From positions 68,386,212-68,450,211 of the forward strand of contig CM069870.1 of the NCBI GenBank assembly GCA_036172665.1: 64,000 nt of DNA, written 5' to 3'. Below are positions 1 through 64,000 of this stretch, piece after piece. The notes beneath the pieces were generated by a model. The model had not been told where the DNA came from and ran no database searches. It saw only the letters and a program-made list of their open reading frames with translations. Positions within the stretch are counted from its first letter, which is position 1. The number at the start of each line of letters is the position of its first letter. The DNA is from Prosopocoilus inquinatus (lineage: Eukaryota; Arthropoda; Insecta; Coleoptera; Lucanidae). Made by a program: the position numbers and the translations under genes.

Positions 1-1530
1 TTTCTGAATACATGCAGAAATATGCTCGGAGAAACGTAAGTTAGTATCAATATATAAGCCCAAATTTTTAACTATTTCAACCGGAGATAATGTAAAGTCG
101 CCAATCTTAACTGAAAAATGATTTTTAATATTTTCTCGAGCCTTCACTGCGCCAAACAAAATAAGTTTCGATTTAGAAGGATTAATGATTAGAGAATGCT
201 TTCTCGAATAATCTAATAACGAAACAAGGTCAGCATTGATATTTTCCATGGCATCGGTAGCATTTTCTGGACGAAAGGAATAAAATAATTGAAGATCATC
301 AGCATAACGATGTACTTGACAGTATCTTAAAACACTAGTGAGATTGCTAGTATATATATTAAATAATAAGGGCCCCAAGATTGAACCTTGAGGTACACCT
401 TGTGATAATTTTAAAACATCAGAAACAGACGAACCGATCATAACTTTTTGCGATCGATTCACAAGAAAGTCTTTAATTAGTTTGACAGCATCGCAAGAAA
501 ACCCAATGTACTTCAGAATAGCCAGTAGAAGACTGTGACTGACAGTGTCAAAAGCTCTAGAGAAATCTATTAATATTAATGCTGTAAGCTTACCAACTTC
601 AATATTTCTAAAAATTTCGTCCGTAATATCACATAATACTGTCGCACAACTGAAGCCAGTCCGAAAGCCGGATTGTCGAGCAGGCAAGATATTATACCTA
701 CTTAAATGAACATTAATTTGTTTATTTATAACTTTCTCTATAACTTTTGACAAACAAGGAAGAATGCTAATAGCACGAAGATCTTAAAAGTTTTGGGGAT
801 GACTTATTTTTGGTAGTGGATGAACTAAGGCAACTTTCCAACAAGATGGAAATTCACTGTTTATCAGACAACGATTTATGATAAATGTGATGTAAGGAAT
901 CAAAAATGGGCAACATATATCGATCATTTTAATATTGAGACCTTCGCTGCTGGTACTTACAGATTTTATGTTTGATAAAATTTTAGAGACTTCCTGTTCT
1001 GAAACTAATTCGAAAAAAAGAAAAGAGTTAAAATTCACTTGATGTTGGTTTTGATAAAAGTTTAAAAGTTCGACATCATCATTAAAAATTGGAATAGAAT
1101 TAATGAAGAAATGGTTAATAGCATTAACATCAGACAAATGATCAGGAATAGTTTTACGTCTATGAGAATAGATATTTAATTCATTAAGTTTGTTCCACAT
1201 GGTTCTCGGAGTTGCATGAGTAAGAGTATAATTAAAATAAGCTTTCTTTTCTTGTCTAACAGCATTGGTGGCCAGATTTCGAAGTGTTTTATAGTATTCC
1301 CAGTGTACAGGCAATTTAGTTTTAGTAAAACGTTTATGCGCATCATCACGTAAAGATATAATTAACTTGATTGTGTCTGTGAGCCAAGGAGGTTTAGGTT
1401 TCGTTATTTTAGATGTAATAAAAGGAGCGTGTATGTCAAATAAGCCTATTATGCACTGATTAAAAAAATCAACCATATCGTTTACATTAGTTAAGTGAAA
1501 AATAATATGCCATGGTAATGCTTCTATCAA
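1..1530 (-). pseudogene. CR1/jockey-like LINE reverse transcriptase fragment, one in-frame stop
   Basis: Reading the minus strand from 1530 gives the linker after the endonuclease (PPWLTDTIK, then a region ending PLPKIS). The same frame continues through the whole reverse transcriptase to the window edge. Seen motifs are SGFRTGF, DFSRAFDTVSH, PQGSILGPLLF and the catalytic RYADD, so the palm is intact. The only break seen is a TAA at 784-786, where related LINEs usually have a serine codon; the frame is unchanged on both sides. The endonuclease and 5' part are missing upstream of 1530, and the 3' end lies outside the window. Such proteins copy the LINE RNA by target-primed reverse transcription. 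The copy is dead because of truncation and the stop. Clade assignment (CR1 versus jockey) is by motif style only. Confidence 0.88.
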
Positions 1531-1535
1531 TCAAA

Positions 1536-2699
1536 TCAACATAACTTAATTCCTTCTTGTCAATCGGGTTTCAGATCGGGTTATGGTACAACTACTGCTT
1601 TATTAAAAGTCACAGACGATATATTCCAGTCAAGAGACATGGGAAAGTTGACAGTCCTTACGTTGCTTGATTATAGTAAGGCGTTCGATATGCTACATCA
1701 CGAAATTTTACTTTTGAAATTAAAGTATTATGGATTTGATTCTACAGTTGTCAAATTCCTTAATAGCTTCTTGACTGATCGACAGCAAAGAGTTATTCTA
1801 AACAACTGTTGTTCGGAATTATCACCCATTCTAAAAAGAGTGCCGCAGGGCTCAATCCTAGGCCCCCTATTATTTTTAATATATACATCCGATTTTCATA
1901 GTTTCTCATTCAACATTGCGAGATTCATCAGTATGCCGACAACACATAATTATACAAATCTTTTTATTTTACCGAAACACTTGAGGCAATTGAAAAAATC
2001 AATGCTGACATTCGTCAACTAATTAAAGTTTCTCAGGTTCGTGGCTTGCATTTAAATTCCAAAAAATCATTTGTTATGGTATTTGGTCCTGATAAAATGA
2101 AACAACGAATTTCGAACGGCGTAAAAATTACCATTAATGGTGACGCTTTGCAATTGGTATCAGAATCCAAAAACTTAGGTCTAATAATTGATACAAATCT
2201 AAGATATAGAAAGCACGTTAGCTCATTAATATAGAACTCGTACTGCGCCCTGAAAAAACTATTTATGAATAAAGACTTTTTAGATACGAAATTAAGGTTA
2301 TTATTAGCTGATGCGTTAATATTATCTAAATTCAGTTTTTGCGATATGGTGTACGGGCCAGCATTAACTTCTCGTGATGCAAACCGATTACAAGTTATCC
2401 AAAATAATTGCATTCGATTTGCTTACGGTCTAAGGCGATGGGATCATGTGTCAAAAAAGTTGGAAGAGGCTGGCTGGTTGACTTTAAAAAAACGTTGGCG
2501 TTTGCACTTAGTAAATCTAACCCATAAACTGTTACTAACCAAATCTTCACCACCGTATTTACGTTATGATTCAATGTTCGAACGGTGGTTTTCCTACAAT
2601 TCTGCAAAATTATATAACACTCTTCCTGATCATCTTAAATTATTGAGCTTTGAGCAATTCAGAATAAAGGTAAAACATTTCTTTTATGCTAAATACTGA
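1536..2699 (+). pseudogene. Second LINE reverse transcriptase fragment, head-to-head with the first
   Basis: The plus strand encodes the reverse transcriptase core of a related but different LINE: SGFRSGYGTTT, LLDYSKAFDMLHH, VPQGSILGPLLF. A frameshift follows near 1925. The active site then reads QYADN, so the second catalytic aspartate is lost and a stop follows soon after. Another in-frame stop lies near 2234. The thumb and C-terminal region continue to a natural-looking stop at 2697-2699, followed at once by AATAAA-like sequence (caataaag), as expected near a LINE 3' end. Because it overlaps the same protein region as the first fragment, the pair is two insertions rather than one copy with a 5' inversion. 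At least three disabling changes make it a pseudogene. Confidence 0.85.
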
Positions 2700-2790
2700 A
2701 CAATAAAGTTTTCTTGTTTATTCGCCCTGAACTTGTTTTCTATATATTATTTGTACTTATTTTTAGTTACTTTACTAGAGGTTAAGAACA

Positions 2791-3287
2791 GCGCTTAGCT
2801 AGAAGATTTGTGTACATAAAGGGAACATACATACAACATAAATATAAATCCCCACCACTGTCAACATTCTATGCTGGATGAACGCATTTTTACAAGTGTG
2901 CCTAAAAGGAATATTGAATATTAGTCTAATTAACTCTTTTTGAATAATAAACACTCTATTTAACTCTACTACACTACCGCAACATACGATATTGTAGGAC
3001 AGGTGACAATAGGCCAAACCGTAGTAAATATGCGTTATAATATCTGTATTATTCGTAGATTTTTTGAGTTGCAACATAGCAAAATACACTGAATTTAGCT
3101 TTTTACAAATATAATCCATGTGAACATCCCAAGACAGATTTATATCAACGTAAATACCCAAAACTTTAACAGATTCAGGAGGTGTTACATGTCTTTTCTG
3201 GAAAACAAATATTTAGTTTTATTTTCATTCATTGTAACTCCATTTCTTGCACACCACTCCCGCATCTCACTATTAAGTTCTTAATAT
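2791..3287 (-). pseudogene. Third LINE reverse transcriptase, C-terminal piece, split by the hAT insertion
   Basis: On the minus strand, this stretch encodes the post-active-site part of a LINE reverse transcriptase: EMREWCARNGVTMNENKTKY, then a segment with GIYVDINLSWDVHM and a thumb region ending in a cysteine- and histidine-containing tail at 2799. The 5' side stops abruptly at 3287, where the hAT transposon begins. The missing upstream part resumes at 12859 on the far side of the transposon, after the 8-bp duplication cttaatat. A one-base frame slip lies close to the insertion point. It is the oldest layer of the nest. Confidence 0.8.
3280..3287. repeat. hAT target-site duplication, left copy
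   Basis: The octamer cttaatat abuts the left terminus of the hAT element and matches the octamer at 12851-12858 exactly. Confidence 0.88.
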
Positions 3288-3850
3288 TAGAGATGTGTCG
3301 TTCGCGAACGAACGGATCCAAATGAACCTTTCCGGCAATCGGAAAGAACGACTGTCGTTCCGAAACGCGCAATAGTTCGTTCCACTTACGGGTCCGGACT
3401 GACGCCGACACAGACAAAATAGCCAGTCGTGAAAGAACTTACAGCTCCTCTTACAATTGAACAGGATCGGGAATCGAGAACGGAACGTGAACGGTATAAT
3501 ATTTATGTAGTTAGCATTACCGGGGTGTTGTGGACTCTCATAAGATTACGCAATGATTTACCTTTTTTATCGTTCTCGTTACCGTTCCTCGGCAATTGCT
3601 GATGGATGATTAAGCGGCAATAATATAACTAAAAACCAAATTCGGCTTGAGACGTTTTGGGCTTGCGGGTTTGTTTGTATTCTAATGTTCTAAATCAGTT
3701 ATTAAACGATAAAAGAATAATAATTCGAGCTCTTCCTACATCTTCTTCTTGTAATTTATAATAATATAAATAAAATATATACAAGAAATGATTTTTTATT
3801 GGTTTCGTTAGTTTTATTGCACGTCAATATGTCAATACAGCTAAAAAAAT

Positions 3851-4090
3851 ATATGTAACGGGTTATTTTTAAAATTATTAATTGGAGTAAGTCATAACTT
3901 CATTTTAGTTTGGCAAATACGGGCAAATACCAGTTTATTGCAATTAAATTAAGATTGAGATGAATGAACCGGGCCTAAAATTTTCTGATTTAAATCAAAA
4001 TTTCGGTTGTCTTTTCAGAATTGTCAACAACTTTTATAAAATCATGGCTTACTCCAATTAAGAATTTTAAAAATGATCCGTTACCTAAAT
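3851..4090. mobile_element. Small foldback MITE inside the hAT
   Basis: Arms of roughly 47 bp at 3851-3900 and 4043-4090 are imperfect reverse complements (both contain aattggagtaag and a gtaacgg-type end) around a spacer of about 140 bp. It has no coding capacity and lies in the noncoding part of the hAT, 3' of the transposase gene. The superfamily is not determined because no clear target duplication was seen. Confidence 0.6.
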
Positions 4091-5195
4091 GCAAGGGTTT
4101 ATGTTAATTTATAACAAAATTCAATTGTTAAAATCCAAATTTTTAGAATATGGGATCTGTAAGACCAACGAATATTTATTTTGTAGACAGCCTGAAAAAT
4201 GTTAAAAATGTTTGCTTTATATTGAAGCTATCTTCAACGAAACGTGACATTTCTAACGTTTTTAACGCTCCCAAATAAACATATCAATTTGTGGTAAAGG
4301 CAACACTGCTTGAATTTTCTGTTAAAAATCAAATTAAAATTAAATTTCATAATAAGATAGCAATACTCAAGAATAAATAAAACTTTATTAATGTTTGAAA
4401 AAACAACAAAATAAACTATTTTTCTTTAACAACGTAGATGCACAGCATACCTTCTTAATAGAACATATTTAAAAAAATACAAATTAATACATATAACAGA
4501 AAAATAAACTATAATTCGTAATAATCTTAGGAACTTTCTAAGTCAAGGCATTGTAGTTAAAAGTTCAGGAACATAAGAATAAACGCGTATTATTAGTAAA
4601 TACTCACACAGATTTAGCAGCGATAGTGCAGTTACAACAACTTAAATAAGAGGATATCAATCACAAATTTTGATTCAAGAATATTATTTCTCTAACTTTT
4701 TTGGAACTTAATCTATTTCTTTTATCGGTTAATATCTGCCCAGTTTTTGAGAAAACACGTTCACAAGGAACTGACGTTGCCATGAGACACAATCCTCTTT
4801 GCACTATTTGAAAAAGCAGAGGATATATTTGAAATCGCTCGTTCCACCGATTTTCGTTTCTAGGTAATAGCGGTTCATTTAAATATTTTTGAAGTTCTAT
4901 TTCTTCAGCTTGACTTAAAACATTCGATACGTATAAGTTTTTAACTTCAATATCAAAGTCGTGCCACAAATTACCTTTATCAGAAACGCTGGGTGATGGG
5001 GATACTTCTTCAATATCCTCAACGTCATTATTCGTATTGATTAATTTTAATTTATTTTTGATTGTTTCCAATCCGGCCTCGAAATTAGCATCTTCTTCGA
5101 AAGCGTACTTTTTAAATCGTGGATCCAATATGGGTGCTTCACAAGTAAATTCAGTTTTTTCTATTGAATCAAATCTTCGTTCAGTGCTGTCTAAC

Positions 5196-5207
5196 ATTAT
5201 TTTTGAC
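5196..5207. repeat. 12-bp target-site duplication of the foldback element, left
   Basis: attatttttgac, identical to 5347-5358 on the other side of the insertion. Confidence 0.85.
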
Positions 5208-5346
5208 GAACAGATAAAATAGCGACACCTTACTATCGCTTTTTGACCTGACATTGCAGTAGCCCCAAGCAGGGCTGAAACAGCTGTCCAGAGGCTGCTC
5301 GAGGTTTTCACTGCAATCAAAAACGATTTGCGCAAAAATTTTTCTA
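5208..5346 (+). mobile_element. Small foldback element, deleted copy, inside the hAT transposase
   Basis: This 139-bp insertion reads gaacagataaaatagcg at one end and caaaaatttttcta at the other. It is the reverse complement of 41231-40932 apart from an internal deletion that removes one arm of the long inverted repeat and the first half of the hammerhead-like core; the deletion joins attgcagtag directly to ccccaagcaggg. It is flanked by the exact 12-bp direct repeat attatttttgac (5196-5207 and 5347-5358), so it arrived as an independent insertion. It retains the second half of the ribozyme-like loop (gggctGAAACagctgtc) but not the CTGANGA part. Confidence 0.82.
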
Positions 5347-5358
5347 ATTATTTTTGAC
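5347..5358. repeat. 12-bp target-site duplication of the foldback element, right
   Basis: attatttttgac, identical to 5196-5207. With one copy and the insertion ignored, the transposase frame is continuous. Confidence 0.85.
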
Positions 5359-6202
5359 ATTTGCAAAACTTCGATAGGAAGAGTTTTATCAACAACAAAT
5401 AAATTTAAACTTCGTTTTAGTAATTTTACGATGGGTATCACTTTAGATGTAGACAGATTTTTCGACACTAACCTCATTAGTTATTTCTAAAAAGACTTTT
5501 AATAATTACATAGACTTTTCAATTACAAGATACTCATAGCTTGTAGGAGGAGATGTGGAGCAATTTTGAAGGATAGCCAAAGTTGAGGATATTGCATCTT
5601 TTATTTCGTAAAATCTATTTAGCATCTCGAAGGTCGAATTCCACCTAGTAACAATATCTTGCTTTAGTTTTAATTTAGGGAGATTCATCTGCTCTTGGAT
5701 TAAATGTAATTTAGATAAAGCGGATGTACTTCTTTTAAAAAACTCTACAATACTTTTTACCTTTGAAATTGTTGGCATTATGTGTTTTAATCCTTTTTGT
5801 ACAATCAAATTTAAAGAGTGAGCAAAACAAGGCATATGAGGCCATTCACCAATACGTGTTGCTGCCACTTCATTTGCTGCATTGTCTGTCACGCAACTCT
5901 CAATTTTTTCTTGTATATCAAATTCTTTTATCACTTCCATTAAAGTATTTGCTAAATTAATCGCAGTGTGTTTTTCTGTTAAGTGAATGCAATCTAGCAC
6001 ATCTGACATAATGTTCAGGATCAAAAAATGTGCTGTTACAGCCTTAAAACTTTCGTTGTTAACAGAGGTCCAACAATCTGTTGTAATACAAACCGCACTA
6101 GCACTTTTAATTTTAATTTTGAGTTCTTGTAATGTAGATAAATATAACTGCGGAATTAATGTTTCTGAAATTGTTTTCCTGGTTGGCAGAGAATAACTTA
6201 GA

Positions 6203-6206
6203 TAAA
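6203..6206. repeat. Gypsy 4-bp target-site duplication, first copy
   Basis: taaa directly before the TGTA terminus. The matching taaa is at 12100-12103. Four bases is the usual size for this retrotransposon group. The match is short, but the hAT reading frame is also continuous when one copy is dropped, which supports it. Confidence 0.75.
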
Positions 6207-6959
6207 TGTAACGGTAGTTCCAGGTTAACTCGGTGGAGAGGTGTATTAAGTCCAGGTTCTAATATAACAAATAACTATATTTAACACATAATCATTAATA
6301 ATGCACATGCACGGGTGAAAATAAACAACGTAGCCTCACTAAATGTTTCTTGCCGGGGTCGGGGTTCTCGCGGACGCTGCGGGGCGGTGTAGACGGACGA
6401 CTGCGGGGCGGTGTAGACGGACGACGGTGACCACTCTATGCAAGAAACGGGGTTGGTGGGAAGACCACACCAGAGGGGAAACTACATATTCCGTGGGGGA
6501 CCGACGGAATATAATAGCACGGGGGACGGACGGCGGTACATACGAGGGGCGGCGGTTCACAGGCTACGGATGACCAGTGGCCTGCTTACCCAGAGGGAAC
6601 GGTGATAACCCGCGGGGGACCGGCGGGTTATATTAGCAAGGAGGCGGTTTACAAGCCGTGGATGACCTACGACTAGCTCACCAGGACGGGTCGGTCAGTA
6701 TACTGCGGATAGCCAGCAGAATACCTGGAGGAAGGACGGCAGGATGACCATGCCAGGTAGGGTTAGGAGTGGACTAAGCGGATGACCAGCGAAGTCAGCG
6801 TTCCTCGGCTGTGCTCTCAGTTTTATAACGGTTGGCTCCTCCCATTGGTGACGTCGGTTCGAAGCGGGGCAGCGCGGACAGACCGCGCGGTCGATGCATC
6901 CAGGCGCGAGCCGGTTCAAGCGGTGGGTGAAAGGTCACGCGTAAATATGCTTCATTACA
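6207..6959 (-). repeat. 3' LTR of the Gypsy element (element orientation)
   Basis: A 753-bp LTR next to the purine tract at 6960-6973, so it is the 3' LTR. The tandem 24-bp GC-rich unit lies at 6377-6424. Its near identity to the other LTR implies little time since insertion, because both LTRs are made from one template. Confidence 0.93.
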
Positions 6960-6973
6960 TTCCCCCCCTTCTT
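6960..6973 (-). promoter_or_regulatory. Polypurine tract of the Gypsy element
   Basis: Minus-strand AAGAAGGGGGGGAA abuts the 3' LTR. In LTR elements this tract resists RNase H and primes plus-strand DNA synthesis. Its position decides which LTR is 3'. Confidence 0.82.
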
Positions 6974-7201
6974 AAAAAAATTCAACCGTCCAGGTTGGAT
7001 CCCTTTAATGCGGCTAACACCTTTATTGGGGGCATCCATAACCCGGTTACAACAATCGCCATAAATCAAAAATCACCCAAAAATCCAAAAATATCCCCCC
7101 TAAAGTTGACTTATTCCGGATACGCCGGCGGTGCACTCGGTGTTAGGTGGTGGCGGTGGAACGGTAATCCAGCGTACCTGCTCCGGATTGCCGTGTCACA
7201 A
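6974..7201 (-). other. Gypsy noncoding stretch between pol and 3' LTR
   Basis: It contains no env-like or other convincing frame. A C-rich run and the purine tract close it at the LTR side. Confidence 0.6.
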
Positions 7202-10200
7202 CTATTCACTGAATGGTTTGAGGTCTTTGATGTGCACGCTTTTAACCGTTTTGCCCGTGGCGTTATCTCTTATCTGGTAGATGACGGGGGAAAGGACTTT
7301 GGTCACTGTATACGGACCGGAAAATTTCGGTGCTAATTTGGCCGCAAATCCTTTACCAGCGCTTGATAATGGGTAGTCCTTCTTCATGACCTGGTCGCCG
7401 AGATGACATCTCCAATCCCTCCTTCTTAAATCGTAATACTTCTTTTGGACTTCGAAAGCTCGGTTTAAATTTAGACGAACTAGCTCGAAAATTTCTGTCA
7501 TTCGTTCTAATCGTTTAATTCGACTGTTGATACCAGCTACTTCGTCCTCAACGGCTTCCTCATGCGCCAAAACTTCCTGGGTTTGGTGCAACTGATTCGG
7601 GATGCGTAGCTCCCTTCCAAAATTTAATAGAGCCGGAGAAAAACCCGTGGAATCATGTTTAGACGTGTTTATGGCTAGCATAAATTCACTTAAATGTTGA
7701 TCCCATTTTCGGTGATTTCCTTCGCAATACTGACCAATCATTTGCTTGATTACCTTATTAGCGCGCTCTACTGGATTCGTCTGTGGGGAGTACGGAGGTG
7801 ATAAACGGTGTTGTATTCCCATATCCTTCAGCATCTGCTTGAACGCTCGGTTAGTAAACTGGGTCCCATTATCCGTGATTAGAACTCGAGGACATCCAAA
7901 TCTTGCTACAATTCGTTCCTTAAAAGCCTGCATTGTCACAGTCGCTGTGGCTTTCCTGAGTGCTTGAAATTCCAGCCACTTGGTAAATCTATCCTGGAAT
8001 ACTATGATGTAACAGTGTCCTTTGACAGAACGAGGTAAGGGTCCAATAAAATCTGCGCTGACGGTTTCCCACGGTTCGCTATTCGGTGCCTTATGCATCT
8101 TACCAGGTAACGGTTGTTGAGATGATTTGTATCGCTGACATGTTAAACAGGAACGTACATACCGAGAGATGTCTTTAAACATTCCTGGCCAATAATAGTT
8201 TTGTTTCACTCGAGCAATTGTCTTGGAAATTCCCAAGTGTCCTGCAGTCGGAACATCGTGATTTTCACACAACACTTGTCGCCTCTCGTCTCTTGGTACA
8301 CACAATTTCCAGGAGTCGGTAATACCTGTGTTGACTACCGGATCGGTTAAAATACGTCGATATAACTTCCCTTCTCTGATGCAAAAATCTTCGAATTGTT
8401 CGGGGTTCTCCTGAACCTGAGTTAATTTCTTCCGGTACCATCTGCACTGCGTCGGATTTTCTTCAGTCACTCCTATATTATCAACGGGTTGACGTGATAA
8501 TATATCGGCCAATTGATTAAGTTTTCCTTTCCTGTAAGCAATTTCGAAATCGAATTGCTGTAAATGCATGATCCATCGTGCTAGACGACCTGTAGGGTTC
8601 GGTAAATTTAATAACCACTTCAAGGACTGATGGTCGCTCTCAACCTTAAAACGATATCCTTCCAGATATACGCGCATTTTCTGTATTCCCCAAACAATCG
8701 CCAGACATTCCTTTTCGGTTGTGGAATAATTTTTCTCCGCCTGAGATAGGGAACGGCTAGCATAAGCGATAACTCGGTTTTCACCTTCTACTTTCTGGAG
8801 TAGTGCTGCGCCGAGTCCATTATTCGATGCATCGGTTTGCAAGATGAATGTTTGAGAGAAGTCGGGGCACATTAAAACTGGTGCTTCTGTAAGTTGTTTC
8901 TTCACTTCAGTAAATGCTTTTTCTTGAGAATCGGTCCACTGCCAGCGTTGAGCTTTTCTTAGCAACCTAGTTAACGGAGCGGTTATTTGCGAAAACAATG
9001 GTACAAACTTTCGATACCACGAAAGAATTCCTATAAATTTACGTAGGTCCTTTACATTGCTTGGTGCTGGTAAGTCCTTGATTGCTTTAATCTTCTCTGG
9101 ATCAGTTTCGATACCTTTTTCTGAAACAACATGTCCCAAATAACGGATGGTTTTTGTGAAAAACTGACATTTTTCCGGGTTCGGTCGGAGTTTCGCTTCG
9201 TATAATTTCTTGAATACAGTTTTTAAGTTCGCCAGGTGCTCTTCAAATGTTCGTCCTAGCACTATGATGTCATCTAAATACGCCAAGGCAACAGATTCCA
9301 TCTCTGGTCCGATAACTGTATCTAATAATCGTTGGAAAGTCGCCGGTGCTGAATGCAACCCAAACGGCATAACTGCAAATTCAAACAGTCCTCTTCCTGG
9401 TACTGTAAAAGCGGTAACTGGTCTGCTGTCTTCGGTTAAAGGAATCTGCCAGTATCCGTGCTTTAAATCTATCGTCGAAAAATATTTAGATCCACGAAGT
9501 TTGTCCAATATATTACTAATGAACGGTAGAGGGTACGCATCTTTTTCTGTTATACGATTAATTTGCCGAAAATCGATGCAAAATCGATATTTGCCGTCCT
9601 TCTTCTTTGTGAGAACAACGGGGGAACTCCACGGACTATGTGACGGGACTATAATTCCATCTTTAAGCATGTTATTTACCTCTTCGTTGACTACATTCAT
9701 TAAGGCGGGGTTTAGCGGTCGGTGTCGCTGTTTAATTGGATTATTCTCCCTAAGCCGAATTTGATGTTCCACTCGTGACGTAGGTCCAGTGATCTGTTGA
9801 AATCGAGCAAATTCCCTACCTAGCATAGTTCTGGCTTGTTCACGTTGGTTCGGCGACATCGTTGGACAAAACTGATAATCAACTTCGGTGGCATTTACTG
9901 GAACAGTTTCTTCTTCTTTACCGAATTCAATTTCTCCGGTCCCCGTTTTCACCGTTACTTGGTTCGCTGCTAGGAAATCCATTCCTAATAAAATATTACT
10001 CGTGAGTTGCGGTAAGCACAAAAATGTTGCTCTTCTCTGAAGTGCGTGAATTCGAAATACCATTTCCATTTCGTACTCGATCTTTACAGTCGCTCCATTT
10101 GCCATTAGTGCCTTCGTAACTTGTTCGCTAATTCTTGGCTCGAATCCGTATTTTCCACAACGCGTGATTGTGTCTCTGCTTATATATGACCGAACGGAAC

Positions 10201-10378
10201 CTGTATCTATTAGTGCTTTAAACGTTTCCTTGCCTATCTCAATATCCAGTTGTAATCGGTTGTCTCTGCTTCTGTCACTAATAAAGGGGATGAAAGTTTC
10301 CGGACATGTTATCGAGGACTTTACTGGTGACGGCTGGCGATGCCTCTGTTCCCAGCCCACTTTGAGTTTCCCTGACAA
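7202..10378 (-). CDS. pol: Gypsy pol polyprotein: protease, reverse transcriptase, RNase H, integrase
   Basis: An open frame of 1058 codons lies in the -1 frame relative to gag. It has no ATG of its own at the start: the first codon is TTG, right after a TAA, so translation by frameshift from gag is expected. In order: aspartic protease with LIDTG (residues 57-60), reverse transcriptase with YLDD (367-370), RNase H with QTDAS (D516), E556 and SDH (D582), integrase zinc-binding HHCC (H707, H714, C744, C747), and the catalytic D776, D836 (TDNGTQF) and E871. An SH3-like tail (KFSGPYTV) ends at 1058. All catalytic residues I can place are present and no break is seen. About 240 nt of noncoding sequence separates it from the 3' LTR. 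Confidence 0.95.
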   Translation of the reverse strand: MSGKLKVGWEQRHRQPSPVKSSITCPETFIPFISDRSRDNRLQLDIEIGKETFKALIDTGSVRSYISRDTITRCGKYGFEPRISEQVTKALMANGATVKIEYEMEMVFRIHALQRRATFLCLPQLTSNILLGMDFLAANQVTVKTGTGEIEFGKEEETVPVNATEVDYQFCPTMSPNQREQARTMLGREFARFQQITGPTSRVEHQIRLRENNPIKQRHRPLNPALMNVVNEEVNNMLKDGIIVPSHSPWSSPVVLTKKKDGKYRFCIDFRQINRITEKDAYPLPFISNILDKLRGSKYFSTIDLKHGYWQIPLTEDSRPVTAFTVPGRGLFEFAVMPFGLHSAPATFQRLLDTVIGPEMESVALAYLDDIIVLGRTFEEHLANLKTVFKKLYEAKLRPNPEKCQFFTKTIRYLGHVVSEKGIETDPEKIKAIKDLPAPSNVKDLRKFIGILSWYRKFVPLFSQITAPLTRLLRKAQRWQWTDSQEKAFTEVKKQLTEAPVLMCPDFSQTFILQTDASNNGLGAALLQKVEGENRVIAYASRSLSQAEKNYSTTEKECLAIVWGIQKMRVYLEGYRFKVESDHQSLKWLLNLPNPTGRLARWIMHLQQFDFEIAYRKGKLNQLADILSRQPVDNIGVTEENPTQCRWYRKKLTQVQENPEQFEDFCIREGKLYRRILTDPVVNTGITDSWKLCVPRDERRQVLCENHDVPTAGHLGISKTIARVKQNYYWPGMFKDISRYVRSCLTCQRYKSSQQPLPGKMHKAPNSEPWETVSADFIGPLPRSVKGHCYIIVFQDRFTKWLEFQALRKATATVTMQAFKERIVARFGCPRVLITDNGTQFTNRAFKQMLKDMGIQHRLSPPYSPQTNPVERANKVIKQMIGQYCEGNHRKWDQHLSEFMLAINTSKHDSTGFSPALLNFGRELRIPNQLHQTQEVLAHEEAVEDEVAGINSRIKRLERMTEIFELVRLNLNRAFEVQKKYYDLRRRDWRCHLGDQVMKKDYPLSSAGKGFAAKLAPKFSGPYTVTKVLSPVIYQIRDNATGKTVKSVHIKDLKPFSE

Positions 10379-11310
10379 TTACAGTCTCTTGATAAAACTC
10401 CTTCTTTTCCACATCTGAAACAGAATAATTTCGGCGGTTGCGTACACTCGGATCTACGATGGCCTGTGTTGCCACATCTCCAGCATTTTTCATGGTTTGT
10501 ATTTGATGTGGTCGGTCGGTTAACTTCCGTATATCTCCTCAACTCTTGCCTTCCTGTTGCCATTTTCCGTGTTTGTTCTTCTTTCTTCGTCACGGCTTTG
10601 AGTTCGGCGTCGAGCTTTTCAAAAGCGTCAATGTGTTGTATTAATTCGGAGATATTAGTAAACGATTCCCTCTTGATATAATAGCGGTATTCCGGTCGTA
10701 GTTGACGATAGATGTTTCGTAACTGTTTCTCTTCCGAATAATCTCCGTGTCGTCTCATCAATGTTTGTAAAGCGATGATATAATCTTTACCTTTTTCGCC
10801 GACACCCTGTACACGACGATTAATTTCAGCTTCCAAGCCCTCTGTATATTCTGGCGGAAAGAAGAAAATCTTGAAATCACGAAGAAAATCAGTCCATCGT
10901 TGCCATGTATCTTTATTGTTCCGATACCACAAATTTGCTTGTCCCTTCAATAATTCCGGTAGGGCACGTAAAACAAGGTCATTTGAAATCGTATATTCTT
11001 TCGTAAGTTCTTCGACCCTTTCTAAGAATAATATTGGATCAGATTTTCCATCGAAAGTTATACTCCACTTACGAATTTGATTCAACATATCCAGGTTGGT
11101 CTGTTTAGGTACAGGTGGCTCAGATGTCACTGTCACACCGTCTCTCAAATATCTTACCAGACGCTTGCGTAAATCTTCTACTTTGCCGTCGGTGTCCAGT
11201 CCGAATTTCCTTAATTCTATTGATAATTCATCTTTCTTGAGCTGATATACCCATCCAACTCGTACGTCGGCAACTTCATTTGCAGCTGCTCCTTCGTCTT
11301 CGATCGGCAT
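10321..11310 (-). CDS. gag: Gypsy gag polyprotein, 329 aa
   Basis: The frame opens with ATG at 11308-11310, just after the primer-binding site, and runs uninterrupted to a stop at 10321. Residues about 20-56 (QLKKDELSIELRKFGLDTDG and a following RLVRYL) look like a SAP-type DNA-binding motif, often seen at the N-terminus of insect Gypsy Gag. Residues about 80-240 resemble the retrotransposon capsid domain (WYRNNKDTWQRWTDFLRDF). Two zinc knuckles follow. The first is canonical (C276, C279, H284, C289). The second has C297, C300 and C310 but valine at the histidine position (305). The end overlaps pol by about 58 nt in the -1 relation. Gag forms the virus-like particle that packages element RNA. 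The frame appears intact. Confidence 0.93.
   Translation of the reverse strand: MPIEDEGAAANEVADVRVGWVYQLKKDELSIELRKFGLDTDGKVEDLRKRLVRYLRDGVTVTSEPPVPKQTNLDMLNQIRKWSITFDGKSDPILFLERVEELTKEYTISNDLVLRALPELLKGQANLWYRNNKDTWQRWTDFLRDFKIFFFPPEYTEGLEAEINRRVQGVGEKGKDYIIALQTLMRRHGDYSEEKQLRNIYRQLRPEYRYYIKRESFTNISELIQHIDAFEKLDAELKAVTKKEEQTRKMATGRQELRRYTEVNRPTTSNTNHEKCWRCGNTGHRRSECTQPPKLFCFRCGKEGVLSRDCNCQGNSKWAGNRGIASRHQ
10366..10372 (-). promoter_or_regulatory. Candidate -1 ribosomal frameshift site at the gag-pol overlap
   Basis: In the gag frame the minus strand reads G GGA AAC, an exact X XXY YYZ slippery heptamer (GGGAAAC), a few codons after the pol frame opens. After an 8-nt spacer (TCAAAGTG) a 6-bp stem GGCTGG/CCAGCC with a 14-nt loop can form. 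Heptamer, spacer and stem match the known layout of -1 frameshift signals. Confidence 0.72.
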
Positions 11311-11333
11311 CTTCTCGGAAAGTCCCTGCTCGC

Positions 11334-11343
11334 TCGGGCGCCA
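11334..11343 (-). promoter_or_regulatory. tRNA primer-binding site, lysine-tRNA type
   Basis: Minus-strand TGGCGCCCGA lies three bases from the inner end of the 5' LTR. These ten bases equal the start of the well-known primer site complementary to the 3' end of a lysine tRNA. The match weakens after them, although a CAGGGAC string follows slightly further on. The leader from LTR to gag start is only 36 nt. Confidence 0.7.
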
Positions 11344-11346
11344 AAA

Positions 11347-12099
11347 TGTAACGGTAGTTCCGGGTTAACTCGGTGGAGAGGTGTATTAAGTCCAGGTTCT
11401 AATATAACAAATAACTATATTTAACACATAATCATTAATAATGCACATGCACGGGTGAAAATAAACAACGTAGCCTCACTAAATGTTTCTTGCCGGGGTC
11501 GGGGTTCTCGCGGACGCTGCGGGGCGGTGTAGACGGACGACTGCGGGGCGGTGTAGACGGACGACGGTGACCACTCTATGCAAGAAACGGGGTTGGTGGG
11601 AAGACCACACCAGAGGGGAAACTACATATTCCGTGGGGGACCGACGGAATATAATAGCACGGGGGACGGACGGCGGTACATACGAGGGGCGGCGGTTCAC
11701 AGGCTACGGATGACCAGTGGCCTGCTTACCCAGAGGGAACGGTGATAACCCGCGGGGGACCGGCGGGTTATATTAGCAAGGAGGCGGTTTACAAGCCGTG
11801 GATGACCTACGACTAGCTCACCAGGACGGGTCGGTCAGTATACTGCGGATAGCCAGCAGAATACCTGGAGGAAGGACGGCAGGATGACCATGCCAGGTAG
11901 GGTTAGGAGTGGACTAAGCGGATGACCAGCGAAGTCAGCGTTCCTCGGCTGTGCTCTCAGTTTTATAACGGTTGGCTCCTCCCATTGGTGACGTCGGTTC
12001 GAAGCGGGGCAGCGCGGACAGACCGCGCGGTCGATGCATCCAGGCGCGAGCCGGTTCAAGCGGTGGGTGAAAGGTCACGCGTAAATATGCTTCATTACA
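11347..12099 (-). repeat. 5' LTR of the Gypsy element (element orientation)
   Basis: A 753-bp LTR bounded by TGTA and TACA, matching 6207-6959 except for one base near its plus-strand start (g at 11362, a at 6222). It holds two back-to-back copies of a 24-bp GC-rich unit at 11517-11564. In element orientation it would carry the promoter that drives gag-pol RNA; no individual promoter element is called. Confidence 0.93.
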
Positions 12100-12103
12100 T
12101 AAA
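12100..12103. repeat. Gypsy 4-bp target-site duplication, second copy
   Basis: taaa directly after the TACA terminus, matching 6203-6206. Confidence 0.75.
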
Positions 12104-12557
12104 GCATATGAATGAATTTTCTAAATTCTGCGTCTTCGACAATTCGTAAAGGATGATATTCCTTTACAATCATTACCACTAGTTGACGGTCTAAATTTTT
12201 TGATTTTACGCTTGACATGGGCAGGTGAAAATATTGATTCAAATTAGTTTGATTTAATAAAACGGCATCAGTTTTCTCTTTTTCTGTAGAACATGGTCGA
12301 GGTAAATTTAAATTTCTTTGTTCTGAGACTGTGGATGACGAAGCAACTAAATTCTCGTTCTCATTTCCTTGTGATTGTGAATATCGTTGTATATTATTAA
12401 TATTAATTCCTGAGTGATTTCTACTAATGTGGCGTCTCAAATCACCGGTAGATCCACTTGCATAACTTATTATTCGAGAACAATAATTACACTTAGCCTT
12501 TTCTTTTTCGGTCTTTTCAAAATGATCCCACATAGAACTATGGGTTGGACGCGACAT
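12104..12557 (-). pseudogene. hAT transposase, N-terminal piece with BED zinc finger
   Basis: The gene starts at the ATG at 12555-12557. Residues 1-50 form a BED finger: SMWDHFEK, CNYC, then RRHISRNH (a Cys2-His2 pattern with the aromatic residues typical of BED domains). A low-complexity linker and a segment ending FRKFIHML follow. At 12104 the frame is cut by the Gypsy retrotransposon. The next transposase residues are found in the same phase at 6206 on the other side when one copy of the 4-bp duplication is ignored, so the Gypsy insertion alone did not shift the frame. BED-hAT transposases bind their terminal repeats through this finger in the nucleus. Confidence 0.85.
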
Positions 12558-12850
12558 ATCATCTTAACCTATATAATTCACATTTGCATGTATCGAACTT
12601 AAACAACTGCGATGCTTAATTTGTACTGCAACAGCAGAGCATAGGAGCAAAGGCGCCTGTCTCTGGAATGATGAACTAATGCCGCACTAATAAAAACGAA
12701 GAGCGACTACCCGTCAGCCGATTCGGGATTCGATTCTGTCTATGATGCATATCTTTCCCGCGGACCCGGTCCCGCAGACCCGTTCATTATGAGTGAACGA
12801 ACGGTTGGATCCGGATCCGTAAAAGGAACGGTTAAGTAGAAATGTTTCTA

Positions 12851-12858
12851 CTTAATAT
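12851..12858. repeat. hAT target-site duplication, right copy
   Basis: The octamer cttaatat follows the right terminus of the hAT element. It duplicates 3280-3287, inside the LINE reverse transcriptase gene that resumes immediately after it. Confidence 0.88.
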
Positions 12859-13216
12859 GCATCTGAAGTTGCTCAGGATCTGATCCACTGACAACAACCG
12901 ACATATCATCAGCAAAATTCAGAAGAAAAACATTCTTAATATGGGCAATGTTAAATTCACGGTCAAGTGCCGTAGTAATCATTCAATTTCTTTTCAGTGA
13001 TGTTTGCAAATTGTTCTCCAAAAATCTCGCAAATTAAATCTTCAATCTTTTGTCCACTGCTGTTTAGTAAGAATAATTTTGAATTTTTACTTTAACTCTT
13101 GCCCAATTCGTTATTGACAAACCTCCAGATGGATTTACATTTATTATTGAATGATGCAAGAGTATTAGAAAAAAATTCTTGCTTCGCTTGATTCACTAAT
13201 TCCTTACGCCTGCACT
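12859..13216 (-). pseudogene. Third LINE reverse transcriptase, upstream piece, internally deleted
   Basis: Minus-strand reading from 13216 gives KELVNQAKQEFF and SIWRFVNNELGK, the linker usually found between endonuclease and reverse transcriptase. It then jumps to LNFADDMSVVVSGSDPEQL, which holds the FADD active-site box. The fingers and first palm motif are absent, so an internal deletion of the palm region is inferred, and stops interrupt the remaining frame. The last codons before the hAT insertion join the piece at 2791-3287 when the transposon and one copy of its target duplication are ignored. Confidence 0.75.
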
Positions 13217-13900
13217 TTTCATGTTTGCAAATCACACCAATGACTGGAGAATTCTTACTTACTTACTTTTATTTGTGTCTGAATGTTGTGCGCCGACACG
13301 GGAGTACTCACGCAGAAGCACCTTTAGCCCTTGTTGTCGGCTTTGTTATCATAATCCTTTTGTTATTATTACAGCCCCCTACCCCATTAGAGGATTTGAT
13401 CTTGCTTTCGATCCCTTGTGGGTTTTTGCACTAATAAAGAGTGTGTTCTGGGCCGAACTATAATTTGTTTGATTTTTAACGCCAGTATTTCTGGGTCACC
13501 TACGGATTGTAAGAATATTTGGGGTATACCTATGTAGAAGCGGGTGCGAGGGTGCTGTACATTCTGAGGACAATTAAGGACACAATTTTCCCGCTGTGTA
13601 CTTCTGATACTCTTGGGTTGCGTAACCACCGCTGGGTGGCGACCTTTTCAGTAACATCTTTAGTGAGTTCCCACACCGTCTTCACTGAGTGGGCACCATT
13701 ACGCCGATCTTAGTCTTCCAGAGGACGACCAACCTGACTTCTGTTACACGGTAGATTACGGATGGGCGCAGGCCCTCGTTCCAACAAGAGTGGTGCGAGT
13801 GTCGCGTCGTTGCAAATTTTCTGAACAAGCCTCTCAACGTTTCTCAGTGTCAACTCAATAGAAATATCGAGAACCTTTCAAAGGTTTCCAGAAAAGTATC
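13217..13900 (-). other. Possible LINE 3' untranslated remnant with tetranucleotide tail
   Basis: On the minus strand this stretch ends at 13254-13270 in three repeats of AAGT/GTAA, the kind of short-repeat tail many LINEs have. The preceding 600 bp is not coding in any convincing way. It shares the phrase TGCCCACTCAGTGRAGACGG with plus-strand copies near 32680 and 33070, so it belongs to some dispersed family. Assignment to a LINE is tentative. Confidence 0.3.
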
Positions 13901-14337
13901 TCGAATTGCAAATATAATTGCTTCAAATTTTTTTAAGATAAGAAAGACCTCAAGGGCTTAGCTTGCTTTTACAATTGTTTATGATCTCCCGGTATGTAAT
14001 CTGCAGAAAAAAAAAACAGAAATCTTCGTAGAATCCGGAAGACAACCTTTCACAACCTCCCGGTATATAATACCTGCAGGCTAATACGTCTCAGAAGTAA
14101 TTATTAGTTCTACAGCCTTCTGCCTTTGGTGATTGAGTGTTGTAAAATTTGCTTCTAACTTTGCTCATTTGACCCACGCCCACCTCCACTGAGCTGCTCG
14201 GAGTTATCAATTTAAAGATTTTGTGGTAACAAACGATCGCAATCTGTTTTTTTTTTTTAGTAGGCAGAGGAAATTTAAGCAGGAAACAAATTTACCTCTT
14301 TTTCCTTTTTTTTTTCTTCGCGAATCATCCGAGTAAG
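13901..14337. other. Unassigned noncoding stretch
   Basis: AT-rich sequence with short homopolymers. Two similar phrases (ctcccggtatrtaat) lie near 13986 and 14058. The end runs into the tcctttttttt-rich boundary shared with the 235-bp repeats. No gene seen. Confidence 0.5.
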
Positions 14338-14589
14338 CTATACTTTAAACGAAAATCCTACGGCGCGCGTTCGCTTCACCTCGCCGACACGCGAGCGTGT
14401 ATTAAATTTTTTAATTTGCGCGAGGCAAACAGAGGCAGCTCGGGTTTCAGAACGCAAACAATGAAGACATTCCCGCCGAAGCCCCGCGCCAACGCTAGCA
14501 TCTGTACTTAGCGTCGCGGCAGAGGCGGCGGGCGAGGAGGGCGCATCTTCTTCATCCGATAAACACGCCCGGTTTGGTCGGATCACAGA
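14338..14589 (-). other. GC-rich exon-like ORF, copy 1
   Basis: The minus strand has an open frame containing RACLSDEEDAPSSPAAS, then GLRRECLHCLRSETRAASVC. It recurs at 17273-17529. Between the two copies I find four length differences (3, 24, 3 and 9 nt), all multiples of three, and the same frame stays open in both. That is what a protein-coding exon would show, but there is no known domain, start codon or confirmed splice site, and the far end merges into the satellite module. It could also be a CpG-rich noncoding duplication that happens to stay open. Confidence 0.35.
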
Positions 14590-15919
14590 ACTTTGAAAAT
14601 TAATTAGCAAAGGATTTTGGAATTAAAATGACAAACGATAAAAAAAAGTCAAAATCAAATGACAATTAAAACTTCAGAACAAGAAAACAAACAATTTGAA
14701 AAGCAATTGACAACTGAAGCTTCAGCACAAAAAGACAACAACCTTGAAAGTCAAAGAACAACAACAAAAACAAACGAACGATCTTGAAAATCAAGTGACA
14801 ATCGAATTTTGGATTAAATTAATCGACGACCGAGTCTGCAAAACAGATGATGAACGTCCTTGAAAATCGTATGCTAATAAAATAAATGTGAAAATCAAAA
14901 CAAGAGAATTTTGAAAGTCAAACTACGATCGCATTTCAATGTCAAGTGGCAATTGAATCTTCAAAACGAAAAACAACAACGTGGAAATTCACATAAAAAT
15001 CGGAATTTGGAAATCGAAAAATGACGACGGAGTTTTCGACACAAAAGACGATTGATCAAATGGTAATGGCAATCCGCCCGCGCGTTGTCTACGGACACTA
15101 GAAATATCCGGTTTCGAGTTTTATTGATTTTCGTTTCGGTTTAAAGCGAACACTTATTGCGTCGGCTTTCTTTAGCGACTAAACATCAAAGGAATTCCGG
15201 CAGTGACTGTTTAAACTGCCCTCTGTTTTGAACTTGTCACGCTGTGTTCGGGGTACTGAGGGGAGGCGGATTTTGCGTCGCTAGGCGCAACGATTGGTTG
15301 AAAATCTACCCAAAATATGACGACACAGTTCAAAACAAAAGACCAGCATCCTTGACATCAAATGACAAACAGAATTTTGAAAATCATAACAGAATTTTTA
15401 AAGCCAAAGTACAATCGCAATTCAGTATCAAGTGACAATTAAATCATCAAAATGAAAAAAAAAGAAATAACCTTGAAATTCAAAAACCATTTGCAATTTT
15501 AAAAATCAAAAAATGACGCCAACAGCGAATGTTTAGAGACGTCCGGTTTCGAGTTTTATTGGTTTTCATTTCCGTTTAAGGCGAACATTTGTGGTGTCGG
15601 CTTTCTTTAGCGTTTAAACATCAAAGGAATTCCGGTAGCGACTGTTTAAACTGCCCCCTGTTTTGAACTTGTCACGCTGTGTTGGGGTACGGAGGGGTGG
15701 TGGATTTTGCGTCGCTAGGAACAACGATTGGTTGAAAATCTTCCCAATATATGACGACTCAGAGTTCAAATCAAAAGACGATCATCCTCGAAAATCAAAT
15801 GACAAACAGAATTTTGTAAATCATAACAGAATTTTTAAAGCCAAAGTACAATCGCAATTCAGTGTCAAGTGACAATTAAATCATCAAAACGAAAAGAAAA
15901 ATAACCTTGAAATTCAAAA
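14590..15919. repeat. Diverged satellite modules and A-rich spacer
   Basis: Copies of a module running tttcgagttttattg, then tcggctttctttagcg, then gaattccgg start near 15110 and 15545. They are separated by A-rich spacers of the type cttgaaaatcaaatgacaa. The two long copies are about 435 bp apart and share a block with gttttgaacttgtcacgctg and a cgtcgctagg motif. No gene. Confidence 0.7.
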
Positions 15920-17272
15920 ACAATTTGGAATTTTGGAAATCTAAAAATTACGCCACCTGCGAATGTTTAGAAACGTCCGGTTTCGAGTTTTATTGGTTTT
16001 CATTTCCGTTTAAGGTGAACACTTGTGTTGTCGGCTTTCTTTAGCGGCATAAGATCAAAGGGATCTACCTCTTTTTCCTTTTTTTTTCACGAATCACCCG
16101 AATAAGCTGTACTTCAAACGAGAATCCTCCGAAAAACAATAATCTTGAAATTCAAAAACAATTCGAAATTTTGGAAATTTAAAAATGTCGTCTGCGAATG
16201 TTTAGAAACGTCCGGCTTCGAGTTTTATTGGTTTTCATTTCCGTTTAAGGCGAACACTTGTGGCGTCGGCTTTCTTTAGCGGCTTAAGGTCAAAGGAATC
16301 CACCTCTTTTTCCTTTTTTTACCAATCACCCGAGTAAGCTACACTTTAAACGAAAATCCTCCGAAAAGCAATAACCTTGACATTCAAAAACAACTTAGAA
16401 TTTTGAAAATCTAAAAATGACGCCGTCTGCGAATGTTTAGAAACGTGCGGTTTCGAGTTTTATTGGTTTTCATTTCCGTTTAGGGCGAACACTTGTGGCG
16501 TCGGCTTTCTTTAGCGGTTTAAGATCAAAGGAATCCACCTCTTTTTCCTTTTTTTTACAAATCGCTCGAGTAAGCTACACTTTAAACGAAAATCCTCAAA
16601 AAAAAACAATAACCTTGAAATTCAAGAACAACTTGAAATTTTGGAAATCAAAAAATAACGCCATATGCGAATGATTAGAAACGTCCGGTATCGAGTTTTA
16701 TTGGTTTTCATTTCCGTTTAGGGCGAACACTTGTGGCGTCGGCTTTCTTTAGCGGCTTAAGGTCAAAGGAATCCACCTCTTTTTCCTTTTTTTACCAATC
16801 ACCCGAGTAAGCTACACTTTAAACGAAAATCCTCCGAAAAGCAATAACCTTGACATTCAAAAACAACTTAGAATTTTGAAAATCTAAAAATGACGCCGTC
16901 TGCGAATGTTTAGAAACGTCCGGCTTCGAGTTTTATTGGTTTTCATTTCCGTTTAGGGCGAGAACTTGTGGCGTCGGCTTTCTTTAACGGTTTAAGATCA
17001 AAGAAATCCACCTCTTTTTCTTTTTTTTACAAATCGCCCGAGTAAGCTACACTTTAAACGAAAATCCTCAAAAAAAATAACCTTGAAATTCAAGAACAAC
17101 TTGGAATTTTGGAAATCTAAAAATTACAGCATCTGCGAATGTTTAGAAACGTCCGGTTTCGTGTTTTCGTTTCCATTTCCGTTTGAGGTGAACACTTGTG
17201 GTGTCGGCTTTCTTTAGCGGCTTAAGATCAAAGGAATCCATCTCTTTTCTTTTCACGAATCACCTGAGTAAG
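15920..17272. repeat. Tandem array of a 235-bp unit
   Basis: The marker aaacgtccgg occurs at 15971, 16206, 16441 (one base changed), 16679, 16914 and 17147, giving periods of 235, 235, 238, 235 and 233 bp. Each unit carries the pentanucleotide-rich line ccacctctttttcctttttt, acgaaaatcctc, a cttgaaattcaa spacer and ttttattggttttcatttcc. About five and a half units are present. The unit is a shortened form of the longer module outside the array. No coding signal. Confidence 0.88.
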
Positions 17273-17529
17273 CCATACTTTAGACGAAAATCCGCGCGCG
17301 ATCGCTTCGCCGACACGCAAGCATGTATTATTAAATATTTTTAATTTCGCGAAGCAAACAGAGGCAGCTCGGGTTTCAGAACGCAAACAATGAAGACATT
17401 CCCGCCGAAGCCCCGCGGCAGCGACGGCGGCGGCGGCGGCGGCCTCGCTAGCTTCTGTATTTAGCGTCGCGGCAAAGGCGGCGGGCGAGGGGGGCGTATC
17501 TTCATCCGAGAAACACGCGCGGTTTTGAT
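17273..17529 (-). other. GC-rich exon-like ORF, copy 2
   Basis: This is the partner of 14338-14589, reading RACFSDEDTPPSPAAFAATL, then an alanine run (GCC repeats, the 24-nt difference), then the invariant GLRRECLHCLRSETRAASVC block. It lies at the far end of the 235-bp array, so the array is bracketed by direct copies about 2.9 kb apart. Function unknown. Confidence 0.35.
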
Positions 17530-17880
17530 CAGATCAATATTCCGTCTAATTTATGCAGGCGAGAGAAGGAACTGACTGGAATGTGCACAGCGACGGAACT
17601 CTAATATTTGGATTTCCAATTATTTCGACTAAGACGTGCATAATGGAGTTTGCACGACCACCAAGTTCGCCATTGTTCATTCTAATCTCGAAGGGGCGAA
17701 ACTTATGTTTGACAAGGTTTGCAGGCAATTTAATGGAATGAAAATGGGGGGAAGCCGCATTTAGCAAAAGGAGAAAAAATCGTTCAGACCTCGGGAAATG
17801 GATAATAATAATAATTTTTCGGACACCATTAAAAGGTGGAAAAACACCAATTTTCATTCTAACTCAATTTGTTACCGACA
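17530..17880. other. Unassigned sequence after the array
   Basis: Mostly unique in this window, with moderate GC. Short open frames on both strands are not supported by any family or duplication. Confidence 0.4.
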
Positions 17881-18100
17881 ATTCGATGGTGGCGGCGGCG
17901 GCGGCGGCATCGCCTTCCTTCCATTGATTTATTATGCTCGCTAATGGCCTCTTTATTAAAATATTCATGCGCGGCGATAATATTTTTCCGGCCTTGAACC
18001 TTGATATAATTGTACGGAACAAATTGATTCCGCTTTCGCCGGCTAAATTATTTCCTAGCGCCCATTACGCTCTCATAAGGGGAACAACTGCCTGCACGAC
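17881..18100. promoter_or_regulatory. Candidate conserved noncoding or cis-regulatory block
   Basis: Unique sequence that mixes homeodomain-like TAAT/ATTA cores with CpG-rich steps, and has a (GGC)n run at its start. It is not part of any repeat here. This texture is common in insect developmental enhancers, but no specific binding site is claimed. Confidence 0.2.
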
Positions 18101-18990
18101 CTAAACGCGAGACAATGGAGACAGCTCCATTAAAGTAGCGCATGAATTATACACACACCTATCCTTGGCCGGTAATAATGGGAAAGACTGAACGATCGAT
18201 CGATCCAACAACGACAAGCCTCTTACCTTTACTATCGAACTGCTTATACGGACGGATATTAATAATACGTATCTGGCAAGCCTAGGATCTCTAATATAAA
18301 CAGGATTTTCATGACAAACAAATATATTGTTTAAAATTAGCGATACGTGTAAAGAACGAGTCACGACTTCCTTTTTTGTAGCCTGGTTTTCGAGACAAAA
18401 CCGAAAATCTACCCCCAAACCTGTTTGTCCACAAGCAGCGTTACAAACAAACAACTTCCCTAAACATTCCCCCGTGTCATGCATCTTCTGGTGATCGCAT
18501 GCGGAAGTCACGGATCAGTCTAAAATCTAAAAAAAAAAAAATTAAATCCGCCGATGTGGCGCAAGTAAGGCTTAATGACATGGAATTCCCTTACGTTTCT
18601 TAAAACTAAGCCGCTAGATTTGCAACGTAAGAAGACCATGCGTCGGTCGAACCACGCTTGCTAAATCCGTGTCAATAACCGCACCTGTGAACTGCAATTA
18701 TACAATAAAATACGCGTGTGGAATTTTGTGTAAAAGCCAAAAGTAGAACTAATTTAGACAGTATTGCGTAGTTATGCATCGTTATAGTTTAAATTAGGGG
18801 TTCTCAACGGGGTTGATATCGGCCCACTTGGGTCGTTAAACACTTGAAAGGGGTCAATGAACATCCAGGGGCCCTTTTGGGGGCCGCAGTTATGAATTCT
18901 TGTCTAGTGACGGTCTACCTAAATATATTATTAAAAAATGTTAACAAAACCTTTTTTCTTTCGTTTGATTAAGCTTCATCGAATTTTATT
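18101..18990. other. Noncoding stretch, no gene seen
   Basis: A 136-codon minus-strand frame (18101-18511) has no recognisable features. Near 18797 the sequence aggggttctcaacgggg resembles the start of some hAT-type MITEs, but no matching end was found. Confidence 0.4.
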
Positions 18991-21110
18991 TATTTATTTA
19001 TATTGTAGAAAAAAATACGACATTCGAAGCTTAAAAATAAAGTGACAATCGAATTAGGGAAAAAATGTCATCGAATTTTCAAAATAAAGGCCAAAGACGA
19101 AATCTTTTTTTTTTTTTTTAATTAAACCATCACCGAATCTTTGCAAAAACAAAGATAAGCGAACTCTAAAACCAAGTAAGAATCGAATTTTAAAAACGAA
19201 CTGACGAAGAAAAAACTGAAACTAATGTAACAATAGAATTTTTAAAATCAAATCACGATGAAAACGTTGAAAATCAGACGACGAAAAAAAAAAATTGAAA
19301 ATCAAATGTCTAAAATCAAGTGACAATTGAATCTTTAAAACAAAAAACAACGACCCTAACAGTCAAATGACAATCGATTTTGTTTTTAAATCAAGAATTG
19401 ATTACCGATCCTAACAGTTAAATGACAACTAAATGACAATCGATTTTTCTTGAATCAAGAAATGATTACCGAGTTTTCAAAACAAATGACGAATGACCTT
19501 GAAAATCGACGATGGAATCTTCAAAACTAGAGACGAAAAGCCTTGAAAGAAAATCAAAACCCAAAAAAAATTTGAAATTATAATGACGATTAAACTTTGA
19601 AAATTAATCCACAATAGAATTTTGAAAATAAAAATATTGAAAATCGAATGACAATTGAAACCTTCGACGCTAAAATTAACGACCTTGAAAGTCAAAGGAC
19701 AACTTACGACTAAACACAAAGACGAACGACCTCGAAAACCAAGTAAGAATCGAATTTTAGAAACTGACAAAGAAAAAATTAGGACTAATGTGAAATTTTA
19801 AAAATCAAATGTCGATAAAAATGTTGAAAATAAAACGACGAAAAAAAATTGAAAATCAAATAACTAAAATCAAGTGACAGTTGATACTTCAAAACAAAAA
19901 ACGACGACCCCGAAAGTCAAATGACAACTAAAATCTTCGGCGCACAAACAACGGCCTCGAAAATCAAAAGACAACTGAGAATTTTGATAACAAACTTGAA
20001 CACAAAACTGAATGACCTTAAAATTCAAATGACAATCGATTTTTTTAAAGCCAAAAAATGACTACCGAGTCTTCAAGACAAAAGACGAATGACCTTGAAA
20101 ATCGACGATGGAATCTTCAAAACTAGAGACGAAAAATATTGAAAGAAAATCATAAACCAAAAGAAATTTCAAAAATTCTGATGACAATGAAACATTGAAA
20201 ATTGAACCAGGATAAAATTTTGAAAAAAGATGACAATAAAAATATTGAAAATCGAATGACAATTGAAACCTTCGGCGTAAAAATCACCGACCTTGAATGT
20301 CAAAGGACAACTGAGAAGTACAAAACCGAACGACCTTGAAATGCAAATTATTTTAGAAAATAAAAAATGTCGTCAGAGTCTTCAAGACAAAAGACGAACG
20401 ACCTTGAAAATCGAATGACAACAGAATTTTGAAAGCTAAAAAACTGAATTTTAGAAACCAAATTTTGAAAATGACATAAGACAAAAGAATTTAAAAATCA
20501 CACGACAATAGAATTTTGGAAATAAATTGACAATTGATTCTTCGACATAAAAACGAACCACCTTTTGAAAACCAAATGACGGTCGATCGAATTTTCAAAA
20601 CTAAAGACAAAAGACCTCGAAAACAAATGAAACGATCGCAGAATTTGAAAGTTAAATCAACAAACAGAACTTTAAAATTTAAACAGTAATAGGACGATAG
20701 AAAAAAAAAATCAAACGAAAATAACTGAAACTTCAGGACAAAAGACAACGACCTTGAAAAACAAATGATAACCGAAGCTTTGACACAAAAAAAACAACAA
20801 CCTTGACCAAAAAAAACAACAACCTTGACAATCAAATGACAACGGAATTTTGACAATTGAATCTTCAATACAAAACCGAACTGTCTTGAAATTCAAATGG
20901 AAATCCACTTTTAGAAATCGAAAAATTACTACCAAATCTTCAAAACAAAAACGAACGTCCTTGAAAATCAAATGACAACAGAATCTTGAAAATCAAAACA
21001 AGAAAATTCTGAAAGTCAAATTACAATCGCATTTCATTATCAAAAGTGACAACTTAATCTTCAAAACGTATTAAAAAACGATACGAACGATAGCAACCGG
21101 CTCGACATCC
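18991..21110. repeat. A-rich degenerate minisatellite with higher-order period
   Basis: Near-continuous variants of gaccttgaaaatcaaatgac and gaattttgaaaatc fill this stretch. A larger period of about 596 bp is visible: gaaaatcgacgatggaatct starts at 19501 and again at 20097, with the next 170 bp similar. Plus-strand composition is strongly purine. Long minus-strand frames are by-products of the simple composition. Confidence 0.8.
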
Positions 21111-22242
21111 GCGAACATTAAGAGCATCCGGTTTCGAATTTTATTGGTTTTCATTTCCGTTTAAAGCGAACACTTGTGGTGTCGGCTTTCTCTAGCGGCT
21201 TAAAATCAAAGGCTTTCCGCCCCGCTCTCTAGACTGCCCTCAGTTCTGAACTTGTCACGCGATGTGCGGTATACGATGCGGGTTCTGCGTTGCTAGGCAC
21301 AACATTGGTTGAAAATCTTGCATTTTGAAAATTAGAAAATTACGATCGAGTCTTCAAAACGACAAACGAACGACCTCGAAAATCAAATTGCAACAGACTT
21401 GTGAAAATCAGAGCAAGAGAATCTTGAAACTCAAACTAAAATCGCATTTTTGATGTCAAGTAACAATTGCTCTTTCAAAACGAAAAGCAACGAGCTTGAA
21501 ATTCAAATGACAATCGAATTTTGGAAATAAAAAAATGACGACGGAGTCTCTGAAACAAGAGACGAACGATCAAAAGACAATAGCGACCCGCCCGCCGTCT
21601 GCGGATATTAGAAATATCCGGTTTCGAGTTTTATTGGTTTTCGTTTCCGTTTAAAGCGAACACTTGTCGCGTCGGCTTTCTTTAGCGACTGAACACCAAA
21701 GGAATTCCGGCAGCGACTGTTTTAACTGCCCTCTGTTTTGAACTTGTTGCGCTGTGTTCGGGATACGAGGAAGACGGGTGGACATGCGTCGCTAGGCGCA
21801 TTTTGGAAATCAAAAAATGACGACGGAATCTCCGAAACAAAAGACGAACGATCAGAAGGCAATAGCGATCCGCCCGCCATCTGCGGATATTAGAAATATC
21901 TAGTTTCGAGTTTTATGGGTTTTCGTTTCCGTTTAAAGCGAACACTTGTCGCGTCGGCTTTCTTTAGCGACTGAACACCAAAGGAATTCCGGCAGCGGCT
22001 GTTTAAACTGCCATCTGTTTTGAACTTGTCGCGCTGTGTTCGGGGTACGACGGAGGCGGATTTTGCGTCGCTAGGCGCAACGATCAGTTGAGGCTCTTCC
22101 ATTCCGGAAATCAAAAAATGACGACACCGACTTCAAAACAAAAGACGAGCATCCTTGAAAATCAAATGACAAGTCTTTGAAGCAAAATACAAGCAATGGC
22201 GGTTTCCGGTTTCGAATTTTATTAGTTTTTATTTCCGTTTAA
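21111..22242. repeat. Dispersed copies of the long satellite module
   Basis: Copies start near 21130, 21615, 21895 and 22205. Each has the ttttattggttttcgtttcc, tcggctttctttagcg and gaattccgg landmarks. The 21615 and 21895 copies are the most alike, 280 bp apart, and share gacgacggartctcygaaac. Confidence 0.75.
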
Positions 22243-22422
22243 AGCTCAATACTCACACGGCAGGCAGCAAGTCGCGTCGCGTCATTTTGGTTCCTACGCT
22301 TTTACGTGCAATTTTTTAACATAAAATGCTGCCGAGTGACAATTGCTTCACTTAAAATCACGGCAATTTTTAGAGGCAGCAAAATGAAGCGACGCGACGC
22401 GCTGTCGTGTGAGAACTAAGCC
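22243..22422. mobile_element. Palindromic MITE with GC-rich terminal repeats
   Basis: Inverted ends read (one strand) GCTYARTWCTCACACGRCAG, then a gtcgcgtcgc-type block. The arms are about 40 bp and the core about 100 bp. It splits a copy of the satellite module at aaagc|gaacac, so it inserted after that copy existed. The target duplication is not resolvable by eye. Confidence 0.65.
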
Positions 22423-22850
22423 TAAGGTGGTGTCGGCTTTCTTTAACGGCTTAAAATCAAAGGAAGTTCTGCCCTCGCAATTGTCTGCAATATTTGTGCA
22501 ACTGCACAAAGGTGGCTTAAGAACAAAGAACCGCTTTGATGTATTTCCGTTGTGACACACCCTTAATATCTAGCGGTATTACCCGGTATGATGCAATCTT
22601 ATGAATAGACTGCGATCAAAATAAGCCGCGCGCCGTAGGCGCGAATGTTAGAAAATCGGGTTTCGAGTGTTTTATTGGTTTTCGTTTGCATTTAAAGCGA
22701 ACACTTGTGATGTCGGCTTTCTTTAGCGGCTTAAGATCAAAGGAATTCCGCCCTCTGTCTAGACTACTCTCTATTTTGAACTTGTCACGCAATGTGCGAT
22801 GTACGATCTTCCATTCACGCAATCAACATTCAAAGTTAATTTCAATCAGC
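22423..22850. repeat. Satellite module remnants
   Basis: The module interrupted by the MITE resumes here. A further copy lies at about 22665-22815 with the same landmarks, ending in a shortened acgcaatgtgcgatgtacga form. Confidence 0.65.
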
Positions 22851-23650
22851 ATTTCACGTTAGGGGACTTCCGCACGGTCGTTTCTCTGACCGTCGTTGTT
22901 TATTCTGAATTGTTTCTTTTATTTTCTGTAAAATACTCGACTTTTAGGGTTAAATTAGGGTTTCTCGATACTAATTGAGGTGGGCGATGTAAAACTAATT
23001 TCAAGTGAAAATAAAGGGGCCTGCCTCTTCGCTAATGGCGATCAAATTTTGTGAGGTGTTTCCCTCCGGAATGTGACAGACGGACAGACCGAAGTTTATT
23101 TTAAACACGTCGGCCGATCGGTATTTGTTTTAGCTGCTGCGCGAATAAAATAAAACAGGCGTGATTAATACCGGCCGCGCGTTTACTTTACAATCTTCGC
23201 CGGCGGTAATTATTATTGTTCTGGCCGTGTTTTCTTTGCGCTAAATATACGGGCGCGGCGCGCGAAGATGAATTATCCCGATCTTGACGCGGTCGTATTT
23301 CATTATCGGCCGCCTCGTGCGTAATCGCCGGTGAAGAATTGTTTGTTATTGGTTGCCGCCGAAGAAATCAATCACCCGCGCGCGAAAATCGATCGGCGGT
23401 GATTCACCGAGCGCGCTACGCATAATCTTCGAGACGGGGGGGCCCTCCGGGTACCTAATTAATTAGCGCGGCTAAATGTGGAGATTAAAAAGAAAAATGC
23501 GGCGCGAGATTTCAAAGGATGGATTTCAAGATCGAAGTCGATAAGAATCGGAAAACTCGGTTAATTCGCTTTGGACTTACTTGTGCGACGCGCTTTAAGA
23601 ACGAGTCGCAAATTCGTCCTTTTGAAGTGAGCCCCTGAGAACCTCTCGAA
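22851..23650. promoter_or_regulatory. Unique CpG-rich block, possible regulatory region
   Basis: Non-repetitive sequence rich in CG steps interleaved with TAATTA-type cores (for example around 23200-23500). There is no frame of note. It contrasts sharply with the A-rich satellites on both sides, which suggests it is ancestral, constrained sequence rather than repeat. Confidence 0.25.
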
Positions 23651-24068
23651 TTATGCAAATGCATCTCCGGGTTTCCAATCCGACGAGATCAAACATTGAT
23701 TTGCAGCATATATTTTTTTTTTTTGTTGGGAACGGCACAGTTGCATACTACTTTTTTGTATTCAATTCAAAAAAACAGATTCTCTTAACTTCAACTTCAA
23801 CTGGAAATGACGTTTTGAGATTGACAAAAATACCGAGCGACATCAACAGATGATGTTGCGCTAAATACAAAAAACTGCATCAGAGAGAATCGCGTAGTAA
23901 CTCCCATTGTTTACCCGCGCTTGCTTGATTTTTTTCACTTTACGAATCGTCGCACAATCCAACAGAAAAGGCTCTAATTGATAACAACGTTGGTGCTACT
24001 AATTAGTCGACCACCAAGAAATCAAAACTTACTCGCACATACAATGATCTACTACCAGAACGTTAGTG
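23651..24068. other. Unassigned noncoding stretch
   Basis: No gene or repeat recognised up to the transposon boundary at 24069. Confidence 0.4.
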
Positions 24069-25135
24069 CAGCGTTTCCCAAACTTTTAGGTTTCGCGACC
24101 CCCTTTTGAGCTGTGTTATGATTCACGCCCCCCTTTCCCGTCGAATCTCGAACTTGACCACTGATGCTAAACTATTATCAAAAGCTTTCATAGTAATTTT
24201 TTTAATACTTGATACTCGTCCTTGCATTTCATAACTGACAATAACAGCGCATTTGCTTTGCTGAAGCTTGTTTGCTGACATGTTCTTTTTCGAAACCTGA
24301 ACATAACATGGGAATATTGTCTCGATTACGGAAAATTTGAAAATCGTACTTAATTAATTTAAAATGTATTTTTTCCCAATACAATACGAGTTATTCGCTG
24401 ATAAGCGGTTTGCAGGTGCAACGACTCAGGCGATGAACTTGTAGCGTGAATCCGCAAACTTGCAAATACGCAAATAACTAGGGCATTGTATGAGTGTTTA
24501 AACACAATTAATTAAGTACGATTTTCAAATTTTCCGTAATCAATAACAATATTTACATTGTATGTTCGAAGTAAAAAAAGAAAAACTCACCGTATATGCA
24601 TGTACAGTCGCGAGTATTACATTTTAGTCGTCGCTGTGATAATTTATTGCTTGCAACTGTACGTGCAGGCTGACTATGCGAGAATTCCCAACCCCTACAA
24701 CTTTTGTTATCAGAAAGAAACGTTTGTTGCAAAACTTATACAGGCTGATTAAAAGTTTTTTTTTACTGATGTTTACCGAATAACAAATGCACATGGAATA
24801 ACCGAGATAGAAACTGACATTTTGTTTTCTGAAATGGAACACCCGGTATATCTGTAAACATTTTTTTTAATTCCTATAACAATCTATCTCTCTAAATAAT
24901 TTTTAAATAAAACGAAAAGTTCGTATTAAATAGTATAAGTTCTGACACGTGCGTATAAAGCAGGGGTTTACAACCTTTTTTTTTTTAAACCACTCACCCG
25001 TTACAAGAAAATAAAAATTTCCGTCAACTCCAATATTAAATTTCTTCTAAAAAAATAAGATGATAAACTAGTTGCAATTTGCGTTCTGTTTTATAATATT
25101 TATTCTACTGCGCCCCCCCAGTTTGGGAAACGCTG
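24069..25135. mobile_element. Non-autonomous hAT-type element (1067 bp)
   Basis: It begins CAGCGTTTCCCAAACT and ends with the exact reverse complement of those 16 bases. The flanks cgttagtg (24061-24068) and cgttagag (25136-25143) match at seven of eight positions, the size of a hAT duplication. The ends and the cgcgacccc-type subterminal stretch resemble a widespread hAT family. There is no transposase frame, and a second foldback is nested inside. Confidence 0.85.
24284..24592. mobile_element. Foldback nested inside the hAT-type element
   Basis: The left arm (to about 24360) and right arm (from about 24507) are near-perfect reverse complements over their inner 35 bp (attacggaaaatttgaaaat and taattaatt) and weaker further out (gaacatamaatg, aatattgt). 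The core is about 145 bp. It looks like an independent foldback insertion. Confidence 0.68.
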
Positions 25136-25143
25136 CGTTAGAG

Positions 25144-27400
25144 GATTTGTTACGGTGCATAAATCCGTTCATTAGGTATGTCACGGTACATGTCTAACTG
25201 TCCACAAAAGGCGGTTTATTTATTTTGTTATAGATTATTTCTCGCGTGCTGCTTTAAAGACTTCTTCAATAATCTGTCGTTTTAAAATGGTTTTAAAACT
25301 GAATTTGCGTCGCATTTCATTCATAACGCAATTGTCCGTAATGTCTGTGTCAGCTGCGCCACTATTAATATCTGGAGATATTGCGCGCTATGAGATCAAA
25401 AGAAGCCACCCGCTGGACTGGAAATATCAGTATGTTTACTTTATAGTTTTATTGTTTTTTTTTTTTTAGGTGTAAGCGAAAACTTAGAGTTCGGCTTTCT
25501 TTGGCGGCGAAAAATCAAAAGAATTCTGGTAGTCTATACGCAAAACTTACCTCCCAAAACCCGCACCCCTCCTAAAACAAAAAGAGCTTTTGCGAAAACA
25601 GCGGCTAAAACAGAAAAAGAAAAGGCCCTAGCGGTTTGGGAATCGTTTGGGAAAGCCCCATTCTGCCTACTTTTTCCCATTACATCAATTCAGATCTGAG
25701 AAAGTAGGTTGTCTATACAGATTTGTTGCGGTGCAAAAATCCATTCATTCAATGTGTCATGGTAAATGTCGAACTCTCCAGAAAAGGTGGTTTATTTTGA
25801 TGTCGTTTGTTCTAGTGTGCTGCTGCAAAGCGTTCTTCAAATAACCTGTCGCTTTAAAATCGAATCTGCGTCGCATTTCTTTTATTATGCAGTTATCTGC
25901 AATGTGTTTACAGCTGCACAAAGGCAGTACGTCTGGTGGCTTAAGAACAAAGAACCGCTTTAATATATTTCTCTTGGGGCAGACTATTAAAGTCCAGCGA
26001 TATAATACAACATGATGTAATCTTGTGTTGGGTCGGCTTACTTTGGCGGCGAAAAATTGAAAGAATTCCTTGGATGTCGGCTTCGATCAAAAGAAGCTGC
26101 CCGCCGTCTGGAATACCAGAATGTTTATTTTCTAGTTCTATTGTTCGCAAAAATTCGTTCATTAGGTGTGTTACCGTACAAGTTAAACTTTCCAGGAAAG
26201 GTGATTTATTTTGTTGCAAGTTACTTCTAACGTGCTTCTTGAACGATATCTTCAAATAACCTATCTTTATAAAATCGAGTCTGCGTTGTGTAAATTTGTA
26301 CAATTGCTCAAAGACGGCTTATGATCAAAGAACCGCTTCAATATACATATTTCCGTTACGGCAAACTTTTAATGCGCGGTTTGATGCAATCTTATGCGAT
26401 CAAAAAAGTCACCCGCTCTCTGCGCGAATGTTAGGAACGTCTGGTTTCGAGTTGTACAGATTTTTGTTTCTGTTTGAAGCGAGCCCTTGTTGTGTCGGCT
26501 TTCTTTAACGGTTGGAGATCAAAGGAATTCCGGCAGTGGCTGTCTAAACTGCCCTCTGTTTTGAACTTGTCACGAGATGCGCGGTGTACGTGAGGATGCG
26601 GGTTTTGCGCTGCCACGCGCAACGATTTGTTGAAAAACAAATGACAGCCGAAGCTTTGGCATAAAAAAAAACAACCTTGAAAATCAGAGGTAAACAGAAT
26701 TTTGACAACTGAATCTTCAGCAGTAAAAAACCGAATGACCTTACAATTCAAATGACAGTCCAATTTTAGAAATCAATAAATGACTACGAATAGACTTCAA
26801 ACGAGCTCGAAAATGAAATGGTATTAGAATGGTGAAAATCGAAACAAGGGAATTTTGAAACTCAAACTACAATTGCATTTCAATATCAAGTAGAGTTGAA
26901 TATCTTCGAAAACGGAAAAAAATGACCTTGAAATTCAAAAACAAACGAATTTTGGAAATCAAAAATGTAAACAAAGGACGAACGACCTCGAAAATCAAAT
27001 TGTGACAGAATTTTGAAGATCAAACAAAGATAACTTTGAAAGTGAAACTACAATCGCATTTCAATAATCAAATGACAATTGAATGTTCAAAATTAAAAAC
27101 AATGACCTTGAAATTGAAAAACAATCGAATTTTGGATATCAAAAAATGACGATAGTCTACCAAAACAAAAGACGAACGACCTCGAAAATCAAATGGCAAT
27201 AGCAATCCGCCTGGCATCTGCGAATGTTAGAAACGTTCGTTTTCGAGTTTTATTGATTTTCATTTCCGTTTAAAGCGTGCACTTATGGTGTCGGCTTTCT
27301 TTAGCGGCTTAAGATCAAAGGAATTCCGCCCTCTGTGTAGACTGTCCCTTTGTTTTGAACTTGTCACGCGACGTGCGGTGTACGACTTTTTAAATCGGTA
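25144..27400. repeat. Old satellite remnants and minisatellite
   Basis: Diverged forms of the tcggctttctttrgcg module occur near 25490, 26035, 26490 and 27290, with A-rich minisatellite at 26640-27180. Three related stretches start near 25700, 25960 and 26290 (ctttaatatatttc, caaagaaccgctt). Several frames over 100 codons here share no family and lie in repeats. Confidence 0.6.
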
Positions 27401-28605
27401 GGCCGGTTTTCGTAAAGTTTATGTGCGGAATGGCCTATTGATTTAAAAAATCGTTCTAAATGTTTCCGCCGCAAGTGTACGATGCCGCATAACTCGGATG
27501 GGGTCAATACCAATAATTTTTCGACGAGGGTTTAGGAATAAATCGAGTAATTCGAGCTGTTTACAACTCTATCATTACCGAAATAGTTTTTTATTTTGTA
27601 ATTTACCATTTTGTAAAAAGAAAAAAAAAAGACATTAACGAAGAATACGTTTGACGTTGCGTTGGTGTGTGACTTGGAACCACTTCACTCAATTAACTTG
27701 TTCTTAATTTCGATTAAGTTAACTGTTTGGTAAGGTGCTTACACGCTCATAAAGTAAGGTGCGTGCACATTACATCTTGTTAAGTAAGACGCGTGCTCAC
27801 CCAGCAAAATGTCGTGCTGGGAAAATTAACTTCGGCACAAAGCCAGCGTCTCGGATGTGACGGGCGTGAATATTGATTAAACGCGGAAAATCGAGCACTA
27901 CTTTATTTTTAACCAGAAATTAATAATGAATACCTCAATTCACACAACTCAACTTGTTCAATTCAAAGTTCGTCTATGTGCGTGCTCAAAGAGTGCCGTC
28001 AGAAGTTAGTTATCGTTGATGACGTTTTCTGTTGAACGCATGCGCGTCTCGTCCAGATGGACCGGCCGAAAATCTGGCACGATGACTAGCGCTTCACTCC
28101 AACAAGGTCGAACAATCTCCGAAGTTGTCGATCACCGATCGGATCGAAAATTTGATTTCTAATTAAAAATAAATCAAAAATATTTACATTAAACAAGTTT
28201 CACGTTCCATTTTCGTCTTTCGCTATTTACAAATGCGCTGCTGTTTATTTTTCTGTTATGATCGATTTCTGTAATTACAATTCGTTTGGAATAATTCACC
28301 GCCGCAGTCGGATTGGTCGGTGAGTTATCCTAAGTTCAGCCAACACTAACAAGGTAGTTTTTTTTTAGTTTATTTAAAACGTGTGCATCTTGTAAACTAG
28401 TTTGTCACAAGTAGAGAGGAGAAACTGGAGGCGTTCGTGTTTGGGTCCCGGCGCGCGTCGTTTTCGCGGAAGCGAAGAGATATCATTAAAACTTGAAATG
28501 GCAAAGTTAGGAAAGCGGGTGTGTAAGAAACGGAAAGTTCGACTTCCGACGAGTTGGGCGCAGGCAGTAAGCCGGCAAGTCGCCCGAAACTGCATAACAT
28601 TGAAT
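27401..28605. other. Mostly unique noncoding stretch
   Basis: No gene recognised. Short imperfect repeats of gtaaggtgcgtgcac and gtaagacgcgtgctcac lie around 27730-27800. A GC-rich patch at 28415-28580 has an open plus frame that is basic but has no recognisable domain. Confidence 0.4.
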
Positions 28606-28870
28606 CTCATTTTTACACAAACTTCTCTCAGTTACGTTCAAACACGACTCGAATAAATAGACAAGCACAAAGTGACGGCGAGTGTGTATTTTATTTTCCC
28701 GGCGCTCTTCGGATTGATTCGATTTGTTGTTCTGTCGCGGCGCAAAGTATTTTATATTGTTGCTGAACGCGCGTGAATTTGTCGATTTTCCTGTTCCTGA
28801 AATACACAAATCGCCTATTATGTACTTTAGTTACTCCTAGGAGTGTCCTACTGGAACGATAGACTTGATG
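28606..28870. repeat. Dispersed duplicate, copy A
   Basis: Shares tttacacaaact, then gtattttattttcccggcgctctt-type and gattcgattt blocks, and a tcctrggagtg end with 33233-33510, in the same orientation. Divergence is high. No coding frame is kept between the copies. Confidence 0.6.
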
Positions 28871-29780
28871 AAGGAATCTAAGGATCTTAGAGTAGCGGTA
28901 ACTTAGGCATTCATGGGACCTTAAAACCTTATGTCCGCTTTTCAAAGCCTGACAACTTTCAACTCAGATTCATCAGGTTTTTATGACTCGCGGTTTCTGT
29001 GCGCAAATTAACCCGTAACGCTTGTTTCATTCTTCATCAATTACCGTTTTTTTTTATTGTGGGCTTCTCCCTTTGGTACACTTCAAAGCTGAACCTGACA
29101 AATTAAGTTTCATTGAATTTTGACTATCATCGCAGCTGAGACAGCGTTACATGTAGCCTGTAGGCTGAGATACTTCGAGAAATGAGTTGACGCAAGGTTA
29201 CCTTTTGTTCGGCAACCTGCACCAGGACGACGGAAACGTAACCTGGTCGGCCACCGTCAAGTTGGATTTAACTGTATTTTGCGTATCTGATTTATTATTA
29301 AAATTTTACTAATTATTTCGCGTTTCATTTTTGACGATACGTAGTCGCATTCCAGCTAAATATTTCGTCGGGTGTTTACTGTTAACGTTTTGCAAGCGAA
29401 ATACGGGCCCCGTTATACGGTTTTTATTTTCAATTAAATTGTGAGCTTCGACGTTGAGTTACTTTCGATTATTTGAAGTCTTGACGTAACCTCGAGGGTG
29501 CTCCTGGATGGTTTTCTGTCGTGTAATTAAAGGCAAGCGCAAGGTGTCACTTTATAAATGAGTAACTGACATTTCGAGCCAATTCGTACCTGCGACCGAC
29601 AGGTATCAGGCCACCTAACCTTAACTAGACATACAATGACTCAATTTATACAACAATTTTAATAACTATCGACCAAGTCATAGTGTGTGCGCACCTTTAA
29701 CATCAACGTAGTGTGTGCGCACCTTAAAAACTCTAAATGTACTGCGCATCTTAAAACTCGTACATCGAAAAAGCGTGGTA
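28871..29780. other. Noncoding stretch with one dispersed motif
   Basis: The phrase from gcctgacaact through tgtgcgcaa to tttcattctt (28956-29040) recurs near 43364 and 44751. The rest is unique, including a ggttac/gtaacc palindromic patch near 29200-29250. No gene. Confidence 0.4.
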
Positions 29781-31150
29781 CTTCGATCAACACAAACAGG
29801 ACGTCGTAAGTCGTAAGTGATACTAAAATGAATGGGCCGTCGACTAAACCGAAACTAAAAGCCTGAAAGGAAAGACAAGTTCGACTATAGTAAGTTGCAT
29901 GAAAAGAGAAAGTATACCCGAACTAAACGCCTAAAGGACACGCCTAAGACAATCTCTGACGAGCTTTCATTCCACCAGGGCAACAAGTTATCTCCGACCG
30001 CAGTCGTATATTTGCAGGAAACCTCACCGAGGTCCTACCGCTACCAGAATTAATTATTTTAATCAAAACAAACCGGAAGTCGTCAATTTACTTTACTTAG
30101 ATATAAAAGAGATGGGCCGTCATCTGAACCTAAATTCTGAATTAAAATTCGGAACTAAAAGCCCGTAAAGGAAAACAAGCTTGACAATAGTCATTTGTAC
30201 GAAAAGGGAAAACAGCAGTCGCAAACATACCTGTTCTGAACGCCAAGGACAAGGCTAGACAAACTCTGACGAGCTTTCATTCCACCAGGGCACCAAGTTA
30301 TCTCCGACCGCAGTCATATACTTGCGGGAAACCTTACCGAGGTCCTGCCGGTACCAAACTAAAGTATTTTAATGAAAACAAACCGGAAGTCATCAATTTT
30401 ACGAGATATAAAAGAAATGCGCCATCGTCTAAATCAAAATTCGGGATTAAAATTCAGAACGAAAAGCCCGTAAGGGAATACAAACTGGACAATAGTCTTT
30501 TGCACGTAAACAGAGAGCAACAGACGCAAACATACCTGTCCTGAACGCCAAGGACAAGGCTTGTACAAACTCTGACGTGCTTTCATTCCACCAGGGCACC
30601 AAGTTATTTCCGACCGCAGTCGTATACTTGCAGGAAACCTTAAAATTCGGAACTAAAAGCCTGAAGAGAAGACAAACGTGACAATAGTATTTTGCACGTA
30701 AACAGAAAACAACAGACGCAAACAAACCTGTCCTGAAGTCGAAGTCAAGGGCGAAGCTGGGACAAATTCTGACGAACTTTCATTCCACCAGGGCACCAAT
30801 CTATTTCTGACCGTAATAATCGTATAATTGCAGGAAACTTACCGAGGTCCTGCAGGTACCAAAACAAAGTATTTTAATCAAAACAAACCGGAAGTAGTTA
30901 ATTGTACAAGATGAAAAAGAAATGGGTCGTAGTCTGAACCAAAATTCGAAGTTAAAATTCGGTACTAAAAGACTGTGAGGGAAGACAAGCTTGACAATAG
31001 TCATTTCTACGAAAAGGGAGAACAACAATCGCAAACATACCTGTACTGAACTCCAACGGACGAGGCTGAGACAAACTCTGATGAGCTTTTCTTCCACCAA
31101 GATACCAAGTTATCTCCGACTGTAGTTGTATTATTGCCCGAAGTCTTGCC
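29781..31150 (-). repeat. Tandem array of a 308-bp unit with intron-like module
   Basis: The marker ctttcattccaccagg starts at about 29964, 30274, 30580, 30777 and (changed) 31086. Steps are 310, 306, 197 (a unit with about 110 bp deleted) and 309. On the minus strand several units carry CAG|GTATGT, then about 65 nt, then a pyrimidine stretch and AG|GCTTTTAGT; the best is 30727-30661 (67 nt). The exon-like part keeps an open frame including NLVPWWNESTSEF, but the frame is not retained in all units. No protein family recognised. Confidence 0.82.
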
Positions 31151-31380
31151 GAAACCAAAATAGCCTTGCCTTGTTCGCCATGAAAGATAGGCAACCGACG
31201 TGCCCTGGTAATGTCGCAAGGCGACTCTGCATGTTCATGGCACGTCGCAGACTAATAAAGCCAAAACTGGCCGTACCCCCTTTCGAAGTTTATGAAGGAT
31301 TTACACGAAGCGAAATTATCGCGACAGCATTAAGAGCCAACAGAATAAAAGTAGAGGCAGAGAAGACCAATGATACAAAG
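31151..31380. other. Unassigned sequence
   Basis: A plus-strand frame (31126-31440) begins in the repeat and contains basic, unremarkable sequence. No support for a gene. Confidence 0.3.
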
Positions 31381-32095
31381 GTCAAATATTTAATCACTCC
31401 GTCGTACAAAAAAATTGTAGCAATAAAATCAGGAATTTAAACAAACTGACAAATGTAGACGCGGCATCATTTGAAATTTTTGCAATGTAGTTATTTAACG
31501 AGAAGGAAAAAGAGCGTTTGCATTATTGCAAACAAAGCCGGGGTCATTGGTATTTACGACGCGACGGTAACTTTTAACCTTGCAAATACGCAAACACCCA
31601 CCCGTGCATTTCAAGAAAAGCCACTCCCCTTTTGTAACATCAACAAGAGGCGGCGGCAAGTAGATTACAAAGGCGGTGTGCGTTTGAAGTCGTAATTCAT
31701 TCCCGTGGACATCAACTTAATTTTTCCACACATGTTTGATTTTCATCCGTTTACACGCAATAAGGTAATTACACTGGAATGTCGGCAGCGTCGGTTGTTT
31801 AATCTCTCCGTAGTATAAAAAATAGCAAGTAGCAATAAAACTGGGAATGTAAACAAACTGATCATTGTAAGCGTCGCATCGTATGAAGTTTTTGCATGTG
31901 ACCATTTAAGAGGGAAAAAAAGCGTCTGGACCATTGCAAACAAAGCCATTAATTGGCATTTACGACGCGACGGTAACCTTTGATCTTGCAAATAAGCAAA
32001 AACGCACACATTCATTTTAAGAAAAGCCACGCCCCTTTTGTAACATCTACGAGAGGCGGCGGCAAGCAGATCACAAAGGCCTTTTCCACACTAAG
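31381..32095. repeat. 405-bp tandem duplication
   Basis: Two direct copies, about 31385-31690 and 31790-32090, share tttacgacgcgacggtaac, gaaaagccacnccccttttg and gaggcggcggcaag. Small indels break any common reading frame. Confidence 0.75.
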
Positions 32096-32881
32096 ATAGT
32101 TACACCAGAACGTCGACAGCGTCGGTTTGAATGCGAAACGGAAAAGTAGAAGCAACGAATGCACGAGAGATGAATCGCGGCTCTTGCACTTCTTCTTAGA
32201 GATAACTTGCATACGTACAGGGTGCCCCCTGAATAACTGTTTCCCAAACCGTAACATTTCACAAGTAATTAGTAATAAGTCTTTTTATGCAGATTAACAA
32301 AGATGAGCGTATTTTTAACAGAAGGATTTGTAGCAAATATTAAAAAGAGAAAATTGAAAATGGGATGCAACACAGATACTTAAAATAATTGCTTTTTTTA
32401 AGAAGAAAATAACCCAAGCCAAGGCAGCTGCTAATTATGTTCGAAGATGAGAAAGAAACCAAATTAACAGGCATAAACGAGAAGCGTGCGAAAGAGAAAG
32501 CAACAAAATAAATACAGAACAGGTAAAAGCAAAACAGAATATGCTACTAAACAGACGGCGAGATTAAATTTAAATGGCGCGGAAAAGGCAAGAGATGAAC
32601 ATTCTTTGTATGTGTAACAATTGGACGGAGTTTGAAGAAGAGAAGAGAGGAAGTTTAAAGAAATGTGTTACGAAATAATGCCCACTCAGTGGAAACGGCG
32701 GCGAAAACAAAAAAAAAATAATGCTTCGCAGAAATACATAATTATGGGTCACCTCCTACGTCACAGTTTAATTTTAATGTTCAGTTTATTCCCACAGGAA
32801 CAATTGTTTTGATAATCGTTACTACGGGAATAAACAGCAGATTAATATTAAATTGGGATTGAGAAAACGAGCCTAACCCCC
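32096..32881. other. Noncoding stretch
   Basis: No gene. The phrase tgcccactcagtgg at 32679 recurs at 33068 and, inverted, at about 13690. Confidence 0.4.
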
Positions 32882-33048
32882 AGTTTCACAAAAATTATTT
32901 AATCATTGATTAATTTAACAGCCTGATTAAAGCCTGTGATTGGTTGGGTAAAACAATATAATTGGTTGTTTTAAATCTGTTGTTAACTTCGTCCAATTAC
33001 GTTCCTTAATCAGAGAATTAAATTAATTGCTGATTAACATTTGTGAAA
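32882..33048. mobile_element. Short MITE, AT-rich
   Basis: Ends agtttcacaaa and tttgtgaaacc are inverted. The repeat continues inward with taatcattgattaattta against taaattaattgctgatta. Total length is about 167 bp. No target duplication could be assigned. Confidence 0.68.
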
Positions 33049-33232
33049 CCCTTTGTAAGTGTTTTTATGTGCCCACTCAGTGGAGACGGCTCGGAAAAGC
33101 AAAAAAATAATAGATAATTAAATGCTTTTAGGCAGTATTTTATTTTAGGAATTAACGAAGCCAAAAGTCTTTTTTTTTCATAGAAGATTTTGGGGGTTCG
33201 ATATTAAAAAGAGAAAAAAGAACGAAAACTGA

Positions 33233-33510
33233 TTTTACACAAACTCCTCTGTTTGCTATACACCTTAACGCGAGCTGAATGAACGAGTACAAAGCAACGG
33301 CGACGGGTGCATTTTATTTTCTTGGCACTCTTCAAATTGATTCGATTTATTGTTCCGTCGCGCATGTTGACGACGACGCTCAAGCGTATTTAATGTCAAC
33401 ACATGCAGAATTAAATTCATCGATTTCCAGTAGTAGAAAAACACAAAACCGCCTATTCCGGCGACCGTGACCTTATTTATTCCTGGGAGTGCTTTGTTAG
33501 ATCGATATCC
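33233..33510. repeat. Dispersed duplicate, copy B
   Basis: Partner of 28606-28870. It differs by several short insertions, including a palindrome-like gttgacgacgac stretch near 33365. Confidence 0.6.
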
Positions 33511-34929
33511 ACCCCCCCAAATCTAAGTACTATATTTAACTGGGGCGACACATTTTAGGGCATTAAGGTTTTTTTTTCTTTGCGTAACCTATACAGCATT
33601 TTTATTTATTTTTTTCTAAAGGAGGTTACTTCTAAATGACGAGGCCCGAGTGCAATAAGAACGGCGAAGCCCCTTTTTTAAGCACACGCTTATGGTCTGG
33701 AGTACGGGGCCTTACAAGCCCTTACAAACCGCGTTTAAAATTGAAATTTGGCGATTCTCATTTTGCCGAATTATTGAACTAAATTTTGTTATTACGAATT
33801 CCAACAGAGTACAGTCCCGAGGAATAAATTTTGGTCGTTATTTATTGTCAGAGACTTATTCTAAATAGTAATACTGAGGAGGCACCGGATCACCAGATCT
33901 AGGACGATGGAAGCGGTCATCCAGGTTACCACTTACAAAGAGGCTTAAAGTTCTTCAGAGAATGTAGGTCAATGACCAAAAGGTCTGCAGGTGTATTCTT
34001 CGTGTCTACAATACCAAAAGCCGTTGGCTAGGAGTATGTTTATATTTCAGGGTGTTTTCAAAGAGGTGAATGGTCGAATTTATAGTTTTAGAGCACAATT
34101 GTTACAACACGTTGGGTGGCAAATTTTTGTATCAAATCACTAAACAAACCGTAACATGTGTACATAGAACAAGACAGGGCCTACGTGCACGGAATTTCCA
34201 GTAGTTGACTTGTTGTCGTCACCAGGGGACACCACGTGACACCAACGGCAGCTTTCTAGAGTCGGAGACGGCGTGGAGTAAAAGATGGAAATCCACAATA
34301 AAACTGTATATTTGAGAAAGAAAATGACCGGGAGGCGCCAACTGGAGGATACAAACAGCGCCCCTGTGACCATGTGTGCAAAGCATGCGGTGCACGCGGG
34401 CGCCATGTTCAAGGGGTGGCCACTGCACATGTCTTTTTTTTTCAACAAAAAAATAAACTGTCTGGTAAAAATTATTCGAAAAAACAATCCACGAGACTAA
34501 CCTGATAAAGCCGTCAACCTCGTGATAAAACGTCGACTAAATTAGACCAGATAATTGCGGCAATTAAAAGTAGAAAATATCAATTTTTGTAATGTCCATG
34601 TCCTAAATTTTTCATAAAAAATTTAATGTACTCAATAATTTTATTAGGTAAAAAAATAAATTATGTAAGCTGTTACGGTTTGGTTAAAAAAAACAAATTA
34701 CATTTTACTTTTCAAGTTTTTGGAAATTCAAGTTCCTTTTGCTTTTCTGATTTTGTTTCTTTCTTTCTAATATTAATAACCAGGGAATAGAATTCAGGTC
34801 ACTTAGTGTTGGAAGCTTGTTACGCCGAATGTACTATTTACTCCTGCCACCTTTCCGCGGCTCCGATGCACCGAATTGTTATTGAGTGCACTTCGCGCGA
34901 ATTCTTTTTCCCCTCGCAGAAATTTGTGG
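33511..34929. other. Noncoding stretch, no gene supported
   Basis: A GC-richer patch at 34150-34440 is open on both strands but shows no known domain, duplication or splice context. The rest is AT-rich and unique. Confidence 0.4.
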
Positions 34930-35250
34930 GCGAGCTGATACAGTCCGAGAACTATATTTTCGTACCGTTCGCGAAACAAGTGACCCAAATTCTTTTCCCT
35001 GTTAATAACAAGCCTGCTTCAGTAAACAGAGGTCTCTCCGGCAGGTTCTCCGCTCTCATTGCACTCTCGTGGTCCTCGCAGAGATGTTAAATGTTAACTT
35101 TTATTTATTTATTAATTTTTGTTTTTTCCAATTTTTTGTTTCTTTTAATTTTTTCGATAAATTTACATTACATTAAATTTTACATAATTAACCATTTTTG
35201 CATGGCGCAATCCATTTGGGGGCTTGCAGTAGCTAGAAACTTAAGAAAAA
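34930..35250. repeat. Left arm of an inverted duplication
   Basis: Contains gtaccgttcgcgaaacaag, acagaggtctctccggc and gggggcttgcagtagctag. The reverse complement of each occurs in the same order at 37180-37475. The arms are about 300 bp and imperfect, separated by about 1.9 kb. Confidence 0.78.
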
Positions 35251-35629
35251 GTGAAGGAAAATGTTTAAAAAAAAGTGAATGAAAATTTTTTTTTAAATTT
35301 ATTTTTCCATTTTTTATTTCCTTTAATTTTTTGATAATTGACCACTTTTACATGTCCCAACTCATCTGTCAGAGGACGCCAAAGTATGGAGCGGCGCGTG
35401 GGCGGCTTTTGGCCTCGCGGAAGCCCTGGATACAAACCACGGCATCGAATACAATTCCAACCCAAAATTAACCCTACTTTTGACGAAGGCGGAAAGTGTC
35501 CAAGACAACAATTCGATGACAGAAAAAAATAATAACTTACGGTAAATAGCAATAAATATAGCGTTAACGTTGAAGTTAGGTTCGTATTTCATCAAATGAT
35601 CTTAAATATTTCAAAATACAAAAAGGTTT

Positions 35630-35795
35630 GTACGGTTGGAAATTTCCTGTCGTCTCACAATAATCCATGGAACAAAAAAAAATTAATCTCTAGTACTTGA
35701 GTCGACTCAAACGTTAACAAAACAGTGTAATTACGATTGACAAATGTTACCGAGCAAAAATTGTAAAAGTATTGACTTTAATAAAAATAAATTGT
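35630..35795. repeat. Second inverted duplication, left arm
   Basis: Holds ggttggaaatttcctgtcgt, then ttgagtcgactcaaacgtta. The inverted partner lies at 38025-38165. Its symmetry centre differs from that of the 34930/37475 pair, so it was not made by one single inversion. Confidence 0.7.
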
Positions 35796-36417
35796 AATAA
35801 TTGATTTAACTTGTCTGACGCATTTGTCATCTTCTTATATACAATCACTTCTCTCTTCGCTTTATCAAATTGTACTTTAGTTTATTTAAAAATAAAATAT
35901 GTAAAAATAAAAATTGATAAAGATTAATAAATAAAAATAAATCAAATTCAATTCGCACAAACTTAGTAAGTAGTTTGCAAAATAAAAATGCTCTGAAGCT
36001 AATTCGGTTATTATAGGAAAAAAAAATAAAATACGAAAATATTTAAATCATAAGTAAATAATTCCTGAATTTCTCTTTCCGCTTTAAAAGAAAAAATGTA
36101 TTATATATTAACTTGTTCAATCCAATTACTTGATTTTGATTTCGAATCACAAAGACAAAATAATATTTTCGTTGTATAAAATTTAATTAAATAAAAAATT
36201 TAAAAAAAAAACGTGTTCAATCCAATTATGTGATTTCTATTTCGAATCACAAAAATCCATGCTTGATAAAAATTTTCCAACCAAATTTTTTTTATATTTA
36301 TAAAAGTGATCTATTATTTATCGGTTTTTCTTCATTATTTTCTTTTATTGCTTGGCATTGTTGGTTTTAAATATTTTCACAAAACATGAAATATCGTATA
36401 TGTTTTGAAATTGAAAG
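35796..36417. other. Very AT-rich noncoding stretch
   Basis: Low-complexity A/T sequence. Two copies of gttcaatccaattannTGATTT, each followed by atttcgaatcacaaa, lie near 36115 and 36210. No gene. Confidence 0.5.
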
Positions 36418-37180
36418 TCTTCGTAATTTTTTTGTCTAACGCATGGCCTTCTTTCATCTTCAGTGTTGCTACCAATTTTCAACTCTGTTACGGTCGAAGT
36501 CGCTTGTATTTGAGGTAAATATTTCTGTTAGACGAATGGCAGTCTTGACCTCCTCTCGACTCCGCGCGTCTATTCAGCCTACCTTTCCGCGTAAAACTCT
36601 CTCTGGTCAAGGGAATACGTCGATGTGCGGAAGCCATTAACAGGTGTTAAAACCTATTTTAATCTTTTAATCGACGAAACGCTTTTCTTCGATTGAAAAA
36701 TACTTCTTTGGCGTCAAGGTCAGTCGTTCAATACTGTTTTGAACTGACTTGGTGAGTTCTATTTTTTTGGAAATCTTATTTAAAATTTTGTTGTCCTTGT
36801 AGACAGTCAATCAGAATCCTAGATTTTTTGAAACCTATCGCCCCGTGCTTACTTAGGTTGGCTTTTAACTGATTTACTGCTTTTACTGAGCGAGTTACAT
36901 TCTCCATTTTAGCCGCGTCATCGAATTTTCGATCAAACCATCTTCGTAATTTTTTTTCTAATGCGAGGCTGTTTCATCTTTAGTGTTGCCACCAATTTTC
37001 AACTCTGTTACGGCCGAAGTCGCTTGTATTTGTGGTAAATATTTCTGCTAGACGAATGGCAGCCCTGTTCTCCTCTCGACTCCGCGCATTTATTCAGCCT
37101 ACGGTTTACAGTGAAACTCTTTCTGGTCAGGTGAACACGTCGTTGTGCGTTGCATGTGCCGGAGCCTTTAACAGTTGTTT
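36418..37180 (+). repeat. 525-bp tandem duplication with intron-like piece
   Basis: Direct copies at about 36418-36655 and 36943-37180 share caattttcaactctgttacg, cgaagtcgcttgtattt and ctcctctcgactccgcgc. After the first copy, TTG|GTGAGT (36752) and ttgtccttgtAG (36802) bound a 51-nt intron-like stretch. A diverged partner at 37571-37625 (55 nt) ends in the same ttgtccttgtAG. Confidence 0.75.
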
Positions 37181-37475
37181 CTAGCTACTGCAAGCCCCCA
37201 AATGTATTGGGATATGCAAAAATGGTCCATTATGAAATTTATCGAAAAAATTAAAGGAAACAAGAAATGGAAAAACAAAAAAAAATAAAAAAAAGTTAAC
37301 ATTTAATATCTGTGCGAGGGCCACGAGAGTGCAATGAGAGCGGAGAATCTGCCGGAGAGACCTCTGTTTACTGAAGCAGGCTTGTTATTAACAGGGAAAA
37401 GAATTTGGGTCACTTGTTTCGCGAACGGTAGGAAAATATAGTTCTCGGATTGTATCAGCCTCGTACAGTTGTTAA
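37181..37475. repeat. Right arm of an inverted duplication
   Basis: Reverse complement of 34930-35250: ctagctactgcaagccccc at the near end and cttgtttcgcgaacggta at the far end. Confidence 0.78.
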
Positions 37476-37625
37476 CCAATTTTTAATCGACGTAATCCGG
37501 TTTCTCCCTGAGCGAATTGTTTTTGTTCGCTTGAGAACAGTCACTCTGTACTGTTTTTGAAACTGACTTCGTGAGATCTTTTTTCTTTTTTTGAAATCTT
37601 ACTTTATTTTTTTTTGTCCTTGTAG

Positions 37626-37944
37626 GCAAGTCGTATCCCGCTTCCGATTACGACAGCACTTTTACCCTGCACATTCCGATAAATCTATGGATACCAGTCG
37701 TAAGGAATTCTGTCTACTCGATGCGAAATTTCGAACACCGTTCAACCCTCGCATTTCCGTCGAAAGGCTGGTGTCGTACCCTGAAGACGGCTTTCGAAGA
37801 CGCTTCGGGATTGAATTATCGATTACTACCGTAGATCCTGCCGTTAAAGTAACCGTTTATAATTTGTTTTCTATCGTCACTCCGTTTGATCATCGTTACT
37901 TATGTACGGACTCGTCTTACAAGATACTTTTTTGGTTCTTTTAA
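37626..37944 (+). CDS. Hypothetical ORF downstream of an intron-like acceptor
   Basis: Immediately after the acceptor-like ttgtccttgtAG at 37625, the plus strand stays open for about 105 codons, including MDTSRKEFCLLDAKFRTPF (ATG at 37687) and a following GFRRRFGIELS. I recognise no family. Points in favour are the splice-like context and normal amino-acid composition (DTSRKEF, VERLVSYPEDGF). Against it, the length is modest, the tail (SYKILFWFF) looks like AT-rich readthrough, and no duplicate copy is available to test frame conservation. It may be a noncoding exon. Confidence 0.22.
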
Positions 37945-38024
37945 AGGACGTGCAACTTTGGTTGCCTAGTTTATGCCTCACCTTGCGTCAGACAAGTTAA
38001 TTCAATCAATTTAATTTTTTTTTA

Positions 38025-38165
38025 TTAAAATTAATCTCTGGTTTTTGCTCGATAATATTTGTTAATCGTAATTTCACTGCTTTCGTTAACATTTGAGTCG
38101 ATTCAAGTACTGCAGATTAATTTACATGGGTTACTGTGAGACGACAGGAAATTTCCAACCGTACA
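38025..38165. repeat. Second inverted duplication, right arm
   Basis: Contains taacatttgagtcgattcaa and acgacaggaaatttccaacc, the reverse complement of 35630-35795. Confidence 0.7.
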
Positions 38166-38379
38166 ATTTTTATTTTGTATTTCGGTTACCTTTCAAATCT
38201 TTCCTGATTATTTTTGGTTTTGGAAAACTACGTGAGTAGTTTTCATCCTGTCCCAGATCCTTTTGCGTTTTTAACTTGTTTAGAATTCTCGAGAAACTGG
38301 TCTGGCAATGTTGCTCGCGAAAGCCTTGTGTGTGTAGGCATCGAGAACTGACACACCTTTTTTATGTGGGAAATTTAAG

Positions 38380-38814
38380 GTGTTTTTCCATGGTGTTGTA
38401 TCAGCTTCACTCGCTCCTTTGTTGAGATCAAGCTTCCCCTATGGTTTTAGGCGAGTTAGCGTAAGATCGCGATGTTTCTACGGATTTAAAACCCGTTCGT
38501 CTGTTTGTACGCTCTATACGTTCGTGTCGGATGCTTGCGTCGATTGTAAAATGAAATTTCTCTTGTTTCTCTTTGTTTCAGTTTTATCGCGATTTTCGTT
38601 TTGTAAAATCTAGCTTCAAGTGATGGGCCCATTTTCTTCCTGAACCCCACTTTTATTGACAATGACGAGCAAGAGAGATTTAATGTTCAAAATGTACATC
38701 TACTCAAAAAAATAAAATAAACGATTGTTGTAGTTATTTATTTTAGAAGTTTCGAATTTATGAAAGTTTATGCATTCTCGGTGTATCTCTGGAGCACTAG
38801 CATATTTGTTTACG
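38380..38814. other. Noncoding stretch
   Basis: A 77-codon plus frame (38380-38613) is without family support. Otherwise AT-rich and unique. Confidence 0.35.
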
Positions 38815-39640
38815 CTATTAGTGTGGTAATATGATATGGGGGCGTGTTTATTCTTGGCAGCAAAGAAACGGCAGAGGCGGCAGTCTCCCAGGGGCTAGCG
38901 CGGTAGGCGAAACGTGTCGGTAAACGGGACCACGGATGGGCCTGATGATATATGTGGTGGCCACGTGTGTTGCCGGGGATTAGCTGGAGGGTGTCTACAG
39001 AATATGACCTGAGATGGTATGTTCTGGCAGAAGTGTTAGGGCGGTACAGTCTCACGATTGGCAATGCGGTGTGAGGGTCATGAGAGGTATTCAGGTAGCA
39101 GAATATTGTCCGGGACGCGATCCGGGGCGTTGACCAGAGAATGCTACCGTGCACCAGCATACGATATCGGGGCTCTTACCGCGGTGTGCAAGCAGCACCG
39201 ATTAAGAGCACGGTACCGGCAAAGCAATTAGCTGTATTCTGCATTCATTGTGAGTGAGAATTCGGTTGATTGCATTCCTGACCAGGTGATAGCTTTGAGC
39301 TATCCAGAAAGGTCTGACATGATGATATCGTTGGACCGGTACGGAGTGGTGCTCGACACTTACGCATTCGATGACATCAATTGATCCTGAGAACGTATGC
39401 TCGGGAGGCAAGGTATGCGAAAATCCATCGGGAGGGGTGGGTTTTGTATCCACAGGTGAATGTGGGGGGTAATGCATGCGAAGATAAGAAGGCAATGTGC
39501 GAGGATGACTTCCTCAGTGTCCAATATCATCATGAGGGAGCTACAGCTTGTAGATTCGCCGCTGGAGCAGGTGGGGCCGGGAAAACGGCCCCGGTAAGTG
39601 GATTGTTCCATTTTACTGAATAGATACTCGTAAAGGGTTA
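38815..39640. other. G-rich compositional island of unknown origin
   Basis: About 800 bp with high G over C on the plus strand and few homopolymers. It is bounded by AT-rich DNA on both sides and shares no repeat with the rest of the window. Short frames on both strands carry no domain. It could be a transposon noncoding region, an LTR fragment or transferred DNA. Confidence 0.4.
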
Positions 39641-40845
39641 CTTATAATTTGCATGGTCCTTATCGAATCGGAATGCGATGCCCGGAAGCTAAGACGTTTA
39701 CCTTCAGCACCTGTTGCGGTCAGGGAAGCGAGAAAGAAAGAACATTAGAAATGAGAGACCCAACCAATGGTGAGTGAATGTTTATTGTAACTCCGTCCTG
39801 AAATAATATTGTTTGTCTATAATATTTAGACAAAACACACAATCGCATAAGTTTTTTGAAATAAACGTAAAGCCCTCTCTTGCATATTGGAGTTTAGGAG
39901 CTTGGATGCACCGAGTTCATTATTGCACCGTCTCGAATTCTTCTTCCAGTAACAAATAATCATCAACATGTTATGTCGTCGTTACGCTGCAAAGTAGGAA
40001 ATAACGAGATAAAAGCAGACGTAAATCGAGCACTTGAGCAAGCAATTTCCTCCTCCGTCTTTATTATGAAAACCGATTCGAAGCGGATGAATAGGAAAAA
40101 AGCAGTAAGCCGGGGCTTCGGAGACAATAAATTAGTTTTCCTCTAAAAATATTTATTACCTACCTAACTACCTACCCCTAAAGGACTTGTCCTTGCAGTT
40201 TCACGTCACCTCCGCTCACGCGGAAGTTTCTAATCAAACCCAGCCCTGCTGCATCGCGCGCTCGATTGTTTCAAGCGACGTCTTCGGAAAACGAGATGTA
40301 ATTAGCGGACGTCTCTCTAAATCCGGGCTCACTTACTACTAAATAAAGACGAGGAGACGAGATGAGATTTCATGATGGCAAGCTTGAGTTTCAAATCACG
40401 CTTTAAGCTTTAAAAATATTGCACTTATTACCCAAAGATGAAAACAGATTGCTCCGGCTGAGATTTTCCGAGAAGTTTCTCTCAGCTCTCCGCAGACATA
40501 ACTCTCGTGTTCATAAACATGAAAATATTATTTATTATTCTGCCATAACCGGCTTTTGATAATTTATATGTTTGGAAAGTGGCGTGTAAAAGTATACTCT
40601 TCTAACATAAATATGTATATATCTGCGAGTACCTAACATAAACACGTCTTAAATAAACAGAGGTTTCAGATCACGTCTGTGACCGGTGAACGTTTCTGGG
40701 CGATTTCGCATCCGTCGTGAAAATAATTATTTCGCGATTGAAACATTCGCTTCGAACTGTTAAAATAAAGAGAAAAGAAAAACAATAATTGCTTGAAAAT
40801 GTTATTAAATCAAGCAAGTGCGTGTGTTTATTACACGACCAGATC
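39641..40845. other. Unique noncoding stretch
   Basis: No gene, tRNA or repeat recognised. Some CpG-containing patches lie around 40190-40340. It ends at the 5' edge of the Penelope-like element. Confidence 0.4.
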
Positions 40846-40919
40846 AGAAGATCAGATTAAATATGAACAAATTTCTTATTAGAGATCTCTTGTCTTGTAA
40901 AAAATTTCTTAAAGATAAT

Positions 40920-40931
40920 CCTAATATTATT
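40920..40931. repeat. 12-bp target-site duplication of the foldback element, left
   Basis: cctaatattatt, identical to 41232-41243. Confidence 0.88.
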
Positions 40932-40933
40932 AT

Positions 40934-41090
40934 AGAAAAATTTTGTGCAAATCGTTTTTGATTGCAGTGAGAACCTCGAGCAGCCTCTGGACAGCTGTTT
41001 CAGCCCTGCTTGGGGCTTCTTCAGCAGAAACGTCCAGAGGCTGCTCGAGGTTCTCACTGCAATCAAAAACGATTTGCACAAAATTTTTCT
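40934..41090. repeat. Perfect 59-bp inverted repeat of the foldback element
   Basis: Arms 40934-40992 and 41032-41090 are exact reverse complements (for example ctcgagcagcctctggac against gtccagaggctgctcgag). The transcript would form a long hairpin with the hammerhead-like loop at its tip. Confidence 0.92.
40984..41030 (-). ncRNA. Hammerhead-like motif in the foldback element
   Basis: Minus strand: TTTCTG (41030-41025), CTGAAGA (41024-41018, fits CTGANGA), stem II AGCCC/GGGCT (41017-41013 with 41006-41002), GAAA (41001-40998), palindromic stem III ACAGCTGT (40998-40991), C at the cleavage position (40990), and CAGAGG (40989-40984), which pairs with TTTCTG through four Watson-Crick and two G-U pairs. 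The layout equals the small dimer-type hammerheads of Penelope-like elements. It competes with the longer 59-bp inverted-repeat stem, so activity is uncertain. Confidence 0.6.
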
Positions 41091-41231
41091 AAAATGTTTC
41101 ATTATGCTTTGACAGCAAGCATGGCCGCCTTGCATGGGGGACTCATTAGGAGCAAATCCCGCTTCAATTTGTCTATCCTACTGCAATGTTAGGTCAAAAA
41201 GCGATAGTAAGATGTCGCTATTTTATATGTT

Positions 41232-41243
41232 CCTAATATTATT
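41232..41243. repeat. 12-bp target-site duplication of the foldback element, right
   Basis: cctaatattatt, identical to 40920-40931. With the insertion and one copy ignored, the reverse transcriptase frame is continuous. Confidence 0.88.
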
Positions 41244-42540
41244 GTTACTACAGTTGATAAAAGCAATGTAACTGTTTTAATTGATAAAACTGATTATTTT
41301 TCAAAAGTTCAAACTATGCTGTCTGATAATAATACATATGTAGAATTAGCTAATGATCCCACCGAATCTTATCAACGTAAAACTTTCGGTATTATTAGTA
41401 AGATTGAAAAATCCGTTGAAATTAGTAATATTGTTGCTAAATCTCTTGAAGTACAACATCCCATATTTCCTAAATTATACTGCATTCCAAAAATTCATAA
41501 CCCTAATACACCTCTTCGTCCTATAGTTTCCACTATTGGTTCTTCTCCATATTTCCTATCTAAATTTATTTCAAAAATCATTACTCAGGTTACTAGTAAA
41601 TCAGAATATTTTATAAAAAATTCTTTTGAACTCTTGAAAAATTAAAACAAATAACTGTACCAAATAATTGCATTATAATTTCTTTAGATGTTATTTCTTT
41701 ATTTACTAACATTCCTAAAGATTTAGCTTTAAAAAGTATTAATGATAGGTGGTTAGAGATTAAAGATTTTACTGATATTTCCAAAGGTAACTTTTTAGAT
41801 ATAGTTGATTTATGTTTTGAAACATCTTATTTTGCTTTCAATGATAAATTTTATAAACAGATTTTTGGTACAGCAATGGGTTCTCCTTTATCTCCGGCTT
41901 TAGCTGAAATTGTCATGCAAGAACTAGAAAAATCTGTTATTAACTCTTTATCATTCGATTTACCGTTATATTTTCGTTATGTGGATGACATTATATTGAT
42001 TTTGCCTTCTGATAAGGTAGATTTTGTTTTAAATAAATTTAATTCTTTTCATAATAGATTTCAATTTACAGTAGAAAAAGAAAGTAATAATAATTCATTG
42101 AGTTTTCTTGATGTAAATATTATCAGGCAGAATGATAAATCAATTACTAATTGGTTTCATAAACCTACCTGGTCAGGTAGGTACATAAATTTTCACTCGT
42201 ACACTCCCAAAAATTATAAAATTGGAACTATTATTTCATTAACAGATCGAGCTATATTATTTTCTGATAAAGTTTTCATTTATGATAACTTAAATTTAAT
42301 AAAGAAAACTCTTATTCAAAATTCTTATCCAATAAATCTTATTGAATCAGTAATTAAAAATCGTATTAAATACTTACAAAATTCAAATGTCTCTAATAAC
42401 ATTAGACAAACTTCGAACCATAAATACATATCTTTGCCTTATATTGAACCATTACACAATACATTTAAACACATTTTCAAAAAACAAAATTTAATTTTAG
42501 CCAGTAAATCTGTGAATAATTTAAATTAAATTTTTTCGAA

Positions 42541-42990
42541 TTTAAAAACCAAAATACCGAAATTAAAACAACCTAACGTGGTTTATGAAATCATATGTTC
42601 AAATTGTAATTCTGTTTATATAGGTGAAACGAGCCAAAATAAAAAAAAAAACGTTTAGACCAACATAAATATCATATTCAAAAAAATAATCAAAATCATT
42701 CAATGCTTGTAGAGCATTCATTAGTAAATAATCAGAATTTTGATTTTGATAATACTCACATTTTGTACAGTGAATCTAATATTTTTAAAAGACGTTTCAT
42801 AGAAATGTGTAAAATTAAAATGTCTCCAAATTCTATTAATAAACGTACGGACGAACAGGATATAGATCTGTCAATTAATTATATTAAAAAAAAAAAAATT
42901 AGTTTTAATTTGGTTATAGTTACTTTTCTCTTTATTCCGGACAACTCGTATTTTAGTTTAAAATCATGTTACCTTTTCGTTTCTCTTGAC
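42541..42990 (+). pseudogene. GIY-YIG endonuclease domain of the Penelope-like element
   Basis: The domain begins VVYEIICSNCNSVYIGETSQ, a GIY-YIG signature in the form VYE...VYIG with the CX2C pair usual for this group. It continues in another frame after an A-run at 42641-42651 with RLDQHKYHI, then HSMLVEHSL and the catalytic-helix glutamate region ESNIFKRRFIEM, ending in NKRTDEQD. It is joined to the reverse transcriptase upstream across a second frame change near 42530. It nicks target DNA to prime insertion. The frame change in the A-run is typical of slippage decay. Confidence 0.85.
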
Positions 42991-43029
42991 GCCTTGTTTC
43001 TCTTGATAACTTGTTTATTTACTTTTTTT

Positions 43030-43071
43030 CACTCCTGACGAAGCTATAAATCTATAGCGAAACGTTGAGTG
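43030..43071 (+). ncRNA. Hammerhead ribozyme motif of the Penelope-like element
   Basis: Reading order: stem I CACTC (43030-43034), core CTGACGA (43035-43041), stem II GCTATA/TATAGC (43043-43048 with 43053-43058), GAAA (43059-43062), palindromic stem III ACGT (43062-43065), cleavage-site T (43066), and stem I partner GAGTG (43067-43071). One extra A (43042) sits between the core and stem II. Penelope-like elements are known to carry such small hammerheads with very short palindromic stem III that work as dimers. The stop codon of the overlapping frame (TGA, 43036-43038) lies inside the core. Confidence 0.78.
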
Positions 43072-43172
43072 TGTTCCTTTCATTTTTCTGTCCGGTTTGA
43101 GATTAAAAAAACTTTGTACTTACTATTTTCATCGGACAAGAACAAACTTCAATTAAATTTCTTAAACTTCAA

Positions 43173-45960
43173 AAGAATGAGGATTTTAAAAAAACAGTCG
43201 AGGAAGCGTCTCAGAAAGTACACAGAAAATTTTGGGTTGTTTAGCCATTTGTTGTGATATTTTGGAGGCGAACCATGAATGTAAAAGTACTTCTCTCGGT
43301 GATCTGAACGACACTCTCCACTAAATCGAGCAATCGTTTATGCTTTGCCAAGCCTGACAACTATCGTCATCAATCAGGTATTTAAGACAAGCGATTGCTG
43401 TGCGCAATTCCGTTTATAATGTTTATTTCATTCTTCCTTTAGGTTTTTGGTTTTAGTGTTAATTATAATATCGTTGTCGGTGAGCTTCTGTTTTTCTTAT
43501 TCTTCACGTTCTTTCTTCCTTTTGAGAATTTTGTAATTCATCAACTATCAGAAAGAAATTTGGATGTGTCGTTTCTTTGTACGTAATGTCTGTTTAAATG
43601 TAAAAAAGTTTATTTTTCCCCACTTTAATTGCGCTCACATTCTGAACAAATTTGTGGTTACCTCTTGATTTTAAAGAGAATAGACCTTCCGTTTGTTTCA
43701 AGTATACCGTTCATGAAAAAATAAAGAAAAAACAATGCTAAGTTAAAAATAAACGCAGTAAAAATATTTACGGATTCAGTAAAAACTGAAATGGTCCTCG
43801 GATAATTGCAAGGACAAAATGGGACGATGAATTTTTACACTCGAAAATGAAAACAAAAGAATTCATTAGTACTGAAAGTAAAATATACCGAAATGAAAAC
43901 TTTGAATCTTACAAAAATTAAAATAGTCTAACTGGAACTGCCAGATCATTTTTCTATAAAAATTTAAATTATTTGAATCGTAAAATAAAAATAAAAACTT
44001 GATATAATTTATTTTCTCGATTTCTTTTGTTTTTTCTTTAATTCCTGATTACGTAATCCCTTATTCTCTTTCTTTGATGTATTTTGTACTTTGTACGATG
44101 TACAGATGATTCCTCCTTGCCTTGTTTCTTTTCTCATTTATCCTTCCTTCACCTTCTTTCTTATCTTGTATATTTTGTTTCCTTTCCTCGTCTCCTTTCT
44201 ACCATTTTGTTTTTTTTTAACAACTACGTTCCGTTTTGTTTACTCCTTTACTGTCTCATTTGCCTTCTCTTCCAGTCATTTTCTTTCTTTTCCTACAGTT
44301 CTCATTTAAGCTTTATCTCTTTTTTATTGTTCTTTGCTTTTATCTTGTCTTTTTCTCGTTTCTAGGTTTTTTGCTGCAATTACATCCATCGGCCGAATGT
44401 TTTTATTCGTCGTCTTTTTTCTTCGTCGCGATTTTCTGAAATTTGTTCTTTTCCTTTCTATTTTCGTCCATGATTTCCTTCTCTTGGTTGGATTTTCTTT
44501 TTGCAAATTACATTCATTCTTTGTCTCAGTCTCCATTCCCCCACCCTTTTCAAACCTCCTTTGATGAGGATTTAAAGAAAAACCGTCAAGGAAGCGTCTC
44601 AGAGAGTACACAGAAAATTTAAGGGTTGTTTAGCCATTTTGTTTCGTCCACTCTTGTGAAATTTTGGAGGTGAACGATGAACGTAAAAGTACTTCTCTCG
44701 GTGATCTGAACGGCATTCTCCGCTAAATCGAGCAATCATTTATGCTTTGCCAAGCCTGACAACTATCGTCATCAATCAGGTATTTAAGACAAGCGATTGC
44801 TGTGCGCAATTCCGTTTATAATGTTTATTTCATTCTTCCTTTAGGTTTTTGATTTTAGTGTTAATTATAATATCGTTGCCGGTGAGCTTCTGTTTTTCTT
44901 ATTCTTCACGTTCTTTCTTCCTTTTGAGAATTTTGTAATTCATCAACTATCAGAAAGAAATTTGGATGTGTCGTTTCTTTGTACGTAATGTCTGTTTAAA
45001 TATAAAAAAGTTTATTTTTCCCCGCTTTAATTGTGCTCACATTCTGAACAAATTTGTGGTTACCTCTTGATTTTAAAGAGAATAGACCTTCCGTTTGTTT
45101 CAAGTATATTTAAGAACCGTTCATGAAAAAGTAAGGAAAAAACAATGCAAAGTTAAAAATAAACGCAGTAAAAATATTTATAGTTAGTAAAAGCTGAAAT
45201 GATCCTCGGATTAATTGCAAGGAGAAATGATGGATGGATGAGGACGATGAATTTTTACACTCGAAAATGAAAACAAAAGAATTCATTGGTATTGAAAGTA
45301 AAATATACCGAAACGAAAACTTTGAATCTTACTAAAGCTAAGATTGGAGCTGCCAGTTCATTTTTTCTATAGTACGGTTAATTTATTAAAGTTATTTGAA
45401 TCGTAAAATAAAAATAAAAACTTGATATAATTTATTTTCTCGATTTCTTTTGTTTTTTCTTTAATTCCTGATTACGTAATCCCTTATTCTCTTTCTTTGA
45501 TGTATTTTGTGCTTTGTACGATGTACAGATGATTCCTCCTTGCCTTGTTTCTTTTCTCATTTATCCTTCCCTCACCTTCTTTCTTATCTTGTATATTTTG
45601 TTTCCTTTCCTCGTCTCCTTTCTACCATTTTGTTTTTTTTTTAACAACTACGTTCCGTTTTGTTTGCTCCTTTACTGTCTCATTTGCCTTCTCTTCCAGT
45701 CATTTTCTTCCTTTTCCTACAGTTCTCATTTAAGCTTTATCTCTTTTTGATTGTTCTTTGCTTATATCTTGTCTTTTTTTCGTTTCTAGATTTTTTGCTG
45801 CAATTGCATCCATCGGCTGAATTTTTTTATTCGTCGCGATTTTCTGAAATTTGTTCTTTTCCTTTCTATTTTCGTCTATGATTTCCTTCTCTTGATTGGA
45901 TTTTCTTTTTGCAAATTACATTCATTCTTTGTCTCAGTCTCCATTCCCCCACCCTTTTCA
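43173..45960. repeat. 1.39-1.42-kb tandem duplication
   Basis: aggaagcgtctcaga occurs at about 43200 and 44589, and attcctgattacgtaatccc at 44041 and 45464. The copies run about 43173-44567 and 44568-45960 and are closely similar, including the cattcttcctttaggttttt and gaattcattrgtaytgaaag blocks. Each ends in a pyrimidine-rich section whose open frames are compositional by-products. The Penelope-like element lies just before the first copy. Confidence 0.85.
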
Positions 45961-47520
45961 AACCTCCTTCTCATTTATTATTTTCGCTCCTTTGTCTTCC
46001 TTCCAGCTTCGTCTTGTATTTTTCTATTTTTATTTTTCGTTTTGTCCTCTCATTGTCCTTCTTCTTATTCATTTATTTCAATTTTCTTATCCTCTTTTCA
46101 CACTCACCTTTTCCCCCTTTCATTCTTTCCTGGATTCTTTACAATTATTATTTTTAACTGCTTGTTTTTTCTATTTGTCGTCTTCTCTTCTTCGTTGCGA
46201 TTTTCTGAAATTTTTGTTTTCCTTTCTACCGTCGTCTTTGTTTTTTTTCATCTTGTTTCCCTTTCAGGATTTGTTTTTGCAAGTTACACATATTTGCTGC
46301 TTTTTCTTCTCCTTGGTCTCCTTTTTCCCCCGTTTCATCTCTTCTTTGTTTGCGTATTTATTATTTTCTGTCCCTTGTCTTCTTTTTAGCTTGGTCTTTT
46401 ATTATTTTTTTTAATTCTTGTTTCGTCCTCTCTCTTCTCCCTTCTACCTAATTTTTTTTTCATTTCCTCTTCTCCCACGCACACCTTCTTTCCTGTTTCA
46501 CTTTTCCTGGATTCTTTCACAATTATATCCATCTTTTACAATTATATCTTCGTTGTGATTTTCTGTTTTTTTTTGTTTTCTTTTCTGCATTCATCTTTAT
46601 TTATTTTTATCATCATGTTTCCCTTTCAGGATTTTTTTTGCAAATACATTAATTTGCTGCTTTATCTTTTCTCTTGCTTCTTTTTTACACCATTTCATCT
46701 CCTTTGTTTGCATTCTAAATATTTATTATTTTCCTTCACTTGTCTTCTTTCCAGCTTCATTGTGTATTCCTTCTTCTTCTTCCTCATTTTTTTGTATTTA
46801 CCGCTTCTATCCATTGGCTTGGTATTTTATTTGTCGTCCACTCTTCTTCATTGCGATTTTCTTATTATTTTTCTTAGCTTTCCTACCGTCGCATTTATCT
46901 TCTTCCATCTTCTTTCCTTTTCCGAATTCTTTCTGCAAATTACATTCATTGGCTGTTTTATCTCTTCCTTTGTCGCCTTTTCCCCTTTTAAATCCTCCCT
47001 TTTCCGTATTTTATACCTAATATTTTTTCTCTGCTTTGTCTTTCTTCCCGTTTCGTCTTGTATTCCTTTTTTTCTGCCGCGTTGCGTCTTCTCTTATCTT
47101 CCTTCTTCTTTTCATACTCACCTTTTTTCCTCTTTCATTTTTTCCTGGATTCTTTACAAGTGTGCCCATTTGCTCGATTTTTCATTTGTCGTCTTTTCTT
47201 CTCCTTCGTTGGAAATTTCTGAAATTTTTCGTTTTCCTTTATATTCACTCCGCCATTGTGAGTCTCTTCCATTCTTGGCGCAGTAAATTTTATCTCCACC
47301 GGCATAAACTCTTCGTTGTCCTTCATATTGCTTGAATTCTATAATTTCTTATTTTCTTTGCCTTGTCTTCCTTTCAGTTCATCTTGTAATCTTTTCTTCA
47401 CTGCCTTTTCGTCGTCTCTCATCTTCCTTCTTCTTCCTCATTTTTTTTAATTATCGTTTGAGTTTCCTCACCCCTCACCTTTTTTCCTCTCTTCCTCTTT
47501 TCTGGATCCTTGTTACAATA
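45820..47520 (+). repeat. Pyrimidine-rich degenerate tandem repeat, about 350-bp unit
   Basis: The marker gcgattttctgaaattt appears at about 45834, 46195, 46553, 46851 and 47207 in increasingly altered forms (steps about 361, 358, 298 and 355). Units also share ttccctttcaggatt, gcaaattacattcatt and cctggattctttacaa. The plus strand is almost free of purine runs for about 1.7 kb, or about 3 kb if the end of the 1.4-kb duplication is counted. Long frames rich in F, S, L and P reflect this composition and are not genes. Confidence 0.8.
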
Positions 47521-48200
47521 ATTTCTTGCCGTTGTCGTTGCGGTCGAGTTTACACGCACATGTTAGGGATGTGGTTGTTTTTTTAGGACAGCCTCTTGTT
47601 CGGAACGCATGTTGTTCCTCTCTCTTGTCGACCCGCAATGAGACGGTGCAGTTGTGTCGACATCTGTAACACGTAGCGAGTTTAGGGGTGTTTTGGAAAC
47701 GAAGTTATAGTTGAGCTCTGTGACCCTACCGTCCTGTATGGATGTACTCACTTCGTTAGTTGTTCCCCAGATTATTGGTGGGACCGTTTGTATGGGTTTG
47801 TTGGACGGGAAAGACCCTTTTCGAGCTTGCTTTCCCCGAGCAAGATAAGCGCCATTTTGTTCTTGTTACCTACTTATTTTCCACGTGCTTTTATTGTTCG
47901 CGTTCGTTAATTCCTCGTTTGCTCCCTTTATAGCAAGTTGTCCGGGGCAGATGTTCACCGGCCATTTTTTTCTTTCCTTTTTTTAGAGGTCAAAACGCGC
48001 TAAGCGCTCCTTTTGTTACACTCGTGACATCTTTTATATTTGCTTTTTTTATTACTTCTTATATTTTTTTTTAATTTTGTGTTTCCTTGCTTTTCTCATC
48101 TCGCCTGTCCTTCCTCTCCCGCGGGCTTCTATGAAGAACGTTCGCAAGAACTTTCAGGCGAAGTCAAGGAATCGTGGTCATTGCAGAAATAATAACAGAA
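47521..48200. other. Noncoding stretch with an inverted relative
   Basis: 47780-47945 (cgagcaag, ccacgtgcktttattgtt and cgcgttcgttaattc landmarks) is the diverged reverse complement of about 56690-56860. No gene. Confidence 0.5.
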
Positions 48201-48202
48201 AT

Positions 48203-48226
48203 GGGAGGGGGGGGGGGCGCCTCCCC
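48203..48226. repeat. G-run followed by C-run palindrome
   Basis: GGGA, then eleven G, then cgcct and a C-run. The two halves can pair. Prone to slippage and sequencing error. Confidence 0.7.
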
Positions 48227-49094
48227 CCTTTCGTACCGTGGCTCTGATTAACGAATTTTTCAGTATTAGGATTACATTTGCTTTTTTAGATGTATTGGAC
48301 CGCACAAAAAGAAAATCCTCGGTTCACGTCGATCGCTTATTTATATCGTGATTCTTTGAGCCAACCAGCCTGGCGTAATAAATTCCGCGTATTGTCCCGT
48401 CCCCGTAAAAGCAAGCGGAATACAAAGAGCCCACATTAATATCGCAAAGTGAAACGACGACAAAGCCAGCCCGGTCCAGTCGCGGCCCTCTCGTGTTATT
48501 CAATTACCCACAACCGGAGAAGAAAAATTCGCTTTTTTTTTTTCTTTTTCGAACACAAAAAAAAACCTCTATGTACGTATTATACCGCGGGATGCTGCAA
48601 CTGAATGAATTATTTATTGTTGGACGACGAGTTTCGGCTTTGACCTCCTTTTGGGATGCGGCAGCGTCTATCTGCGTTCAAGGTTAAAACGCAAGTGCAC
48701 AGCGCGAATCGTAAAATGTTTCAGAAAGTTCTTGACTTTAACTCGAATTTATTTAACTGTGTATAAAAGTGCACCGTTATTTCGGTGGCAAAATAGTCGT
48801 AATTAAAAGAAAAACATCTTGTGAAAACAAATCCAGTGACGAAGGGACGTGGTCTAATTAAGGGTGACTTGAATGAGGCTTTCACGTGACAAGGCAATTC
48901 CAGACAGTGTTCTCAATATACCTTAAATTGCCATTAATTCGCTTATAGTGGCCAGGACATACCATTCTATTCGCTTGGACGCGGTTAATTAAAGCCCCTG
49001 ATCGAATTTATCTTGTTAAATAATTTTTAATCAAACGCAGTTAAATCTGATCTCACACATCCTCATTAATAAATATAAACTATTTCTTTGTAGT
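48227..49094. other. Unique noncoding stretch
   Basis: Non-repetitive with mixed AT cores and CpG steps (48240-48490 and 48880-49010). May hold ancestral regulatory sequence, but nothing specific is claimed. No gene. Confidence 0.3.
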
Positions 49095-49727
49095 TAATAT
49101 GAACTTAAGTAGAAATTAATTCGTATGCAATGATAGAAAAAATCATATTAGGACATTGTCGCGATTAAATGTTCTGTAAAAAAAAGGACGATCAGATTTT
49201 CTAGAAAATCCTTGAAAATCACTAAGCTTTATCTGTAATGGACTTGCAATCGTATTCCAATTTCGAAACTCAAGCCTCAACAGAAGGCATCGCGTGAACC
49301 GTGAAAAGGGAGCATTCCAAGCAAGCATGTCGCAGAATTCACACCAAGGAACGCCCTCGCCACCACAAAGATCGTCGCCGTCGCCCTGGACCACAACGCC
49401 GACGCCATCAGCCCCGTCTCAACAGACAACTCAGTCGTACACTAAGGCCGAGTTCATTCATTCTCTTTAACGCGATTAATGTAAAGATCTGATGCATACG
49501 AATTAACTTAACTCTAAAAGTTTATTCGTATGCAATAATGGAGAAAAATCATACTGGGATATTGTCACGATTAGACGTTCTGTAAAAAAGCACGATTAGA
49601 TTTCCTATAAAACCCTTTAATATTGCCGGAAATAATTGACACACTTAAACGTTATTTGTAATGGACTTGCAATCGTATTCCAATTTTCAAATTCAAACCT
49701 CAACAGAAGGCATCGCGTGAACCGTGA
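49095..49727 (+). repeat. Tandem duplication, about 415 bp apart
   Basis: Two direct copies (about 49115-49312 and 49525-49727) share attcgtatgcaatratrga, taatggacttgcaatcgtat and agaaggcatcgcgtgaaccg. The segment between them has the short STP-rich frame described separately. Confidence 0.8.
49327..49470 (+). CDS. Short S/T/P-rich ORF, related to the one at 51380
   Basis: ATG at 49327 opens a 47-codon frame, MSQNSHQGTPSPPQRSSPSP followed by WTTTPTPSAPSQQTTQS, ending at a stop at 49468-49470. A related phrase (SPW, TKTPTLS) is encoded at 51380-51712 with the same SHxKGxPS-like lead-in, and the DNA is similar over about 100 bp. It could be a fragment of a low-complexity exon or of a retroelement leader. 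There is no domain. The two frames are not aligned throughout, which weakens a coding interpretation. Confidence 0.25.
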   Translation: MSQNSHQGTPSPPQRSSPSPWTTTPTPSAPSQQTTQSYTKAEFIHSL

Positions 49728-50344
49728 ACTCTGTTACCATTCAATTTCTGTCCGACCCCGAATCACCCTGTATATTGCTCCCCGTGAAATTATTTTCACA
49801 GACCGCCCGGCGAATTCTTTGCGCTCTGTCGATTTGCTTTCAAAGTATTTCCCCGTGTTATTCGTTTTCCTGTAAAAGTTAGGATAAGGAAAAATTTGGG
49901 TTGCGAAAGTTAAATTCTCCGGTCGCATAGATTCTTTATTTAGCCTTTTTGATTTACGCATTATTGCATCATATTGTGAAATCAGCGATTCCTTTCCCAC
50001 GTTAGCTACACAGAAATTGAACCCTGGTCTTTAAGCCCATTGGTCCTCGTTGACGTAAGATTCTGTCACGGTTGGCGGAGGCACCCTATCTCTTCTTGTT
50101 TTAACCCCATCTCTTTCCGTTCGCCGGTGCGAAGCGATTTTGTCAGAACAGAAGTGTGCTCGTTCTTCTCGGTGTAACAACACGTTTCGTGTTGATGTGC
50201 TTTCCTTTGTGTACGTTTCGCCCAAAGATTGATGTTGGGTGGAGGCAACAACAGTTTTTCTTGGCTTTAACCCGTTACACGTGAAGAGAATAAATACTTT
50301 CGTATTGTCTACGCCTGTTCCCTTCCAAGCAGTTCTGCGAACAG
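49728..50344. other. Noncoding stretch before the intron-like module
   Basis: Mostly unique. It has short frames on both strands without support. It leads directly into the CAG|GTGAGT site at 50345, so it may be the exon-like part of that module. Confidence 0.3.
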
Positions 50345-50407
50345 GTGAGTCGTTGGTTGTTCTGTATCGCTTCGACACTTTCTATCGCGTATCTTTCTTC
50401 CTAACAG
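50345..50407 (+). other. Intron-like module, 63 nt
   Basis: Donor CAG|GTGAGT and acceptor ttcttcctaacAG|GCTTTAGT bound a 63-nt stretch with a pyrimidine-rich end and a ctaac string beside the acceptor. Insect introns of 50-70 nt are common. The GCTTTAGT after the acceptor is the motif shared with the modules near 30.7, 54.7 and 59.6 kb. Confidence 0.5.
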
Positions 50408-51370
50408 GCTTTAGTTAAAGGGCTCCCTCACCTCGGTGCCGCTTTCGGCAAAAGCTTCTGATTTTGTTGGCCATTCCCCGCTTCGGCACGGTCCCGTGAG
50501 TCCCGGCGGACACCTTGGAGCTGATCAACACTCCGACCGACGTGCGATACGCGGAGGGATAAGGTTGGCCTGTTTATTATTTCATTTTACGTACATTGCT
50601 ACCGGAAAACGGCATGTAGCTTCACACTGCGTAGTGATACGCGTTGAAGTCGCTGTTTGCTGTTTCTTTTTTGCGCACCGTTCCGGTGATTTGATTTGAA
50701 GATTGTTGTGTTTCTTTTAAGCGCAGTTGTAGCTTTAATCAGAGTTTAAATATTTTGTTCTTGGCGATTTTGACTCAGTATTAATATTAATTTTATCATT
50801 TGTTTCGTTGTGAATAAAACTGTATTGAAAACATATGTTGGATGAGACGTGGTTTTTCTTAATTTTTCCCCGCGGTTCCCTTCAGCCCAAAAGAAATTAA
50901 GTGGCGCCTCTATTTTGTTTTATTGTTTGTTTGATCAGAGCTAGTATATATTTTGTGTTTTGTTTTACCCACCCTATCCCACTGGGGCTGGCCGGCGACG
51001 CGGAAACGTCTGTCACGGCGATCACCTGCAATACCTGTACAGGTAGGTAGCAACTCGCAGCATGCTAAGCAAGCGTTTTGCAAAACTCGAGTAATAATTG
51101 AAGACACGAGTGGATGAAGGTGGTACGTCGCAAAATTAGAAATGAGCCTAAATCGCTATTAAAAGTATGCATTAGAACTTATTTGCTCTTTTTTTGATTC
51201 AACTGATGACTAAAAAAAAAAACAATAAAAGTACTGATTTTGAAAATGCGACATAACACCTTCATCAATTCGTGTTTTCAATTACTAATTATCCTGATCA
51301 AATAAGCAAAGTTTGGTAAACAAACCAGTATAAATATGCCGAACCGAATTAGAGATGGCAGTGGTTCATT
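50408..51370. other. Noncoding stretch
   Basis: A GC-richer patch at 50430-50570 follows the acceptor-like site and may be exon-like. The remainder is AT-rich and unique. No gene supported. Confidence 0.35.
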
Positions 51371-51379
51371 AAGCCGTTA

Positions 51380-51712
51380 GTGTCGAGTCACACCAAGGGA
51401 CGCCCGTCGCTATCGCCCTGGACCAAAACGCCGACGCTGTCGTCTACACCTTGGTCTTCAACGCCGATGCCAACACCCTGGTTCTTAACACCGTTGCCTG
51501 GACCCCAACGCCGACGCCATCGGACCGTCTCAACAGACAACACGTTGCCGCCCCAGCGAACATCCCGAGAAGCCATCGAAAAGTCCGTTGATAAACTCGA
51601 GACCGATTCCTACAATAGTTTCGGAGTGCGATCGCCCATTCGGCCCCCGGGTTCATCAACGAACGGGAACACGGACTGGTACAACCCCGAACCCCCTGAG
51701 AATTTAATTTAA
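51380..51712 (+). CDS. S/T/P-rich hypothetical ORF
   Basis: A frame of about 110 codons, open from a GTG (no upstream ATG in frame was found), encodes KGRPSLSPWTKTPTLSSTPW, then internal repeats of TPW/TPMPTPW made by a repeated aacgccgacgcc-type DNA unit, then EKSVDKLETDSYNSFGVRSP and a stop at 51710. The lead-in resembles the ORF at 49327. After the stop, ggtgaagacccactcataac and tggtggaggctcaccg occur, which could belong to a retroelement, but no LTR pair was found. No family recognised. Confidence 0.25.
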   Translation: MSSHTKGRPSLSPWTKTPTLSSTPWSSTPMPTPWFLTPLPGPQRRRHRTVSTDNTLPPQRTSREAIEKSVDKLETDSYNSFGVRSPIRPPGSSTNGNTDWYNPEPPENLI

Positions 51713-52190
51713 TTAAAGCTTAACAAAAGGTATATTTTTGTAAACCACTTTGTTTAACAAAGCTCTATCTATGTACCTCTACCTACGCCCCTAAGCACGA
51801 CTTTGGTGAAGACCCACTCATAACATGGTGGAGGCTCACCGTTAACGTAACAATATTATTTAGATAAACAGGAAGATGAACGTTAAAAGAGAAGAAATGG
51901 CTGGAAATTTTAAACAAACTGGAGCTTAATTGGGAAGAGAGATCATCGAATTGAAAAGTAATAGAAAACCGGTTTCTTGCCTGTAAATAACATTAGGTAG
52001 AGTCAGTGGCGTAGTAATCGTTGGATAGAGCAGGGGGTGTAGGGCGGCAAAGAACTATCCGACTCCAGTACCATTACGTTTAGTGTCATATTCTATAGAA
52101 TTTAAAATAAAAGGACACCCCATTTCAATTATAACTCTGTCCATAAAACAAAAACTAATCGAAACCATTCTGTTTAAAAGTGATTGAAGT
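51713..52190. other. Noncoding stretch
   Basis: AT-rich with no gene. The acctctacctacgcccct region could be a leftover of the same unit as the ORF before it. Confidence 0.35.
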
Positions 52191-52760
52191 GCTGCAATTT
52201 TTTTTCCCCCTCTAGCCCGAATTTCGGCCGGGCAACTCAATCACAAAGACTAAGCCGTAACAATATCAAACCCCGGAACATTCTCGGAATCCCATTCTCT
52301 AGTTTTAGCGCGGCAACAAAATTATGTTTTCCCGCATTCGTACTTTTTCGCGGGTCGGTTCGGGGAAAATTTACGGACCATTAGGCGGCGCGGCGTGTGC
52401 AAAAAGAGAAACACGGCGACGTAAGTTTGGAAAGCGACGCCGCCGCCGCCGGAGCTTTATGTCGCTCCCAGCTTAAAGACCTATAAATCGCGGGCTCTTT
52501 TCGTGTGCGCGAAGCAACGGTTTACTGCCGATGATGATCGATAAAATACGTGAAATAACGGCGGGTAGTAACGTTAAAAGGCCATTAAGTTGTTTGTCGT
52601 TACTTATTTCCACGAATTTCCGTGCGATTTATTGGGGGTGGGGGGACGAAGGGCGAGTAACAGCGGCGGCATTACAAGTTGCGCTACCGAGCTGGAAACC
52701 GCGAGGAATGAATTATTTTAAGGTTGCACTGTCTGAAAGGCAGTAAAAATAAAGAGAAAT
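52191..52760 (+). promoter_or_regulatory. CpG-rich unique block with TATA-like box
   Basis: A non-repetitive block of CpG-rich and AT-rich patches with TATAAAT at 52482-52488 and a (GCC)n run just upstream. A 71-codon frame starts at 52531, about 43 nt after the TATA-like box, but has no domain. It may be a promoter or enhancer of a gene outside the window; support is only textural. Confidence 0.22.
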
Positions 52761-53690
52761 AAATCAGTTCTGCGAATGGTACTTGCACACTTTGTTGTGC
52801 TGTACTTGAAATCAAAGCTTAGAGCAAGGGGTGTGAAAAATATTCTTTCGGGTTCATACAGGCGATCCAGGGGGTTGCGAGTGAGTACTATTCAAACCTC
52901 TCCTAGAAGTTCGTCGATGTTCGCCAAATTAGGCCACTCCCTTCACCTCTCCAATGTCGCCGGTCCTCTTCCCAGCATCACTCATTGGGACCGATCCCCG
53001 AGGACGCCGTACTACTGGTGGCGACTACTTCGCCAATTCAACATTGAAGTAAATAATGCCAAACTATCTTTACCAAATATCGCCCTGTTGTTTTCAAACC
53101 ATTATTATTGTCTCTGATAAAACATCGTCCCCTCCAGCTTAATATGCTACCTAGCTGCACCGTGACGACTGACTTGTCGACAGCCGGCTGCAGTGAGACG
53201 GGTCGGGATTATAACAAACCTATGTGAAATTAATGCGAAGGCGCCGGTTAATTTTTTGTTTTTTTTGGGGAAACGCGGGAAAAAAACTGAGAAAAACGCG
53301 CGTACATCCACATTATACAACAAACCTTTATTTATAACACTATTAAATAATAAACAAATTCCAAGACAACCACAAATACAGGCCCCAATTTCAACTGCAC
53401 GGGCCGAAATCAAATGTTACACAACGCCAAATAAAAGCGCAAAATGCGATTCGAAACAAACGAAATTTACATAAAGCACAAAGCCTGTAAAGTAAGCTGA
53501 AACCTAGGAGGGAGCGTCTCAAACACTTGTAAAGCACAAAAATTAACAGGTAAACTAAACAGCCACACCTCCCAGTTTAGTAGAATCCGGATTCGTTATT
53601 AGGCTCGAGCAGGCCCCCGAAAACCAAGCAGGACCAAGGCCAAGAGGTGTTCAATCACCAGAATAAACCGGAACTCACATCCGATAACAC
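52761..53690. other. Noncoding stretch
   Basis: No gene. Several 90-110-codon frames on both strands lack support. The end grades into the 306-bp array. Confidence 0.35.
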
Positions 53691-55015
53691 CAGCTCCGGT
53701 TGTTTGTTTTGTTTGACAGAGCAAAACTCACGACCAGTTACCAGAACTAGGTCTTAGACTGTGACGGGGAACTAAAAGCCTAGGGGAGAGGAGGAACAAA
53801 AAAAACGGAGAATGCGGATCAAGTTAGCCCGCGATAAATAAACGCACCTAGGTGGTCAAGCACCAGACTAATAAAAGCGCGTCATAATTCGGAGTAAACC
53901 GTCGAAGTCGGTCGCCGGCCGTGGAGTATATTTCGCCTCCTGGGGAAATATTACATATTACACCAAAACACTACAACAAAACAACAAGTGGTTTACCCGA
54001 AGTCTTAATAGAGAATGAAGTGTCGCTAACTCGATTCGGAGGACAGGGGAAAAAGACTGACGGGAAAATAAAAGCTTAGAGGAAAAAGAGAACAAAAACC
54101 GTAGAACATGGATGAAGTTGACCGACGGCAAATAAACTCATTTGGCGGGTTAAGCACCATGCTGACAAAAGCGCGTGAATACGCGACATAATTCAGGGTA
54201 AACCGTCGAAGCCGGCCACCGGCCGTGAAGTATATTTCGCCGCCCCCTGGGGAAATACTACACGAACACCAAAACAGTACACACAAAACAAGAAGTGGTT
54301 TACCCGAGCTCTTACTAGAGAATGAAGTGTCGCTAACTCGATTCGGAAGACAGGGGAAAATGAGTGACGGGGGACTAAAAGCTTAGAGGAAAAAGAGAAC
54401 AAAAAACGGTAGTACACAGATGAAGTTAGCCGACGGCAAATAAAGTCATTTGGGGGGTTAAGCACCATTCTGACAAAAGCGCGTGAATACGCGGCATAAT
54501 TCAGGGTAAACCGTCGAAGCCGGCCACCGGTCGTAGAGTATATTTCGCCGCCCCCTGGGGAAATATTACACAAGCACAAAAACAATTCACACAAAACAAG
54601 AAGTGGTTTACGCGAGCTCTTAATAGAGAATGAAATGTCGCTAACTCGATTCGGAAGACAGGGGAAAAGGAGTGACGGGGAACTAAAGCCTAGGGGAACA
54701 AGAGAACAAAAAACCGTAGAACGCGGATCAAGTTAGCCGACGGCAAATAAACTCACCTGGTGGGATTAAGCGCCATGCTGATAAAGGCGTTTGAATTCGC
54801 GGCATAATTCGGAGTAAACCGTCGAAGCCGGCCTCCGGCCGTGGAGTACATTTCGCCCCCTGGGGAAATATTACACGAACACCAAAACAACAAGTGGCTT
54901 ACTCGAACTCTTAATAGAGAATTAAGCGTCGATAACTCGATTCGGAGGAGAAGGGAAAAAGAGAAACAAGCGAAGGGAAAAAAATCGACGATAACCAGCC
55001 AACCAAACGAAACGC
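53691..55015 (-). repeat. Tandem array of a 306-bp unit, exon/intron-like
   Basis: gctaactcgattcgg recurs at about 54026, 54332, 54641 and 54932, with flanking half units, giving steps of about 306, 309 and 291. Minus strand: an acceptor-like tttccccAG opens about 115 nt (open frame with GGRLRRFTLNYAAYSRAF), then CAG|GTGAGT, 67 nt, ccccctAG-type acceptor and GCTTTWAGT (54756-54690), then CTCGG|GTAAAC and a 57-nt stretch back to the next tttccccAG (54303-54247). Donors in two units are mutated. Related single copies lie at 62150-62280 and 63340-63730. Confidence 0.85.
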
Positions 55016-55638
55016 GACATGATGACCTGCCAATAAGATTAAATACCAAAGGTGATGGGAACGTTCGAGGCTCGAGCGAGAAGCGTCATAAAACAAACTG
55101 CAACTATCGCAAAAAAAATACAGACAGAAAGGCGTCAGTCACCCGGAGCGAAATTAAAACGAAAGTTAACTCGTCTAAATTCAATTAAGATAAAACGAGT
55201 TTCGGCATTTATAACAACACAGCAAATCCCGTGTTATAAAAAGGAAACAAGAATTTTATAAGATCTACTCCGAAGTAATTAGGGCTGTAAAATTACTTAC
55301 GCTTGAGCTCGAAACGGAAGAAAAGAAAAACGTTCTGGCGCTCCTGTGGCTCGGACGAAGTTCCTTATCGGCCGATCTAAAAATAGAATCGACTCCGGCG
55401 GATGTATTATACAGGGTTGCACAAGGCAATACAGGAAAATAATCGGTAACAAATATTCCAAGGAAAGCCCTAATGAGAAAAAGTGCATTTTGCCATTACG
55501 CGCTGCACGTATTTGACTTATAGTTTGTGGGACTGCGCCAACAGTAACCTACAAACTGTAACTTACAGCAGATGTTACAGTAAAGGGTGCCATCCAGGAA
55601 ATATTATGCAACGCAAGGGCACAGATTGCTACCTAGAT
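55016..55638. other. Noncoding stretch
   Basis: No gene. A small palindrome with ctgtaac/gttacag ends lies at about 55556-55582. Confidence 0.35.
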
Positions 55639-55708
55639 GCGAAGGCTGGCATTTCCGCCGTTTCTCATACTGCCATTCAAGAGAAATGGCAGGAATGCCA
55701 GCCTTCGC
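55639..55708 (+). ncRNA. Pre-miRNA-like 70-nt hairpin
   Basis: Arms 55639-55666 and 55681-55708 (28 nt each) pair with about three mismatches or wobbles around a 14-nt loop. The first 15 pairs are perfect (gcgaaggctggcatt against aatgccagccttcgc). Size and shape match a microRNA precursor. A tiny MITE-like palindrome is the main alternative; no target duplication or second copy is visible in the window. Confidence 0.4.
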
Positions 55709-56540
55709 CATTGTTTTGGTGATATTTTACTCAGATAGTGTGAGGTTAAGAAATACAGCGCACTCTTAATCAAATTATTTCACGGTATTTTCATTACCAT
55801 CATTATTCGTTGATTAAAATAGCAAATTGATGAAAGGTGCAAGCAACAATACGCCGTTTTCCAACTTTGCACTTTATCAAATAACTAAACAATGGCTGAA
55901 GGTTACGGAATTTTGCCGCGCAACATCAAATGTGCCGCCCGCAACCTTCGCATCTGTCTAGTAATTTGTGGCAAGGGTAAGGGGAGGATACACGGTCGGG
56001 AGAGTGTATCCATAAAAGACTCCAAAAGGTACAACACCTCAAGACCCCCTCCCATGAGAGTATGTTAATGAAGCAAAGGGAAAAAAGAATCTGCTGCATC
56101 CCTCCCGATAATTTAAATGAAAGCAAAACTCGTTAAACTCATCTACAACAACAACGCAGCGTTTATTTCCTTCAGGCACAAAATTCGTCTTTAAACAAAA
56201 GAAGCTCCGCCACATAAAGGTGTGCAGTAGTTTAGAAAGCACAAGGAAAGAAGGGCGTACAGTCGACGCGTTTGCGGGAGTACTCACGCGTAGCTTACAA
56301 TTTTCTAACATTAGAAAAAAGAAACTATGAGGCGCGTCAGCCGATACCGTTCGCAAGACTGGACGCAGGCCGCAAAAATAAACAAACAAGCAAAGAAGTG
56401 CCAACCCCAACAGTATGACAAATTGAAAGCTGTTACAATTTCTATTTCTCACTGTTGTTGCTGCAATCGTGTGGGCTTCCTTTTGTGCACGGCTTTTTAC
56501 TGACGGCCGCAGAGTCATTGTACGCGGGGAATGCAATTTT
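55709..56540. other. Noncoding stretch
   Basis: Long minus frame 56039-56599 (186 codons) ends in a (CT)n microsatellite and has no domain. It is F-rich and unlikely to be coding. No repeats shared with the rest of the window. Confidence 0.35.
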
Positions 56541-56542
56541 GC

Positions 56543-56561
56543 TCTCTCTCTCTCTCTCTCT
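56543..56561. repeat. CT dinucleotide microsatellite
   Basis: About nine CT units. Confidence 0.85.
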
Positions 56562-59400
56562 CCTCTACCGACTGCGACGCGATGTAAATGGTTTTCCACA
56601 TTTGTGTTACGAAGTGAACTGGGGTTGTTGTAAACTCTGTTATGTGTGAGGTTTTGTAACCCAACCGTTTGAAGCGAATTAACTCACTCCGTTAGTTGTT
56701 TCCTTATTTAGCCCCTTACTAATTTGCTACAAAGGAGTTAAACGTAGAATTAACGAACGCGAAACAATAAACGCACGTGGAACTAAACAAGTAACAAAAT
56801 GTATGCCTACCTTGCTCGAAACAGCAAACCCGAAATGATTTTCTGAGGTTTTTCAAAACCCACAGATAACGCTTCCCCCATGAATCGTTTTGGACGAATT
56901 AATTAATAATGTGTGATAATGCGTACAAGATTGAAATGAAATGAGTCGCCCGCATTCCCTAGAACAGAGATGCGCACGGCACGACTCCAACCGGGAACAC
57001 CGAGATCCTCTGGCCCAATCATCAAGGGCAGCTCCAACTTGCGTTCAACTCTATCTAGAGCGCAGGGTTTTTCCAGATCCCATACATTCCCTATCAACTA
57101 AAACGTTCATTTTATATATATGTTGAACCACCATCTAGCTGCGATCTTATCCCTAATTTTTGCACTCAATTAAGGATAATTTTTTCATGGAAAATGCAAC
57201 ATCCAATATTACCCACCCGCTTGCGCAGCAATCTGGAAGGGAATATTACTTAAGTAGTGCGGGAGCGTACAAGAAATGGACCTTCCTCGTTCTTTGAGTA
57301 AAGCCTTTTGACCTAATTACGCGTCGTGTTCCTCGTTGAATGATTGTTTATTTTTTTTATTTTAAAATCTTCTTTCAATCACTCAGTTTCCTCAGTTTGA
57401 GAATGAAGATACAGTTCTTCAGGGTGTGTATTTTTTTATAATCAATTTAATCGTAACCGATTTTTTTTTCAAATAATCTAATTTAAATTCTGTATTACAA
57501 GAAAGTCAGCGTTGGTGAGTAGAAAGAATTTTACGCATGAAGAAAACCTATTTTCTACCACAAGTTTGTTTTGGCCTTTCTTTCCAAACCATTTTTTTTT
57601 TTCTACTTATTACCATAACTTCATTGGTATTGTATTTAATCTTGAATTGTTTTGGTTAATTGTAATTTTTTATTTAATATTTCAGAAATTGTATTCGGTT
57701 TTAATTGAAGGAGAATTGTTCGCACGACTTTTGTCTGTCGCTGTACCTACATAAAATCTCCTCGCCTTTGATGTCTGTGCAAAGAACGTCGTCTCCTTCG
57801 GTTTTACCTGACGACGCGGAAAGGCTCAAATTAAATCAATCCGTCCGTTAACTGAAATTCCGGCAGAGAAGTTCATTACGAAGTTGCGGGCCCGGCGAAG
57901 GCAAATACGCGCGCGAGAGGCGAAAGAAAGTTTCGGCCGGAATTCGACGCGGATCTTTTTTTTTTTCGCGTGCTCGGCAGTTCGCGCGAATCATCAAAAG
58001 CACACTGCGTCGGGGTATTTACCTTTTCGAGTCGTTAGATTACCGGCGGGGCTGTGTTTGCCCGGGCACTTGAAGCGGGAGGGACTCTCGGATGATGATT
58101 TTACGCCCCCGTAATTTTTTACGAAAATACTCATAACTACTTTATTTTACTCCAATTTGACTTTTTTGTTGACTGCAAGAAATCGAAATGCCGAAACAGA
58201 AAATTTATGATTTGCCTAAGGGGCTGTGAAACGCCATAGATCTGAATAAGGGTTGCGAGCTGTCCGCGCAATCAATCCAAGGAAGAAAACACTAAGCGCC
58301 GTTTAAGGTAAATGGAACTTGCCTGCAAATAATCAAACAAACGACTGAGTTTAAGTACCAAGCAAAAGAAAAATTAACTTACCAAAACAATCCAAAACAA
58401 TTTACACAAAGAAAACGGTAGCCGCGTCGATTGTCACAAAAATAAAATCGGGGCATTTAGCTTCGAAGTAAGGCCGCACTTTAATCAAACTTGCGTCGCC
58501 AGAACAGTCGAAGGGTGGACTCAATTTGGTTCCATTTTTTTTTTTCTAACTAGAGCAGACACAGCCGTCCAACAGCAAAGCTATTTTTACGCTGACGTGA
58601 TGAAATAAGTTACGCGGTGAACTGCACATTAATCTGAATGGCACTTTAAGAGCGTGAAGAATGCGGCCGAAAATGGGTGCGTACAATCAAATGTCAAAAT
58701 ACGAATGCTACCTACACGAATAGGTACAAGACTTACAATTAGTGCCGTGACGAGTAACTTCGGCACCGCCGGCTTCTCAGTGGTACGGGTTGGGTGGGTC
58801 GGTGATTGTAACGAAACTCAAAATATATGTATATCAAAAGGGCGTCGCTTAATTTTTTTGACCGCGGAAAAAATAAGAAAAACAGACACCCAACAACTTT
58901 ATCGTATACAAAAAATATTTGACGCAAAAAAATTACTCTACAACGCCTCAAAACTGTTGTACGCAGTTAACAAATAAATAAATTCGCCAGTTAAATAGTG
59001 TGCCTGATTGGAAATAAACCGAGGTGTGGATGTGCGTGTGTGTGGATATTGTTACGACTTCGTGGTTCGTAAATAATACTGGTCGACTAATTTTTTTTAA
59101 CACTTTATTAAAAATACAATCTTCTACATAAGAGACTGCAACACTTATTTTAACGGGTAGCACTTCTGTACGTCGCCGTTTATAGCCCACGATGCTCGTA
59201 ACTTTTGCCCCTTAAATAAGGACTGCCCTGGCAGCGCCCGATATTCGCTTTTATAGTTAATGGGCTCGCTTTAGATAACGCGTTGAAATGTCCAGAGATC
59301 TTTGAGGTCGCGCTGGAATATTCTGCAGCTTTCCCGAACATACCTGCCGAAAAAATCGCGAACGTCCCTGGCGACCCTTATCACAAATGCCATAAAATAC
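56562..59400. other. Noncoding stretch with one inverted relative and a GC patch
   Basis: 56690-56860 is the reverse-complement relative of 47780-47945. A CpG-rich patch with AT cores lies at 57820-58110. Otherwise unique AT-rich sequence. No gene, tRNA or other RNA was recognised. Confidence 0.4.
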
Positions 59401-61324
59401 CTAGACGCCCCGAGCCCACAGCTGTAACAATATAATAATCAGGATCGGAAACTCGGTCAACTGATACAGCGATACCAAGGCCGAAAAACAAGTAAAACAA
59501 AAACCATGAAGAAAAATAAAACTTGAGGGAGAGTCAACCACGACTAAAAGCCTGTGAGGAATAGGAAACGGAGGTCGTAAAAAAACGGCACAAAAAAACA
59601 GCGAACACGGGGACTTGCCTGGGTCAAACATTTGACTGGCGACAACCAAAGTGAGTGCAAATCGCTTAAACGGTCGACTATAACAACATTATGAATCAGT
59701 TTCAATGATGGCCGTCTGATTCAACCGAATAGATTGCAAGGAGCGAACGATAGTTCGAGCTGCGACAAGATGGAAACGAAACGGCCCCCGTTACTTTACA
59801 AGTTACAAATCCACACTTGTTTTACAATTTGAGAACGAATGCATTAATCCATAGCGTTAGAGGCGATATAATTTGCGAGATAAACAAAACGAAATAAAAA
59901 CCTCGCTTTGCTAAACAGGACTGCGACGGAAAAAACTATTTTTATTTTATTACCGCAAGCAAAAAAGCAACCATAGTCGAAGAAAAAACCTAACGCCTTA
60001 AATGGAAAAAATTAGAGCATAAACAGCCACTGATCCAAACCAAATCGACTGGCCTGTTTCGTAACCCTCAACTACCACATGAAAGCTGTTAGTTAAACAT
60101 GTTTCGTACAAAATGCACTCTCCACAAGGTGTGTGCGTGTGTTCTCTGAATGTTCGGGCCTGAAGAAAGTCAATTCTTGTCAATGAACGAGAGTTCGAGT
60201 TGCGGCAAGGTGGAAAGCAAACGGCCCCTGTTACATAAGATGAAGACATAAAGAATTATTGCATCAATGAAAGAGGAGTTGCCGTAAACGCCCGCGAATA
60301 AAATTAAAGAGCAAAGCTCGTGAGAATATTACCATGCAATCGAGAGCATAGTAAAAAAAGCAATAAATGTTGATAATATACTAAGAACAAAAGCATCGTC
60401 TAGGTTTACAGTCCAGACTTGTTTTATACAATTCTGTAAACTGAAAATACTGTAAACTTAGGCAATAAGGGACGACACTATTTGCGAAGTAAACAATACG
60501 ATATAAAAACCTGGCTGTCCTAAACAAGATTGCCACGAGAAAAACTATTTTTATTATAAACAGGATTGCGATGAAAAAAATATTTTTATTCTGAACAGGA
60601 TTGCGACGAAAAAAACTATTTTTATTTAATTAGTGCCCCCAAAAAGCAGCAACCTTAGTCGGCGTCGTAGAAACCATGTAGCGCGGCTGCACAGGAATTA
60701 AACCGACTCTGCTAGCGAGCGACGTTGGGAGACAATTTTTGCACTGTAGAGGGTGTGTCGAAACAAAAGGGGAAAACAAACTGTAACACGACTTTAAGGT
60801 GTCAGCTCTGAAATTGAAGTTAACCACGATTAAAAGATTGTGAGGAATAGGAGACGGAGGTCGTAAACAAATGGCGCAAAAAACAGCGAACACAGGATCT
60901 TACCTGGGCCAAACGTTTGATTGGCGAAAACCAAAGTGAGGAAAATTGCTTGAATGAGCGACTTTAACAACGTTGTGAATCAGGTCCAAAAGCGATAATA
61001 ATGTTCCTGTTACATTAGAGTAAGACAAAAAGAATTGCACCAAATAAAGGCGAGCTGACATAAACGCCCGCAAAGGAAAATAAACAGCAAAACTCAAGTG
61101 ATTATTGCCATGCAACGTTCGACTGGCAACAGAAAAGAGCAATAAACTCTAAAACGAAACATCCCGAAAACAAAGGTGTCGTCTAGGTTTACAACAAGTC
61201 CAGAGTTGTTTTACAATTAGAGAATGCATAATTCCATAGCGTTCCTACGGAATAATACCGTAAACTTTGGCAATAAGAGGCCGTATGATTTGTGAAATAA
61301 ACAAATGAAATAAACATCTCGTTT
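59401..61324 (-). repeat. Higher-order repeat of about 1.28 kb with intron-like module
   Basis: Copies begin near 59520 and 60805. Shared minus-strand features are CCCAG|GYAAG (59618 with GC donor, 60903 with GT donor), tacgacctccgt, CTATTCCTCACAR and then GCTTTTAGT (59552) or its decayed form (60837). The 59618-59552 intron-like stretch is 67 nt. Between copies are A-rich blocks that carry 36-bp minisatellite units (one near 59919, three at 60518-60632). Confidence 0.75.
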
Positions 61325-61755
61325 TGCTAAACAGGATTGCCGCGAAAAAAACTATATTTATTCTAAATAGGATTGCGACGAAAAAAACTATAATCATTCC
61401 AAACAGGATTGCGACGAAAAAAACTATAATCACTCTAAACAGGATTGCGACGAAAAAAACTATAATCACTCTAAACAGGATTGCGACGAAAAAAACTATA
61501 ATCATTCCAAACAGGATTGCGACGAAGAAAACTAAATTTATTCTAAACAGGATTGCGACGAAGAAAACTAAATTCATTCTAAACAGTATTGCGACGAAAA
61601 AAACTATATTCATTCTAAACAGGATTGCGACGAAAAAAACTATAATCATTCCAAACAGGATTGCGACGAAAAAAACTAAATTCATTCTAAACAGGATTGC
61701 GACGAAAAAAACTATATTCATTTTGAACAGGATTGCGACGAAAAAAAACTATTTT
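61325..61755. repeat. 36-bp minisatellite, 12 units
   Basis: Twelve copies of aacaggattgcgacgaaaaa plus an actataatcattc-type tail. The 36-bp length is a multiple of three, so both strands stay open (NRIATKKT on plus, FFVAILF on minus). Neither is a gene. Single and triple units of the same repeat occur upstream. Confidence 0.93.
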
Positions 61756-61795
61756 TATTTTATTACCGACCGAAAAACGACGAAAAAACCTTGCA

Positions 61796-62150
61796 GCCAG
61801 GGTTGCCATACGTCCCGTATATACGGGACTGTCACCGTATTTCACTACCCGGTCCCATCATACAATTCGTCCTGTTTTTGAGTCCCGTTTTCTACCTAAA
61901 CTTTGCATGAAGGAATGAATGGTTGGTGCGACTCGGCGTTTTTTTTTTTACAAATCAAAAATCATGTCTAAGAAAGTTATGCGAATAACATATTTGCCAT
62001 TCCGGCGCACAATGCAAATGTGGAGAAAATATTTTCCTTAATGGTAACTCAATGGGCCGATAAAAGAACTAGATTGTCAATAGAGACAATTGAAGCTATA
62101 TTGATTTGTCATTACAATTTGAAAATGGCTTGTACCGTTTTTATAATTAT
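61796..62150 (+). mobile_element. Fragment of a second hAT family, copy 1
   Basis: It starts CAGGGTTGCCATACGTCCCG, a common hAT end, and continues palindromically (cccgtatatacggg). At 61987-62145 the frame AHNANVEKIFSLMVTQWADK, then RTRLSIETIEAILICHYNL, is the C-terminal dimerisation tail of a hAT transposase. The rest of the transposase and the other terminus are missing, and the copy ends where the 306-bp-unit sequence resumes. Confidence 0.82.
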
Positions 62151-62977
62151 ATGCACCAGGTTAACAAAAGTGTGTGAATACGCGGCATAATTCGGAGTAA
62201 ACCATCGAAGCCGGCCGCCGGCCGTGGAGTATATTTCGCCCCCCAGGTGAAATATTACATATTACATCAAAACAGTTTCATAACCCTTTTGTAAAGTTTA
62301 AGCATGCTAATTATTTCCGTAATTTTTAAATAGTTTTACAAAAATCTAATCGTGATGAAGTTTTTGAAAATCAACTTTTTGATTTGCAAGAGAATGCAAA
62401 TTTCCAATGCATTTTTTTAAAAATAAAATCGAGCTTTCTTTTGTTTCTTTGTATGTCGTTTTATTGTTTTTTTTTGTTACTCTATAATGTAATCAGGAAA
62501 AATTGACGATTGTGTTGACAATCGTCGATTTTTCTAAAGAAGAAGTCTTTGAAAGTCAGATAAATCAAGTTGTTATTTGTTTCTTTACGTTTACATCGTT
62601 CCTGTAAGCACAAAATAACAAATGAAAAATCAAGGATTTCCTGCGCGAAGCCTTTGGAAATCCAAATCAAGTTTGTTCTGTTTCTGTCCATTTCCATTAG
62701 CCCTGAGTTTGCGGAATACTTGTAATGCTCGCGTTCCAGTTTCGTAACCATTTCGTAAAGCTTAAGCGTGCTAATTATTTCCGTAATTTTTAAATTGTTT
62801 CACAAAAGAGTCTAATCGTGTTAAAATGCCAAATCATAATTCCGAGTACTTTTTTTGAGAGGAGGAGGAAGGTGCTACCATGACCGTGAATTACGGACGT
62901 CATGTCTCAATGTAAAAAAAATCTGCAACACAGAATCGACGTGGTCACAAGAGAAATGACGAGAAAACCTTGCAGCC
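62151..62977. repeat. 306-bp-unit remnant and AT-rich duplicate
   Basis: 62150-62280 is a partial 306-bp unit (cgaagccggccgccggccgt). gctaattatttccgtaattt, in similar contexts, occurs near 62308 and 62771. Confidence 0.65.
62497..62537. repeat. Short hairpin
   Basis: gaaaaattgacgattgt and acaatcgtcgatttttc pair over 17 bases with one mismatch and a four-base loop. Too short for a typical precursor. Confidence 0.7.
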
Positions 62978-63325
62978 AGGGTTGCCATACGTCCCGTATA
63001 TTCGGGACTGTCACCGTATTTCACTACCCGGTCCCATCATATGATTCGTCCTATTTTTGAGTCCCGTTTTCTACCTAAACTTTACATGAAAGAATGAATG
63101 GTTGGTGCGACTCGGCATTTTTTTGCAAATCAAAAATCATATCTAAGAAAATTATGCCAATAACATATTTGCCATTCCGGCGCACATTGCAAATGTGGAG
63201 AACTGAGAATGGTAACTCAATGGGCCGATAAAAGAACTAGATTGTCAATAGAGACAATTGAAGCTATATTGATTTGTCATTACAATTTGAAAATGGCTTG
63301 TACCGTTTTTATAATTATCTGCACC
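62978..63325 (+). pseudogene. Fragment of a second hAT family, copy 2
   Basis: Same as 61796-62150, with the same left end and tail, but a deletion around 63203 removes part of EKIFSL and shifts the frame. With its 3' flank it forms a segmental duplicate of 61787-62290, about 1.18 kb away; the a/g-cgaraaaaccttgcagcc lead-in is shared too. Confidence 0.8.
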
Positions 63326-63735
63326 AGGCTAACAAAAGTGTGTGAATACGCGACATAATTCGGAGTAAGTCGTCGAAGCCGGCCGCCGGCCGTGGAGTAT
63401 ATTTCGCCCCCCAAGTGAAATATTACATATTACACCAAAACAGTATCTACAACAAAACAATAAATGATTTACTCGAACTCTTAAGACAGAAAGAAGTGTC
63501 GCTAACTCGATTCGGAAGACAGGGGAAAAGGAGTGACGGGGAACTAAAGCCTAGGGGAAAAAGAGAACAAAAAACCGTAGAACACGGATCGAGTTAGCCG
63601 ATGGCAAATAAACTCACATGGGGGGGGGGGGGGGGGTGGTTAAGCACTATACTGACAAAAGCGCGTGAATACTCGGCATAATTCGGAGTAAACCGTCGAA
63701 GCCGGTCACCGGCCGTGGAGTACATCAATAAAGCA
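63326..63735 (-). repeat. Isolated 306-bp unit with G17 run
   Basis: Same landmarks as the 53.7-55.0 kb array: tcgctaactcgattcgg, aactaaagcctagggg and acggcc-type palindrome. A run of 17 G at 63620-63636 sits exactly where other units have the donor-like CCACCAG|GTGAGT. Confidence 0.8.
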
Positions 63736-64000
63736 CAGTAACAATTTTCGCACCATGTAGGGAGTGCCGATAAAAGAAAGGGAAAAGAAACTGTAACACG
63801 ACGAATAGGTGGCATTTTCAGATAACCTCAAAGTTTGGAATCGTATTTAATCATCCTCGCGCATGAAATTCACTTTACATTTGTGATTTTTAGTTTTCAT
63901 TTCCCGATTCGCCTTCCAAACAAAACCGCATCTGAAAACCCAATTGAATCAAAACACTGCTCGTTTCTTGTTGCACGCCCGCCCGAGCGAACCGGAACAC
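63736..64000. other. Window end, nothing recognised
   Basis: Unique sequence, no repeat or frame of note. Confidence 0.4.

Follow-up and report, generated by a model that had tools for sequence, protein, structure and literature searches.

Two insertions in a 64,000-nt stretch of Prosopocoilus inquinatus DNA (contig CM069870.1, positions 68,386,212 to 68,450,211; hereafter the window) probably represent one family of metazoan-type retrozymes, which would be mobilised by the enzyme of a Penelope-like element (PLE) via reverse transcription that would be primed at the target, on either side of a single staggered cut. This reading is favoured because the outer ends of the insertions lie at two fixed places, S1 and S2, of a 312-nt unit, with target duplications of 12-14 bp and a head-to-head layout; because microhomology at the inner joints and matches between target and unit both exceed chance; because the PLE resident in the same genome has the same layout and the same order of parts, and the two elements have inserted into each other; and because the 11 fixed positions of the hammerhead are constrained. 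A published PLE has also been described to cut and extend both target strands and to use two internal start sites (PMC11167929), which is a further reason for it.

Two insertions in the window

Copies A (40932-41231) and B (5208-5346) are two separate insertions, each with an exact 12-bp target-site duplication, as the preliminary description of this DNA had already noted for both. Copy A interrupts a PLE copy with a broken frame (40863-43038, plus strand) and is flanked on the left (40920-40931) and on the right (41232-41243) by exact copies of CCTAATATTATT. It is composed of a left piece on the minus strand (40932-41033), which runs from about unit position 57 to 1 and then from 312 to 269, and a right piece on the plus strand (41032-41231), which covers unit positions 310-312 followed by 1-197. 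The outer end is of the S1 type on the left and of the S2 type on the right, and the GT at 41032-41033 can be assigned to either piece, constituting a microhomology of 2 nt. The inverted repeat previously reported in A is present and perfect, although its length is 60 bp rather than 59 bp: the left arm (40933-40992, plus strand) and the right arm (41032-41091, minus strand) correspond to the overlap between both pieces. On the minus strand of A, the hammerhead-like loop seen earlier corresponds to the sequence of a type I hammerhead (40984-41030), with the CTGAAGA core, stem II of AGCCC/GGGCT, GAAA and stem III of AC(AGCT)GT, and the cut is predicted to fall after GTC, between minus-strand positions 40990 and 40989. 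Copy A had been regarded as a foldback element. Its 60-bp palindrome is instead the meeting point of two separately made pieces of the 312-nt repeat, and the foldback reading is rejected because this meeting point varies from copy to copy.

Copy B lies in a hAT transposase gene between exact copies of ATTATTTTTGAC at 5196-5207 and 5347-5358. The left piece (5208-5262, minus strand) extends from unit position 198 to 144 with S2 as the outer end; the right piece (5261-5346, plus strand) covers unit positions 285-312 followed by 1-57 with S1 as the outer end, and it is devoid of the CTGAAGA half of the hammerhead. The AG at 5261-5262 is assignable to either piece. The earlier view that B is a 139-bp deleted copy of A is ruled out by the mapping of these two pieces on the unit; B is a separate insertion built from two shorter pieces. 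The claimed continuity of both interrupted frames was borne out, in that neither the frame of the PLE (..KKFLKDNPNIIVTTVDKSNVTVLIDKTDYF..) nor that of the hAT transposase (..MSKIMLDSTERRFDSIEKTEFTCEAPILDPRFKK..) is interrupted by a stop once the insertion and one copy of the duplication are omitted.

There are some other features in the window. Two overlapping long open frames on the minus strand (7202-10378 and 10321-11364) look pol- and gag-like, of the Ty3/gypsy type, as judged by eye from the translation. At 61245-61881, open frames on both strands encode a short repeated peptide (FFVAILFRMN..., NRIATKKT...), forming a coding-looking minisatellite.

A 312-nt hammerhead repeat

The genome (649.6 Mb in 173 contigs) was searched with copy A as the query, which yielded at least 110 matching pieces including A itself in the 40 scored places among 232 candidate places, too many for a chance resemblance. 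The 40 scored places were taken with their flanks, 20 of them as 10-kb pieces, and most of the examined copies were obtained by this search with A. The two inserts with exact duplications and the matching genomic pieces agree with the initial proposal of a mobile family separate from either interrupted gene. Head-to-tail arrays of the 312-bp unit are found at several loci (e.g., L055, L061 and L063), and the unit is numbered here from the predicted ribozyme cut (CAGAGG...GCTGTC). It has a G+C content of 43% and no LTR. The longest stop-to-stop stretch of the repeated unit is 103 aa, and a coding piece for a reverse transcriptase or a GIY-YIG endonuclease was found between units in none of the 41 insertions that were cut out, consistent with the non-coding nature assigned to the family at the outset.

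The unit contains CTGAAGA, a five-pair stem II, GAAA, and AC(AGCT)GT followed by C, features which we take to be those of a type I hammerhead according to its general consensus and which are consistent with the alignment to the Rfam model RF00163. The copy of the core in L049 was aligned over model positions 1-45 of 45 with 23.8 bits (E 4.8e-4 in a search of 121 bases). This score falls short of the 34 bits set as the curated cut-off, a point that counts against the retrozyme reading. No match of the window to Rfam reached any curated cut-off; matches of its palindromes to Rfam microRNAs, every one under its cut-off, were taken as chance and discarded. In the genome, 10,888 exact occurrences of the 38-nt hammerhead core were counted, vs 0 in a backward control, and no match to it was found in a prokaryote collection.

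Among 74 copies, 3 changes in 814 cells were counted at the 11 fixed positions of the hammerhead core, and N7 and H17, which are free to vary, had 20 changes in 148 cells, of which 19 were to letters allowed there; the remaining 49 compared columns had 101 changes in 3,584 cells. When N7 and H17 are included, the core varies as much as the positions around it (0.024 vs 0.026), which again counts against the reading, as does the weak covariation that an alignment of 15 units showed for the unit (2 of 89 pairs). Covariation was not found in the hammerhead motif. The 15-unit alignment yields a fold similar to the predicted fold of the unit, in which S1 and S2 are placed in two single-stranded stretches flanking a group of hairpins, with predicted unpaired probabilities of 0.60 and 0.74, respectively, vs 0.34 overall.

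Ends, duplications and joints of the insertions

The 41 cut-out insertions were mapped on six copies of the unit. They consist mostly of one minus-sense piece followed by one plus-sense piece, arranged head to head. When copies from the genome were tested for target duplications, a border repeat of at least 9 bp was found in 33 of 49 candidate insertions vs 31 of 579 mismatched pairs of left and right borders. The ends were typed in 30 of these 33 insertions, leaving out the segmental copies L014 and L038 and also L059 (9 bp). One outer end is located at unit positions 49-61 (S1, around 57) and the other at 190-201 (S2, around 197), both pointing outward, in 27 of the 30, while an S1/S1 or S2/S2 insertion was never found (0/30); the remaining three are a composite array (L063) and two insertions with one typed end (L044 and L045). 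The block list of all 41 insertions gave a similar picture: one end of each type in 32, one typed end in 7, none in 2, and two alike in 0. The duplication is 12, 13 and 14 bp long in 14, 8 and 4 insertions, respectively (26 of the 30), with 85% A+T, and these lengths are compatible with a constant 12 bp plus chance extension. Within L063 (3173-5130), TTAAATTTAAC is repeated between successive retrozyme pieces, as if one 12-bp target had been reused.

Orientation was also surveyed in a sample independent of similarity to A, the first 100 listed of the 10,888 exact hammerhead cores. Thirty pairs of neighbours in this sample are less than 2 kb apart, 21 of them head-to-head, 9 same-sense and 0 tail-to-tail, and same-sense neighbours are spaced by 309-312 or 624 bp.

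Transposase-driven movement of a DNA transposon, of the foldback or MITE type, would fit the long inverted repeat of A and the near-constant length of the duplications. It is scarcely credible, however, for these insertions: S1 and S2 are different sequences rather than inverted copies of each other, the inserts vary in length from 96 to 1,922 bp (30 duplication-flanked insertions), and the inverted arms are internal and variable between copies. The unlike ends and the moving joint rule this candidate out.

The inner joints are informative about how the two pieces were brought together. Microhomology was counted at 25 of 34 joints, leaving out eight with filler or a third piece and one paralogue (L057); its mean is 2.12 nt vs 0.70 nt in a simulation of random joints, with 0 of 20,000 draws as high. 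At most joints, the positions in the unit at which the two pieces end are unrelated, and the pieces have 0-7 nt in common. Where an insertion borders its target, the target sequence matches the unit past the start point by 1.65 nt on average, vs 0.44 nt with shuffled targets (0 of 5,000 as high), and when this extension is taken into account, 14 of 27 S2 ends are exactly at 197. The extra match suggests short pairing between the target primer and the RNA at both starts. Inner cDNA ends are clustered at unit positions 310-312 (L031, L049b, L058b, L064, L068, L012 and copy A), and A and L049b are identical in both joint positions (269 and 310). The cluster is one to three bases past the predicted cut at unit position 1, which counts against the proposed reading, and the possibility that right-hand pieces start exactly at the ribozyme cut is not supported by these ends at 310-312.

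The joints also bear on snap-back synthesis, in which one target-primed cDNA would fold back and prime on itself to produce the inverted half. Such self-priming has been proposed for the inverted repeats of rotifer Penelope elements on the basis of palindromes at inverted joints (PMC3846280). The 60-bp palindrome of A would be accommodated by this explanation, and so would L069, a PLE insertion with a nearly perfect inverted repeat over 985-4165 and hardly any spacer. Snap-back predicts, however, the same unit position at both outer ends, which differ in 27 of 30 insertions and are alike in 0, and it does not expect the pieces to stop at unrelated positions as they do at most joints. A perfect inverted arm is to be expected anyway where two cDNAs cover a common stretch of the unit. 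We consider snap-back quite unlikely as the source of these insertions.

Twin priming by a LINE-type reverse transcriptase, where the second target end invades the RNA to give an inverted 5' part, likewise generates head-to-head insertions with target duplications. In LINE-1 twin priming, each target end primes a cDNA and the head-to-head joint carries microhomology, as proposed here; it accounts for only a minority of LINE-1 insertions, with variable inner priming places and a 3'-terminal start, whereas the present insertions follow the arrangement as a rule, with two starts that are both fixed and internal and with neither poly(A) nor a simple-repeat end. The same ends are seen in the resident PLE, which is not a LINE. 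A LINE-type enzyme is a very improbable agent here.

The resident Penelope-like element

The protein piece encoded at 41630-42529 of the PLE in the window matches an abundant PLE family of the same genome, and its nearest named relatives come from bees, ants, beetles and mosquitoes. A first look gave 4,291 candidates for this resident PLE; the 131 scored among these are 96-100% identical and have open frames of up to 845 aa. Neighbours less than 10 kb apart among these 131 of 4,291 candidates comprise 25 head-to-head, 7 + 7 same-sense and 0 tail-to-tail pairs. The borders of 12 PLE insertions were read by eye, L069 as a whole and the rest by their ends; since the 12 were chosen as head-to-head pairs, the independent evidence from them consists of the end types and the duplications only. 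The short end is in or just past AAACTTTCTA and the tail end about 35 nt further at AACTTCAAT in 12 of 12, and flanking repeats of 10-13 bp accompany all 12.

The surroundings of some of these PLE copies are of interest in themselves. L069 is inserted inside a tandem satellite of about 243 bp (1-985 and 4192-5201). Long PLE arrays with open frames of 838 aa and copies about 2.8 kb apart are present at G000:C3:41905187-41934495 and G000:C9:18125454-18138850; in both, the left side is minus-sense and the right side plus-sense.

The PLE has its own minimal hammerhead-like motif, CTGACGAAGCTATAAATCTATAGCGAAACGTT (window 43036-43067, plus strand), which is found in L069 at 4076 (plus) and 1074 (minus). 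The copy of the PLE end and motif in L069 gave no match to Rfam at E 1 or better. As measured on L069, the S1-type end is 61 nt from the GAAA of the motif and the S2-type end is 35 nt beyond. The order of parts is shared with the retrozyme, namely the motif, 61 nt (PLE) or 69 nt (retrozyme), S1, 35 or 140 nt, and S2, and this similar spacing after the hammerhead is the one nameable feature common to the retrozyme and PLE RNAs. The spacing between S1 and S2, 140 nt in the retrozyme vs 35 nt in the PLE, counts against a common mover, as does the absence of significant sequence similarity between the unit and the PLE end. The two elements have been inserted into each other: the PLE array at C9:18125454-18138850 (L088/L089) is inside a retrozyme copy, at its S2 region, and in L071 a retrozyme S2 end starts directly after the duplication of a PLE insertion.

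Alternatively, a different PLE family of the genome might have this unit as its pseudo-LTR, with the copies being PLE derivatives without the coding part. The order of hammerhead, S1 and S2 is as in the resident PLE, hammerhead motifs are known in PLE pseudo-LTRs (PMC7761336), and PLE coding sequence is found within 450 bp of 5 of 42 insertions. The last number is at the same time far from what copies that were mostly the terminal repeat of a PLE, the outcome considered damaging in the preliminary description, would give. The examined copies join unit to unit with coding sequence absent between them, and a comparison of the unit with the repeat end of the abundant PLE gave no significant similarity (best blastn E 0.36, with the 120-bp end and the doubled unit), by which a fragment of the resident PLE is ruled out. 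In addition, the two-pair stem III of the unit, with its palindromic tetraloop, has the form described for invertebrate retrozymes (PMC7229834), while PLE motifs are described as minimal. Derivation from another PLE family is, in our estimation, unlikely.

Proposed mechanism

According to the reading that a PLE enzyme moves the retrozyme, 312-nt, non-coding hammerhead repeats without enzymes of their own would be transcribed as multimers, the type I hammerhead would cleave these into 312-nt monomers, and the monomers may be closed into circles. The PLE enzyme would then cut both strands of an AT-rich target 12 bp apart, and each target 3' end would prime a cDNA on the retrozyme RNA, one at S1 (around 57) and one at S2 (around 197), presumably aided by one to three paired bases. 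Both cDNAs would proceed in the same sense along the RNA over 0.2 to about 3 units. A microhomology of a few bases would then serve to join their free ends head to head, possibly by end-joining repair, and gap filling would leave the 12-bp duplication. Two cDNAs, one per strand, with two fixed starts and a microhomology joint would give head-to-head inserts with unlike ends, and would explain the constant duplications together with the variable inner palindrome. The suggestion of a Penelope-type source of mobility has gained from the end anatomy, the duplication length and the mutual insertion; as to the agent itself, it is from the common rules and the mutual insertion of the two elements that we infer the PLE enzyme.

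A wider proposition can be formulated, for which we see about equal reason to believe and to doubt. Penelope-type integration may regularly prime two cDNAs, one per strand of a 12-bp staggered cut, and assign a different start site of the template to each target end; an enzyme dimer whose halves both sit on one RNA, circular or multimeric, with S1 and S2 close together, might be responsible. The retrozyme would then be a satellite RNA parasite that copies the landing signals only, with more than 10,000 hammerhead copies. If this is true, the inverted repeats of Penelope elements and their one-sided tail would be direct products of two-cDNA priming.

Comparison with known systems

Retrozymes, inverted PLE copies and internal initiation are already known. 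The layout had at first been thought to belong to no named family; much of it is matched by metazoan non-LTR retrozymes, which have been described as 150-450 bp long, tandemly repeated and equipped with type I hammerheads, PLEs being strong candidates for their movers (Cervera and de la Pena, 2020, PMC7229834). The proposal that PLEs move them is based on common ribozymes, tandem copies and co-occurrence, and retrozyme-like repeats have been reported in insects (PMC7229834). The present family resembles them in a unit of 312 bp within this range, which is tandem and non-coding without LTR or enzyme; in a complete type I hammerhead sequence with a conserved core, scored by RF00163 below the cut-off; in the two-pair stem III with a palindromic tetraloop and a G+C content under 50%; and in target duplications longer than 4 bp, which are 12-14 bp here in 26 of 26. 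On the other hand, the parts of that report consulted here describe no head-to-head arrangement, S1/S2 rule, constant 12-bp duplications or insertion of retrozyme and PLE into each other, and the word 'inverted' has 0 occurrences in its text (PMC7229834). W-elements of Schistosoma are also satellite-like repeats with functional hammerheads and hints of mobility, whereas neither a fixed end pair nor a PLE partner is described for them in the portion of the source available to us (PMC8490949). The full insertion signature of a PLE on a retrozyme was not found in the open-licence literature searched, where neither retrozymes arranged head to head nor a fixed end pair were reported in the titles and abstracts of the papers listed.

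In its insertions, the family resembles endonuclease-bearing PLEs. With the purified PLE protein of Anolis, both strands of the target are cleaved and then extended (Frangieh et al., 2024, PMC11167929), and reverse transcription starts from two internal sites that bound the tail seen in genomic copies (PMC11167929). Copies of rotifer PLEs end in inverted pseudo-LTRs and are mostly head to head (Arkhipova et al., 2013, PMC3846280), with a tail optionally present on one inverted repeat and with duplications of 8-10 bp (PMC3846280). The retrozyme is similar to these elements in the head-to-head copies, target duplications and one-sided tail (PMC3846280, PMC11167929), as well as in the hammerhead upstream of the starts, the two internal initiation sites and the AT-rich targets. 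It differs from them in having neither reverse transcriptase nor endonuclease, and in that the position of the 31-35-nt tail is taken by a stretch of 140 nt, without significant similarity to the repeat of the resident PLE. One short end and one tail end are combined in 27 of 30 retrozyme insertions and in 12 of 12 insertions of the resident PLE.

PLEs had been candidates for the enzyme that moves animal retrozymes; here, the insertion products bear the signature of a PLE beside an abundant PLE. With this signature and a very abundant PLE in one genome, the question of the mover becomes directly testable. That both elements combine one S1 with one S2 end would account simply for the long-noted inverted repeats and one-sided tails of Penelope elements, and from this rule both RNA start points can be predicted with a precision of a few bases.
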